Below, in pieces: positions 1-44,924 of a stretch of 44,924 nt of DNA; position 1 is the first letter of the stretch, and the number at the start of each line of letters is the position of its first letter. A model generated the notes under the pieces. The model was given only the letters and a program-made list of their open reading frames with translations, was not told where the DNA came from and made no database searches. The DNA lies in contig CALMML010000099.1 of NCBI GenBank assembly GCA_937868485.1, positions 1 to 44,924 of the forward strand, written 5' to 3'. This DNA comes from an uncultured Myxococcales bacterium. GTDB taxonomy: Bacteria > Myxococcota_A > Polyangia > Palsa-1104 > JAEUJZ01. A program made the translations under genes and the position numbers.

Positions 1-147
1 ACAAGGGAGCGCGTATTTTTGTTCCATAGGAATGATTCGGAGTGAAGTCAAGCGCTCGATGTGAGCGTGCGACTGCGGTCGGTGCTTCCGATGTGACGGA
101 CTCGACTTGGCACGGTCCGTCCGCTTCGACGTGATATTCTGTCCTTC

Positions 148-525
148 ATGAGCAAGACCTATCGCTGTCCCGTCTGTGGAAACGAGGTCGATGTCTCCGC
201 GACGGTCTGTTCAAACGCTGCTTGTCGCGCGGAGCTGGCGTTCTGTTCTCACTGTCGTGACATCGCAACCTACGTTCTTGTCGAAGAACGACACGGACGG
301 ACTTCTCGCAATGTCTATCGCTGCGACCGCTGTCAGCGTCTGGGCGTCAAGTGCTACACCTGGCTTTCGGGCGCGTACTGCAACGGGCTGGCGCGGGCGG
401 GTCAGTCGGTGGACATGCCGCTGTGTTCCAGCTGTAGCGGACGGGTCGCGGAAGTCTCACGTAACGTCATCGGCTGGACGCTGATTGGCGCGCTTGGCGG
501 ACTGCTCAAGCGAAAGGGCGGCTGA
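148..525 (+). CDS. zinc-ribbon protein of unknown function
   Basis: This 125-residue protein has repeated Cys pairs: CPVC near residue 8, CSNAAC near 22, CSHC near 33, CDRC near 60 and CSSC near 93. They are arranged as several treble-clef or zinc-ribbon knuckles. The C-terminus (about 104-118) is a short hydrophobic Gly/Leu stretch ending in basic residues. It could be a weak membrane contact. I do not recognise a named family, and a role in protein or nucleic-acid contact is only inference. The stop overlaps the start of the next gene (TGATG), so the two are probably translationally coupled. No Shine-Dalgarno precedes the ATG. Instead an extended -10-like TGaTATTCT lies at 132-140, so the transcript may be leaderless. 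Confidence 0.75.
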   Translation: MSKTYRCPVCGNEVDVSATVCSNAACRAELAFCSHCRDIATYVLVEERHGRTSRNVYRCDRCQRLGVKCYTWLSGAYCNGLARAGQSVDMPLCSSCSGRVAEVSRNVIGWTLIGALGGLLKRKGG

Positions 526-1634
526 TGGCGGACGTGCTTGCGTTTGGGCCCGAAGCTGCGGAGCGACTGCTGCGCGAATACGGACTGCGGCTTGTGTCGC
601 TGACCAGGATCTGGAAAGGAACGATCAGTCAGAACTATCGGGTGACGACGGATGTGGGACCGCTGTTTCTACGGGTGTCGCCGGGTCGAGCGGTGGCCGA
701 TGCAGAGTTTGAGACGCAGCTCACCTGGCATCTTCTGTCGCACGGGCTGCGCGTTCCGGCGCTGTTTCAGGCGCACAATCGTCAGGGCTACGTGAAGCTG
801 CCGGGGCCGGTGAAGGGTCAGTTTGTCGCGCTCGGGATGCTGTATCAGTGGGTCGATGGCGAAGAGCTGTGCGACACAGAGCTGGACGAGGCGCACGCGC
901 AGGAAGTGGGTCAGCTTCTCGGGCAGCTTCATCTGTGTACGTCGACGCTGAGCTTGCGACGTGAAGGCATTTATACTCCGTCGCACATTCGTCACAGGCT
1001 GCGCGACATCGTGCGAAATCCGCGCTGGACAGAAGATCTTCACCCGACGCTGATTCGTCTACAGACCGAGCTGGATGCGCCTGCGCTGCGTCGCTTGGGT
1101 CACTTGCCGTCGGGAATCGGACACTGTGACCTGTTTCCCGATAACATCTTGTTTCCGAAGGGGAAGGCGCGTCGGAAGAAGGCTCGGCATTCGACGGAAC
1201 ATGGGCCGTGGATGATCGATCTGGAACAGGCCGCGTGGACGCCGCTTCTGTATGACTTGGTGGTGTCGCTGCTGGCTTGCGCGTCGCCGCTGCCGTCTGT
1301 CGAATCGGGTGATGTGCAGCCTGAGCGCGTCGGACCGCTGCGGCTGGCTTCGGCACGGGCGATGGTGTCAGGCTATCAGCGGATGAGGCTTCTTACCGAC
1401 GATGAGTGGACGGCGCTGCCGGCGCTTTTGCGCTTTTGTTGTGTGCGCTTTGCGACGACGCGACTGACGGATGTTCACCTGCGCGAGCCGGTGCAACCAG
1501 CGACGGACTCAGCGACGGAGCAGCCAGCGTCGGGCGCGGGGAAGGTTCACTCGAAGGACTATCGCGACTATCTGTGGCGACTGGATCAGCTCGACGAGAC
1601 GAGCAGCGAAGAGCTGATTCACAAGCTGCGTTAG
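525..1634 (+). CDS. APH/choline-kinase-fold small-molecule kinase, homoserine kinase type II-like
   Basis: The 369-residue protein has the aminoglycoside phosphotransferase fold. The Brenner motif HxDLxxxN is seen as H200-C-D202 through N207, in a DLFPDN context typical of ThrB-type homoserine kinases. The metal-binding IDLEQA segment follows, then a LLYDL helix also seen in that family. The N-terminal lobe carries a nucleotide-binding strand pair (about 25-55). An insertion of basic residues between the Brenner motif and the metal motif (about 212-225) is unusual. ThrB phosphorylates homoserine in threonine synthesis, but the wider fold covers choline, sugar and antibiotic kinases, and no thr gene is nearby, so the substrate is uncertain. 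It overlaps the upstream zinc-ribbon gene by one base and the convergent HIT gene by four. Confidence 0.8.
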   Translation: MADVLAFGPEAAERLLREYGLRLVSLTRIWKGTISQNYRVTTDVGPLFLRVSPGRAVADAEFETQLTWHLLSHGLRVPALFQAHNRQGYVKLPGPVKGQFVALGMLYQWVDGEELCDTELDEAHAQEVGQLLGQLHLCTSTLSLRREGIYTPSHIRHRLRDIVRNPRWTEDLHPTLIRLQTELDAPALRRLGHLPSGIGHCDLFPDNILFPKGKARRKKARHSTEHGPWMIDLEQAAWTPLLYDLVVSLLACASPLPSVESGDVQPERVGPLRLASARAMVSGYQRMRLLTDDEWTALPALLRFCCVRFATTRLTDVHLREPVQPATDSATEQPASGAGKVHSKDYRDYLWRLDQLDETSSEELIHKLR

Positions 1635-1981
1635 CCGGGCGGCCAGCCGAGCGGTCGTCCGCCGAGCAGGTGGACGTGCAGGTGTTTTACCGTCTGACCA
1701 CCGTCTTTGCCGGTGTTGGTCACGAGTCGATAGCCGCTCGCATCGAGTCCCAGCTTGGTGGCAATTTCCGTCGCTGCTGAGAGAATCTTGCCCAGCAGCG
1801 CTTGCTGACCGCTCCGGGCCAGCTCGCCGACATTGGCGTAGTGCTCACGCGGGATGATCAAGACGTGCTGCGGCGCTTGTGGGTTTATGTCTTGAAACGC
1901 CACCACATCGGGGCTTTCAAACACGAGCGGCGCGGGAATGCTGCGGTTCGCGATTTTGCAGAAGATACAGTCGGCATCCAT
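1631..1981 (-). CDS. HIT family nucleotide hydrolase (HinT-like)
   Basis: At 116 residues this is the usual size for HinT-type histidine triad proteins. The N-terminal zinc-binding pair CIFC (residues 5-8) and the C-terminal triad HxHxH (HLHVHLL, around residue 100) are both present. These proteins hydrolyse AMP-linked substrates such as purine phosphoramidates in the cytoplasm. The start ATG gives the family-typical N-terminus just before CIFC. The gene converges on the kinase gene, and the two stop codons overlap within four bases, leaving no room for a separate terminator. The next gene is divergent, so the roughly 110-bp gap to it must hold promoters for both. Confidence 0.93.
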   Translation of the reverse strand: MDADCIFCKIANRSIPAPLVFESPDVVAFQDINPQAPQHVLIIPREHYANVGELARSGQQALLGKILSAATEIATKLGLDASGYRLVTNTGKDGGQTVKHLHVHLLGGRPLGWPPG

Positions 1982-2035
1982 GGCTTCTACGGTGCAGGCA
2001 GTGCGGTCGGGAAGTCAACCTCTCAAGCCGAGTCG

Positions 2036-2065
2036 TTGACACAAGCAGCGGCGGGTCACTAAAGT
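2036..2065 (+). promoter_or_regulatory. putative sigma-70 promoter for the THUMP methyltransferase gene
   Basis: TTGACA at 2036-2041 is a perfect -35 hexamer. It is followed after 18 bp by TAAAGT (2060-2065), which matches TATAAT at four of six positions. It sits about 50 bp before the ATG at 2117 in the gap between divergent genes. This is sequence evidence only. Confidence 0.5.
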
Positions 2066-2116
2066 GCCGAGCCAGCCTGCGCAGCGTTTGTGCAGCCTGC
2101 TACGAAAGGATCGGCG

Positions 2117-3358
2117 ATGACCCCAGCCAGCGTCGCTCGACCGGCAGCGGTCGCATCGACTCGACCGCGTTACTTGGCCTTGTGTGCGCGACATACGGAA
2201 CCGCTTGTGGCGGCAGAGCTTCTGTCGCTGCCCGACGTCGCGGATGTTGAGGTTCGGACCGGCGCGGTGTCGTTTTCGGGTCCGCTTGGTGCGCTGTATC
2301 GAGCGAACCTTTATTCTCGCTGTGCGTCGCGGATTCTGCGCGTGCTCGGCGACTATCCGTGTGAAGGTCCGGCGGAGCTATACGATGCGGTGCGTCGGCT
2401 GCCGTGGGAAGAGTTCGTCTCGGTCGACGGAACGCTCGCGGTGAGCGCGATGGGTGAAGCGCCGGGGCTCGCGAACAGCATGTTTACGGCGCTCAAGACC
2501 AAAGACGCGGTGGTCGATCGCTTTCGGGAGCGGCAAGGCCGACGGCCCGATATCGACCCGCAGCGACCGGATGTGCGCGTGAACGTGCAGCTATACGAAG
2601 CGACGCGCGGGCATCGCTGCTTGGTCAGCCTCGATAGCTCGGATCCACCGCTGTATCAGCGAGGCTATCGGCAGCAGGGCGGGCTGGCGCCGCTCAAGGA
2701 AACGCTGGCGGCGGCGATTGTGGCGCAGACGGGCGAAGAAGCGCTGGGCGCGACGCCGATGTCGGAAGCGGTTCACACGGCACCACCGCATGCGCAGCGA
2801 CCCGCGACCGTCGTGGATCTGTGCTGTGGCAGTGGCACGCTCTTGTCCGAGGCGGGCCTGTCGATGCTGCGAATGGCTCCGGGTCTTTCGCGCAACTTTG
2901 GCTTTATGCGCTGGCGAGACTTCGACGGTGTGCTGTGGCGCAGGCTGCAAGCGGAAGCGCGATCGCAGATTCGACCGGCCAAGGATGTGTTTCTGTTTGG
3001 CTCGGACATTGATCCGCGTGCGCTGCGAACCGCGAGTCAGAACCTGCAAGCGGCGGGACTCGGGCGGCTGTCGCGGCTTGCGCGCTGTGATCTGCGAGAT
3101 GCCGAACCTCCGTCGCAGCAGCCCGGAATCGTGCTGTGCAATCCACCGTATGGCGAGCGAATGGGCGACGAGCGTGAGCTGATCGAGCTGTATCGAGCAC
3201 TCGGCGATACGCTCAAGCGTCGCTTTGTCGGATACCGTGCGTACGTGTACACCGCGAACCTTCATCTGGCGCGGCAGATTGGGCTGCGTCCGTCGGCGAG
3301 GCACGTTCTGTGGAACGGCATGCTGGAAGGTCGGCTGCTGCGCTTCGATTTGTACTAA
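2117..3358 (+). CDS. THUMP-domain class I SAM-dependent RNA methyltransferase (RlmL/Trm14-like)
   Basis: I start this gene at ATG 2117 because AAAGGA lies 7 nt upstream. An in-frame GTG at 2090 would add nine unremarkable residues. The N-terminal part (about 20-150) has the THUMP/ferredoxin-like pattern of the YcbY/YpsC group. The catalytic domain shows SAM motif I DLCCGSGTLL (about 233-242), the acidic loop GSDIDPRAL, and the amino-methylating motif NPPYGERMGDE. NPPY is the signature of N6-adenine or N2-guanine methylation. In E. coli RlmL makes m2G2445 in 23S rRNA, but that protein is fused to RlmK. Here the 413-residue protein stands alone, like YpsC or archaeal Trm14. An RNA target is therefore well supported, the exact nucleotide is not. 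Confidence 0.88.
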   Translation: MTPASVARPAAVASTRPRYLALCARHTEPLVAAELLSLPDVADVEVRTGAVSFSGPLGALYRANLYSRCASRILRVLGDYPCEGPAELYDAVRRLPWEEFVSVDGTLAVSAMGEAPGLANSMFTALKTKDAVVDRFRERQGRRPDIDPQRPDVRVNVQLYEATRGHRCLVSLDSSDPPLYQRGYRQQGGLAPLKETLAAAIVAQTGEEALGATPMSEAVHTAPPHAQRPATVVDLCCGSGTLLSEAGLSMLRMAPGLSRNFGFMRWRDFDGVLWRRLQAEARSQIRPAKDVFLFGSDIDPRALRTASQNLQAAGLGRLSRLARCDLRDAEPPSQQPGIVLCNPPYGERMGDERELIELYRALGDTLKRRFVGYRAYVYTANLHLARQIGLRPSARHVLWNGMLEGRLLRFDLY

Positions 3359-3448
3359 GTCGTCCGTCCGCGTTCGCTCGGTGGATCGGCGCGGCGAAAG
3401 TCCTACACAAGTTCCAAAGCGCGACTCGGTTTTGCTAACGTCGAAGCC

Positions 3449-6400
3449 ATGCGGAAACCGCTTCGGCTTGGGCTCGCTGTGTCGGCGTTTCGGCTGCTTC
3501 TCTTCGTCGGACTGCTGCTTGCTGCGCTGGCAAAACCAGCGGCGTCGGCAGAGCCCGCAAGCTGCGCAACGATCGATGCAGCGAGACTGCTTTCTGCGTA
3601 CTTTTCCTTCGCGGAATCGGACAAAAAGGACGGCTCGCTGGATGCGGTTCAGGCGACGCTGGCTCGTCAGGGTGTCTCGATCCAGTTCTTGATCGCGACG
3701 GTTCCTGAGCCTCGTCTGGGCTTCGACGGAACGATCGAGGCGATTACGCGCGCGCTCGAAGCGACGGGTTTTCTGCTGGATCGCTATCTGTTGCCGTGGA
3801 ATGCGATGGGGGAAAAGCGAGTCAGCGACAGTTCGTGTCCGCTTGAGCAGCCAGGAATTGCCCTGTTTCAGCGTCGAGAAGTCGAGTCAAAAGCGGGTAC
3901 GACAGTATCGTCGCGGCGCAGCCTGCTGTTGTTGTACGTCGTCGGAGAGTCTCCGGTCGCAGGGATTCACAAGCCCGCGTTCGTCCGTGCCGTCGATGAC
4001 ATTCAGCGTCTGTCGGCGATTGTTCCCGGCAGTCAGTGTGCGTCGTGCGCGGAGCTGCGCGTGATCGGACCGGCGTTTTCGGGCTCGGTGGTGTCGATCG
4101 AGCAGCTTCTGGATCGCTATCCGTCGCTGTCTTTTCGCTTTCTATCGGGACGAGCGACCAACGGTGCGATTCGGGATCAGATTCAGCGTCACGACGGAGG
4201 CGTGCGGCGCGTTCAGTATCAAGCGACGGTGATTCCCGACGAAGCGCTTCAGACGGAGTTTTTCTGTTATCTGACCGAGACGATGGGCGCCGATGAGCAT
4301 GACATCGCGCTGATTACGGAGTCGTCGACGGGATATGGTCAAGCGGTGATCGCGGCGAACGCGGATCAGAGCCAAGGTCTTCCGCCGCCGCACGCTCGAG
4401 TGGTGTCGGCCAGGCCGCTGCAAAAGAGCGAGCACTGTAAGCGAGCGCATCGCCCGAGGCTGATGCTGCCGGTTCCACTGCACATTTCCCGTCTGCATAC
4501 GCTCGAAGCGAAGACGGGTCAGAGCAGCTCGCGTACGGAATCGAGTGCGCTGCCCGAGATCTTGCCTTCGCCGACGACGCGACCGCTTCCGACGGTGCTC
4601 GACGATACGCCGCGTAATGATATCATGCCGACGCTGTCTCCTCGGACGGTGTCTTCGGCAGAGCGCGCGCTGGCGCATATTTTGTCGACGATTTATGCCG
4701 AAAAGATTCGCTATGTCGGAATCATTGCCACCGACGTGCAGGACAAGCTGTTTTTGGCGCGTCAGATTCGCGCGTACAGCCCCGACGTGGTGCTGTTCAC
4801 CTTCGAGAGCGACATCTTGTACACGCATCCCGAGGCGCGCTCGTATCTCAAAGGGATGATGGTGGTGTCGCCGTATCCGCTGTTTACGCGCAACCAGCAG
4901 TGGAGCTATCCGTTCCGAGGCCTGCGACAGCGACTTCAGTTTGCCAGCGACGCGGATCAAGGTGTGTATAACGCCACCGTCGCGCTGCTCGGCTATCCAG
5001 AGCAGCTTATCGAGTATTCGCAAGCTGCGCCCGGCGTCGACAAACCGCTCAGTCGTCCCGCGATTTGGATCAGTGCCGTCGGAAATGACACGCTGTTTCC
5101 GCTCGCGTTTATCAAAGAGTACGACGGTGGCAGCTACGTCTACGACAACCCGTCGATTCACCGTGCGCCGTTTGAGTATCGCTATTCCCCGTATCAGCAA
5201 GGGACGCTGAGCCTGCTGATGCTGTTTTTGGGCGGGCTCGGGCTGTGGTTTGTCGTCGGATACTTCTGGCACTACTACTATCCTGTGCCGGAGCCGCCGC
5301 TCGTCTTTGCGCTGCTGCGGATTTTCCGTCGCTGTAACATTCAGCACTCGCTGCTGGATGATGGGCTGTCGCAGCGCGAGTCCGCCCGTCAGCCGCTGTT
5401 TGTGCTGTGTCTGTTCGTTCCGGCGTGGATTGGCTATTTCGCGCTGAACACCGCGCACTTTATGCAGCTTCGCGACGGCAACTTGGATGAGTTTCTCGAC
5501 GAAAAGCGCCTGTCGATGTGGGTTCGGCTCTGGTATCACTCCGGGCACATCGGCGTGTATCAGAACCTGTCGTGGAAGGTGCTGTGCATCGCGCTGTTTG
5601 GCGTCGTCGTGCAGCTTGCGTTTACGCTCGTCTCGCTCGACGCTGCGTTTCAGTATCTGCTGCCGGGTCTGCGCAAAAAGTTCCATGAGCAGTATCTGAA
5701 GCTGGTTCGTCCGCTGTCGACGCTGAAGAAGCGGCTGCTCATTGCGCTTTCGGTGTCAGCGTATCTGGCCGCGACGACGGCGGTGTTCTTTCTGTTCATC
5801 GCGCTCGTGAACTATCTGCAAGTGGACTTCAATCACCTGCTGTTTCTGCGACGGAGCGCGCAGCCTGCGTTTGGACTGTCTCCCATGGTGCCGCTGATCC
5901 TGCTGGGCTGTGGTGTGCAGCTGTTTGGCTACTGCGAGCTACAGCGGATTCGGCTGCTTGAGCGCTTGGCGACGGTGTATCTGGACTTGGTCTCGGAGCT
6001 TCAGCAAGACAATGGCCTGCTGTTGCGGATCATCGAGATTGCCAAGCGACTCGGGAGTCCGTCGCTGTGGCAGATGCTGTGCGCGCTGCTGATTGCGCTG
6101 CTCCAGGCGGTGACGCTGCTGTCAGAGCTGGTTTCGCTCGAGATCGCGCCGATGCACTTGGTCTATCGCTTCCTGATTGCGCTGCAAGTGACGACGCTGG
6201 GCTTTGTGTTTTTGCGCTTTATCGGGCTGTGGCGAGACTTCCGCGACTTTTTGCATCAGCTTGGTCATCATCCGCTGTCGGTGGCGCTGGAGCGACTGCC
6301 GCACAAGTTCATTCGCAGCCTCGGTGCGCTGTTTTTGGAAGAGCTGCCCGAGCTGACGCGCTCTGAGGCGGTTCAAGAGCACCTGCGCCTTTTGCTCAAC

Positions 6401-7144
6401 CACTTGCATCAGCTGGACCCGGAAAAAGAGCTGTCGACGCTGGGAATCTATGCCGAGCTGGAACGTCCGATCGACGCGCTGCGCAAGCTGCGGGAAGAGC
6501 TGATCAAGGCCGCCAAAGCGCCCTCGTTTATGGCCGATGCCAGCGAGGAACAGGTGGTCAACGCTTCGCAGCACCTGACCAAGATCCTGTCGCCGGTGTG
6601 GCGAGCGCGACCGCTGCCAGGAACGATTGTGACGGGACGTGCGGATGCGGTGCAGCTTGCGGTTCGTCCGTCGCCCGAGCAGAGCACCGCCGAAGCCTAC
6701 GAGCACTTGGTTCCCGACGCGTGGCACCTGTGGCTGCGTCTCGCGGAAGACTTTTTGGCGATCCAGGTTGTGACCTACATCAATCGCTTGTTTCCGCACC
6801 TGCGCAACGCGCTGCTCAACGTGACGATCGGCTTTGTGCTGCTGCTGCTCGCGCTCATCTCGTATCCGTTTCAGCCACAGCGCTATCTGGTGCTTTTGTC
6901 GACGGTGCTGCTGGTTGTGACCGGGCCCGCGACGATGTATGTGCTGGCGCAGATGAACCGCGACGAGGTTCTGTCGCGCATCGCCAAGAGTCCGCCCGGC
7001 AAGCTGACGTGGGATCGCGCGTTTATCTCGCAGGTGGTGATCTACGGCGCGCTGCCGCTGCTGAGCCTGATCGCGACGCAGTTTCCCGAGGTGCGCGGTG
7101 CGGCGTTTTCCTGGATTGAGACGGCGCTCAAGACCTTGAAGTAG
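3449..7144 (+). CDS. very large multispanning membrane protein with periplasmic-binding-like ectodomain
   Basis: The 1,231-residue protein starts with a signal-peptide-like segment (hydrophobic 13-34). A long extracytoplasmic region follows, up to about residue 585. Within it, residues 400-560 read like part of a type-1 periplasmic-binding fold: a strand IRYVGIIATD, a DVVLFTFESD strand, then an MVVSPYP strand. The C-terminal half has about ten hydrophobic helices, near 586-613, 649-671, 710-730, 763-790, 812-827, 872-894, 903-927, 1121-1140, 1145-1168 and 1195-1212. A roughly 190-residue soluble segment (about 930-1120) falls before the last three. I know no named family. A ligand-sensing receptor or transporter is inference from the architecture. 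No Shine-Dalgarno precedes the ATG. The gene stands alone and converges on a lipoprotein gene. Confidence 0.8.
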   Translation: MRKPLRLGLAVSAFRLLLFVGLLLAALAKPAASAEPASCATIDAARLLSAYFSFAESDKKDGSLDAVQATLARQGVSIQFLIATVPEPRLGFDGTIEAITRALEATGFLLDRYLLPWNAMGEKRVSDSSCPLEQPGIALFQRREVESKAGTTVSSRRSLLLLYVVGESPVAGIHKPAFVRAVDDIQRLSAIVPGSQCASCAELRVIGPAFSGSVVSIEQLLDRYPSLSFRFLSGRATNGAIRDQIQRHDGGVRRVQYQATVIPDEALQTEFFCYLTETMGADEHDIALITESSTGYGQAVIAANADQSQGLPPPHARVVSARPLQKSEHCKRAHRPRLMLPVPLHISRLHTLEAKTGQSSSRTESSALPEILPSPTTRPLPTVLDDTPRNDIMPTLSPRTVSSAERALAHILSTIYAEKIRYVGIIATDVQDKLFLARQIRAYSPDVVLFTFESDILYTHPEARSYLKGMMVVSPYPLFTRNQQWSYPFRGLRQRLQFASDADQGVYNATVALLGYPEQLIEYSQAAPGVDKPLSRPAIWISAVGNDTLFPLAFIKEYDGGSYVYDNPSIHRAPFEYRYSPYQQGTLSLLMLFLGGLGLWFVVGYFWHYYYPVPEPPLVFALLRIFRRCNIQHSLLDDGLSQRESARQPLFVLCLFVPAWIGYFALNTAHFMQLRDGNLDEFLDEKRLSMWVRLWYHSGHIGVYQNLSWKVLCIALFGVVVQLAFTLVSLDAAFQYLLPGLRKKFHEQYLKLVRPLSTLKKRLLIALSVSAYLAATTAVFFLFIALVNYLQVDFNHLLFLRRSAQPAFGLSPMVPLILLGCGVQLFGYCELQRIRLLERLATVYLDLVSELQQDNGLLLRIIEIAKRLGSPSLWQMLCALLIALLQAVTLLSELVSLEIAPMHLVYRFLIALQVTTLGFVFLRFIGLWRDFRDFLHQLGHHPLSVALERLPHKFIRSLGALFLEELPELTRSEAVQEHLRLLLNHLHQLDPEKELSTLGIYAELERPIDALRKLREELIKAAKAPSFMADASEEQVVNASQHLTKILSPVWRARPLPGTIVTGRADAVQLAVRPSPEQSTAEAYEHLVPDAWHLWLRLAEDFLAIQVVTYINRLFPHLRNALLNVTIGFVLLLLALISYPFQPQRYLVLLSTVLLVVTGPATMYVLAQMNRDEVLSRIAKSPPGKLTWDRAFISQVVIYGALPLLSLIATQFPEVRGAAFSWIETALKTLK

Positions 7145-7195
7145 CGAAGGATACAGCCGAGTCAGAATCGTCGCTGGCTGCGCGCTGGGCTCCTG

Positions 7196-8710
7196 CTATT
7201 GGCCGGTTCCTCTGCGCACCAGGATCGCACCATTTCCCGTCGAAGGCTGATCGGCAATGACCAGATCCACGATGCCATCTTGATCCAAGTCTCCGACGGA
7301 AACGCTCACCGGCCTGACCGTGCTGGGAAAGTCGATGCGCTGCGACGCTGCAAACGTCCCGTCGCCCTTGCCACGCAAGATGCTCAGGTTTCCCGATACA
7401 CCCGAGAGGTTGGCGACGATCGCATCCAAGACACCGTCTCCATCGAGATCAGCGGTTGAAACTGCCGTTGGTGTTCCGTCGAGATCATAGCCAGCCGTCG
7501 CATCACCAAGCTGTCCGCTTGCCGCACCCAGATGAACGGTCAGCTTGCCCGTCGTGCCCAGATCGTTTGTGACGACGACATCGCCAAAGCCATCTCGGTT
7601 TACGTCACCGCTCGCAGCGGCGTTGGCATTGGCTTGGTTTGTCTTCGCGGCCCCAAGCGCAAACAGCGGAGCCGCCGTCTGACCACGATGAATCAGCACC
7701 GACAAGTTCGTGGCCGTGGACTGACTGAGCCGATGAACACCGACGAGATCCAGCTTGCCATTGCCATCAATGTCCGTCGCTGTCAGCGCAACCAACGTCG
7801 CTGCTTGGGTTGCAATCGCTGATCCTTGCGCAAAGGCTGCGGTCTTGTTTCCGACGAGAAATGCCAAGTTTCCCGTCATGGCCGTGCCGCTGTTGGCGAC
7901 CAAGAGATCCACGCTTCCATCGCTGTTTGCATCCAGTGCAGCCAGGGAAATCGGCAGGCTGCCTCCCGTTGCGCTTCCGACGGAGCTGGCCACTGCACCT
8001 TGACCGTCTCCGAGCAGGACTCCGACGGAGCTGCTTCCGGCACTGGCGACCGCGACATCCAGGTTGCTGTTGCCATCGAGATCAGCGACGAGCAGGCCAT
8101 ACGGAGCGCTGCCGACGCTGCGACTGCTGCTGACGGAAAAGCTGCCCGAGCCGCTGTTTTTGTGAACCTGCACGGTACTGCTCGTCTGAAACACCGCAAC
8201 GATGTCGGGATATCCGTCTTTGTTCAGATCGGCGATGGCGACGCTGCGCGGGCCGACATCGGTTCCAGCAAGCATCGTCGGTGTGTCGAAGCTGAGCGTG
8301 CTCAAAAAGTAGCGAAACGACTGGCTCAGGCTCGACGACAGTCCGCTGGGATTGACGACGATGACATCGACGGGACCGGGCTTTTGACGGCGCGCAGGAG
8401 TGCTGCAAGTGATGCTGGTTCCGTCGCTGCTGACCAAGATGTTCGACGCGATGGTGTCGCCAATGCGAACGATGGCTCCTGTGCGGAAGCCGCTGCCGCG
8501 CAAGGTCAGGCTGGTGCCGCCCGCCGTGCCGCCGACAGTCGGGCTCAGGCTGGATAGGACAAGCTGCTCGACGGTGCCGAGGTCGGATGTTCCCAGATCA
8601 CTGGGTCCGCTCAGGTCCGTCGCTGTTTCGTCGCCAGACTTGCAAGACAAAATCAGCGAAGCCACCAGCGTCGCGATGACAGTCCGGCTTCGCAAAATGG
8701 ATGTGCGCAT
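7196..8710 (-). CDS. IPT/TIG plus FG-GAP (VCBS) repeat lipoprotein
   Basis: I chose ATG 8710 over the upstream GTG 8734 because it places a clean lipoprotein signal at the N-terminus: a hydrophobic stretch ending in the lipobox LILSC with Cys23. An Asp/Ser/Leu-rich linker (about 26-45) follows. Next comes an IPT/TIG immunoglobulin-like domain (about 48-135), recognisable from its SPTVGGTAGGT strand. At least seven FG-GAP/VCBS repeats follow, each with a calcium-loop-like D-x-[DN]-x-[DN]-G motif, for example DLNKDGYPD, DIDGNGKLD and DLDQDGIVD. Such proteins fold into surface beta-propellers that bind other proteins or carbohydrate. The lipid anchor implies an outer-membrane location. Target and function are unknown. 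Confidence 0.88.
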   Translation of the reverse strand: MRTSILRSRTVIATLVASLILSCKSGDETATDLSGPSDLGTSDLGTVEQLVLSSLSPTVGGTAGGTSLTLRGSGFRTGAIVRIGDTIASNILVSSDGTSITCSTPARRQKPGPVDVIVVNPSGLSSSLSQSFRYFLSTLSFDTPTMLAGTDVGPRSVAIADLNKDGYPDIVAVFQTSSTVQVHKNSGSGSFSVSSSRSVGSAPYGLLVADLDGNSNLDVAVASAGSSSVGVLLGDGQGAVASSVGSATGGSLPISLAALDANSDGSVDLLVANSGTAMTGNLAFLVGNKTAAFAQGSAIATQAATLVALTATDIDGNGKLDLVGVHRLSQSTATNLSVLIHRGQTAAPLFALGAAKTNQANANAAASGDVNRDGFGDVVVTNDLGTTGKLTVHLGAASGQLGDATAGYDLDGTPTAVSTADLDGDGVLDAIVANLSGVSGNLSILRGKGDGTFAASQRIDFPSTVRPVSVSVGDLDQDGIVDLVIADQPSTGNGAILVRRGTGQ

Positions 8711-8797
8711 AGATGAGTCCCCCGTTTCAACCACGCGAGTCGCAGCGTGCGGCTCTCACCTCAGTTTTCGGATAAACCGAGCGCATCTGCTACCGCT

Positions 8798-8857
8798 GGG
8801 AAGATCTTTCCCGTGCCTGTTTTTCCTGAATTCACCAAGTTTGGGTAATATCTTCCC
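8798..8857. promoter_or_regulatory. pair of related 15-bp operator-like sites between divergent genes
   Basis: GGGAAGATCTTTCCC (8798-8812) and GGGTAATATCTTCCC (8843-8857) are both bounded by GGG and CCC. The reverse complement of the first matches the second at 13 of 15 positions. Their centres are 45 bp apart. They lie between the lipoprotein gene (minus) and imuA (plus), so either promoter could be the target. They do not resemble the LexA-type box. The binding regulator is unknown. Confidence 0.45.
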
Positions 8858-8868
8858 AATTTCGTTGA

Positions 8869-8907
8869 CCTGAACATTTGATCTGTTTAGCCTGAACGCA
8901 TGTTTAG
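8869..8907 (+). promoter_or_regulatory. LexA (SOS) operator over the imuA start codon, with an upstream imperfect copy
   Basis: CCTGAACGCATGTTTAG (8891-8907) is the reverse complement of CTAAACATGCGTTCAGG. That fits every position of the Myxococcus xanthus LexA consensus as I remember it (CTRHAMRYBYGTTCAGS). The box contains the imuA ATG at 8900. Directly upstream, 8869-8890 starts with the same CCTGAAC and ends with the same TGTTTAG, but with five extra bases between them. A possible -35, TTGACC, lies at 8866-8871. A repressor bound here would cover the transcription start and the start codon. Confidence 0.7.
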
Positions 8908-9640
8908 CCAGTTGGCGCGGGTCAAGCAGCCAGATCAGACGCTGATAGAGGCAGTGGTCAGCGACGAAGATCCGCTGGCTCAGCGGCAGGCGGCGCTGGC
9001 CCAGCTACGTCGGGCGTGTCGCAGCGATCTGGGGCGATCGACAGAGCCTCCGTTCCCAACTGGCTGCGAGGTCATTGATGCGGCGCTTCATGGTGGCCTG
9101 CCGCGCGGTCACATGGTGGAAGCGGTAGGTAAAGTGGGGCGGTTGTCGCTGGCGCTGAACGTGCTGGCGCAGGCGACGCAGCGACGCGAGCTGGCGGTGA
9201 TGATCGATGGTGCCGATGCGCTCGATCCACGCAGTGCAGAAGAGCTTGGTATTGATCTGCGACGACTGCTGTGGGTTCGGGTGAAGAAAGGTAATGACGC
9301 GCTGCGGGCGGCGGATATGGTCCTGTCGGCTGGTGGGGTGTCGCTGCTGGTTCTTTACCTGGTCGAGCAGAGCGATCCGCAGCTGGCGATGCGAACGGCC
9401 CTGTGGACGCGGCTGGGACAGCGAACGCAGCGCGCCAAGGCTTCGGTGCTGATCTGTGCGGACAAGCCGCTCGCGCAGAGCTTTGCGGTGGCCACGCTGG
9501 GCGTTCACAACGATGGCGTGCGCTGGCAAGACGCGCCGGGCGGACGCGGACAGCTTGCCGCGCGACAGGCTCGCATCGAGGTGCTGCGCAGTCGTCTGGG
9601 CGCACCCGGGGACAGCCAGCCGTGGTGCCTTCGCAAGTAG
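8900..9640 (+). CDS. imuA: ImuA, RecA-like accessory protein of the translesion mutasome
   Basis: This 246-residue protein has the RecA/SulA-like fold of ImuA, seen in the order GCEVIDAALHGGLPRGHMVEA, IDGADALDP and a central WVRV strand. The Walker A site is degenerate: the position reads EAVGKVGRLSLAL rather than a GKT/S P-loop. ATP hydrolysis is therefore doubtful. The gene is followed by imuB and dnaE2, the standard SOS mutagenesis cassette. ImuA is thought to help recruit the ImuB-DnaE2 polymerase complex to stalled forks. No Shine-Dalgarno precedes the ATG, and the LexA-type box overlaps it. The gap to imuB is 11 nt. Confidence 0.92.
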   Translation: MFSQLARVKQPDQTLIEAVVSDEDPLAQRQAALAQLRRACRSDLGRSTEPPFPTGCEVIDAALHGGLPRGHMVEAVGKVGRLSLALNVLAQATQRRELAVMIDGADALDPRSAEELGIDLRRLLWVRVKKGNDALRAADMVLSAGGVSLLVLYLVEQSDPQLAMRTALWTRLGQRTQRAKASVLICADKPLAQSFAVATLGVHNDGVRWQDAPGGRGQLAARQARIEVLRSRLGAPGDSQPWCLRK

Positions 9641-9651
9641 GAGCCAATGTC

Positions 9652-11142
9652 ATGTCACTGACCTGCGAGCGAGTGGCTTGTCTATGGATTCCGTCGTGGT
9701 CGCTTCAAGCGCTCTTGCGGGCGCGGCCCGAGCTGCGTGCCCAAAAGGTGGTGGTCAGCGACGGACTGTTGCCCAGCTCGCTGGTGCTGGGTGCGACGCT
9801 GCCGCTGCGTCAGCTGGGCGTGCGAGTCGGTCAGACGGTGGCGCAGGCGCGCAACCTGTGTGCAGAGCTGCAAGTTCAGGTGCTCAGCGACGCGAATCGT
9901 CAAGCAGCCAAAGATGCGCTGTACGACGTGGCGTCGGCGTTTTCGCCGGTGATCGAGTGTGGCGATGGCTTCGTGCTGCTCGGTGTGGGCGACATGGCAA
10001 AGCTGTTTCCCGACGAAGAGACGCTGGGCAAAGCGCTGCTTTTGCAGGCCGAGTCGGTGCGGCTTCACGGTCGCGTTGCGATTGCCAGCTCCAAAGAGAC
10101 GGCGAAGCTGATTGCCAAGGCGCGTGCCGATGTGACGGTGATTCGTCGCGGCGATGAAAAGCTGTACCTGCGCGCGCTGCCGCTGTCGGTGCTGCCGCTG
10201 TCGGCGGCGCATGCGCTGCTGCTATCGCGGTTTGGGCTGCGTTCACTCGGGGACTTGGTGGCGCTGCCTCGGACCAAGCTGCCGACGCGGCTTGGCAAAG
10301 AAGGGCTGCGGCTGCATCGCTTGGCGTCGGGGGAAGATGACACGCCGCTTCAGCCGACGGCGCCGCCCGTGGAAGTGTGCGAATCGCTTGATCTCGACGA
10401 GCCGGAACAGAACCTAGAGCCGCTGCTGTTTCTGCTGCGCGGCCTGGTGGATCGCATGATGGCGCGGCTGCGGGCGATGAGCCTGGCTTGTGGCGACTTT
10501 GTCGTCGAGCTTCTCGAAAGACCGCATGGTGTTCGCCGGGTGGAAGTGAAGGTGGCGACGCCGACGCGAGAAGTGGCGACGCTGACGGAGCTTTTGCGGC
10601 TCAGCTTGCAAGCGCATCCACCCGAGGCGGAAGTGCGCGGTCTGGTGGTGCGGACGATGGCGCAGCGACCGCGACCGCTTCAGCTTGGACTGTTCGACGG
10701 GGAACAGCTGCTGCCCGAGCGACTGATGACGCTGATTGGACGGCTACAAGCGCTGTGTGGCGACGGAAAAGTCGGGCAAGCGGTGGCAGCAAACTCGCAT
10801 CTGCCGGGGCTGTGTGACGTGGTTCCGCTCAATCCACCGACGAAGCGAGAGCAAGACGACGTGGTGTTGCCGCTGAGTCCGTCGCCGAAGATGGCGCTGC
10901 AAATGCTGCGGCCTCCTCGGGCTGCGACGGTGCGTGTCAGTGGTTCCAAGCTGCTTCACCTGCACAGCGACGGGCTAAGCGGTCCGGTGCTGCGCTCGGG
11001 CGGACCGTACAGGATTCGCGGCAGCGTCGGAAACGAAGGTCTGCGCGACTACTACGACGTCGAACTTCCCGGCGGAGAAGCGCTGCGGCTGTTCTTTGAT
11101 CGCGACGAGGGCAACTGGTTTCTCGACGCGCGTTACGACTGA
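9652..11142 (+). CDS. imuB: ImuB, catalytically dead Y-family polymerase homologue of the mutasome
   Basis: I start at ATG 9652, which has AGGAG ten bases upstream overlapping the imuA stop. A longer in-frame reading from 9403 lies inside imuA and is not credible. The 496-residue protein has the Y-family palm, fingers and little-finger order. The active-site positions are lost: the usual D-x-D-A-F is replaced by LWIPSW near residue 12, and the S-x-DE pair by LLGVGDM near 110. This is the hallmark of ImuB, which acts as a scaffold linking the sliding clamp, ImuA and DnaE2. LQLGLFDGEQLLPERL (near 344) is a region where a clamp-binding peptide (QLxLF) could lie. Only 8 nt separate it from dnaE2. 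Confidence 0.93.
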   Translation: MSLTCERVACLWIPSWSLQALLRARPELRAQKVVVSDGLLPSSLVLGATLPLRQLGVRVGQTVAQARNLCAELQVQVLSDANRQAAKDALYDVASAFSPVIECGDGFVLLGVGDMAKLFPDEETLGKALLLQAESVRLHGRVAIASSKETAKLIAKARADVTVIRRGDEKLYLRALPLSVLPLSAAHALLLSRFGLRSLGDLVALPRTKLPTRLGKEGLRLHRLASGEDDTPLQPTAPPVEVCESLDLDEPEQNLEPLLFLLRGLVDRMMARLRAMSLACGDFVVELLERPHGVRRVEVKVATPTREVATLTELLRLSLQAHPPEAEVRGLVVRTMAQRPRPLQLGLFDGEQLLPERLMTLIGRLQALCGDGKVGQAVAANSHLPGLCDVVPLNPPTKREQDDVVLPLSPSPKMALQMLRPPRAATVRVSGSKLLHLHSDGLSGPVLRSGGPYRIRGSVGNEGLRDYYDVELPGGEALRLFFDRDEGNWFLDARYD

Positions 11143-11150
11143 GAGGGTGG

Positions 11151-14100
11151 ATGATGACTAGACCGTCGCGCTACGTCGAGCTTCGCTGCAAGAGCTGGTT
11201 TTCCTTTTTGCAGAGCACCGTCGATCCCGAAGATCTGGTGACGGCAGCGGTGTCGGCGGGCTATTCGGCGCTGGGGCTGGTCGATGCGGGCAATGTCTCG
11301 GGGCTGCCGCGCTTTCACAAAGCGGCGCAGCAGGCGGGCATTTCCCCGATCCTCGGCGGTGAAGTGATCGTCGATGGCGCGCCGCTGTCGCTGTTTTGTG
11401 AGTCGGCGCAAGGCTATCGCAACCTGTGTCGGCTGATCTCGACGCAGCACAGTGCCGAGCGTGGCGGTCGCGGGCTGACGCTGTTTGACCTGGAGTCGCA
11501 TCACGACGGGCTGATTGCGCTGACCGGCGGTGGTGAAGGCAAGATCGGCGGGCTCATCGACGCGGGAGAGCTGGAGCAAGCGGCGCGCAAGCTGGATGTG
11601 CTGACTGGAATCTTTTCGCCGCAGAACCTGTACGTCGAGCTTCAGCTTCACTTCGACGAGCAAGAAGATCGTCGCAATGCGGTGTTGCAGGCGCTCGCGT
11701 CGGAAAAGCGCGTGCCGCTTCTGCTGACCAACGATGTGCGGATGATCGGTCGCGACGAGCTGCTGCTGCTCGATGCGCTGACCTGTATTCGTGAAAAAGT
11801 CGAGCTTGCAGCGGCGGGGCGACGGCTGGCCAAAAACGGTGAGCGCTTCCTCAAGCCGGTGTCCGAGATGCTGGAGCTGCTGCCCGATCTGCCCGATGCG
11901 ATCCAGCGCACCGTCGAGATGGCCGAGCGCTGCCGGTTTTCCTTTGCCGACTTGGGCTATCGCTTTCCGCAGTATCCGCTGCCGCATGGGGAGTCGCAGG
12001 AAGAGTTCCTTCGCGCGGTGGTGTTTTCCGTCGCTGGCGATCGCTTTCGACCCTACGACAAGCGCGCCCACGATCAGCTGGAGCGAGAGCTGGGACTGAT
12101 CTGCAAGCTCGGGCTCAGCGGCTACTTTTTGATCGTCTGGGATCTCATCGAGTTTTGCAAAAGTCGCGGAATCCTGGTGCAAGGCCGAGGCAGTGCTGCA
12201 AACTCTGCGGTCTGTTTTGCGCTGGGAATCACGGCCTGTGATCCGCTGAAGATGGATCTGCTGTTCGAGCGCTTTCTGTCCGAAGAGCGTGGAGAGTGGC
12301 CCGATATTGATCTCGATTTGCCGTCGGGAAGTCGCCGCGAAGAAGTGATTCAGTATCTGTATCGCAAGTACGGTCCTGCGGGCTGTGGACTGACCGCGAC
12401 GTTTACCACCTATCGAGCGCGCAGTGCGGTGCGCGATCTGGGCAAGATATTAGGACTTTCGCAGGACGCTATTTCGCAGCTCGCCAAGCGTGTCAGTCGC
12501 TTTGGCGACGAGATGGGCGCGCACGGATCCGGGATTCCTGATGCGCCAACTCCGTTTGTGGATCACGTTCGTGGCGTTGGGCTGGACCCCGAAGAGCGGA
12601 GTGTGAGTCAGCTGATCAAGCTGTACGAAGACATCGCAGACATCCCGCGTCACATCGGACAGCATCCGGGCGGAATGATCATCGCAGCCGGTCGTCTCGA
12701 CGAGATTGTCCCGATTCAGCCTGCGTCCATGCCCGGTCGCGCCATCATTCAGTGGGACAAAGATGACTGCGCGGATCTGGGAATCGTGAAGATCGATCTG
12801 CTCGGCTTGGGAATGATGGCGGTGCTGGAAGATGCGACCAAGATGGTGCCATTTCACGACGGACAGCCGTTTGATATGGCAGCACTCCCACGAGACGATC
12901 ACGCGGTCTATCAGATGATCTCGCGGGCCGATACGGTCGGTGTGTTTCAGGTAGAGAGTCGCGCGCAGATGTCTTCGTTGCCGCGTACGCAGCCGCGCAA
13001 GTTCTACGATCTGGTGGTGCAAGTGGGCCTGATTCGGCCCGGTCCCATCGTCGGAAAGATGGTTCATCCGTACCTCAAGCGCTGCACCGGAGAAGAGCCG
13101 GTTTCCTATCCGCATCCTTCGCTTGCTCCGATCCTAGAGCGCACGTTGGGAATCCCGCTGTTTCAAGAGCAAGTGATGAAGATGGCGATGGTTGCAGCGG
13201 GCTTTACGGGCGGACTTGCGGATCAGCTACGCCGCGCGATGGACAGCAAGCATGGCAACCGAAAGATGCGTGCGCTCGTCGACAAGCTGCGAGTAGGAAT
13301 GCAGCAAAAAGGGATTCCCAAAGAGTCCGCTCAGCAGATTGAACAAGCGATCACCGCGTTTGCGCAGTACGGATTTCCAGAGTCACATGCGATCAGCTTT
13401 GCGTGGCTTACGTACGCAAGCGCGTATCTGAAAGTGCATCATCCGGGGGTGTTTTACACCGCGCTGCTCAACGCATGGCCGATGGGATTTTATCATCCCT
13501 CGACGGTAATTCGCGATGCCCAGCGACAAGGAGTGATCATTCGTCCGATCGATGTCTGCAGCTCGCAGTGGCCGTGTTCGATCGAGCACAGTGCCGATCG
13601 CGAGGTTGGATACTGGACTGCGGATGCACCAGACAACGTGATTCCGTTTGATCGATCGCCTTGGCATGCGGCTCCGTATGGCGTCAAGACACCACCTGTT
13701 TCCAAGGTGCTGCGGCTCGGTCTGCGCTATGTAAACGGACTACGTCGCTCGTCGGCAGATGCGATTTTGAACGCGCGAGCAGAGCGTCCGTTTTCCGACA
13801 TATCCGATCTGATGAATCGCTGTCGCGGTCTGACCCAAGAAGAGCTGACACAGCTTGCAGAGCTTGGCGCGCTCGCATCCCTTCAGCGCAGTGAGAGTCG
13901 TCGTGATGCGATGTGGCAAGTCAGCAAGTGGCAGCGTCAAAGCTCGCTCGATCTGACGGAGACAGAGCAGGAAGATCCGTCGCCGCTGCGTGAGATGTCA
14001 CAGCTTGAAGAGCTGCAAGCAGACATGCAAGGAAGTGGAGTCAGCACAGGTCCGCATCCGCTTTCGCTGGTTCGTTCCGCACTGCAAGCGCATGGCGCAG

Positions 14101-14441
14101 CTCCGATTGCAGCGCTGGCAAGTCGCGCACATCGAAGCCACGCGCGCGTCGCGGGATTTTGCATCATTCGTCAGCGTCCACCGACGGCGAAAGGCTTCAT
14201 GTTCCTGACGCTGGAAGATGAAACAGGACTGCTCAACGTGGTGATCAGTCCGCAGCTTCTGACTGCGCAGCGCGCTGTGATCTACGCCACGCGCAGCTTC
14301 GTGCTCGATGGTGTGATTGAAAAACAAAACGGTGTGGTGCAGCTTCGCGCAGAGCGAATTGTCAGCTTGGACAAGGTGCTGGAAGTGGTGGGAAGTGACG
14401 AGCTGGTGAGATCAGACAGCGACGGAAATCGCTACGGATAG
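11151..14441 (+). CDS. dnaE2: DnaE2 (ImuC), error-prone C-family DNA polymerase
   Basis: The 1,096-residue length fits DnaE2. Polymerase catalytic Asp residues are intact: PDIDLD gives D385 and D387, and KIDLLGL gives D549. The VQGRGSAANS helix and the C-terminal OB fold (about 1000-1060) are also present. The N-terminal PHP domain is degenerate. LRCKS (12-15) stands where an H-x-H pair is expected, VDAGN (44-48) replaces TDH, and TNDVR replaces NDVH. Metal-dependent nuclease activity is therefore unlikely. DnaE2 performs SOS-induced translesion synthesis in the cytoplasm with ImuA and ImuB. GGGTGG just before ATG 11151 serves as ribosome site, and a second ATG follows at once. The stop lies one base from the stop of the convergent hydrolase. 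Confidence 0.96.
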   Translation: MMTRPSRYVELRCKSWFSFLQSTVDPEDLVTAAVSAGYSALGLVDAGNVSGLPRFHKAAQQAGISPILGGEVIVDGAPLSLFCESAQGYRNLCRLISTQHSAERGGRGLTLFDLESHHDGLIALTGGGEGKIGGLIDAGELEQAARKLDVLTGIFSPQNLYVELQLHFDEQEDRRNAVLQALASEKRVPLLLTNDVRMIGRDELLLLDALTCIREKVELAAAGRRLAKNGERFLKPVSEMLELLPDLPDAIQRTVEMAERCRFSFADLGYRFPQYPLPHGESQEEFLRAVVFSVAGDRFRPYDKRAHDQLERELGLICKLGLSGYFLIVWDLIEFCKSRGILVQGRGSAANSAVCFALGITACDPLKMDLLFERFLSEERGEWPDIDLDLPSGSRREEVIQYLYRKYGPAGCGLTATFTTYRARSAVRDLGKILGLSQDAISQLAKRVSRFGDEMGAHGSGIPDAPTPFVDHVRGVGLDPEERSVSQLIKLYEDIADIPRHIGQHPGGMIIAAGRLDEIVPIQPASMPGRAIIQWDKDDCADLGIVKIDLLGLGMMAVLEDATKMVPFHDGQPFDMAALPRDDHAVYQMISRADTVGVFQVESRAQMSSLPRTQPRKFYDLVVQVGLIRPGPIVGKMVHPYLKRCTGEEPVSYPHPSLAPILERTLGIPLFQEQVMKMAMVAAGFTGGLADQLRRAMDSKHGNRKMRALVDKLRVGMQQKGIPKESAQQIEQAITAFAQYGFPESHAISFAWLTYASAYLKVHHPGVFYTALLNAWPMGFYHPSTVIRDAQRQGVIIRPIDVCSSQWPCSIEHSADREVGYWTADAPDNVIPFDRSPWHAAPYGVKTPPVSKVLRLGLRYVNGLRRSSADAILNARAERPFSDISDLMNRCRGLTQEELTQLAELGALASLQRSESRRDAMWQVSKWQRQSSLDLTETEQEDPSPLREMSQLEELQADMQGSGVSTGPHPLSLVRSALQAHGAAPIAALASRAHRSHARVAGFCIIRQRPPTAKGFMFLTLEDETGLLNVVISPQLLTAQRAVIYATRSFVLDGVIEKQNGVVQLRAERIVSLDKVLEVVGSDELVRSDSDGNRYG

Positions 14442-14442
14442 A

Positions 14443-15120
14443 CTACGCCTGGGTGTGCTGCTTCAAAAACGCGAGCGTTCGATCCCAAGCCAGGTGTGCG
14501 GACTCTTCGTGATACGCGTGTGGGTCTTGCTTGCGCATGAAGGCATGACCGCCCGCGTAGAAGTGACAGGTGAAGGACACACCGGCTGCTTGCGCCTGCG
14601 AAACCGCTGCGCTGACCTTGTCGGGAGCGACGAACGGATCGACCTGCGCGTAGTGTCCCAGGATCGGTGTGCGGACCCCGGAAAAGTTCAGGTACTTTGG
14701 CATCGGCAGACCGTAGAACGGAACCGCTGCGCGGATTCCTTCGATGTTGCAAACCGCAGCCAGCGTCATCGCGCCACCGAAACAGAATCCCGTGACCGCG
14801 ATCGATCCGTTGCAGCGTGGATCGCGCTGTAGGAATTCCACCGTCGCCTTCATCGTGACGACCGCCTGATCCGTCTTGAGCTGCGTGATAAGCTGCATCG
14901 CTTCTCCCGCATCCGCCGTCGACTTGCCTTCAAACAGATCGATTGCTAGCGCCAAAAATCCTTCACCAGCGAAGCGCTCTGCGATGCGGTGGATGTCATC
15001 GTTGATGCCCCACCACTCGTGGATGATGATGATCGCAGGATGTGGACCTGCGCCGCTTGGCGTCGCTACGGCTGCCATCGTGGGACCATGCGGAGTCGGA
15101 ACAAGGACGGTTTGAATCAT
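14443..15120 (-). CDS. dienelactone hydrolase family protein
   Basis: This 225-residue alpha/beta hydrolase has the dienelactone hydrolase signature. The nucleophile elbow is GFCFGG with Cys113 in place of Ser. Asp161 lies in the VDPFV loop and His192 in the GGHAF loop. The oxyanion region IIIIHEWWG (about 30-38) is also typical. Family members open lactones in chlorocatechol degradation or act as general esterases. No aromatic degradation genes are near, so the substrate is unknown. AAGGAG lies about ten bases before the ATG. It converges on dnaE2 with a one-base gap and has no extra sequence for a terminator. Confidence 0.92.
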   Translation of the reverse strand: MIQTVLVPTPHGPTMAAVATPSGAGPHPAIIIIHEWWGINDDIHRIAERFAGEGFLALAIDLFEGKSTADAGEAMQLITQLKTDQAVVTMKATVEFLQRDPRCNGSIAVTGFCFGGAMTLAAVCNIEGIRAAVPFYGLPMPKYLNFSGVRTPILGHYAQVDPFVAPDKVSAAVSQAQAAGVSFTCHFYAGGHAFMRKQDPHAYHEESAHLAWDRTLAFLKQHTQA

Positions 15121-15183
15121 GGATCGGGCTCTCCTTTTCCTGTGCGTGTCAGCGAGTGTGGGAGTGGTACAAGCGAAAGGGAA

Positions 15184-17373
15184 TCAGTAGTCGATTCCGT
15201 CGGTGGTCAGGTATTCCTTATCGATCTGAAGGCTCGGTAGGTATTCCTCTTTGTCCCACAAGTACACGTAGTGCGCGTAGATCCCAAGGAGCTTTTTCAT
15301 GTACTCGCGGGTCTGGGAATACGGACACAGCTCGACAAACTCGTCGAGAGGCCGATCTCCGTTTCGTCCGAGCCAGCGCGTCATCGCACGCGGTCCGGCA
15401 TTGAACGATCCCGCCCCCAGCGCAACCTGTCCTTTGAACTTTTTCAGCAAGCGTCCGATGTACCACGCACCAAACTGAATGTTTCCGTCCGGGTCGTACA
15501 GGACATCATCGGTGTACGCTCTGCCAATGTGCGGAGCGACGCGACGGCTCGTCGGTGGAATCATCTGAAGGAGCCCAATCGCATCGGCATAGGAGACATC
15601 GTAGGGGTTGTACGCAGACTCCTTTTGCATGATCGAATACAGGTAGCGCGGCGGGTTGTCTCCCGTCGGTGCGTACTTTTCGATCAGCGTCCGATACGCG
15701 AGCGGATACATCGCTTCCCAGATCGGTCGCGCTTCCTTCACCGCATGCGGATCTTTGCGGAGCGCGGCGCTGCCATGCACTTCCGAGAGCAGGTGTGGGC
15801 GACGGAAGCTCTCGGCGCGATGATACAGCGAAAACAGCACCGGCAGCGCGCGTCCCGATCCGTACGCTTTGAGCAGAGACGACTCCACCCGCGACAGCTC
15901 CTGACCCGCTTCCGCTTTCATTCCAAACTGGAGCAGCTCCTGCGGACGACGCAGCTTGTCGTCATCTTGCACTTGCTTGTCGAGCGGCAGCTTCCACTCA
16001 GGAAGTCCGTCGGGACTCTGCCGGGCTGGATCGATATAAAGCGGCACGCGCTGACCGGCATCACGCAGGCGAACGCGACTCAGCATCCCGTAATAGGACA
16101 GCGGCTCACGCTCGGCCAGCTTGCGCAGCACCGCGTTTCCTTCGCTGGACTTGCCGAGCTTTAGCAGCGCGACGCCCGACCAGTACTGACCTTTGCTGCC
16201 GGTGAGCCCGGATTTTTTGCTGATCGTCTCGAACGACGGAATCGCGCCCGCATAGTCCCCGAGCAGATAGCGCGACCAGCCGATGTACCAGCGCGCTTCC
16301 TCGGCAAACGGACCGCTGCTGTAGCGCCGCAGCATGTCTTCCAGGTTCGCGATCGCTTCTTTGTGATGGCTGCGGTTGTATTCCAGCCAGCCGATGAGAA
16401 AGCTCGCTTCCGCCGAATAGCGCGAGTGCGGATGCTGCGACAGCATGTCGCGATAGCCGACGATCGCTTCGTCGTCCCGATCGGCCCGCGACAGCGCGCG
16501 CGCTCCGTGGAACATCGCATCCGCCTGACGATCGCCCTTGAGCCGCTTGGCGACGGTCAAAAGAAGCTGCGCCGCGCCACCGTAGTTGCGACGCATTCGA
16601 TAAAACGTCGTGCCCAGCCAGTAGTCGACCTCGTCGCGCAGCGCCGGACCGAGATCCGGCGGCAGACCCTGTAGCACCGACACCGCTTCGGCCCAGCGAC
16701 GACCCGACAGCAGGTTTTTGGCGCGATCCAGGTGCTCTTGCGCGTCGAGCTTCGCTTCCTGATCCAGCTCTTTGAGCTTGCTGATCGCTGGCTCTGCCAT
16801 CGGATGCAGCGGATGATCGATGTACAGCTTGCGCAGCAGCTGTCGCGCTTCCAGACCTTGCTTTCCGTCGCTCGGTGCGAGCAGGTTCGCCAGCCGAAAG
16901 CGCGCCATCCCAAGGTCAATGTTGCTCTTGCCGCTGCTGATGACGCTGCGATAGGCCGCCTCTGCGTCGCTGGTCTTTTGTGTGATGCGCAGACAGTCGG
17001 CCTGCCGCGCGCGCGCTTGCATCGTCAGCGGTGTCTCGGAAACCGACTCCACCGCTTTGAGGTGCGTGATCGCCGCCTGACACAGCGACGGAGAATCCGA
17101 TTCCACCGACAGGAGCGCCTCGCTGTCCCCAAGTGCAAACAGCAGATAGTCGCGGCTGCGATAGTCCTTGAGCAGATCTTTGTCGACGAGCGGTAGCAGG
17201 ATGCTGCGCGTCTTTTCGTAGTCGCCGCTCTGATAGGCTGCGACCGCTTTTTGAATCTGCGCGACGCGCTTATCGACGGGAGACGGCTTGGCTGCAAGCC
17301 CAAGACTCGCTGAGCCGAGCAGCGCACCAAGCGTCAGGGCGCGAAACGATGAACGGAAAAACAAGCGGGACAC
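15184..17373 (-). CDS. soluble lytic murein transglycosylase with TPR superhelix
   Basis: The 729-residue exported protein starts with a signal peptide (Ala/Leu-rich, cleaved near residue 28). A long TPR-like alpha-superhelical region covers about 35-480. The SLT domain covers about 560-700. The catalytic Glu is E585 in the MQKESAYNP motif. GLLQMIPPT and the AYNAGP-like SFNAGP motif follow as in Slt70. It cleaves peptidoglycan glycan strands to 1,6-anhydromuropeptides in the periplasm, for cell-wall turnover or machine assembly. The start codon is GTG with no Shine-Dalgarno. A TATCAT -10-like hexamer lies seven bases before it (17381-17386), so the mRNA may be leaderless. It lies downstream of the sigma/anti-sigma pair on the same strand. 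Confidence 0.93.
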   Translation of the reverse strand: MSRLFFRSSFRALTLGALLGSASLGLAAKPSPVDKRVAQIQKAVAAYQSGDYEKTRSILLPLVDKDLLKDYRSRDYLLFALGDSEALLSVESDSPSLCQAAITHLKAVESVSETPLTMQARARQADCLRITQKTSDAEAAYRSVISSGKSNIDLGMARFRLANLLAPSDGKQGLEARQLLRKLYIDHPLHPMAEPAISKLKELDQEAKLDAQEHLDRAKNLLSGRRWAEAVSVLQGLPPDLGPALRDEVDYWLGTTFYRMRRNYGGAAQLLLTVAKRLKGDRQADAMFHGARALSRADRDDEAIVGYRDMLSQHPHSRYSAEASFLIGWLEYNRSHHKEAIANLEDMLRRYSSGPFAEEARWYIGWSRYLLGDYAGAIPSFETISKKSGLTGSKGQYWSGVALLKLGKSSEGNAVLRKLAEREPLSYYGMLSRVRLRDAGQRVPLYIDPARQSPDGLPEWKLPLDKQVQDDDKLRRPQELLQFGMKAEAGQELSRVESSLLKAYGSGRALPVLFSLYHRAESFRRPHLLSEVHGSAALRKDPHAVKEARPIWEAMYPLAYRTLIEKYAPTGDNPPRYLYSIMQKESAYNPYDVSYADAIGLLQMIPPTSRRVAPHIGRAYTDDVLYDPDGNIQFGAWYIGRLLKKFKGQVALGAGSFNAGPRAMTRWLGRNGDRPLDEFVELCPYSQTREYMKKLLGIYAHYVYLWDKEEYLPSLQIDKEYLTTDGIDY

Positions 17374-17437
17374 CTGGCAGATGATAATCCGACGGAGCGT
17401 CCGCCGATCCTGCGAATCTCGCTCGTCGGCGCTGCGC

Positions 17438-18223
17438 TTAGCGACCGCTCACCATCGCGCTCACGACCTTCAGAAACTCTGGCTCATCGAGCGTCGAGGT
17501 CACTGCGTAGCCGAGCCCGCGATCGCGGAAGACGGCGACTTGATAGCCGCGTGCGTCGGACAGAAAGACCTCGCGGTTGCCAATGACGGTGCGACGGGCT
17601 TTCAGATCCAGACCTTGCGGATCGAACACAAACACCGAGATCGGCTGACCACTTTGCTGATAGCGCAGGAGCACCGCTTCGCGATCGCCCAGGTTCGACA
17701 GCCGACCACCTTGCAGCACAGCGACGGGCTCAAGCTGCGGAGCGGGAACCATAAACGGCACTTTGCCCGCAAACCACGAGCGAACCTTTTCCGGCTCTCC
17801 CGTCACATCAAGCGGCAGCGGCAGCTGATGGCGCGAGATCATCGCATCGACGACCACCGGCGGACGATCGCTGTGATCGAGTCGCGCGGTTCGCAACCCC
17901 GGCATCACCAGCAGCCCGGCGAGCGCCCCAGCAGCCAGCATCACCGACGGCTGCTGCCAGAAGCGCGACAGCCACGATCCTTGCGCGGCCTGCGACTTCT
18001 GATCTTCATCGTCGAGACGCTCGCTGACTTTGCGGCGCAAGCTGCTGGGACTCGGCGTCGAGACCGCTTCGCGTAACACCCGGCGCAGCTCCCGTCGAGC
18101 CTGAACCAAGCGGTTGCAGCCCGGACACTGGCTCATGTGTCGCTCGTGCATCAGCCGATCAGAGGGCAGAAGCTCTCCGTCTACCAAGCTTTCAAGGTCG
18201 CGTTCGAGGTCGCTGCACTGCAT
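17438..18223 (-). CDS. zinc-finger (ZAS) anti-sigma factor, membrane-anchored
   Basis: The 261-residue protein begins with an anti-sigma zinc finger. H29-x3-C33-x2-C36 is the ZAS motif, and Cys3 may be the extra ligand. A linker is followed by one hydrophobic helix (about 91-110), which places the C-terminal 150 residues outside the cytoplasm as the likely sensor part. Its gene lies 10 nt after the ECF sigma gene, the standard arrangement for a sigma factor and its inhibitor. The inducing signal is unknown. The neighbouring transglycosylase suggests envelope stress, but that is inference. Confidence 0.9.
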   Translation of the reverse strand: MQCSDLERDLESLVDGELLPSDRLMHERHMSQCPGCNRLVQARRELRRVLREAVSTPSPSSLRRKVSERLDDEDQKSQAAQGSWLSRFWQQPSVMLAAGALAGLLVMPGLRTARLDHSDRPPVVVDAMISRHQLPLPLDVTGEPEKVRSWFAGKVPFMVPAPQLEPVAVLQGGRLSNLGDREAVLLRYQQSGQPISVFVFDPQGLDLKARRTVIGNREVFLSDARGYQVAVFRDRGLGYAVTSTLDEPEFLKVVSAMVSGR

Positions 18224-18233
18224 GGCTTATCGG

Positions 18234-18884
18234 TTAGTTCTTGTTGCTTGCTCGTCGAGGAAGTGGAATGACTCGGCCCGGTTCACTCTGTTTGTTTGCT
18301 GATTCGTCCTTGATGATACCCGAGCGAATCGCATGATCGCGCAGGGCACTTTGTAGCAGACGACGGCCTCGATGTAACCGGCTCATCACCGTGCCGACCG
18401 GGCAGTCCATGATGTCGGCGATCTCTCGATACGAAAACTCTTCCACGTCGCTGAGCAGCACAGCCAGGCGAAACTCTTCCGGCAGGCTCGTCAGCGCTTG
18501 CGCAATGGCGTCGGACATCAGCTGAAAGTGCAGCTTGTCTTCGACATCGTGGGCTTGGTGGAACTGGCTCGACGACAAAATCCCTGATTCACCGCTTTGC
18601 ACCATCCCGGTCGCGACCTCTGTTTCGAGGACGCGCCGACGGTACTTGTTGATGAACGTGTTGGTCAGGATCTTATAGAGCCACGCCTTGCAGCGCGTGC
18701 CTTGCTGATACTGATCAAACGATCGGTACGCTTGCAGCACCGCATCTTGGACCAGATCTTCCGCATCGCGAGGATCGTGGGTCAGGCGCAGCGCCGTCGA
18801 GTACAGCGCATCCAGATGAATGAGCGCTTCCTCTTCAAAGCGTGCGCGCTGGGTCTGCCCCTGCTTCTTCTGGCGATCGAACAT
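18234..18884 (-). CDS. ECF (group 4) RNA polymerase sigma factor
   Basis: This 216-residue protein has the two ECF domains. Region 2 covers about 22-85, with [17 protein letters not shown] and the -10-reading [15 protein letters not shown] segment. Region 4 covers about 130-185, with [19 protein letters not shown] and the helix-turn-helix [15 protein letters not shown] basic tail follows. It directs RNA polymerase to a stress regulon when released by the anti-sigma factor encoded next. Its own promoter region (18885 onward, read on the minus strand) has TTGAAA followed by TGGAAT 17 bp later, a loose housekeeping match. A TACGTT hexamer also lies eight bases before the ATG. Confidence 0.95.
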
Positions 18885-19323
18885 ACCTGGGTAACGTAGG
18901 CCCGCCGTTTTCTATTCCAAGGGCGCGCGCCTGCTTTTTCAAAAATATTTCTCTCGTCGCTGATTCATTGATGGATCTTCTAACAGCGACGGGAAATGTT
19001 GCGCTCGTGATCGCGCGCGGAACCGCTTTTACACCCCAAGAGGCGATTTTTCCGTCGGGCGTTTGGCAGGTCCGCTTGCCGGTCCGCGCTCGCTGCATCG
19101 CGACTGGAAAATAGGCTGATATTTGGTCCGACCAATATTGCGCCTGATGGGGTTTTTGGTGGGATTTTTGGCCCGTTTTGGGCGCTTTCCGCTGGTCTTT
19201 GACCCCTTGAATGAGCAGTGCTCATCTTTTGATGAAGTTGTTGCTCAGTCAACAAAGTGCTTGCTTGCGAAAGCAACTAGATATTTGCTTGCGCAACAAA
19301 ATCAACATGTGGAACACGCCGTG
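18885..19323. promoter_or_regulatory. 439-bp intergenic region with several operator-like inverted repeats
   Basis: This gap separates the sigma gene (minus) from marR (plus). It holds the palindrome TTGGTC-C-GACCAA (19123-19135), which fits the TGGTCnGACCA pattern of FadR-type GntR operators. ATGAGCA-G-TGCTCAT (19211-19225) is a perfect 15-bp palindrome. TTGTTG-n6-CAACAA spans 19238-19255, TTGCTT-n4-AAGCAA spans 19261-19276, and TTGCGCAA lies at 19289-19296. TTGCTTGCG occurs twice, 24 bp apart (19261 and 19285). The downstream 110 bp is AT-richer than its surroundings. It is likely the regulatory region of marR, probably including autoregulation. Confidence 0.55.
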
Positions 19324-19746
19324 ATGGACTCATCAAGCTGGCGAAAGCTCTCTACTTCCGTCGGAGCTGTGAACCTGAATCTAGAGACTGCGCTGCGCGA
19401 GCAGTGTGATCTGCTGCTGAGCGAATACGAGCTACTGGAAGTGCTGCTGGAGAGCAAAGAGCGGTCCCTTCGGATGGGCGAGCTGCGTGAGCGGCTGCTG
19501 ATTACCCAGAGCGGACTGACGCGCGTGGTGGATCGTTTGGTGCAGAAACAGCTGGTCAAGCGAGCCGCTGTCACCGTCGATAAGAGAGGTCAATCGGTGG
19601 CACTGACGCCGCGTGGCTTGGCGCTATACCTGCGCGCCAAAGATGTCTGTGAACAGACGCTCAAGACAGAGCTTGGTGATCGCTTGTCGAGCAACGAGCT
19701 GCGCACACTTCAGCAGGCCATTACACCGCTGCTTCGATCACCGTGA
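19324..19746 (+). CDS. MarR family transcriptional regulator
   Basis: I start at ATG 19324, giving 140 residues, the normal MarR length. The frame stays open upstream to 19123, but that stretch has no MarR similarity and contains the inverted repeats. The winged helix is clear. A scaffold helix spans 32-45, and the recognition region GELRERLLITQSGLTRVVDRL spans about 52-72. The wing VTVDKRGQSVALTPRG covers 83-98. C-terminal helices would form the dimer interface. MarR proteins usually repress their own and adjacent genes and release DNA on binding small phenolic or lipophilic ligands. The only immediate neighbours are convergent or divergent, so the target genes are not obvious. Confidence 0.9.
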   Translation: MDSSSWRKLSTSVGAVNLNLETALREQCDLLLSEYELLEVLLESKERSLRMGELRERLLITQSGLTRVVDRLVQKQLVKRAAVTVDKRGQSVALTPRGLALYLRAKDVCEQTLKTELGDRLSSNELRTLQQAITPLLRSP

Positions 19747-19767
19747 GCGACGGAACATCGTGAGCTG

Positions 19768-20259
19768 TTAGCTGGGGAACGGAACGCTGATGCAGCTTGC
19801 GGAGCAGTTGGGATCGTTTGAGCTTGTGCGGGTATAGCGAGCAAACGGAATCCTGGATCGGAGGGGGGAGATGGCGGCTCCTTCGATGGCTAGCTCGTAG
19901 CGATCCCCGTCGGTGAGAAGCTCTGGCTGGCCGATGACATGCACGCGAAAGGCGCCGCTTTGGGCATCCAGCGTGATGGCCACCGTGAGCGGACCGATGA
20001 TGTGGCCGCTGTAGCTGCCGGAGCCGCTTGCAGAGAGCTGGCTCTTGGCGCAGACCTCATTGCGACAGACGGTGACGGTGATGTTTTGGGGGTCGATTGT
20101 GGCCAGCGGAAGCACCGCATCGTAGACGGCTCCACTGAGACAGCCGCTCGGAATGCAGGTGACACCGACGGGACTTCCAGAGGGAGAGAGGGCTCCTGCG
20201 CTGCCACAGCCGAAGAGCAGTGTCGCTAGCAGACAGGCCGTGGCGGAAGCCGTCGTCAC
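19768..20259 (-). CDS. small putative lipoprotein, third gene of the FHA operon
   Basis: The frame is open far upstream into the FHA gene, but the real start is probably GTG 20259. That GTG overlaps the TGA of the upstream small gene (GTGA) and begins a lipoprotein signal ending in LLFGC with Cys18. The mature protein of about 145 residues is rich in Ser, Gly and Thr and has six or so Cys. The C-terminal part reads as beta strands, for example ITVTVCRN and AFRVHVIGQPELL. I recognise no family. The genomic link with the RHH-FHA protein and the 55-residue membrane protein suggests a shared envelope task, which is inference. It ends 21 bp from the convergent marR stop. Confidence 0.7.
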   Translation of the reverse strand: MTTASATACLLATLLFGCGSAGALSPSGSPVGVTCIPSGCLSGAVYDAVLPLATIDPQNITVTVCRNEVCAKSQLSASGSGSYSGHIIGPLTVAITLDAQSGAFRVHVIGQPELLTDGDRYELAIEGAAISPLRSRIPFARYTRTSSNDPNCSASCISVPFPS

Positions 20260-20423
20260 GGACGCGCCATCGATCGCGACAGCCGATGCAGCACATAGCC
20301 GATGATCATCGTCAGGGAACCAGCCATCGGGAAGGTGTGAATCACACCGAAGCGTCGCAGCAGAATCATGGCACCGCCGACGACAAGAAGAAGGATTCCG
20401 AACACAGAGAGCGTGGATCGCAT
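20256..20423 (-). CDS. 55-residue membrane protein (short ORF)
   Basis: Reading the minus strand from ATG 20423 gives a 55-codon frame closed by TGA at 20256-20258. It is short and easily missed. The protein has two hydrophobic helices, about residues 5-22 (LSVFGILLLVVGGAMILL) and 32-45, separated by an RRFGV turn. It ends in a basic segment HRLSRSMARP. This resembles DUF2905-type small membrane proteins, but I cannot confirm the family. The ATG lies five bases after the FHA stop, and the TGA overlaps the lipoprotein GTG, so the three genes look translationally coupled. Confidence 0.75.
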   Translation of the reverse strand: MRSTLSVFGILLLVVGGAMILLRRFGVIHTFPMAGSLTMIIGYVLHRLSRSMARP

Positions 20424-20428
20424 GGCTG

Positions 20429-21184
20429 TCACGGCTGATAGGTAAAGCGTAGCTCGAAGTCGCAGATGAAGAAGGTGTCGCCTTCATCGATGCGCTTGTT
20501 GTCGATGCGCATGCCTTTGAACTCGATGCCGTTGGTCGACCCGAGATCTTTGATGTAGTAGACACCATTGCGACGCAGAACCACGGCGTGCTGACGTGAG
20601 ATGTTGCCGTCTTTGATGGCCAGATCGGCGGTCTTGCTGCCTCGTCCCACGACGAACTGATCTTTGTCGATGAGGATGCGCTGGCCTTGAAACAGAAGGT
20701 ACAGCGGTGGGGCAGGGCTTTCGTTGGCGGGGCCTCCCCAGCCGGACGTTCCCGTCGGTGGAGTCGGTGGTCCAGCGGTCGGCGGCGGGGCGGGCAGCGC
20801 GTTGGCTCGCGGCATCGTTCCGATCGAAGGTCGCTGCTGCGGCGGCGGATATCCCATGCTGGTGCTCGGCGTCGGACGCTCTGCCGGTCCCGATGGAACG
20901 GGCGTTGACGCAGGAGGACGCTCGAATCGCTCGCTGCGCTGTCCCGACGGAGTTCCCGTGCTGCCGCCCATGCCTGGCCCGCCTGGACCCGCGGTGGTGA
21001 TCTGACTGCCTGACGTGCTACCCGACGGAACTTGATAGTTCTTCGAGCGGGCGTAGATGCGCATGGCTTCGTTGACGAGATAATCGACCGAGCAGTCGAA
21101 GTCGGCGGCCATTGCCTCGAACGTCTCCCACAGGGCGTCTCGGCAGTAGAAGTGGCGCATCGTCTTCTTGCTTTGGTTGTCCAT
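20429..21184 (-). CDS. ribbon-helix-helix plus FHA domain fusion protein
   Basis: The C-terminal 90 residues form an FHA phosphothreonine-binding domain: GRGSKTADLAI (about 180), NISRQHAVV (194) and LGSTNG (214) carry the conserved Arg, Ser, His and Asn. Residues 8-47 read as a ribbon-helix-helix DNA-binding unit: a short strand RHFYC, a helix around ALWETFEAMA, a turn DCSVDYL, and a helix NEAMRIYARS. A roughly 110-residue Pro/Gly/Ser linker joins the two. A DNA-binding dimer controlled by a phosphorylated partner is a reasonable inference. A Ser/Thr kinase gene lies 16 kb away. I start at ATG 21184; a GTG directly before it (21187) is possible. It leads the operon with the small membrane protein and the lipoprotein. 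Confidence 0.85.
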   Translation of the reverse strand: MDNQSKKTMRHFYCRDALWETFEAMAADFDCSVDYLVNEAMRIYARSKNYQVPSGSTSGSQITTAGPGGPGMGGSTGTPSGQRSERFERPPASTPVPSGPAERPTPSTSMGYPPPQQRPSIGTMPRANALPAPPPTAGPPTPPTGTSGWGGPANESPAPPLYLLFQGQRILIDKDQFVVGRGSKTADLAIKDGNISRQHAVVLRRNGVYYIKDLGSTNGIEFKGMRIDNKRIDEGDTFFICDFELRFTYQP

Positions 21185-21218
21185 CACCGATTCCCTCGAC
21201 GTCGCACCTTCCAGCGAT

Positions 21219-21245
21219 CGCCTGTACCAAGAGGGACTACAGGCG
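21219..21245 (-). promoter_or_regulatory. leader hairpin before the FHA operon
   Basis: CGCCTGTA (21219-21226) and TACAGGCG (21238-21245) form a perfect 8-bp stem with an 11-nt loop. It lies about 35 bases upstream of the FHA start on the minus strand. No U-run follows, so it is more likely a leader structure or dyad operator than a terminator. Confidence 0.4.
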
Positions 21246-21457
21246 AGCTAGTGAGGCGACATAATGGCCGGTAGCCTAACCGCGCAGATCACAAAGGTCA
21301 AGGCTACGCCCCGAGAGCGAGGCGTCAGCGCGAAGGCTGCTGGGCGCACCACCCGCGCGACGAAGCTGGGTCGAAACGGCAGGGATTTCGCGCACCTCGG
21401 TGCAGAATGAATCGCGGGCTTGGGCTCGTCTGTCTCCGTCGGGATTTCCTAAGCAAA
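21246..21457. other. gap between the divergent FHA and barrel genes
   Basis: This is most of the 330-bp region between the FHA gene (minus) and the outer-membrane barrel gene (plus). I see no gene in it. ACGCC (21306-21310) and GGCGT (21321-21325) form a short 5-bp dyad with no clear role. The readable promoter for the barrel gene lies directly downstream. Confidence 0.4.
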
Positions 21458-21486
21458 TTGGCACTTTACGGGCTTCTTGTGATAAC
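21458..21486 (+). promoter_or_regulatory. promoter of the barrel-accB operon, sigma-70 or sigma-54
   Basis: TTGGCA (21458-21463), a 17-bp spacer and GATAAC (21481-21486), with a TG one base before it, form a good extended sigma-70 promoter. The same DNA also reads TGGCAC-n5-GGGCT (21459-21474). This keeps the -24 element perfectly, and the -12 GC at the correct distance, of a sigma-54 promoter. AGGAG at 21502-21506 then precedes ATG 21515. Confidence 0.55.
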
Positions 21487-21514
21487 TAGCGGCGTCATTT
21501 TAGGAGCCCTCAGG

Positions 21515-23125
21515 ATGGACCACGCTACTTCGCCAAGACGGACGCTTACCTCGATGGGCTGGCAACGCAGGCCAGCCTGGCACGATCGGGCCAAGACCTG
21601 GGCCTTCCTGCTGCCGATGAGCGTGCTGGCGTCCGCTGCTCCTGCGCTGGGCAGTGACTTCGTTGATACGCGTCTGAACGTCACGCTGACCAACGAAAAC
21701 GTGCTGGCCGCGCCGGGAGAGACGAATCCGCCGGTTCCTGGCTGGCGCTTCGATCGTCCGAACCAGCTCGGCGTGCTGTTCTTCGACAACTACGACACGC
21801 GCTTTACCGGCTATGAGAGCTTGACGCACATCGTGCTCTACAAGGCGATTCAGCGTCAGCGCTGGGAAGGTGAAGCGGCGTACGTGCTGCGGCTCCTTCA
21901 GTTTTCCGATGTGAACCTATCGTCCATCGACGACGGTAGCTACATCAAGGTCAACTATTACTTTGATCCGACGAGAACGCGACGGACGAACATCTCGCTG
22001 ACGGCGTTTCCGCTCAACTCGGACCGGATGCGGCTCGGCTATTCGTGGCGTCTGTCGTGGGGTGGCTCGCCGATCTTCTTCAAGGCAAATCCCGACGTTC
22101 CGACGAACCTGAACCCGCCGCCGACGCCGCCGGTTCCGGGCTTGCGCGTGCAGATTGCCGACGACAGGTGGTATGCGTACTTTGGCGCGAAGACCTCGGT
22201 GCTGCGCTACGAGCAGGATCAGGAACTTCACTCGGTGTACGGACTGCTCGGCGGTGCGGGTGTCGATCTGGTTCCGGGGCACCTGCGACTGGAAGCAAAC
22301 GGCGGATTCTTTGACAGAGGCACGATTCCTCGAGTGCTGACGCAGCGACTGCCGGTTCAGACGTACGGTGTGTCGGTGCAGCTGTCGGCGTGGGATCGAC
22401 TTTCACCGTCGCTGTCGGCGGATACGGCGCTGTATCGCAACGATCCGAACAGCGCGGCACGCTATCTGACAAAGCCGTTTTATACGCCGGGCGTGTCGTG
22501 GCTGCTGATGAGCGAGTTCACCGCCGAGGCGACGACGCTGGAAAACCCGGATCAAGCTGAGTCGAGCCGTGCGCAGTGGGGCCTGGCGGGCGACGTGAAC
22601 TTCCGTCTGCAATATGGCAACTTCCGCTATCGTCTCGACGCGATGTATCGATCGCTTCAGTACCTGCTCGTCAATCAGCCGAGCTTGGTGCCGTTCCAAG
22701 ACTTTCCGACGGGCGCTGGCGTCGAGATTCGACCCGAGCTGTTCGCTGCGACGGGCGTTGATTACTTCATCGAAAAGTCGGGCACGACGGTGGGCCTGAC
22801 GCTCGGTGTCGATCGTCCCGCGAGCTATAAGCCACCGACGGGCGCGGTCAATCCGATCGACTCGTCAGCGGCGATTCTGGTGGTGCGCAACCAAGGCGAT
22901 GTCGTGATTCTGCCGCCGGGACAAGACACGCTTCCCGCGATTGCGACGAAGCTGGCGGCGCGACAGGACTTTTTGGAAATGTTCGCGCTCATCGCGGAGG
23001 CCTATTACCAGTACGACCCGAACGGAACGATTCTTCGGACCGATCCGGCGACGCAGCTCAAGCAGCGGGTGTTTGAAAATCCGAATCGCCTGGGCTTTAA
23101 CTTCACACTTCAGGCACGCTTCTGA
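21515..23125 (+). CDS. outer-membrane beta-barrel protein of unknown function
   Basis: I start at ATG 21515, with AGGAG nine bases upstream. That gives 536 residues. A basic N-terminal region is followed by a signal peptide (about 32-51, cleaved after APALGS). The mature protein alternates short amphipathic strands throughout and ends in FNFTLQARF. The C-terminal aromatic Phe is the signal read by the BAM machinery for barrel insertion. Pro-rich loops such as LNPPPTPPVPG would be extracellular turns. I recognise no specific family, though an alginate-export-like or porin-like barrel is possible. accB follows after 33 nt on the same strand. Confidence 0.8.
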   Translation: MDHATSPRRTLTSMGWQRRPAWHDRAKTWAFLLPMSVLASAAPALGSDFVDTRLNVTLTNENVLAAPGETNPPVPGWRFDRPNQLGVLFFDNYDTRFTGYESLTHIVLYKAIQRQRWEGEAAYVLRLLQFSDVNLSSIDDGSYIKVNYYFDPTRTRRTNISLTAFPLNSDRMRLGYSWRLSWGGSPIFFKANPDVPTNLNPPPTPPVPGLRVQIADDRWYAYFGAKTSVLRYEQDQELHSVYGLLGGAGVDLVPGHLRLEANGGFFDRGTIPRVLTQRLPVQTYGVSVQLSAWDRLSPSLSADTALYRNDPNSAARYLTKPFYTPGVSWLLMSEFTAEATTLENPDQAESSRAQWGLAGDVNFRLQYGNFRYRLDAMYRSLQYLLVNQPSLVPFQDFPTGAGVEIRPELFAATGVDYFIEKSGTTVGLTLGVDRPASYKPPTGAVNPIDSSAAILVVRNQGDVVILPPGQDTLPAIATKLAARQDFLEMFALIAEAYYQYDPNGTILRTDPATQLKQRVFENPNRLGFNFTLQARF

Positions 23126-23158
23126 TCGCTCAGAACGCAGCCCCAAAGAGAAAACCGC

Positions 23159-23695
23159 ATGACGACCAAGAGGACGTCCGATTCATCCACCGCCGACACG
23201 CACAGCGAGTCGGTTCGTTCCGAAGGCACGCTGACGCTGGAGACGATTCGCTCGCTCGCGCAGGTTATGAAGGACTTCGAGCTGTCCGAGCTGGAGCTGA
23301 CGCAGCCTTCGGGTGAGCGCTTGCGCCTGTCGGGACGACGCACCGAGGTTGTGGCTGCTGCGCCTGTGGTTCATGCCGCGCCCGTCGCTGCTCCGAGCCC
23401 TGCTGCCGCTGCTGCGCCGCCCGTGTCTGGCAAAGCTCCCGTCGCAGACAAGAGCGTGACGGTGATCACTGCGCCGCTCGTCGGAACCTTCTATCGATCC
23501 GCCAGCCCGGAATCGCCCGCGTTTGTCGAAGTCGGCCAGCGCGTCAAGAAGGGCCAGACGCTGTGCATCATCGAAGCGATGAAGCTGATGAATGAGCTGG
23601 AGTCCGAGGTCGACGGTGTTGTCACTGCGATCCTCGGCGAAAACGGTCGTCCCGTCGAGTTTGGCGAGGCGCTCTTCCACGTCAAGACGGGATAA
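23159..23695 (+). CDS. accB: biotin carboxyl carrier protein of acetyl-CoA carboxylase
   Basis: This 178-residue protein has the AccB layout. The N-terminal helix (27-42, ETIRSLAQVMKDF) is followed by an Ala/Pro linker (65-95). The biotinyl domain (100-178) contains the biotinylated Lys142 in EAMKLMNE. Biotin on this lysine carries carboxylate between the AccC and AccA/D active sites, the first step of fatty acid synthesis. A 20-residue Ser/Thr-rich N-terminal extension is longer than usual. In most bacteria accC follows accB. Here the next gene, 5 nt downstream, encodes a secreted anchored protein, and the previous gene encodes an outer-membrane barrel, so accC must be elsewhere. Confidence 0.94.
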   Translation: MTTKRTSDSSTADTHSESVRSEGTLTLETIRSLAQVMKDFELSELELTQPSGERLRLSGRRTEVVAAAPVVHAAPVAAPSPAAAAAPPVSGKAPVADKSVTVITAPLVGTFYRSASPESPAFVEVGQRVKKGQTLCIIEAMKLMNELESEVDGVVTAILGENGRPVEFGEALFHVKTG

Positions 23696-23700
23696 CGCAC

Positions 23701-24747
23701 ATGCGCTGGCGATCGCTCGGACCTTATGTCGCTTTCCTCGTCGGGATCGTCGGGGAAGGTCGCTCGCTGGCGCAGCCGAAGATCTGTGGCAACCAAGCTG
23801 CGCTTGGGAACTGGAACCTCGCAGAGTGTCCACAGCTTCGCGACGACGGTCTGGGCGCCGATGAGTCCGCGGGCGATGGCATCTATTCCGTCGAGCTAAC
23901 CCTGACGGCAGCGTCGCTGCTTGAATACAAAGTGCTTCCGCTGGGAACGTGGGCGGTGGCGCTCGGGCAGCAAGGAACCTGCGACGGAAGCGGCAGTCCG
24001 ACGGGAAATGACACCGCCAACGTGCGAGTGACAAGGCCCGATGTCAGCCGCGCCGCGCGCTTTTATCTCGATACGCGGACGCTTTCGGACCCAAGCTACG
24101 CGACGGCACCGGGCAATCGATCGTTTGGCGATACATTGATGGTGCGATCTCCGGCGGATGCGTGTCCACGCTGGTTTGTCGTCGGAGACTTCCAAAACCT
24201 GGTGGGCGTAAACGGAACAGCCGTCGAGCTATCGGTGCTTCGTCCCGGTGTCTTGGTCGGTCGTCACACCGCCAGCAAGTCGCTTCCGTCGGGCTGGAAG
24301 TGGAAGGTGATGGAGCAGGCTGCGTCCGCCGCGCGCGAGCTGGGTCCAAGTGGCTACGCTGCGGCTCCCTGTTCGACGCCCAGCGCCGCGATGTCATCTT
24401 CTGTTTCCGTCGGTGACACGATCTACTTTGTGGTCGATACGCGAACCGGACGACTGCAAGCGCTTGTTTCGAGTGCGCCGCTGGATGGATTTTCTCCCGA
24501 TGGAACGGTGCTGTGTCCGTCGGCTGCTCCGGTTGATATGGCGGGCTCGGCGCTGGATCTGGCGGGATCTTCTGCGGACTTGGCGACGGATGGCTCCACT
24601 TCGGCTGACGCTGGACCGGCTCGACCGCTGCCCGGCATTCACTGCGACTGTCAGATGGGTCGCTCGCCGCGCGAGGGTCGCTTTCCGTCGCTGATGATGC
24701 TTCTGCTGCTGACGATTCCATTCCTTCGTCGTCGTCGGGCTCGGTAG
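23701..24747 (+). CDS. secreted protein with MYXO-CTERM-like C-terminal anchor
   Basis: The 348-residue protein has a signal peptide (about 1-24). Its first domain contains DDGLGADESAGDGIYSVEL (about 47-65). That acidic G-D-G-I-[YF] motif is common in choice-of-anchor domains of myxobacterial surface proteins. The middle is beta-rich. A linker of repeated Ser/Ala/Asp and DLA units (about 280-300) leads to the C-terminal tail: a Cys pair CDC, a hydrophobic run MMLLLLTIPFL, and the Arg cluster RRRRAR. This resembles the MYXO-CTERM sorting signal, though with CDC where a single Cys is more usual. The protein is therefore probably exported and anchored at the cell surface. The gene begins 5 nt after accB and is followed by a hairpin terminator. 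Confidence 0.82.
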   Translation: MRWRSLGPYVAFLVGIVGEGRSLAQPKICGNQAALGNWNLAECPQLRDDGLGADESAGDGIYSVELTLTAASLLEYKVLPLGTWAVALGQQGTCDGSGSPTGNDTANVRVTRPDVSRAARFYLDTRTLSDPSYATAPGNRSFGDTLMVRSPADACPRWFVVGDFQNLVGVNGTAVELSVLRPGVLVGRHTASKSLPSGWKWKVMEQAASAARELGPSGYAAAPCSTPSAAMSSSVSVGDTIYFVVDTRTGRLQALVSSAPLDGFSPDGTVLCPSAAPVDMAGSALDLAGSSADLATDGSTSADAGPARPLPGIHCDCQMGRSPREGRFPSLMMLLLLTIPFLRRRRAR

Positions 24748-24755
24748 CATCGCGC

Positions 24756-24780
24756 GAGCGGCTTTCGACGCCGCTCTTTC
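24756..24780 (+). terminator. intrinsic terminator-like hairpin closing the barrel-accB operon
   Basis: GAGCGGC (24756-24762), loop TTTCGAC, and GCCGCTC (24770-24776) form a perfect 7-bp GC-rich stem, followed by TTTC. It begins 8 bases after the stop codon. The T-run is short, so strength is uncertain. Confidence 0.6.
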
Positions 24781-25142
24781 GCCTTCGCATTCCCCACATC
24801 ACAATCGGTCGTCCGACCCGCTGCGCACCTGTGTGGAGCGGTCATCCTGTGTCGGTGTCTGTCCGGCACTGTCCGTCACGGTCTGACGCTGTCCTTCTCA
24901 TCTTGTAATCTAAAGTACAGTTTAGAACGTCGAATCAGCGACGAGACGGACGCGTCTTCTGCGCGTTTGGCTTGGCTGAAGCAGACGAGAAATCGCAGAG
25001 CGCTTCCTTCGGCGCGCTAACTCGCGGTGTGGACTATCGAAACTGGCTTTTATATTTGAAAATTTAGTGTGTATTGGTTTACAAAAATTACACTGTCCTA
25101 AGATGGACCCAACCTATCGCGTGCGCCCGAAGGAGGCTCTTT
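24781..25142. promoter_or_regulatory. 362-bp intergenic region upstream of the DUF11 surface protein
   Basis: I see no gene here. CTGTCC recurs with helical spacing at 24859, 24869 and 24889. A degenerate copy (CGGTCT) lies at 24879, so this is a run of about four 10-bp units. CTAAA-n6-TTTAG (around 24910) is a short dyad. A strongly AT-rich tract runs from about 25047 to 25090 and contains a GTGTA/TACAC dyad. It probably holds the promoter. AAGGAGG (25130-25136) is a consensus ribosome site six bases before ATG 25143. Confidence 0.5.
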
Positions 25143-27581
25143 ATGACGTTCCTTGATCGGTCTGGCCGTCGCCCGTGGGCAAGACTGCCGCTTGCAACCG
25201 CCTTGTCAGCGCTGGCCTTGGCTGCCGCTACCGACGCCGAGGCGGACCCCAGGCTCCGCTACCAGATCGACCAGCGCGGCGACATGCTCCTGATTGGCAA
25301 CACGATCGGCTTCGACTGTCGTCCCGGAATTCCTCGACCCATCGTCGGGAACGTCGATTTGGCCAACTGCGGTACCAACATCGAAGACTCGTCGGCAGAT
25401 GTGTGGTGGCGCGACGAAGCAGAGACGGGCAGCGCGACGGCCAGTGTCTCGGTGAAGCCGCCCGAGGCTCGATCAACGGCATTTTTGAAGCTTCCCGACG
25501 GAGCCAAGGTCACGTACGCGCGGCTGTACTGGGCTGGATCGCACGAAGAGAGCAGTCCTCCCGACGGCAAAGCAGTGCTGGAGCGACCCGGTCAGCCCCC
25601 CATGATGATCGTCGCGGGCACGGCGGACACCGATCGCAGCTACACCGGCGGCAAGAGCTATCAGTCGTCGGCGGATGTGACCGGATTTTTGCAGCAGCAC
25701 GGATCGGGCGCATATCGGGTGACGGGCGTGCCTCGGATGCAGGCGGTCAACACCAACTCCGATGTGAACTACGCGGTCTGGTCGCTGGTGGTCTTCTATC
25801 AAAAAGATGGAATGCCGATTCGCAACCTGACGCTGTGGGACGGTCTGACCGGCGTGATCGGCGGTACGAAAGCGAGCGTCAACCTGGCGGGATTTCGGGT
25901 GCCGGTTGGAGTCAAAGTCGAAGCCAAGCTGGGGCTGATTGCCTACGAAGGTGATCACGACTACGACGGGGACTCGCTGACGTTTAATGGGACGCGGCTT
26001 GTCGACGGAACAACGGGCTCGGACAACAACTTCTTTAACAGCAGCCGCACGTATCTGGGTCAGGTTCAGACGCAGCCGGGAGACTTGCCGCAGATGAGCG
26101 GTGAGCCGGGCAGCATGGTTGGTCTGGACCTGGATGTCGTCGATATCTCGCCGTATTTGAAGGCCAACGACACGCAGGCGACGCTGTCGATTGAGTCGAC
26201 GAAAGAAGACATCGTGCTGCTCGGTGCGATGGCGACGTCGATCAACAGCACCAAGCCGGTGATCGAGACGATCCTGACCTATCCGCAGGGGACCAGCACC
26301 AAGCCGGGCGACGTGATTGAGCTGACCTCGACGACGCGCAACATCGGCGACGCACCGGGTGGCGACCTGATCATCGAGCAGAAGCTCCCGCCGGGGCTGA
26401 CCTACGTTCCTGATTCGGTGCGGATGTACGTTCCGACGGACACGGGCATAAACGGTGGCAAGACCGATAAGCCGGGCGACGATCAGGTCGAGTGGGATCC
26501 GCTGACCGGCACGCTGCGCATTCGCATTGGCAAGGGTGCGACGTCAACCAAAGGTGGAACGATCGATCCGGGCGACGCGCCAGTGATTGTGAAGTATCAG
26601 GTTCGCATCGACGATCGCGCGACGGGAGACTTGCCGATTCAGAGCACGACGACGGCGACTCCGGTGGGCGGCGTGAACTCGGGACCGATTCCGTTTCCGT
26701 CGGGAAATGGCGTGACGCCGAATGCTCCGACGATTGTGGTGGTGCCGCCGTGTGTCAGCAACGACGACTGTAGTCCTGGGGCTCCCGTCTGTGACAAAAA
26801 GAACGGCGCTCCGCACTGCACCGATGTCTGTGACAGCGACGTGGACTGCCAAGGAACGCCGGGCGGAACCGAGGTCTGCTCGACGGCGAAAAAGTGCGTT
26901 CAGTGTAGCGCGGGAACCAGCGCGGCTTGCGTCGCATCGGGCCCTGGCAACCAGTGCATCACGCCGGGCTTTTGCGGCTGCAACACCGACGCAGACTGTG
27001 GTGGTCGCACCTGCGATGTGGTGACGCACCTGTGTCCGAAGCCAGACATCGATCTATCGGTGACGGTGCAGCACGAGCCGCAAGCGCCGCGTCAGGACAC
27101 TCCGCTGGTCTACGCAGTGACGGCGAAGAACCAGAGCACCGTCGCAGACGCGGGTCCGGTGCGGGTGACGTTTGAAGTGGATCGCGGCGGTGTCGTCGAC
27201 AAGCTGAACGCTCAGCCGGGCTGGCGCTGCTCGCTGCTAGATCAGAAGGTGAGCTGCCTGCGCTATCGACCGCTTCAGCCGGGAGAGTCCGCGCAAGTGG
27301 TGACGGTGACGGTGGTTCCGAGCCCGACGGCGGTGAGCGATCCTCCGACGGTGACGATCAAAGCGACGGTGGCTTCGGATAGCTCGACCGACCCGAGCCC
27401 CGGCGACAACACGGTGATTGAGACGACAGAGCTTGGCATTTTGCGCGTCGCGGGTGGCGGTCTGGGCTGCTCGACGTCGCAGAGTGGTTCCGCGAGTGGT
27501 CTGTCGGCGCTTGCGACGGCGGCGCTGCTGTCTCTGCTCGGTGTGCTGCGGCTTCGTCGACGATCGAAGTCCAGCCACTAA
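25143..27581 (+). CDS. large DUF11-repeat surface protein with MYXO-CTERM-like anchor
   Basis: ATG 25143 follows a perfect AAGGAGG and gives 812 residues. A signal peptide spans about 10-35. A beta-rich N-terminal half follows (about 35-370). A DUF11-type conserved repeat comes next (about 370-530), seen as GDVIELTSTTRNIGDAPG and KLPPGLTYVPDSV. A Cys-rich segment follows (about 536-632, some 20 Cys in pairs such as CVSNDDC and CDSDVDC), like the Dickkopf-type Cys clusters common in myxobacterial secreted proteins. A second DUF11-like repeat spans 635-763. The tail has GLGC, a hydrophobic stretch and RLRRRSK, matching a MYXO-CTERM signal. A surface adhesin or matrix component is inference. An OmpA-family gene follows on the same strand. 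Confidence 0.87.
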   Translation: MTFLDRSGRRPWARLPLATALSALALAAATDAEADPRLRYQIDQRGDMLLIGNTIGFDCRPGIPRPIVGNVDLANCGTNIEDSSADVWWRDEAETGSATASVSVKPPEARSTAFLKLPDGAKVTYARLYWAGSHEESSPPDGKAVLERPGQPPMMIVAGTADTDRSYTGGKSYQSSADVTGFLQQHGSGAYRVTGVPRMQAVNTNSDVNYAVWSLVVFYQKDGMPIRNLTLWDGLTGVIGGTKASVNLAGFRVPVGVKVEAKLGLIAYEGDHDYDGDSLTFNGTRLVDGTTGSDNNFFNSSRTYLGQVQTQPGDLPQMSGEPGSMVGLDLDVVDISPYLKANDTQATLSIESTKEDIVLLGAMATSINSTKPVIETILTYPQGTSTKPGDVIELTSTTRNIGDAPGGDLIIEQKLPPGLTYVPDSVRMYVPTDTGINGGKTDKPGDDQVEWDPLTGTLRIRIGKGATSTKGGTIDPGDAPVIVKYQVRIDDRATGDLPIQSTTTATPVGGVNSGPIPFPSGNGVTPNAPTIVVVPPCVSNDDCSPGAPVCDKKNGAPHCTDVCDSDVDCQGTPGGTEVCSTAKKCVQCSAGTSAACVASGPGNQCITPGFCGCNTDADCGGRTCDVVTHLCPKPDIDLSVTVQHEPQAPRQDTPLVYAVTAKNQSTVADAGPVRVTFEVDRGGVVDKLNAQPGWRCSLLDQKVSCLRYRPLQPGESAQVVTVTVVPSPTAVSDPPTVTIKATVASDSSTDPSPGDNTVIETTELGILRVAGGGLGCSTSQSGSASGLSALATAALLSLLGVLRLRRRSKSSH

Positions 27582-27603
27582 CTGTCCGGCAAGAAGAACA
27601 CGG

Positions 27604-27629
27604 CGCGTCATCGGTTCGTCGGTGACGCG
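27604..27629 (+). promoter_or_regulatory. intercistronic hairpin before the OmpA-family gene
   Basis: CGCGTCA (27604-27610) and TGACGCG (27623-27629) form a 7-bp stem with a 12-nt loop, between the DUF11 gene and the next start. No T-run follows. It could be an RNA-stabilising or partly terminating element that sets the ratio of the two proteins. Confidence 0.4.
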
Positions 27630-27656
27630 GTGGCGAAAAGGATGATGGAGGCAGCT

Positions 27657-29540
27657 GTGCGACCTCTTTTGCAATGCTCGCTGTTTGCTTTTTTGGCGCT
27701 CTCGCTCGTCGCGGGGACCGATGCGCAGGCGCAGTCTCAGCCCAACGTGGGCTATCAGCTCAATCGCTACGAGCCCACTGCCGCCGGTGAGTGGTCGTTT
27801 GCGGTAGAGCATCCCTGGTATTCGTCGACGCGCCGCTTTGCGGTCGGTCTGACGCTCAACTACGCGCATCAGCCGCTGGTGCTCGGCTACAAGGACAGCT
27901 CGGGATTTACCCAGACGCAGTCGCTGGTGACGCACCAGATGATCGGGCACCTCGATGTCGCGGGCTCGTTTCTGGATCGCGTGCTGGTGACGGCGTCGCT
28001 GCCAGTGGTGATGCTCAGCCAAGGCGGGCTCATCGACAAGACGCCTGCCGAGGGAAGCTTTTCCGTCGGTGATCCTCGCATTGGTGGACTGGCGCGAATC
28101 TACGGACAGCCGGGAAAAAATACCTGGTCGGTGAGCGCTGGGCTCGATCTGTGGATTCCGCTGCGCGCGATGACCGATTCGCTTCCTTCGATCGTGAGCG
28201 ATCAGTCGGTGCGCGTGCTGCCGAAGGTCGTCTTTGCGGGCGTGTGGCGCAAGCTGATGTGGTCGGGCAGCCTCGGTGCGTTCATTCGTCCCGAAGCGCA
28301 GACCAAGCTGCCGCAGGAGTGGTCCACCATCGAAGCCGGTCGTGCCGCGTCAGAGCTTCAGCTGGGTCTGCGCGCGATGTACTTCGATCAGCAGCGTCGC
28401 TTTGCCGTCGGTCCCGAGCTGCTTTTTGCGGGCGCACTGGCGGGACGCGACAGCTTTTCGCGCTTCGGAACCAGCCTAGAGACGCTGCTCACCGGGCACT
28501 ACAACATCAAAGAGATGATTCAGGTCGGTGCGGCGCTGGGTCTGGGCTTTGTGCGTCAGCCGGGAACGCCCGATGTGCGCGGTGTGGTTCGGATTGCCTA
28601 TGCTCCGACGGCGAAGCAAGAACCGGATGGCGATGGCGACGGCATTTACGACAAGTACGATGCGTGTCCGACGGAGCGTGGTGTCGCAAGCCGCGATCCG
28701 AAGAAGCACGGATGTCCCGTCGAGCCCGATCGCGATTCAGACGGAGTTCCCGATAAGGCCGATCTCTGTCCCGATGTTCCGAAGGGTGCAGCGCCTGATC
28801 CTGATCGAATCGGTTGTCCGCTGCCTGAAAAGGTCCAGCCAGAGCCTGATCGTGACGGCGACGGAATTCCCGATCGCAATGATCAGTGTCCGTCGGAACC
28901 GCAAGGAAACTCGCCCGATCCGGCTCGACTTGGCTGCCCAGCGTCGGACAGCGATAAGGATGGAGTGCTCGATCCGGTCGATCAGTGTCTGTTCGAGCCA
29001 GCCGGCGTCAGCCCCGATCCGAACCGTCCTGGCTGCCCGCTCGCGGACAAAGATCACGATCAGATCCCGGATGCCGACGATGCATGCCCGGACAAGGCTG
29101 GTGCGCCGCATCCTGACAAAAAGCGTCACGGCTGCCCGAGCGTCGTCGAGATTCGCGGCTGCCAGCTCGTGATTTTGCAGCCGATTCAGTTCAAGCCCAA
29201 CAGCGACATCATCAATGAAAAGGTGAGCGGTAAGGTCTTGGCTGCCATCTCGGATGCGCTCAAAGCGTCGCCGAGCATCAAGCGCATGCGCATCGAGGGT
29301 CACACCGACACGCAGTGCCCGGCGAAGTTCAAAAAGACCTGCAAGTCCTATAACCAGGATCTGTCGGAACGTCGCGTCGGCAGCGTGCGCAAGTGGCTCA
29401 TCAAGAGCGGCATCGAAGAAGGTCGTCTGGAAGGCAAAGCCTACGGTCAAGAAAAGCCGATTGCGCCGAACACTCCGGCGGGCTGGGGCAAAAACCGCCG
29501 CGTCGAGTTCCATCTGCCCGACTGCGCAGGCGGAACGTAA
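27657..29540 (+). CDS. outer-membrane protein with TSP3 repeats and OmpA peptidoglycan-binding domain
   Basis: I prefer GTG 27657, which has GGAGG five bases upstream and puts a signal peptide at the very N-terminus. Upstream in-frame starts lack this. The 627-residue protein has a likely beta-barrel part (about 25-315). Thrombospondin type-3 calcium repeats follow (about 321-485), with D-x-D-x-D-G-[IV]-x-D units each ending near a CP motif. The OmpA C-terminal domain spans about 495-620, with FKPNSDIINEKV, IEGHTDT and NRRVEFHL. It should bridge the outer membrane to peptidoglycan. The order barrel, TSP3, OmpA is common in this phylum. It probably forms a unit with the preceding surface protein. 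Confidence 0.9.
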   Translation: MRPLLQCSLFAFLALSLVAGTDAQAQSQPNVGYQLNRYEPTAAGEWSFAVEHPWYSSTRRFAVGLTLNYAHQPLVLGYKDSSGFTQTQSLVTHQMIGHLDVAGSFLDRVLVTASLPVVMLSQGGLIDKTPAEGSFSVGDPRIGGLARIYGQPGKNTWSVSAGLDLWIPLRAMTDSLPSIVSDQSVRVLPKVVFAGVWRKLMWSGSLGAFIRPEAQTKLPQEWSTIEAGRAASELQLGLRAMYFDQQRRFAVGPELLFAGALAGRDSFSRFGTSLETLLTGHYNIKEMIQVGAALGLGFVRQPGTPDVRGVVRIAYAPTAKQEPDGDGDGIYDKYDACPTERGVASRDPKKHGCPVEPDRDSDGVPDKADLCPDVPKGAAPDPDRIGCPLPEKVQPEPDRDGDGIPDRNDQCPSEPQGNSPDPARLGCPASDSDKDGVLDPVDQCLFEPAGVSPDPNRPGCPLADKDHDQIPDADDACPDKAGAPHPDKKRHGCPSVVEIRGCQLVILQPIQFKPNSDIINEKVSGKVLAAISDALKASPSIKRMRIEGHTDTQCPAKFKKTCKSYNQDLSERRVGSVRKWLIKSGIEEGRLEGKAYGQEKPIAPNTPAGWGKNRRVEFHLPDCAGGT

Positions 29541-29614
29541 GCTCGCTCGCTGACCGTCCGTTCGCACCGATTCCGCGCTTTCCTTTCCACAAAAGTCCCT
29601 GATACTTGCCGGCC

Positions 29615-30829
29615 ATGCACTCGGTCCGGCGAGTCGTGGTCGTCTCCGCGCTCGGTTACTTCGTCGATATCCTCGATCTGTTCCTGTTTAACGTCGTGCG
29701 TCAGCCGAGCCTGCGCGACCTGGGTGTGCCCAGCGCCGAATCGATGCTGTGGGGCATGCGACTGCTCAACGCGCAGATGGTCGGCGTGCTGATCGGAGCG
29801 TTTGTGTGGGGAATGCTCGGCGATCGGCTCGGACGACTGCGCGCGCTGTACGGATCGATCCTGCTCTATTCGCTGGGAACGCTGGCCAACGGGCTGGTTG
29901 GTTCCGTCATGGCCTACGCTGCGTGTCGCTTTGTCTCGGGACTGGGACTTGCGGGAGAGCTGGGCGCGGCCATCACCTTGGTGAGTGAGACGCTGCCTCA
30001 AAAGCAGCGCGGACTCGGCACCACGATCGTCGCTGGCTTCGGTCTGTGCGGAGGCGTCTGCGCAGCGCTTCTGTCCGAACACCTGTCGTGGCGCGCGTGC
30101 TATCTCGTCGGAGGCTCGGCGGGACTGCTGCTGCTGATCTTGCGCGTGACCATGACCGAGCCCACGCTGTTTGTCGTCGCGACCCAGCAGCCGGTGCGGC
30201 GCGGTAGCTTGCGGCTCCTGTTTTCGTCAGCTCATCGCAGACGGCTCTTTTTCAAGCTGATGCTCGTCGGACTTCCCGTCTGGTTTATCGCGGGCATCGT
30301 GATCGCGTTTTCTCCCGAAGTGGCGACGGCGCTGGGAACCTCAGGCGTGACGGCGGCGCGGGCGGTGCTCTGTTCCTACATTGGCGTTGCCATCGGAGAC
30401 ATGCTGTGCGGGCTTTTGTCGCAGCTTCTGCGCAGTCGTCGTCGCGCGATGCTGGTCTCGCTGGGCGTTCTGGCGCTGGGACTGTGCTGGCTTCTCGCGC
30501 AGCGCAGCCTGAGCGTGACCGCGTATTACTGGGCGGCATTTGGACTCGGGCTGTCGACGGGATACTGGGCGGTGCTGGTGACGACCGCAGCGGAGCAGTT
30601 TGGCACCAACCTTCGCGCGACGGTGACGACCACGATTCCCAACTTGGTGCGCGCCGTCGTGATTCCGCTCAGCCTGCTCTATCAGCGCCTGGTTCCGTCG
30701 TGGGGAACGATTCAAACGGTGCGCTGGCTCGGGCTTGGCTGCGTCGCGCTCGCGCTGTGGGCGATCTGGACGCTGCCCGAAAGTTATCATCGCGAGCTTG
30801 CCTTTCTAGAGCAGGAACCGTCACCATAG
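29615..30829 (+). CDS. MFS transporter, metabolite:H+ symporter type
   Basis: From ATG 29615 the protein has 404 residues and about twelve hydrophobic helices. The N-terminus, ALGYFVDILDLFLFN, with Asp residues in helix 1, is typical of the sugar/metabolite-H+ symporter branch that includes shikimate and aromatic-acid transporters. The MFS signature between helices 2 and 3 reads GDRLGRLRALYG. The substrate cannot be deduced. An in-frame TTG at 29606 is a weaker start. No Shine-Dalgarno is present; GATACT (29601-29606) lies eight bases before the ATG, which fits a leaderless mRNA. An SDR gene follows after 30 nt on the same strand. Confidence 0.9.
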   Translation: MHSVRRVVVVSALGYFVDILDLFLFNVVRQPSLRDLGVPSAESMLWGMRLLNAQMVGVLIGAFVWGMLGDRLGRLRALYGSILLYSLGTLANGLVGSVMAYAACRFVSGLGLAGELGAAITLVSETLPQKQRGLGTTIVAGFGLCGGVCAALLSEHLSWRACYLVGGSAGLLLLILRVTMTEPTLFVVATQQPVRRGSLRLLFSSAHRRRLFFKLMLVGLPVWFIAGIVIAFSPEVATALGTSGVTAARAVLCSYIGVAIGDMLCGLLSQLLRSRRRAMLVSLGVLALGLCWLLAQRSLSVTAYYWAAFGLGLSTGYWAVLVTTAAEQFGTNLRATVTTTIPNLVRAVVIPLSLLYQRLVPSWGTIQTVRWLGLGCVALALWAIWTLPESYHRELAFLEQEPSP

Positions 30830-30859
30830 CGGCGAAATCACTCGGGGTTTTGAACAGCC

Positions 30860-31723
30860 ATGACCCAGCCTGCCAGCCTGCGCGACAAAGTCTGTCTGAT
30901 CACCGGCCCCACCCAAGGCATTGGCCGCGCCGCGACGCTGGCGATTGCGAAGCTGTCACCGAAGCTGGTCTTGGTCGTGCGCGATCCTGTGCGCGGCGCC
31001 GAGCTGGCCGACGAGATCCGCGCCGCTGGAAACCCAAACGTCGAACTTTTGATCGGTGACTTGTCCAAGCAAGCCGATGTGCGTCGGATCGCCTCGGAGT
31101 TTCTGGCTCGTCACGATCGACTGCATCTGCTGGTGAACAACGCGGGCGCGATTTTTATGCAGCGCCAGCTGTCTTCGGACGGACTGGAGATGACCTTCGC
31201 GCTCAATCACCTCGGCTACTTTTTGCTGACGAACCTGCTGCGCGATGTCTTGGTGAAGAGCGCTCCGGCTCGTATTGTCAACGTCGCGTCGCGTGCGCAC
31301 GTTCGCGGCACCATCGCGTTTGATGACTTGCAGGCCGAGCGCTCGTTTGGCGGCTGGTCGGCGTACAGCCAGTCCAAGCTCGCCAACATCTTGTTTACCC
31401 GCGAGCTGAGCCGCCGCTTACAAGGTACGGGCGTCACCTGCAACTGCTTACATCCCGGCGTGGTCAGCACCGGCTTTGGAAAAAACGACAGCGGCTGGAT
31501 GCGCTGGGCGGTCAAGATAGCGGCTCCGTTTTTGCGAACCCCGGAACAAGGCGCGGCCACCACCGTTTTTTTGGCCCAAAGTCCAGCCGTGGAAGGCGTC
31601 ACCGGAAAGTATTTTTCCGACTGCAAAGAGATCGAGCCATCCAAAGAAGCGCGTGATGCGGAAGTGGCCCAGCGATTGTGGGAAGTCAGCGAGCAGCTCA
31701 CCGGACTTGGCAAAGACTCTTGA
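30860..31723 (+). CDS. short-chain dehydrogenase/reductase, retinol-dehydrogenase-like
   Basis: The 287-residue protein has the classical SDR Rossmann fold. The cofactor loop TGPTQGIG spans residues 15-22, NNAG starts at 93, and the catalytic set is Ser144, Tyr169 and Lys173 (YSQSK). Arg41 and Asp42 after the second strand suggest NADP(H) preference. Similarity of layout to eukaryotic-type retinol dehydrogenases (the LHPGVVSTGF segment) is clear, but these bacterial members act on unknown carbonyl or alcohol substrates. The stop codon lies within the -35 box of the following ribosomal-protein promoter. Confidence 0.93.
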   Translation: MTQPASLRDKVCLITGPTQGIGRAATLAIAKLSPKLVLVVRDPVRGAELADEIRAAGNPNVELLIGDLSKQADVRRIASEFLARHDRLHLLVNNAGAIFMQRQLSSDGLEMTFALNHLGYFLLTNLLRDVLVKSAPARIVNVASRAHVRGTIAFDDLQAERSFGGWSAYSQSKLANILFTRELSRRLQGTGVTCNCLHPGVVSTGFGKNDSGWMRWAVKIAAPFLRTPEQGAATTVFLAQSPAVEGVTGKYFSDCKEIEPSKEARDAEVAQRLWEVSEQLTGLGKDS

Positions 31724-31747
31724 CAGCGACGTCGGGTTCAATAGACT
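31720..31747 (+). promoter_or_regulatory. sigma-70 promoter of rplU-rpmA-obg
   Basis: TTGACA (31720-31725), a 16-bp spacer and TAGACT (31742-31747) form a good housekeeping promoter. The -35 overlaps the SDR stop codon. It would give a leader of roughly 110 nt before rplU. Confidence 0.65.
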
Positions 31748-31844
31748 GCCCACTTACCGCCTTGATTTTACAGGGCTTTTTGGTGTTGGCGCCCGGTACC
31801 GCGTCGTCGCCAAAGCTCACCAACAAGCAACAGATCGCCATCTC

Positions 31845-31865
31845 GTGTAAGGAGCTGGTTTACAC
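31845..31865 (+). promoter_or_regulatory. rplU translation-initiation hairpin with Shine-Dalgarno in the loop
   Basis: GTGTAA (31845-31850) pairs perfectly with TTACAC (31860-31865) around the 9-nt loop GGAGCTGGT. The ribosome-binding GGAG is therefore in the loop, and the stem ends exactly where the rplU ATG begins (31866). Such a structure could limit or present the ribosome site. Autoregulation by a ribosomal protein is a possibility, not shown. Confidence 0.6.
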
Positions 31866-32174
31866 ATGTACGCAGTGATTGAGACCGGTGGAAAGCAGTA
31901 TCGGGTCCAAAAAGGTGACCTTGTTCGAGTCGAAAAGCTCGCCGCGACCAGCGGTGACAAGATTACCTTCCCGGTATTGCTCGTGGCTGACGGCACCAAC
32001 GTGAAGGTTGGCAAGCCGACGGTTGCTTCCGCCGAGGTCGTCGCGACCGTGCAGGGCAATGAGAAGGGCAAGAAGCTCATTGTCTTCAAGTACCGTCGCC
32101 GCAAGGGCTACCGCCGCAAGAACGGACACCGTCAGGAATACACGGCGGTTCGTATCGACGAAATCAACGGCTAG
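31866..32174 (+). CDS. rplU: 50S ribosomal protein L21
   Basis: The 102-residue protein matches L21 across its length: the N-terminal MYAVIETGGKQYRVQKGD, the central VGKPTV strand, and the C-terminal YRRRKGYRRKNGHRQ RNA-binding tail. L21 binds 23S rRNA in the large subunit. It is the first gene of the conserved rplU-rpmA-obg cluster, preceded by its own promoter and a start-codon hairpin. Confidence 0.98.
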   Translation: MYAVIETGGKQYRVQKGDLVRVEKLAATSGDKITFPVLLVADGTNVKVGKPTVASAEVVATVQGNEKGKKLIVFKYRRRKGYRRKNGHRQEYTAVRIDEING

Positions 32175-32231
32175 TGTCGGTTGCGCTGCGGTGTAAGCGT
32201 GGCGCGCGATTAGCGATTACAGGGAACTTCG

Positions 32232-32516
32232 ATGGCTCATAAAAAAGGTCAAGGCTCCAGCCGAAACGGTCGTGATTCAAACCCGAAGATGCGCGGAGTG
32301 AAGCGCTTCGACGGCGAAGTGGTCACGGCGGGTAACATCCTGGTTCGTCAGGTTGGCACTGTCTATCATCCGGGTCGCAACGTCGGCCTTGGACGTGACT
32401 ACACGCTGTTCGCGCTGATCGACGGCACGGTCAAGTTCGAGACGTGGCGCGGCAATCGCTCGCGCGTTTCGGTGCTGCCGGTTCAGAACGCCGACGGCGC
32501 TGCTTCAGCTAGCTAA
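32232..32516 (+). CDS. rpmA: 50S ribosomal protein L27
   Basis: The 94-residue protein begins [19 protein letters not shown], the classic L27 N-terminus. That tail reaches into the peptidyl-transferase centre and stabilises tRNA. There is no Firmicutes-type cleavable extension before it. The GNILVRQ and HPG loops are conserved. The gene lies 57 nt after rplU and 74 nt before obg. Confidence 0.98.
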
Positions 32517-32590
32517 GCGACGCTCTCCTTGGCGACTTCGGTCGCTCCTTCTATCCATTCGGCTGATCAAGCAGGCCGGATCGTAAATCC

Positions 32591-33628
32591 ATGCAATTTA
32601 TCGACGAGTGCACGATCTTTGTCCGTGGCGGAGACGGCGGCGACGGCTGTGCAGCGTTTCGTCGTGAGCCGGGCAGACCGCGCGGTGGTCCCGCTGGCGG
32701 AGATGGCGGCAACGGCGGATCGGTGATTTTGTTCGCAGATCCCCAGCGCAGCACGCTGCTCGACTTGACCTATCGCCGAGAATATCGTGCAGAGCGCGGT
32801 ATTTCCGGCCAGGGACGCGATCGATACGGTCGCAGCGGCGAAGATCTCATCGTCGAGGTTCCCGTCGGTGTCGTCGTAAAAGACAGTGAAGGAACCGTGC
32901 TGTGCGATCTCGCGGTGGCCGGTCAGCGCTTTGTCGCCGCACAAGGCGGGCACGGCGGACGCGGCAACATTCACTTCGCAACCTCAACGTGGCAAGCGCC
33001 AGAGTTTGCGGAGCCCGGCACAGCAGGCGAAGAACGGACGCTCAAGCTAGAGCTAAAGCTCTTGGCGGATGTGGGGTTGCTCGGCTATCCGAATGTCGGA
33101 AAGTCGTCTCTGATTGCGCGTGTGTCGCGGGTACGGCCCAAGATCGCCAACTATCCGTTTACGACCCTGGTGCCGAACTTGGGTGTGGTGTCGCTGCCGC
33201 TGGGCAGTCGCGTAAGCGATCGCAGCTTCGTGCTGGCGGACCTTCCGGGGCTGATCGAGGGCGCGCATCAAGGACTTGGGCTGGGGCATCGCTTCCTGCG
33301 TCACCTTCAGCGAACGCGCGTTCTGATTCATCTCATCGAGCTGTCGAGCGAGCCGGGCCGTAGTCCGCTGCGCGACTTTGATACGCTCAATGAAGAGCTG
33401 CGTCGCTTTGACCCCGAGCTGGCGCAGCGTCCGCAGGTGGTGGTGCTGACCAAGACCGATCTGACCGAGACGCGCGACGCGCTTCCCTCGCTTCAGACAG
33501 AGTTTGCCAAGCGTGGCGTCGAGCTGTGGTCCATTTCAGCAGCCACTGGCGACGGTCTGGCGCAGCTGATGGATGAAGTGTATCGACGGACCAGAGAGCA
33601 ATCTGTTCGCTCTAGCACCGCCGCATAG
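32591..33628 (+). CDS. obg: Obg family GTPase
   Basis: The 345-residue protein has the Gly-rich Obg fold (1-160, with GGDGGDGCAAFRRE and GPAGGDGGNGG) and a GTPase domain. G1 is GYPNVGKSS (from residue 165), the effector threonine lies in NYPFTTLVPNLG, and G3 is DLPGLIEGA. The G4 element reads TKTD where NKxD is usual, a mild substitution. The C-terminal OCT domain is absent, as in many proteobacterial forms. Obg (CgtA) assists 50S assembly and links ribosome status to stress responses and the cell cycle. Confidence 0.96.
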   Translation: MQFIDECTIFVRGGDGGDGCAAFRREPGRPRGGPAGGDGGNGGSVILFADPQRSTLLDLTYRREYRAERGISGQGRDRYGRSGEDLIVEVPVGVVVKDSEGTVLCDLAVAGQRFVAAQGGHGGRGNIHFATSTWQAPEFAEPGTAGEERTLKLELKLLADVGLLGYPNVGKSSLIARVSRVRPKIANYPFTTLVPNLGVVSLPLGSRVSDRSFVLADLPGLIEGAHQGLGLGHRFLRHLQRTRVLIHLIELSSEPGRSPLRDFDTLNEELRRFDPELAQRPQVVVLTKTDLTETRDALPSLQTEFAKRGVELWSISAATGDGLAQLMDEVYRRTREQSVRSSTAA

Positions 33629-33637
33629 CTTCCGGTA

Positions 33638-33651
33638 GGTCAAAAATGACC
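33638..33651. promoter_or_regulatory. 14-bp dyad in the obg-crp gap
   Basis: GGTCA-AAAA-TGACC is a perfect 5-4-5 dyad, the half-site spacing used by Crp/Fnr proteins. It lies 10 bases after the obg stop and about 130 bp before the Crp/Fnr gene. It may be an autoregulatory operator, although the half-site is not a standard CRP or FNR sequence. A weak post-obg hairpin is the alternative. Confidence 0.35.
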
Positions 33652-33784
33652 ATGCGCTGCCCGTTTGGGACCACGACCTAAGCGAGATGTGGCGCGCCTC
33701 TCTCTCGGACAGACCGTTCGGGTGGGTTGGCGTGGCACTTGCTCTGAAAAGGGCTCACTTGCTCGCTACAAGGTTGGGGAGACT

Positions 33785-34525
33785 ATGGACCAGATCGCAG
33801 CCCAGGTTGAGTTTGGATGCACAAGCCACTCGGTTCTTTCGGCCTTCGATGTGGCGCTCCTTCGGAAGTCGCGGGTGCTGTCCTCGCTAAGTGATGAGGA
33901 ATTGTCGAGGCTGATGGCGGTTGCGCGGCCCGAGCTGATTTCGGCTTCCTCGGTGATTGTTCCGCAGAGCGCGCCGATCGAGAGCCTGCTGGTGATGATC
34001 AGCGGGACGGCGAAGGTGGTGATGACGGGCACCGCCGGTCGCGAAGTCACGCTGGAGATGCTGCGTCCCGGGGACTTGATCGCAGAGACCTCGCTGATCG
34101 ATGGATCGCCGACCACGGCGTCGGTGGTTGCGCTGTCGGATGTGCAGCTTCTGGCGCTTCCTCGTCATGAGGTCGTGCAGCTTCTGGGGCGGTATCCGCA
34201 GCTTACGCTGAGCCTGCTGTCGGAAATGGCCAATCGGATGCGTCGAGCCGAAGAGACGATCTTCGCGCTGGCGCTTCAGGACATCGAGGAGCGGCTGTGT
34301 CGGGTGCTGGTTCGGCTGGCCCGTGATGAGCGCAGCCCGGATCATCAAGGCGGTCTGCTGATGCGTCGTCGTCCCACGCAGCAAGAGCTGGCCAACATGG
34401 TCGGTGCCACGCGTGAGTCGGTTTCGCGCTGTCTGACGACGCTGGCTCGCAAAGGTCTGGCGGTCTGCCAAGGCCGGAGCATGCTGCTCACGTCGCGTCT
34501 GATCCGTCGGGAAAGCGAGCTCTAG
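33785..34525 (+). CDS. Crp/Fnr family transcriptional regulator
   Basis: From ATG 33785, with GGGGAG close upstream, the protein has 246 residues. The frame extends further upstream from a TTG, but that part has no domain. A cyclic-nucleotide-binding-like beta-barrel spans 35-145, with RPGDLIAETSLIDGSPTTASVVA as the phosphate-binding-cassette region. The dimer helix spans about 146-180. The helix-turn-helix PTQQELANMVGATRESVSRCLTTL spans about 197-220. The recognition helix carries E..SR as in Fnr. There is no Fnr-type N-terminal Cys cluster, so an Fe-S sensor is unlikely. The effector is unknown. The stop overlaps that of the convergent peroxidase gene within CTAG. Confidence 0.92.
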   Translation: MDQIAAQVEFGCTSHSVLSAFDVALLRKSRVLSSLSDEELSRLMAVARPELISASSVIVPQSAPIESLLVMISGTAKVVMTGTAGREVTLEMLRPGDLIAETSLIDGSPTTASVVALSDVQLLALPRHEVVQLLGRYPQLTLSLLSEMANRMRRAEETIFALALQDIEERLCRVLVRLARDERSPDHQGGLLMRRRPTQQELANMVGATRESVSRCLTTLARKGLAVCQGRSMLLTSRLIRRESEL

Positions 34526-35100
34526 CGAAGCGCTGCTTCGATCGCGCTGGTGAGATCTCCGCTGTCGGGGCTGACTCGGCTGGAATACTGCGCGAGGACC
34601 TGACCGTTTTTGCCGACCAAGTATTTGTAAAAGTTCCACTTGGGCTCGCCGTGCTTGCGCGACAGGAACTTGAACACCGGCGACGCGCTTCCTCCTGACA
34701 CCGGACCTTTTTCAAACAGCGGGAACGTGACGCCGTAGCGGACCTTGCAGAACTTGGCGATCTCTTCGCCGCTGCCGGGCTCTTGACGGAAGTCGTTCGA
34801 CGGAAACCCAAGCACGACCAGGCCCTTGTCTTTGTACTTTGCGTAGAGCGCTTCGAGTCCCGCGTACTGGCCGGTGAAGCCGCACTCCGAGGCGGTGTTC
34901 ACGATCAGCAAGACCTTGCCTTTGTAGTCGGCAAGCGAGACGTTTTTTCCGTCGAGCGCTTTGGCGGTCAGTGCATGAAGGCTGTCGTCCGCGACGGGAG
35001 CGGCAGCCTTGGGCGCATCGGCTTTGGGTGCATCGGCGGACGCGGCACCGGGAACGAGTGGAATCAGGCTCATGATGGCGACTTTCAGCAAGTTGTTCAT
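34522..35100 (-). CDS. exported glutathione peroxidase family protein
   Basis: From ATG 35100 the protein has 192 residues with a signal peptide (about 1-22) and a repeated Ala-Asp-Pro-Lys linker (about 22-36). The frame is open further upstream but without a start that keeps the signal. The catalytic set is Cys73 in NTASECGFT, Gln106 in the QEPGS loop, and Trp155-Asn156 in KWNFYKYLV. Cys replaces selenocysteine, as in bacterial thiol peroxidases of this family, which often use thioredoxin. Its export suggests it removes peroxides in the periplasm. Confidence 0.93.
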   Translation of the reverse strand: MNNLLKVAIMSLIPLVPGAASADAPKADAPKAAAPVADDSLHALTAKALDGKNVSLADYKGKVLLIVNTASECGFTGQYAGLEALYAKYKDKGLVVLGFPSNDFRQEPGSGEEIAKFCKVRYGVTFPLFEKGPVSGGSASPVFKFLSRKHGEPKWNFYKYLVGKNGQVLAQYSSRVSPDSGDLTSAIEAALR

Positions 35101-35228
35101 GCCGATTAGATTCCACCGTAGGGCCGTGGCGGTGCAAGCGTACCTGCCTTCGCGCGCACGACGTTTCATGCGAAAACAACCAAGTCGCCGAGCAGATACG
35201 TGGCTTGGCAAAAAAAGGACAAGGTGCG

Positions 35229-35972
35229 ATGGCAAAGGTTGCAAAAGAGCGATTCGGTGCGCTGGACTGTGTGATCACCGGCGGAACCGATGGCGTGGGT
35301 GGTGGCGATGGACCGCTGGTTGTGCTGCTGCACGGCTTTGGCGCGCCAGGAACGGACTTGGTGGGGCTGTCGCAAGTGCTCGAGGTGCCGGACAAGACGC
35401 GCTTTGCGTTTCCGGCGGCTCCGCTGTCGCTGGGCGGACCGGACTTTGGCTTCGGGATGATGGGCATGGACTCACGCGCGTGGTGGATGATCGACATGGA
35501 GCGCTTGCAGATGCAGATGCTCAGTGGTCGCGTGGAACGGCTGGCGTCCGAGGTTCCCGAAGGTCTGGCGGCGGCGCGGAGCAAGCTGGAACAGACGCTC
35601 GATGCGCTGGAGCGTCGACTGGGCGTTCCGGCGGGAAAGACCGTGCTCGGCGGCTTTTCGCAGGGCTCGATGCTGTCGACGGATGTGATGCTGCGCTCGG
35701 GACGCAAGCTGGCGGGTCTTGTGATCTGGTCAGGAACCGTAATTGCTGAGGCTGAATGGACGGCACGACTGTCCGCGTGTGCTGGGCTGCCGATCTTTCA
35801 AAGTCACGGTGTGATGGACCCGATCTTGCCGTATGAGCAAGCCGAGCGTCTGCGCGATCACTTGAATCAGGGGGGCGCTCAGCTCGACTTTGTGGCGTTC
35901 CGAGGCGCTCACGAGATTCCAGAGCTGGTGGTGCAGCAGTCGTCGGAGTTTCTGTCGCGCGTGCTCGGATAG
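35229..35972 (+). CDS. alpha/beta hydrolase, phospholipase/carboxylesterase family
   Basis: From ATG 35229 the protein has 247 residues. An in-frame TTG at 35205 is less likely, and AAGG lies about eight bases before the ATG. The fold is that of the YpfH/EstB-type carboxylesterases. The oxyanion region is LLHGFGAPG (about 34-42). The nucleophile Ser144 lies in GGFSQGS, Asp197 in VMDPILP, and His228 in AHEIPE. A Met-rich lid (75-97, MMGMDSRAWWMIDMERL) is notable. Substrates are short-chain acyl esters or lysophospholipids in related enzymes. Its real substrate is unknown. Confidence 0.92.
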   Translation: MAKVAKERFGALDCVITGGTDGVGGGDGPLVVLLHGFGAPGTDLVGLSQVLEVPDKTRFAFPAAPLSLGGPDFGFGMMGMDSRAWWMIDMERLQMQMLSGRVERLASEVPEGLAAARSKLEQTLDALERRLGVPAGKTVLGGFSQGSMLSTDVMLRSGRKLAGLVIWSGTVIAEAEWTARLSACAGLPIFQSHGVMDPILPYEQAERLRDHLNQGGAQLDFVAFRGAHEIPELVVQQSSEFLSRVLG

Positions 35973-35975
35973 TCG

Positions 35976-36947
35976 CTAGAACTGAAGCCGCATGTCACCT
36001 TGGAGCACTTCGCGCACGCGGCCTTCCACCTGCACGGTGGTTCCGTCGCAGAATGCGCGTAGCAGCGAACGACGGCCCGGCGCTCCTTCGATGAGTCCTT
36101 TGGGCGGACCTTGATCGATCTCGAGCGGCTGACCCGGAGCCAGCACGCGATGGTGATGCAGATACACCGCGAGAGATGCTGCTGCACTTCCCGTCGCTGG
36201 ATCTTCGCTTGGCGCATCGTAAGCAAAAAAGCGCGCTCTTACCGAGACGGGTCCGTCGCTGCGAGGCGGAGTCAGAAACGAAAACGCCAAGATGCCCAGC
36301 TCAGCGCCGAGCGCTTTTTCCGCCACGACGACATCGCGATAGCTGGTGCTTAGGTTTTCGATTTCTTCGACGGTCTGGATCGGAACCATCAGCTGACGCG
36401 CACCGCCACTGACGACCTGCGGATACAGCACTTTTTCCGTCGCTGCCGAGTGAACCTTTGTGACAAAGCGATCGAGCGAAAGTCCCAGCGCCGGAGACAG
36501 CCAAGCAAGTCGCTCGTCGCTGATCGGAGATCCTGGCACGCTGATTCGCTCGTGGGAAAACTGCGCGCGCTCGGGAAGATCGTGTCCCGTCACCGTCACC
36601 GTCACCACACCCAGTCCCGTTTCCAGCCGAACCGTCGTCTGCGGCGCTTGAAACTGGAGCCGCCCATTGAGCAGCACAGCGACGGCAGTTCCCAGCAGCG
36701 GATGTCCAGCAAACGGGATCTCTTTGGCCTGCGTAAAGATGCGAACGCGCAGATCGGCTCGGTCGGGCTGACTCGGCGGCTGATAAAACGTCGTCTCCGA
36801 TAGACCCAGCTCGCGAGCGAGCGCCAGGTGAGCCTCTTCTGGAATGCTGCTTCCGTCGAGCACTGCGAGTGGGTTGCCACCAAACGGCGACTCCGCAAAC
36901 ACGTCAACCCAGACAAAAGGAACAGACCGCTTCATGGGCGTCACCAT
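35976..36947 (-). CDS. PhzF family isomerase/epimerase
   Basis: The 323-residue protein has the two-fold PhzF/diaminopimelate-epimerase-like architecture. The conserved general acid/base is Glu51 in LGLSETTF. IPFAGHPLLGTA and EDPATGSAA (the second half-site phosphate-loop-like motif) are both present. PhzF itself isomerises an intermediate in phenazine synthesis, but most members have unknown substrates. No phenazine genes are nearby. AAGAAGG lies about eight bases before ATG 36947, which supports that start over the internal ATG at 36935. The stop is four bases from the convergent esterase stop. Confidence 0.92.
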   Translation of the reverse strand: MVTPMKRSVPFVWVDVFAESPFGGNPLAVLDGSSIPEEAHLALARELGLSETTFYQPPSQPDRADLRVRIFTQAKEIPFAGHPLLGTAVAVLLNGRLQFQAPQTTVRLETGLGVVTVTVTGHDLPERAQFSHERISVPGSPISDERLAWLSPALGLSLDRFVTKVHSAATEKVLYPQVVSGGARQLMVPIQTVEEIENLSTSYRDVVVAEKALGAELGILAFSFLTPPRSDGPVSVRARFFAYDAPSEDPATGSAAASLAVYLHHHRVLAPGQPLEIDQGPPKGLIEGAPGRRSLLRAFCDGTTVQVEGRVREVLQGDMRLQF

Positions 36948-37023
36948 CGCTTGGACCTTCTTGGCACGTCAAGCCGCGCAATGACTGTAGTGGAAAGGGT
37001 TTCCCGTCGCTGTCAGGCACGAA

Positions 37024-38013
37024 CTAACGCGTGCCCATGCTCATGATGATCAGACCGGCTCCGAGTCCAACGGCGAACGCGATCGCGATTCCGAGCACCG
37101 CCGCCGAGGATAGTCCACGCAGCAGCGGGCCGGGCACTTTGTTCTTCGCGACGGCTCCGAGGACTTGGGTCTTGTCTCCGCGATCGGGCGCAAGATCAGC
37201 AATGTCGAGGAGTGCTTTGCGCAGCTCCTCGGCAGTTTGGAAGCGCTCCTCGGGACGCTTGGCCATGCAGCGCTGAACCAGCTTGGCCATCGCGTCGCTG
37301 ACGAGTCCGGCTCCGTGATCGCCAGCGGGCGACGGAACCTTGGTCACATGCATGATCTCCAGCGTCTCGCGCGAGGTCTTGCCGAGGAACGGAACTTCGC
37401 CCGTCAGCAGCTCAAACATCAGCACACCGACGGCGTAGAGATCGGCTCGACCGTCGACGCGCTTGCCTTCGGCTTGCTCTGGCGCCATGTACGCGGCCGA
37501 TCCAAGCGCGATGCCAGCACGGGTTCGGTGAGCGACGGGACCAGCAAACTGCGCGATGCCGAAATCGACGATCTTGATGAAGTCGGAGTCTCCACCGCGA
37601 CGAACCACGACGATGTTGTCCGGCTTGAGATCGCGGTGTACGACGCCAACTTTGTGCGCAGCGTCGAGACCTGCACAGATCTGTGCGGCCAGTCGAGCGA
37701 CGCGATGCGGAGCCAGCACGCGCTCTCGCTGAAGCAGCTTTCGAAGGTCTTCGCCAGCCAGGTATTCCATGACGTACGCGACGACACCTTTTTGAGGATC
37801 GGCGACAAAGTCATAGACATCAACGAGGTGTTCGTCCCCGATCTGAGCGACGGCCCGTGCCTCGCAAAACAGTCGAGACACCAGCTCGGGGTCCCAGCCG
37901 TCGAGCACTTTGACTGCAGCTCGTCGACCGAGTCGCTCGTGCTCAGCCAGATAGACGCGACCCATTGCCCCCGCGCCCAATAGCTTGAGCAGTCGGTAGC
38001 CTCCGATCACCAT
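37024..38013 (-). CDS. Pkn-type serine/threonine protein kinase with C-terminal membrane anchor
   Basis: Numbered from ATG 38013, the kinase domain has the Gly-rich loop LGAGAMGRV (12-20), Lys35 in AAVKVL, Glu51 of helix C, catalytic HRDLKPDN (126-133), DFG (150-152) and APEQ. All catalytic residues are intact, so it should be active. A short linker leads to a single C-terminal transmembrane helix (about 305-325) and almost no exterior part. Any sensory input must therefore come from partners. The start is open to question. An ideal AGGAGG (38060-38065) has no ATG, GTG or TTG in frame at the right distance, but a CTG at 38050-38052 stands seven bases after it. If used, this adds 13 residues. 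Confidence 0.93.
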   Translation of the reverse strand: MVIGGYRLLKLLGAGAMGRVYLAEHERLGRRAAVKVLDGWDPELVSRLFCEARAVAQIGDEHLVDVYDFVADPQKGVVAYVMEYLAGEDLRKLLQRERVLAPHRVARLAAQICAGLDAAHKVGVVHRDLKPDNIVVVRRGGDSDFIKIVDFGIAQFAGPVAHRTRAGIALGSAAYMAPEQAEGKRVDGRADLYAVGVLMFELLTGEVPFLGKTSRETLEIMHVTKVPSPAGDHGAGLVSDAMAKLVQRCMAKRPEERFQTAEELRKALLDIADLAPDRGDKTQVLGAVAKNKVPGPLLRGLSSAAVLGIAIAFAVGLGAGLIIMSMGTR

Positions 38014-38323
38014 GCCGGCTCGTGCATCCCGGGATTGCTCAACCTGGCTCAGACAAAAACCTCCTGGTGAAGAATACAGAAAAAAGATTACGTAATCAAT
38101 CAAGCGACAGCCGTAGTTTGCTGCGTGAAGTGCACACTGTTCCGAGTGAAAATCAGCCAAGCCAGAGCGAGAAATGCTCGAATGGCGTGTTGCTGTTTGC
38201 GAAAAATATGTAAGGAAAGTTGCGAACGGAAAGAGGCATCATCCGCAGTGCGGACAACGCTTCGTGATGGATGTAGGTGGAGCGCTGCGTCCGAGGAACC
38301 GGACGCGCAGACGTCAGTGCGGA
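38014..38323. promoter_or_regulatory. gap between the kinase and the Pro-rich gene
   Basis: I see no gene. GATTACGTAATC (38086-38097) is a perfect 12-bp palindrome. Read toward the kinase it is followed by a run of six T, about 20 bases before its ribosome site, and it looks like an operator in the promoter. At the other end a hairpin follows the Pro-rich gene. The middle is unremarkable. Confidence 0.45.
38287..38306 (-). terminator. hairpin after the Pro-rich membrane protein gene
   Basis: GCGTCCG (38287-38293) and CGGACGC (38300-38306) form a perfect 7-bp stem with a 6-nt loop. It starts 17 bases past the stop codon on the minus strand. No U-run follows, so it may need Rho or act only as a 3' stabiliser. 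Confidence 0.45.
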
Positions 38324-39523
38324 CTACTTCGGCGGGTTCTTGATGCGATCGTCGAGACCTTCAATCACGAACTTCTCAAGCTCGGGGAGCTTGGACTTGA
38401 TCTGATTGATGCGCTCGATGCGGCGGTTGTAATCGCGGCAAGCCAGCTGGTTGGGATCGCCAACGATCACGTTCTTGAGCAGATCGGTCGGCTGGATCGG
38501 GATCACGATGTCCTTGGGCAGACCCTTGGCCGGCTTTTCTTGAAACTGACCGCTCACCGACGTGCGGTAGCGCAGCTTCATGTCGCCGGGATCGCAGCTG
38601 GCCTCGCCTTCCTTCGGACAAACCACTCCGCCGAGCGTGGCGAGAATGGCCTGCGGAAGCTTCTGGCTATAGTCGAACGTGACACCGAGTGGCGGCGGCG
38701 GTCCCTTGGCTGCAGCATCAACGGACGCCTTGATGCACTTCGCAAGAACGTCGCGATCGTTCTTGGTGAGCGCGGCGTGAAGCTGCACTTCGCGGAAGAA
38801 CGAGGTCACGTTGTTGTAGTAGTCGAACATCGAGCGAACGAGCTTGCCGTTGAACGTACCGAGCAGCGGCGTGAACAGCTTGTTGCTCGCTTCCGGCTCT
38901 GCCAGGTCCAGGTTCGCCAGCTTGTCGATCGTTTCAACCGACGGCGCTTCGCCTGGCTTGGTTTCCTTGAATGCATCGACGGCTGCTTTGACGCGGCCCC
39001 GAACGCCTTCGACTTCCTTCTTGATGTCTTTGGCTTTTTCGGTGCCCAGCTCGATGAACTCGCTCTGGCCCTTGATGAAGTTCACCGTGTAGCCGACGAG
39101 CACGCCGAGCACACCAGCGACACCGACGCCGAGAATCAGTCCAAGCGGACTCTTTTTGGCGCCTTCTTTGACTTCATCCGCATTGCCAGGGAGCGACTGG
39201 CCTGCGCCGTAAAACGCAGCCAGCGAAGCCGCCATGGCCGCTTGTTGTGCGGCATAGGGATCGGGCTTGGGCGGCTCGACCGGTGCTTGGAAGCCCGGAG
39301 GAGGCGGAAATCCAGCCGGTGGCGGAACCATTCCCGGAGGAACTGGAACCGCACCGGGAGGCGCTGCTCCCGCTGGACCGGGAAGCCCTGGAATGGGCGC
39401 CGGTGCTGGTGCGCCTGGAACCGCAGGACCCGCCGGAGCAGGGCCACCGCCCGCCTTCTTGACTCCGAGACGTGCTCTGAGGTCGTTGACGTTAGAACCA
39501 CCTGGTTTGTTGTTCTCGGCCAA
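38324..39523 (-). CDS. Pro-rich single-pass membrane protein of unknown function
   Basis: The start is TTG 39523, supported by GGAGG six bases upstream and the absence of any early ATG. The 399-residue protein has a basic N-terminus, a Pro/Ala/Gly tract (about 25-90), a transmembrane helix (about 126-146, LGLILGVGVAGVLGVLVGY), a coiled-coil-like Lys/Glu region (about 155-200), and a mostly helical exterior domain. That domain contains two Cys (in VVCPKEG and ASCD) that could form a disulphide. I recognise no family. Its position next to a Ser/Thr kinase, and the cytoplasmic Pro-rich tail, make it a possible kinase partner, which is inference. Confidence 0.8.
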   Translation of the reverse strand: MAENNKPGGSNVNDLRARLGVKKAGGGPAPAGPAVPGAPAPAPIPGLPGPAGAAPPGAVPVPPGMVPPPAGFPPPPGFQAPVEPPKPDPYAAQQAAMAASLAAFYGAGQSLPGNADEVKEGAKKSPLGLILGVGVAGVLGVLVGYTVNFIKGQSEFIELGTEKAKDIKKEVEGVRGRVKAAVDAFKETKPGEAPSVETIDKLANLDLAEPEASNKLFTPLLGTFNGKLVRSMFDYYNNVTSFFREVQLHAALTKNDRDVLAKCIKASVDAAAKGPPPPLGVTFDYSQKLPQAILATLGGVVCPKEGEASCDPGDMKLRYRTSVSGQFQEKPAKGLPKDIVIPIQPTDLLKNVIVGDPNQLACRDYNRRIERINQIKSKLPELEKFVIEGLDDRIKNPPK

Positions 39524-39915
39524 AGGCCCCCTCCGCTTGCCGGTCGACCGGCGTAGATGTTTGAACGAGTAAGGATCCTACCCGGCCACCGATCTCTGAG
39601 TGACAGATCGAGATGGCTGTGTCCGCTTCCACACTGTGGATCGTCGCTGCCAACTGCTGCTTTGCCATCCGTCGGTGTACACGAGCTGAAACCGTGTCAG
39701 GAATTGCTAAATCCTACGGAGCACGGGCGCGCACTGTCAAGCATCGACAGAGTTGTCGGAGCGTTCACGGGTGGTGTGTGAACTGTTGTTCATATTTTGC
39801 ATCGCACACAGCAGTCTCCGTGGGGAAGTTCGGAAGCTTGAGATGTGGCCCGCTGCTTGCTCCCTCGCTCTCGCAAGTAACTTTGTTTGTGGCTACTTCA
39901 CAGGGAGAACACCCG
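39524..39915. other. 392-bp divergent intergenic region
   Basis: No convincing gene lies here. A frame open from 39613 continues into the next gene, but it has no start with ribosome site and no signal-peptide sense until 39916. TGAAC-TGTT-GTTCA (39779-39792), followed by TATTTT, is a weak dyad. It must contain promoters for both flanking genes, though I cannot assign hexamers with confidence. Confidence 0.4.
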
Positions 39916-40968
39916 ATGCGCACTCTAGTCGCTGCTGCTCTGACAACTGCTACGCTGCTTTGTGCGTCCCCTCAAAGCGCCGAGGCTCAGGTCCTGTGGC
40001 GTCCTTGGCTGCGGCCTCGGGTGGTTGTGGTTCCGCCCCGCGTGGTTCTTCCCGTCGTGGCGCCGCCAGTTGTGATGGGTCCGCGAGTCTACGTGCAGCC
40101 GTATCCGCAGACGTATTACTATCCACCGCCGCCGCCGCCGGTGTACGTGCAGCCCGCGCCGCCGGTGTACGTGCAGCCCGCGCCGCCACCGCCGGTCATG
40201 GATCAGCCCGTTGCGCCGCCGCAAGAGCAGTATGCGCCGCTGCCGCCGCCGCCGATGTACATGCAGCCCGCGCCGGTTCAGCAGCCGATGTACATGCAGC
40301 CTGCGCCGGTTCAGCAGCCGGTGTATGTGCAGCCCGCGCCGGTTCAGCAGCCGGTGTATGTGCAGCCCGCGCCGGTTCAGCCCGTGGCACCGCCGCCTGC
40401 GATGAATGTGGTGACGGTTCAGCGTCCTTCGTTGCCGCAGTGGAAGTCTCGCTTTGGTATCGGCGCTCGCTTTGTCGGAGCCGTGAGCCTGGAAAACCAA
40501 GACTTTTCGGATCGGTTTACCCAGCTTGGCTTCGGTGGAGAGCTTCTGTATCGAGCGAACCGTCGCGTGGTGCTGGAGCTCGGTGGTGAATACCAAAAGC
40601 GGATGAGCAACGGCTTTGAGCGCTACGATGTGCCGGTGACGCTGGGTGTTCGGCTTCACATCGGAGCGCCGGACTGGGTCGTGTCTCCGTACTTTGTGAC
40701 GGCAGTCGGTGGCGTGTATTCGAACTTGGACTACGTGCGAAGCCAGGACAAGGCTTGGTATCTCGAAGGACAGCTCGGTGGTGGCTTGGAAGTGCGTCTG
40801 GGTCAGCACTTTGTGCTGAATGCGGACCTGCGCGGCGACGGGCGCTATCGAGTCGATGAGCCAGATGCCACGACGCAGTCCACGCAGAAGGTGAACGGCG
40901 TGGTGCTGAGCCCGCTCGGCAATCAGTACGGTCTACAAGCGCGTCTGGGCGCGGCGATCTACTTCTAA
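39916..40968 (+). CDS. outer-membrane beta-barrel protein with Pro/Gln repeat linker
   Basis: ATG 39916 follows AGGGAG by eight bases and gives 350 residues with a signal peptide ending at AEA (about 24). The next 140 residues are a Pro/Val/Tyr/Gln linker with YVQPAPP and 11-residue PAPVQQP[MV]Y units, probably crossing the periplasm or binding the wall. The C-terminal 190 residues read as an 8-stranded barrel of the OmpA/OmpW-like size class (FGIGARFVGAV to GLQARLGAAIYF) and end in Phe, the BAM signal. The function is unknown. Confidence 0.85.
   Translation: MRTLVAAALTTATLLCASPQSAEAQVLWRPWLRPRVVVVPPRVVLPVVAPPVVMGPRVYVQPYPQTYYYPPPPPPVYVQPAPPVYVQPAPPPPVMDQPVAPPQEQYAPLPPPPMYMQPAPVQQPMYMQPAPVQQPVYVQPAPVQQPVYVQPAPVQPVAPPPAMNVVTVQRPSLPQWKSRFGIGARFVGAVSLENQDFSDRFTQLGFGGELLYRANRRVVLELGGEYQKRMSNGFERYDVPVTLGVRLHIGAPDWVVSPYFVTAVGGVYSNLDYVRSQDKAWYLEGQLGGGLEVRLGQHFVLNADLRGDGRYRVDEPDATTQSTQKVNGVVLSPLGNQYGLQARLGAAIYF
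40261..40380 (+). repeat. 33-bp tandem repeat inside the barrel protein gene
   Basis: Three full and one partial copies of a 33-bp unit (starting at 40261, 40294, 40327 and 40360) encode the 11-residue unit [MV]QPAPVQQP[MV]Y. Copies differ by only a few bases. A 24-bp unit encoding VYVQPAPP is duplicated just upstream (40141-40188). Such repeats can change copy number by slippage. Confidence 0.85.
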
Positions 40969-41008
40969 TTCGACCTGCGCGGGAGCCCAGACTGTGCGAC
41001 GGAGCAAG

Positions 41009-41314
41009 CTACCCGCGTGGGGCCGTACACTGCGTCACCGACGCAACCGTCTTCCCCGAATCATCGACGCTGGACATGCAGACCTTGTAGTTGACGGCGG
41101 TCGGGCACGATGAAGTGCCACTGACCTTGCAGCCTCGGCTTTCACAGGTCTTGCGTGCCGCAAAGGTGTCCGAGCCGCTGTAACGACAGTAGTCTTTGCA
41201 AGCGGGCGCGCTGCCACTGCCGCAGATGTAGCAGCCATCGGCTCGAGCGATCGAGACGGAAAACACAGGCAGGATCGACAGCGAAAACAGGGCAAAACCG
41301 AGTAGGGACTTCAT
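41009..41314 (-). CDS. small Cys-rich exported protein
   Basis: The 101-residue protein has a signal peptide cleaved near ARADG (about 25). The mature 76 residues contain eight Cys (CYIC, ACKDYC, CESRGC and single ones near 70, 79 and 96), suggesting a compact disulphide-bonded fold. I recognise no family. GGAGG lies six bases before the ATG within AACCTCCAGGTT (41319-41330 on the plus strand). That is a near-palindrome that could partly mask the ribosome site. It lies upstream-oriented with the rhodanese and PHP lipoprotein genes on the same strand. Confidence 0.8.
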   Translation of the reverse strand: MKSLLGFALFSLSILPVFSVSIARADGCYICGSGSAPACKDYCRYSGSDTFAARKTCESRGCKVSGTSSCPTAVNYKVCMSSVDDSGKTVASVTQCTAPRG

Positions 41315-41380
41315 GGGGAACCTCCAGGTTGCAGGATCGATGGGGTCGATCGCAGTTTGACGAATCAGCCGAGAAAGTCC

Positions 41381-41839
41381 TTACCCGCTTTTTTCGATCG
41401 CTTTGCCAGCTTTTTTCCAGCCGGTGATGCCGACAGGTAGGACAAAGACGTTACTGTAACCAAGCTTGACGGCGCTGCGGGCTCCGATGTGGCTCGCGTG
41501 ACAGTGTTCGTTGTAGCAGTAGAACACCAGCATCGTGCTCTTGTCGGCGGGTAGGTCGGACGCTTTGATCTCGTCGTACTGAACCCAGGTTGCGCCGGGA
41601 ATGTGGCCTTCTTTGTAGGTGTCGAGTCCGTTGTTGTCGAAGACCGCGAGCTTGAGTGTTCCGGCGTGGGAATCGGCCAGCTTGGCGCTTAGCTCTGCGA
41701 TCGTGAGTCGAGAAAACGGATCGCTTGGCTCGCTGGCTGGGACGGCAGCGGCGTTGGGTTCATCGTGTTTTGGGCAGCCCGCGAGCGAAACCACAAGACC
41801 GACGGCACAAGCGAGCCTGAACCAGTGTGAACTGCGCAT
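41381..41839 (-). CDS. rhodanese-domain lipoprotein
   Basis: The 152-residue protein has a lipoprotein signal ending in LAGC (Cys22), then a rhodanese-like domain (about 43-148). The active loop is FYCYNEHCHAS: Cys108 is the expected sulphur-carrying residue and Cys113 is a second cysteine in the loop. GHIPGATWVQYDEI and VLPVGITGWKKAG are conserved framework. Rhodaneses move sulphane sulphur or act as redox sensors. The lipid anchor places it in the periplasm. GGAGA lies before the ATG. It is followed by the Cys-rich protein gene in the same direction. Confidence 0.9.
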   Translation of the reverse strand: MRSSHWFRLACAVGLVVSLAGCPKHDEPNAAAVPASEPSDPFSRLTIAELSAKLADSHAGTLKLAVFDNNGLDTYKEGHIPGATWVQYDEIKASDLPADKSTMLVFYCYNEHCHASHIGARSAVKLGYSNVFVLPVGITGWKKAGKAIEKSG

Positions 41840-41863
41840 GGAATTCTCCGCTTCAGCGTCGAG

Positions 41864-43420
41864 CTAGGATGGCAGTGGGACACCCTGACAGGCGCCTCCG
41901 TGACGAGCCACGGTGCCAACGTAGATCGAGCCCGAAAACAGGTAAGGATACGCTTTGTCGTAGCGACTTGGATCTTCGCCGAGCAGGTGCAGCAGGTGCT
42001 TGGGAACAACCTTGGCTTCGACGCGATAGGCGCCTGCACCTCGTGCTGCGGTATCGACGGTGAGCGTGACACCCTGCTGAAGCTGTGCGGCGGTGAGCTT
42101 GGCTTCGCGTACGACCTCGGCGGACGAGCTTCCGGCAGCGACGAACAGAACTTGCAGCGTCTCGATGACTTCATCGGTCGCGTATCCCGTCGGAAGAGGA
42201 GACGGTGCGCGCACAGACAGCTTGGCGCCTGGCTCGACGGAATCACCTAGCTCGGCGCGGGTCTTGTCGGGACGCTCGGCGTAGAAGTCAAAGCCGCTCG
42301 GGACACCCAAGACTTCAAACACGGAAAAGCCGCGACCTTTGGCGAGTGCAGTCGACAAGTCGCTTGGAAGGATCGAGCTTCCCGACGGAACCAGCAAGTA
42401 GTTGGCAAACCAGCGCATCAGGCGACGATAGGAATCACCACGCTCTCCGTCGGCCATCGCGGACTTGAAGGTGTTTTCGTGAATGTCCGATCCAAACGTC
42501 GGAGCCAGTCGATAGCCGGCACCGAGCAGCGCGTTGTAGTGGCTTCGTTCTTTGCTGTTGTCTTCGAGGAAGCCGAGCAGCGCGAGATCCGGCTCGGGTC
42601 CACCTTGTTCGACGGGACGCGCTTCCAGCCACGGAGCCAGACCCGCAAACGCCGCCAGCCCGTCGAGTCCGAGGTGATTTTCGCGAATCCTCGGGTCCAG
42701 GTTGGCATGCAGGTTATAGACTTCCATCCCGTCGAGTCCCGCTGCGGCCAGCGTACACATCCGCGTGAGGTCGCGTGACTCACCGTGCGCTTGCAAGACC
42801 AGCCCTTTGGCGTCGTGAAACGCTTTGACTGCGGCGGGTGTCTCGGCGGACATCGCTTGCTTGCGGGTCGCTTCGGTGTCGCCCAGGTGTCGATGCAGAC
42901 CGACGGGCATCAGCTCATTTTCGCCCCCGACGGTCAGCACCACCGACTGATCGATGGGCTTGCCCGCATCGTCGAGACAGCGCATGCGGCCTCCGACCAG
43001 ATCGCCACCTTCGCGAATGGCTTCGTCGGACAGCGAGGTATCGGTCAGAAACAGCTTGTCCCAGTCGGCTTCGCCCATGTGCGTCGCATGATCGGTCAGC
43101 ATCGCGAAGTCTTGACCCGACATGCAAAGTCCCCGACGGAGACTACGCAGACAAGGTGCGTTTGGCTGGCCTCCAGGCTGCGGGTTTCCGTCACAGGCAT
43201 CATGCGAATACGCCGAGTGAAGGTGAATCAGCCCGCGCACGGGCCGCAGACCGCGCTGCCGAACGGGAAAGTCGATCCGATCGGTTGCGATCTGGGCTTT
43301 TTGCCAGGCAATGCGCGGAGGCGGACTGGGCTGCTGCGCGGGATCGGGCTGTTTTTGGCAGCTGAGCAGGGGCAGAAAAACGGACAGCACAGCGACTGAC
43401 AGTGTGCGCTTGTGGCTCAT
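41864..43420 (-). CDS. PHP-domain metallohydrolase lipoprotein
   Basis: The 518-residue protein has a lipoprotein signal ending in LLSC (Cys21). The PHP fold is visible from its metal-binding motifs: IHLHSAYSHD (His66, His68, His73), LTDHATH (Asp110, His111, His114), a GGENEL Glu, QAHGE, and GSDIHE near the end. The spacing resembles CehA/McbA-type PHP phosphoesterases or DUF3604 proteins. The last 120 residues are a beta-rich domain. The substrate is unknown; a periplasmic phosphodiesterase is plausible. No Shine-Dalgarno precedes the ATG, and TATTGT (43428-43433) lies seven bases before it. The gene is divergent from mnmA with only 57 bp between. Confidence 0.87.
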   Translation of the reverse strand: MSHKRTLSVAVLSVFLPLLSCQKQPDPAQQPSPPPRIAWQKAQIATDRIDFPVRQRGLRPVRGLIHLHSAYSHDACDGNPQPGGQPNAPCLRSLRRGLCMSGQDFAMLTDHATHMGEADWDKLFLTDTSLSDEAIREGGDLVGGRMRCLDDAGKPIDQSVVLTVGGENELMPVGLHRHLGDTEATRKQAMSAETPAAVKAFHDAKGLVLQAHGESRDLTRMCTLAAAGLDGMEVYNLHANLDPRIRENHLGLDGLAAFAGLAPWLEARPVEQGGPEPDLALLGFLEDNSKERSHYNALLGAGYRLAPTFGSDIHENTFKSAMADGERGDSYRRLMRWFANYLLVPSGSSILPSDLSTALAKGRGFSVFEVLGVPSGFDFYAERPDKTRAELGDSVEPGAKLSVRAPSPLPTGYATDEVIETLQVLFVAAGSSSAEVVREAKLTAAQLQQGVTLTVDTAARGAGAYRVEAKVVPKHLLHLLGEDPSRYDKAYPYLFSGSIYVGTVARHGGACQGVPLPS

Positions 43421-43427
43421 GACGCGG

Positions 43428-43469
43428 ACAATAGCCGACTTGCACCGCAGCCAGGAAGAAACCTATGCT
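43428..43469. promoter_or_regulatory. compact divergent promoter region, PHP lipoprotein and mnmA
   Basis: Only 57 bp separate the two start codons. On the minus strand TATTGT (43428-43433) ends seven bases before the lipoprotein ATG. On the plus strand TTGCAC (43440-43445), 18 bp and TATGCT (43464-43469) end eight bases before mnmA. Both arrangements fit leaderless or near-leaderless transcripts. Confidence 0.45.
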
Positions 43470-43477
43470 GCGACCGC

Positions 43478-44602
43478 ATGAGCAAGCGTGAGCGAATCGT
43501 CGTCGCTCTATCGGGCGGTGTGGATAGCGCGACCTGCGCTGGACTTCTCGTCGAAGCGGGTCACGAAGTGGTCGGCATTTCGATGCGGCTGTACAACGCC
43601 AAAGGCACGGTCAGCGCGTCGGGCGGAAGGTGCTGCGGGCCGCGAGACCTGGAAGATGCGCGTGTGGTCTGTGCGCACCTGGGCATTCCGTTTTACGTCG
43701 CCAACTACGAAGAAGAGTTCCAGCGCACGGTGATCGATGACTTCGTGGCGACGTACCAGCGCGGAGAGACGCCGAATCCGTGTGTCCGCTGCAATGAACA
43801 GGTGAAGTTTTTGCCGCTTCTGCATCGAGCGCGGGCGCTGGGGGCGACTTCTTTGGCGACGGGACACTATGCGCAGCTCGATGGAGAGCCCGGAAAGCGT
43901 CGGCTGCGTCGTGGCGTCGATTCGCGCAAAGATCAGTCGTACTTTTTGTTCGGGATGCCGCGCTCGGCGCTCGACTTTGTGCAGTTTCCGCTCGGAGGCA
44001 TGACCAAAGACGAGGTGCGCGTGCATGCGCGGCGGCTGTCTCTGCCGGTGTCGGAAAAGCCAGAGTCGCAAGAGATCTGCTTTGTGCCCGATGGTGACTA
44101 CGCAGCGTTTGTGCAGCGGCAAGGTGTGGCGGTGCAGACCGAAGGCGACATCGTCGATGCGGCTGGGCGCGTGCTCGGACGACACGACGGAGTGCATCAC
44201 TTCACGGTCGGACAGCGTCGAGGACTCGGCTTTGGGCTGGGCACGCCGCAGTATGTGGTGTCGATCGATGCGCTCAAGCGACGGGTGCAGATTGGTCCCA
44301 AAGAGTCGCTCTATTCGCAGCATGCCATCGTGACGGATGTGCGCTGGCTGGGCGATGAGCCGTCGTCGCTCCTGCGCTGTGGGGTGCAGATTCGCTATCG
44401 ACGGGTTCCGCAGCCTGCGACGGTGCGACGAATCGATGAGCGATCCGTATCGGTGCAGTTTGACGATCCCGAGCTGGCGGTAACGCCCGGACAAGCGGCG
44501 GTGTTTTACGACGGGGACGAAGTGCTCGGTGGTGGCTTTATCGCGGATTCATCGACGACGCTGGCTACGACTTGGGCCGCTGAAGCTGCACCCGCACCGT
44601 AA
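43478..44602 (+). CDS. mnmA: tRNA-specific 2-thiouridylase MnmA
   Basis: From ATG 43478 the 374-residue protein matches MnmA. The PP-loop SGGVDSATC spans 12-20. The catalytic Cys lies in NPCVRCNEQVKF (Cys105), the second persulphide Cys in ESQEICFVPDGDY, and HFTVGQRRGLG is present. The C-terminal beta-barrel ends VLGGGFI. It adenylates and thiolates U34 of Lys, Glu and Gln tRNAs, using sulphur relayed from a cysteine desulphurase. The last 20 residues beyond the family core are Ala/Thr-rich, and the gene overlaps the convergent partial gene by 38 bp. The in-frame extension upstream of 43478 lies in the promoter region and is unlikely to be translated. Confidence 0.97.
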   Translation: MSKRERIVVALSGGVDSATCAGLLVEAGHEVVGISMRLYNAKGTVSASGGRCCGPRDLEDARVVCAHLGIPFYVANYEEEFQRTVIDDFVATYQRGETPNPCVRCNEQVKFLPLLHRARALGATSLATGHYAQLDGEPGKRRLRRGVDSRKDQSYFLFGMPRSALDFVQFPLGGMTKDEVRVHARRLSLPVSEKPESQEICFVPDGDYAAFVQRQGVAVQTEGDIVDAAGRVLGRHDGVHHFTVGQRRGLGFGLGTPQYVVSIDALKRRVQIGPKESLYSQHAIVTDVRWLGDEPSSLLRCGVQIRYRRVPQPATVRRIDERSVSVQFDDPELAVTPGQAAVFYDGDEVLGGGFIADSSTTLATTWAAEAAPAP

Positions 44603-44924
44603 CGGCTTCCGGCAGCGGCGTCTGCGTCGCGGTAAACGCTTGGCGCAGACACGCATCGAAGCCCGACCGATAGACCACGTCCGGCGCTTGCGTCAGCTGG
44701 AGCGCTCCACTTCGTTCCAGCCGCAGCGTGGTCGCGTACAGGCCCGCTAGCTCGCCCAGCTCTTTGTCGGCACACAGCCGCAGGAGCTGTTCTTGGCTGG
44801 GGCTTGCGCCTTTGATCACAAACGTACGCTGGAGCTTCGGCGCGCTACGCGGCTTGGCTGCGCTGGCTGGCGGCTTGGCGATCGCAAGTACCCCAGGCGG
44901 GATGGAAAGTACCCCAGGCGGGAT
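44565..44924 (-). CDS. C-terminal part of an unknown protein, cut by the window edge
   Basis: The frame ends with TAG at 44565 and stays open to the last base, so the gene begins outside the window. A GTG at 44819 exists, but the open frame continues in sense through a Lys/Pro/Ala linker into two copies of the seven-residue unit IPPGVL[SA]. The visible 119 residues have the linker (about first 35) and a compact C-terminal domain with two Cys (LRLCADKE and DACLRQAF). This looks like a secreted or periplasmic protein with a C-terminal alpha/beta domain. No family is recognised. Confidence 0.6.
   Translation of the reverse strand: MPPGVLSIPPGVLAIAKPPASAAKPRSAPKLQRTFVIKGASPSQEQLLRLCADKELGELAGLYATTLRLERSGALQLTQAPDVVYRSGFDACLRQAFTATQTPLPEAVTVRVQLQRPKS
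44886..44924. repeat. 21-bp tandem repeat at the window edge
   Basis: AAGTACCCCAGGCGGGAT starts at 44886 and again at 44907, a 21-bp period that keeps the reading frame of the minus-strand gene. The array may continue past the window. Confidence 0.75.

Follow-up and report, generated by a model that had tools for sequence, protein, structure and literature searches.

The unit conserved across the relatives of this uncultured Myxococcales bacterium is, judged from sequence, a single protein that joins a predicted N-terminal ribbon-helix-helix (RHH) head through a disordered linker to an FHA domain, and not the three-gene operon in which its gene is found in the window (the whole 44,924-nucleotide stretch of DNA analysed here). 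We put at about an even chance that this RHH-FHA protein is a dimeric, phosphothreonine-reading, DNA-associated adaptor that would work in the manner of EmbR with a head of the RHH type. Myxobacteria are rich in Ser/Thr kinases, but few readers are known in them that relay the signal to DNA. The RHH-FHA protein, usually single-copy, strongly constrained and carried by almost every sampled genome of the class, is a strong candidate for that role.

Architecture of the RHH-FHA protein

The gene occupies 20429-21184 on the minus strand (stop codon 20431-20429) and encodes 251 residues from an ATG at 21184, with a further in-frame GTG at 21187. The product divides into three parts, all encoded on the minus strand: the N-terminal RHH domain (residues 1-50, 21035-21184); a Pro/Gly/Ser-rich linker predicted to be disordered (residues 51-160, 20705-21034); and the FHA domain (residues 161-251, 20432-20704). 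In the model of the window protein, the linker has a pLDDT of ~45-70, and across the family it ranges from 28 to 224 residues with a median proline fraction of 0.26. The gene's dN/dS is ~0.10 (dN and dS divided) in a comparison of the three genomes of the genus. A preliminary description of this DNA had proposed an RHH-like head, a Pro-rich linker and an FHA domain on one chain, and the family profile, the structural model and the Pfam match together bear this out. Nothing relevant in the viral structure library matched the whole fusion.

The FHA domain matches its Pfam family over residues 178-238 (E=7.5e-14; 52.4 bits against a cut-off of 20.7), and most of it is modelled with pLDDT >93. Residues G180, R181, S196, R197, H199, N218 and G219 are invariant in 51 family members. 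The G-R, S-x-x-H and N-G motifs of FHA domains are the residues that bind phosphothreonine. The closest solved structures are those of EmbR (2ff4/2fez, E=3e-9), followed by OdhI and GarA; the FHA domain of ArnA is also among the structural matches. Judged by its intact site motif, the FHA domain of the window protein is predicted to be competent for phosphothreonine.

The N-terminal head

Taken alone, the first 55 residues of the window protein match no Pfam or NCBIfam family, and a single-sequence search of the head against PDB sequences returned chance matches only. Such single-sequence searches were set aside as misleading for this head, which requires a diverse profile. When a family profile of 53 head sequences is compared with an RHH_1 profile, the alignment covers both helices with a probability of 96%; a narrower profile-profile alignment of the head with RHH gives 87%. 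The RHH_1 profile consists of Myxococcota members, its seed being a consensus written by the analysts and then filled with PF01402 members found by search. As a control, 0 of 200 column shuffles aligned as well (score of 39.8 against at most 12.5). One divergent family member matches RHH_1 at E=0.0024, just under the cut-off of that profile, and other matches of divergent members are to Antitox_RHH (0.0026) and RHH_4 (0.0087). Weak matches to Arc-like repressors in PHROGs were obtained for 21 of 36 family members.

The AlphaFold monomer model of the head contains helices at residues 17-29 and 33-47 (pLDDT ~91-96) preceded by an extended segment. The RHH strand, placed at about residues 7-14, pairs only in the dimer and hence is not drawn in the monomer model. 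Structural neighbours of the model are CdbA, CopASO, CopG, Arc, MatP and PutA, and RHH proteins give the best PDB matches, with Z of 4-5; Foldseek E-values are weak (best 0.6, for CdbA), as is expected for a 50-residue monomer. With the family profile and an RHH-type model in agreement, the N-terminus of the window protein is predicted to be an RHH fold, as the preliminary description had supposed, although the window sequence alone lacks a Pfam match.

The conservation pattern of the head bears on what this fold would do. Positions K7, R10, C14, D16, W19, D34, Y35, L36, E39, M41 and Y44 are invariant in 79 distinct sequences, and position 8 is Thr or Ser in 78 of the 79. The invariant R10 and C14 occupy places where RHH proteins usually carry core residues. 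The expected DNA-facing strand positions (9, 11 and 13) differ between clades, Met or Leu included. The net charge is -1 over 50 residues, equal to the family median of -1, as compared to +2 for residues 1-40 of CopG. The absence of net positive charge would suit a phospho-scaffold that does not bind DNA, in which the RHH fold only dimerises or docks proteins and the product is a two-headed FHA adaptor with flexible arms. Variable DNA-facing positions beside invariant buried and helix positions likewise fit a protein interface, and Pro-rich arms suit a scaffold. Against this, the basic residues K6/K7, R10 and R15 bring positive charge near the strand; genes for DNA-acting proteins (recG, ftsK and smc) lie nearby in several clades; and RHH proteins of known function mostly bind DNA. 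Because the head carries a charge of -1 and its expected DNA-facing strand positions vary, the DNA-associated adaptor is held at about even likelihood, and the scaffold is retained as a possible, though less probable, explanation.

The structural neighbours raise another alternative: that the protein resembles CdbA, as a nucleoid protein and c-di-GMP receptor, with an FHA domain added. The head is matched best in Foldseek by CdbA from the same phylum (Myxococcus xanthus), a nucleoid protein with an RHH fold that serves as a c-di-GMP receptor and needs K8/S10 and R27/R30 for c-di-GMP (PMC7156744). However, the Foldseek match is weak (E=0.6) and common to many RHH proteins, and among PDB sequences there is no profile match to CdbA. 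Published CdbA positions were compared with the model helices and family columns, a comparison made without a direct alignment of the CdbA sequence. With the helices in register, K8/S10 and R27/R30 fall on M9, H11, D28 and C31; without the one-residue shift, they fall on T8, R10, A27 and D30. In either register, the window protein has no Arg or Lys at the equivalents of R27/R30. We regard a CdbA-like role as very improbable.

Distribution of the fusion

A survey of 284 genomes across the phylum Myxococcota detected the head in 103 of them, usually once per genome. Within the window's class, it was found in 56 of the 59 sampled genomes, four of these 56 matches being weak (E ~1e-3). The FHA motif is present in 95 of 96 complete genes; the lone exception (L107) looks frameshifted, with the FHA domain continuing in another frame. 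Even the most divergent homologues, with 25-35% identity in the head, retain the RHH-linker-FHA layout. Some genomes carry two copies in tandem. In one family of the class (L180 and L181, in G067 and G236), the tandem pair has diverged, and both copies have an FHA domain and an RHH-like head. The literature searched contains no description of an RHH-FHA or CopG-FHA fusion, an absence that is not proof of novelty.

The three-gene cluster of the genus

In the window, the RHH-FHA gene is followed by two small genes on the same strand. The first (20256-20432, minus strand) encodes a small membrane protein, either of 58 residues from a GTG or of 55 residues from an ATG at 20423, with two hydrophobic segments by hydropathy, one clear and the other weaker. 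The preliminary description placed the start of this gene five bases beyond the RHH-FHA gene; a conserved ATG does lie five bases past the FHA stop, but the alternative GTG start overlaps that stop in a GTGA. The second gene (19768-20259, minus strand) encodes a putative secreted lipoprotein of 163 residues without a Pfam or NCBIfam family. The N-terminus of this protein is hydrophobic over a short stretch and is accompanied by a Cys-Gly-Ser motif. The GTG start of the lipoprotein gene overlaps the TGA of the small gene, again as GTGA, so that the earlier claim of this overlap is confirmed.

All three genomes of the genus keep both GTGA overlaps (the other two being G265, locus L039, and G285, locus L040). 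Across these genomes, dN divided by dS is 0.19-0.28 in the small gene; the lipoprotein gene, the fastest-evolving of the three, has 0.29-0.37. Since the overlaps are kept and dN/dS is low, all three appear to be genuine genes subject to purifying selection. Weak relatives of the putative lipoprotein occur elsewhere in the window's genome and in the family. The small gene, present in 3/3 genomes of the window's genus, was found in 0/3 genomes from the family's other genera. Nor was it seen adjoining the RHH-FHA gene in the further loci examined, some of which are incomplete.

The region upstream of the RHH-FHA gene is conserved as a block within the genus. Alignment of the three genomes reveals a candidate promoter at 21273-21301 on the minus strand (TTGACC-17 bp-TAGGCT) with both hexamers identical in 3/3 genomes. 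This element could be the RHH-FHA promoter; a simple sigma-70 scan under a stricter rule listed no promoter upstream of the gene. Between the candidate promoter and the start codon lies a nine-base perfect inverted repeat, TCGCCTGTA-N11-TACAGGCGA (21218-21246). Eight bases per arm are kept in L039, and the repeat was not found in L040. It is a possible operator or RNA hairpin; a strong operator is not claimed, as the repeat is kept in one of the two relatives only.

The preliminary description combined these features into one transcript linking phospho-reading, DNA binding and the envelope. The RHH-FHA fusion at its centre is supported, and the three genes do occur together in 3/3 genomes of the genus; the conserved cluster is, however, restricted to that one genus. 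A single functional phospho-DNA-envelope system composed of the RHH-FHA protein, the 55-residue membrane protein and the lipoprotein would account for both GTGA overlaps, for purifying selection on three genes in three genomes, and for the conserved upstream block with its candidate promoter. Yet the small gene is confined to the genus while the RHH-FHA gene is nearly universal in the class, and the lipoprotein evolves faster than the products of the other two genes. Such a system is accordingly judged improbable.

Several other features of the window were recorded. Divergent from the RHH-FHA gene, at 21407-23695 on the plus strand, a gene for a 572-residue protein, without a family match and possibly located in the outer membrane, is directly followed by a BCCP gene (acetyl-CoA carboxylase biotin carrier). 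Downstream of the three-gene operon, past a convergent MarR-family gene, are an ECF-type sigma factor and then a gene with a weak zf-HC2 zinc-finger anti-sigma match (17438-18884, minus strand). Three genes in a row at 8900-14441 on the plus strand resemble an imuA-imuB-dnaE2 mutagenesis cassette; the middle gene matches the impB/mucB/samB (IMS) Pfam families, and the imuA and dnaE2 labels come from reading of the sequence.

Genomic neighbourhoods outside the genus

Outside the window's genus, a different arrangement is common. A gene for a HEAT-repeat lipoprotein of ~440 residues lies upstream of the RHH-FHA gene in 60 of the 76 loci with enough sequence, with gaps of -4 to 206 nt, and the two likely form one operon. 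In this lipoprotein, the signal peptide is followed by Cys-Glu-Lys or Cys-Lys-Val (for example, L044:6554-7867). Downstream of the RHH-FHA gene, recG is found in 24 of 64 loci, often within 30 nt, and smc in two loci; ftsK is divergently upstream in 15 loci, all belonging to one set of related loci. The older setting likely consists of the HEAT-repeat lipoprotein gene, the RHH-FHA gene and recG; some clades additionally have ftsK or smc close by.

In the window's own genome, the HEAT-repeat lipoprotein profile finds generic HEAT repeats only (E ~1e-7), whereas in a sister genus with the common arrangement it finds the gene at E=7e-132. The lipoprotein gene appears to have been lost from the window's genus, barring assembly gaps. 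Because it is detected in the sister genus and not in the window's genus, the RHH-FHA gene has probably left the older operon in the latter. The recG gene of the window's genome is on another contig (C333; the window is C99).

The preliminary description had pointed to the kinase at 37-38 kb as a potential partner. The draft genome (6.36 Mb) contains ~161 kinase-domain matches, about one per 40 kb; because of this frequency, a kinase 16 kb away is uninformative as to partnership. Kinase proximity was also discarded as functional evidence in the species collection (the best 80 of 251 loci): only 11 of the 80 loci lie in the kinase-containing cluster, no more than expected. In one locus of a sister genus (L050:7623-9359), a Ser/Thr kinase with a PEGA domain is encoded directly downstream of the RHH-FHA gene; kinases being so frequent, this may be chance.

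Proposed function

If the RHH-FHA protein is a DNA-associated adaptor, its operation likely involves: pairing of two chains through the N-terminal RHH heads, as the fold suggests; placement of the paired head on DNA; and capture, by a competent FHA domain carried on the long, flexible, Pro-rich linker, of a threonine-phosphorylated partner. The partner could be a Hanks-type kinase, a kinase substrate, or the protein's own phosphorylated N-terminus, and the ~161 kinase matches of the genome could supply the phosphothreonine. Phosphorylation would then determine which protein is present on the DNA, or whether the head remains attached to it. In the window's genus, the gene lies at a different place, as the first member of a small operon that is specific to the genus and also encodes a membrane peptide and a lipoprotein.

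Given the setting with the HEAT-repeat lipoprotein and recG, and the proximity of ftsK or smc in some clades, a role in chromosome maintenance is somewhat favoured over the regulation of a small number of promoters, a weak preference. Counted against the DNA-associated adaptor are the limited recG linkage (24 of 64 loci) and the weak Foldseek E-values of the head. A broader proposal, which we consider unlikely at present, is that the class and related Myxococcota share the protein as a core, near-universal phospho-reader associated with the chromosome, one that recruits kinase targets to DNA and links Hanks-type signalling to replication, repair or segregation. If true, this would constitute a kinase-to-chromosome pathway undescribed in bacteria in that form.

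Comparison with known systems

By profile and fold, the head resembles repressors of the CopG/Arc/MetJ type. These are mostly small repressors and antitoxins, and none of those seen here has an FHA domain. The CdbA/CdbB proteins share the RHH fold within Myxococcota, and CdbA is the top structural match of the head; in contrast to the RHH-FHA protein, CdbA is a stand-alone protein of 67 residues without an FHA domain, and its c-di-GMP residues are unmatched in the RHH-FHA protein.

GarA and OdhI are FHA switch proteins of actinobacteria that act on 2-oxoglutarate dehydrogenase. They are close to the window protein in FHA fold and sequence and have a flexible N-terminal extension, but they lack a DNA-binding domain. 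The conserved Thr/Ser 8 of the RHH-FHA head would allow self-binding, a speculative proposal. ArnA of Saccharolobus, a Zn-ribbon and FHA protein, is a repressor in the DNA-damage response with a phosphorylated partner (PMC10470591). It resembles the RHH-FHA protein in coupling a nucleic-acid-type head to an FHA domain and in acting on DNA with a phosphorylated partner; it differs in being archaeal, in having a Zn-ribbon head, and in that its own DNA binding was not detected.

The nearest counterpart is EmbR, in which a DNA-binding-type domain and a C-terminal FHA domain are likewise on one chain, and whose FHA domain is the closest PDB structure to that of the window protein (sequence match at E=3.9e-6). 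EmbR combines a winged helix with a second helical domain and is not known to have an RHH fold or a long disordered linker. The window protein, from a different phylum, instead begins with the predicted RHH fold and disordered linker and is without the winged-helix and bacterial activation domains. In Mycobacterium tuberculosis, EmbR is a DNA-binding transcription factor and a substrate of PknH and other kinases; it is controlled by kinases and regulates embCAB (PMC6213207). The RHH-FHA protein would thus extend a known kind of regulator, a DNA-binding-type head joined to an FHA domain, with a head of the RHH type.
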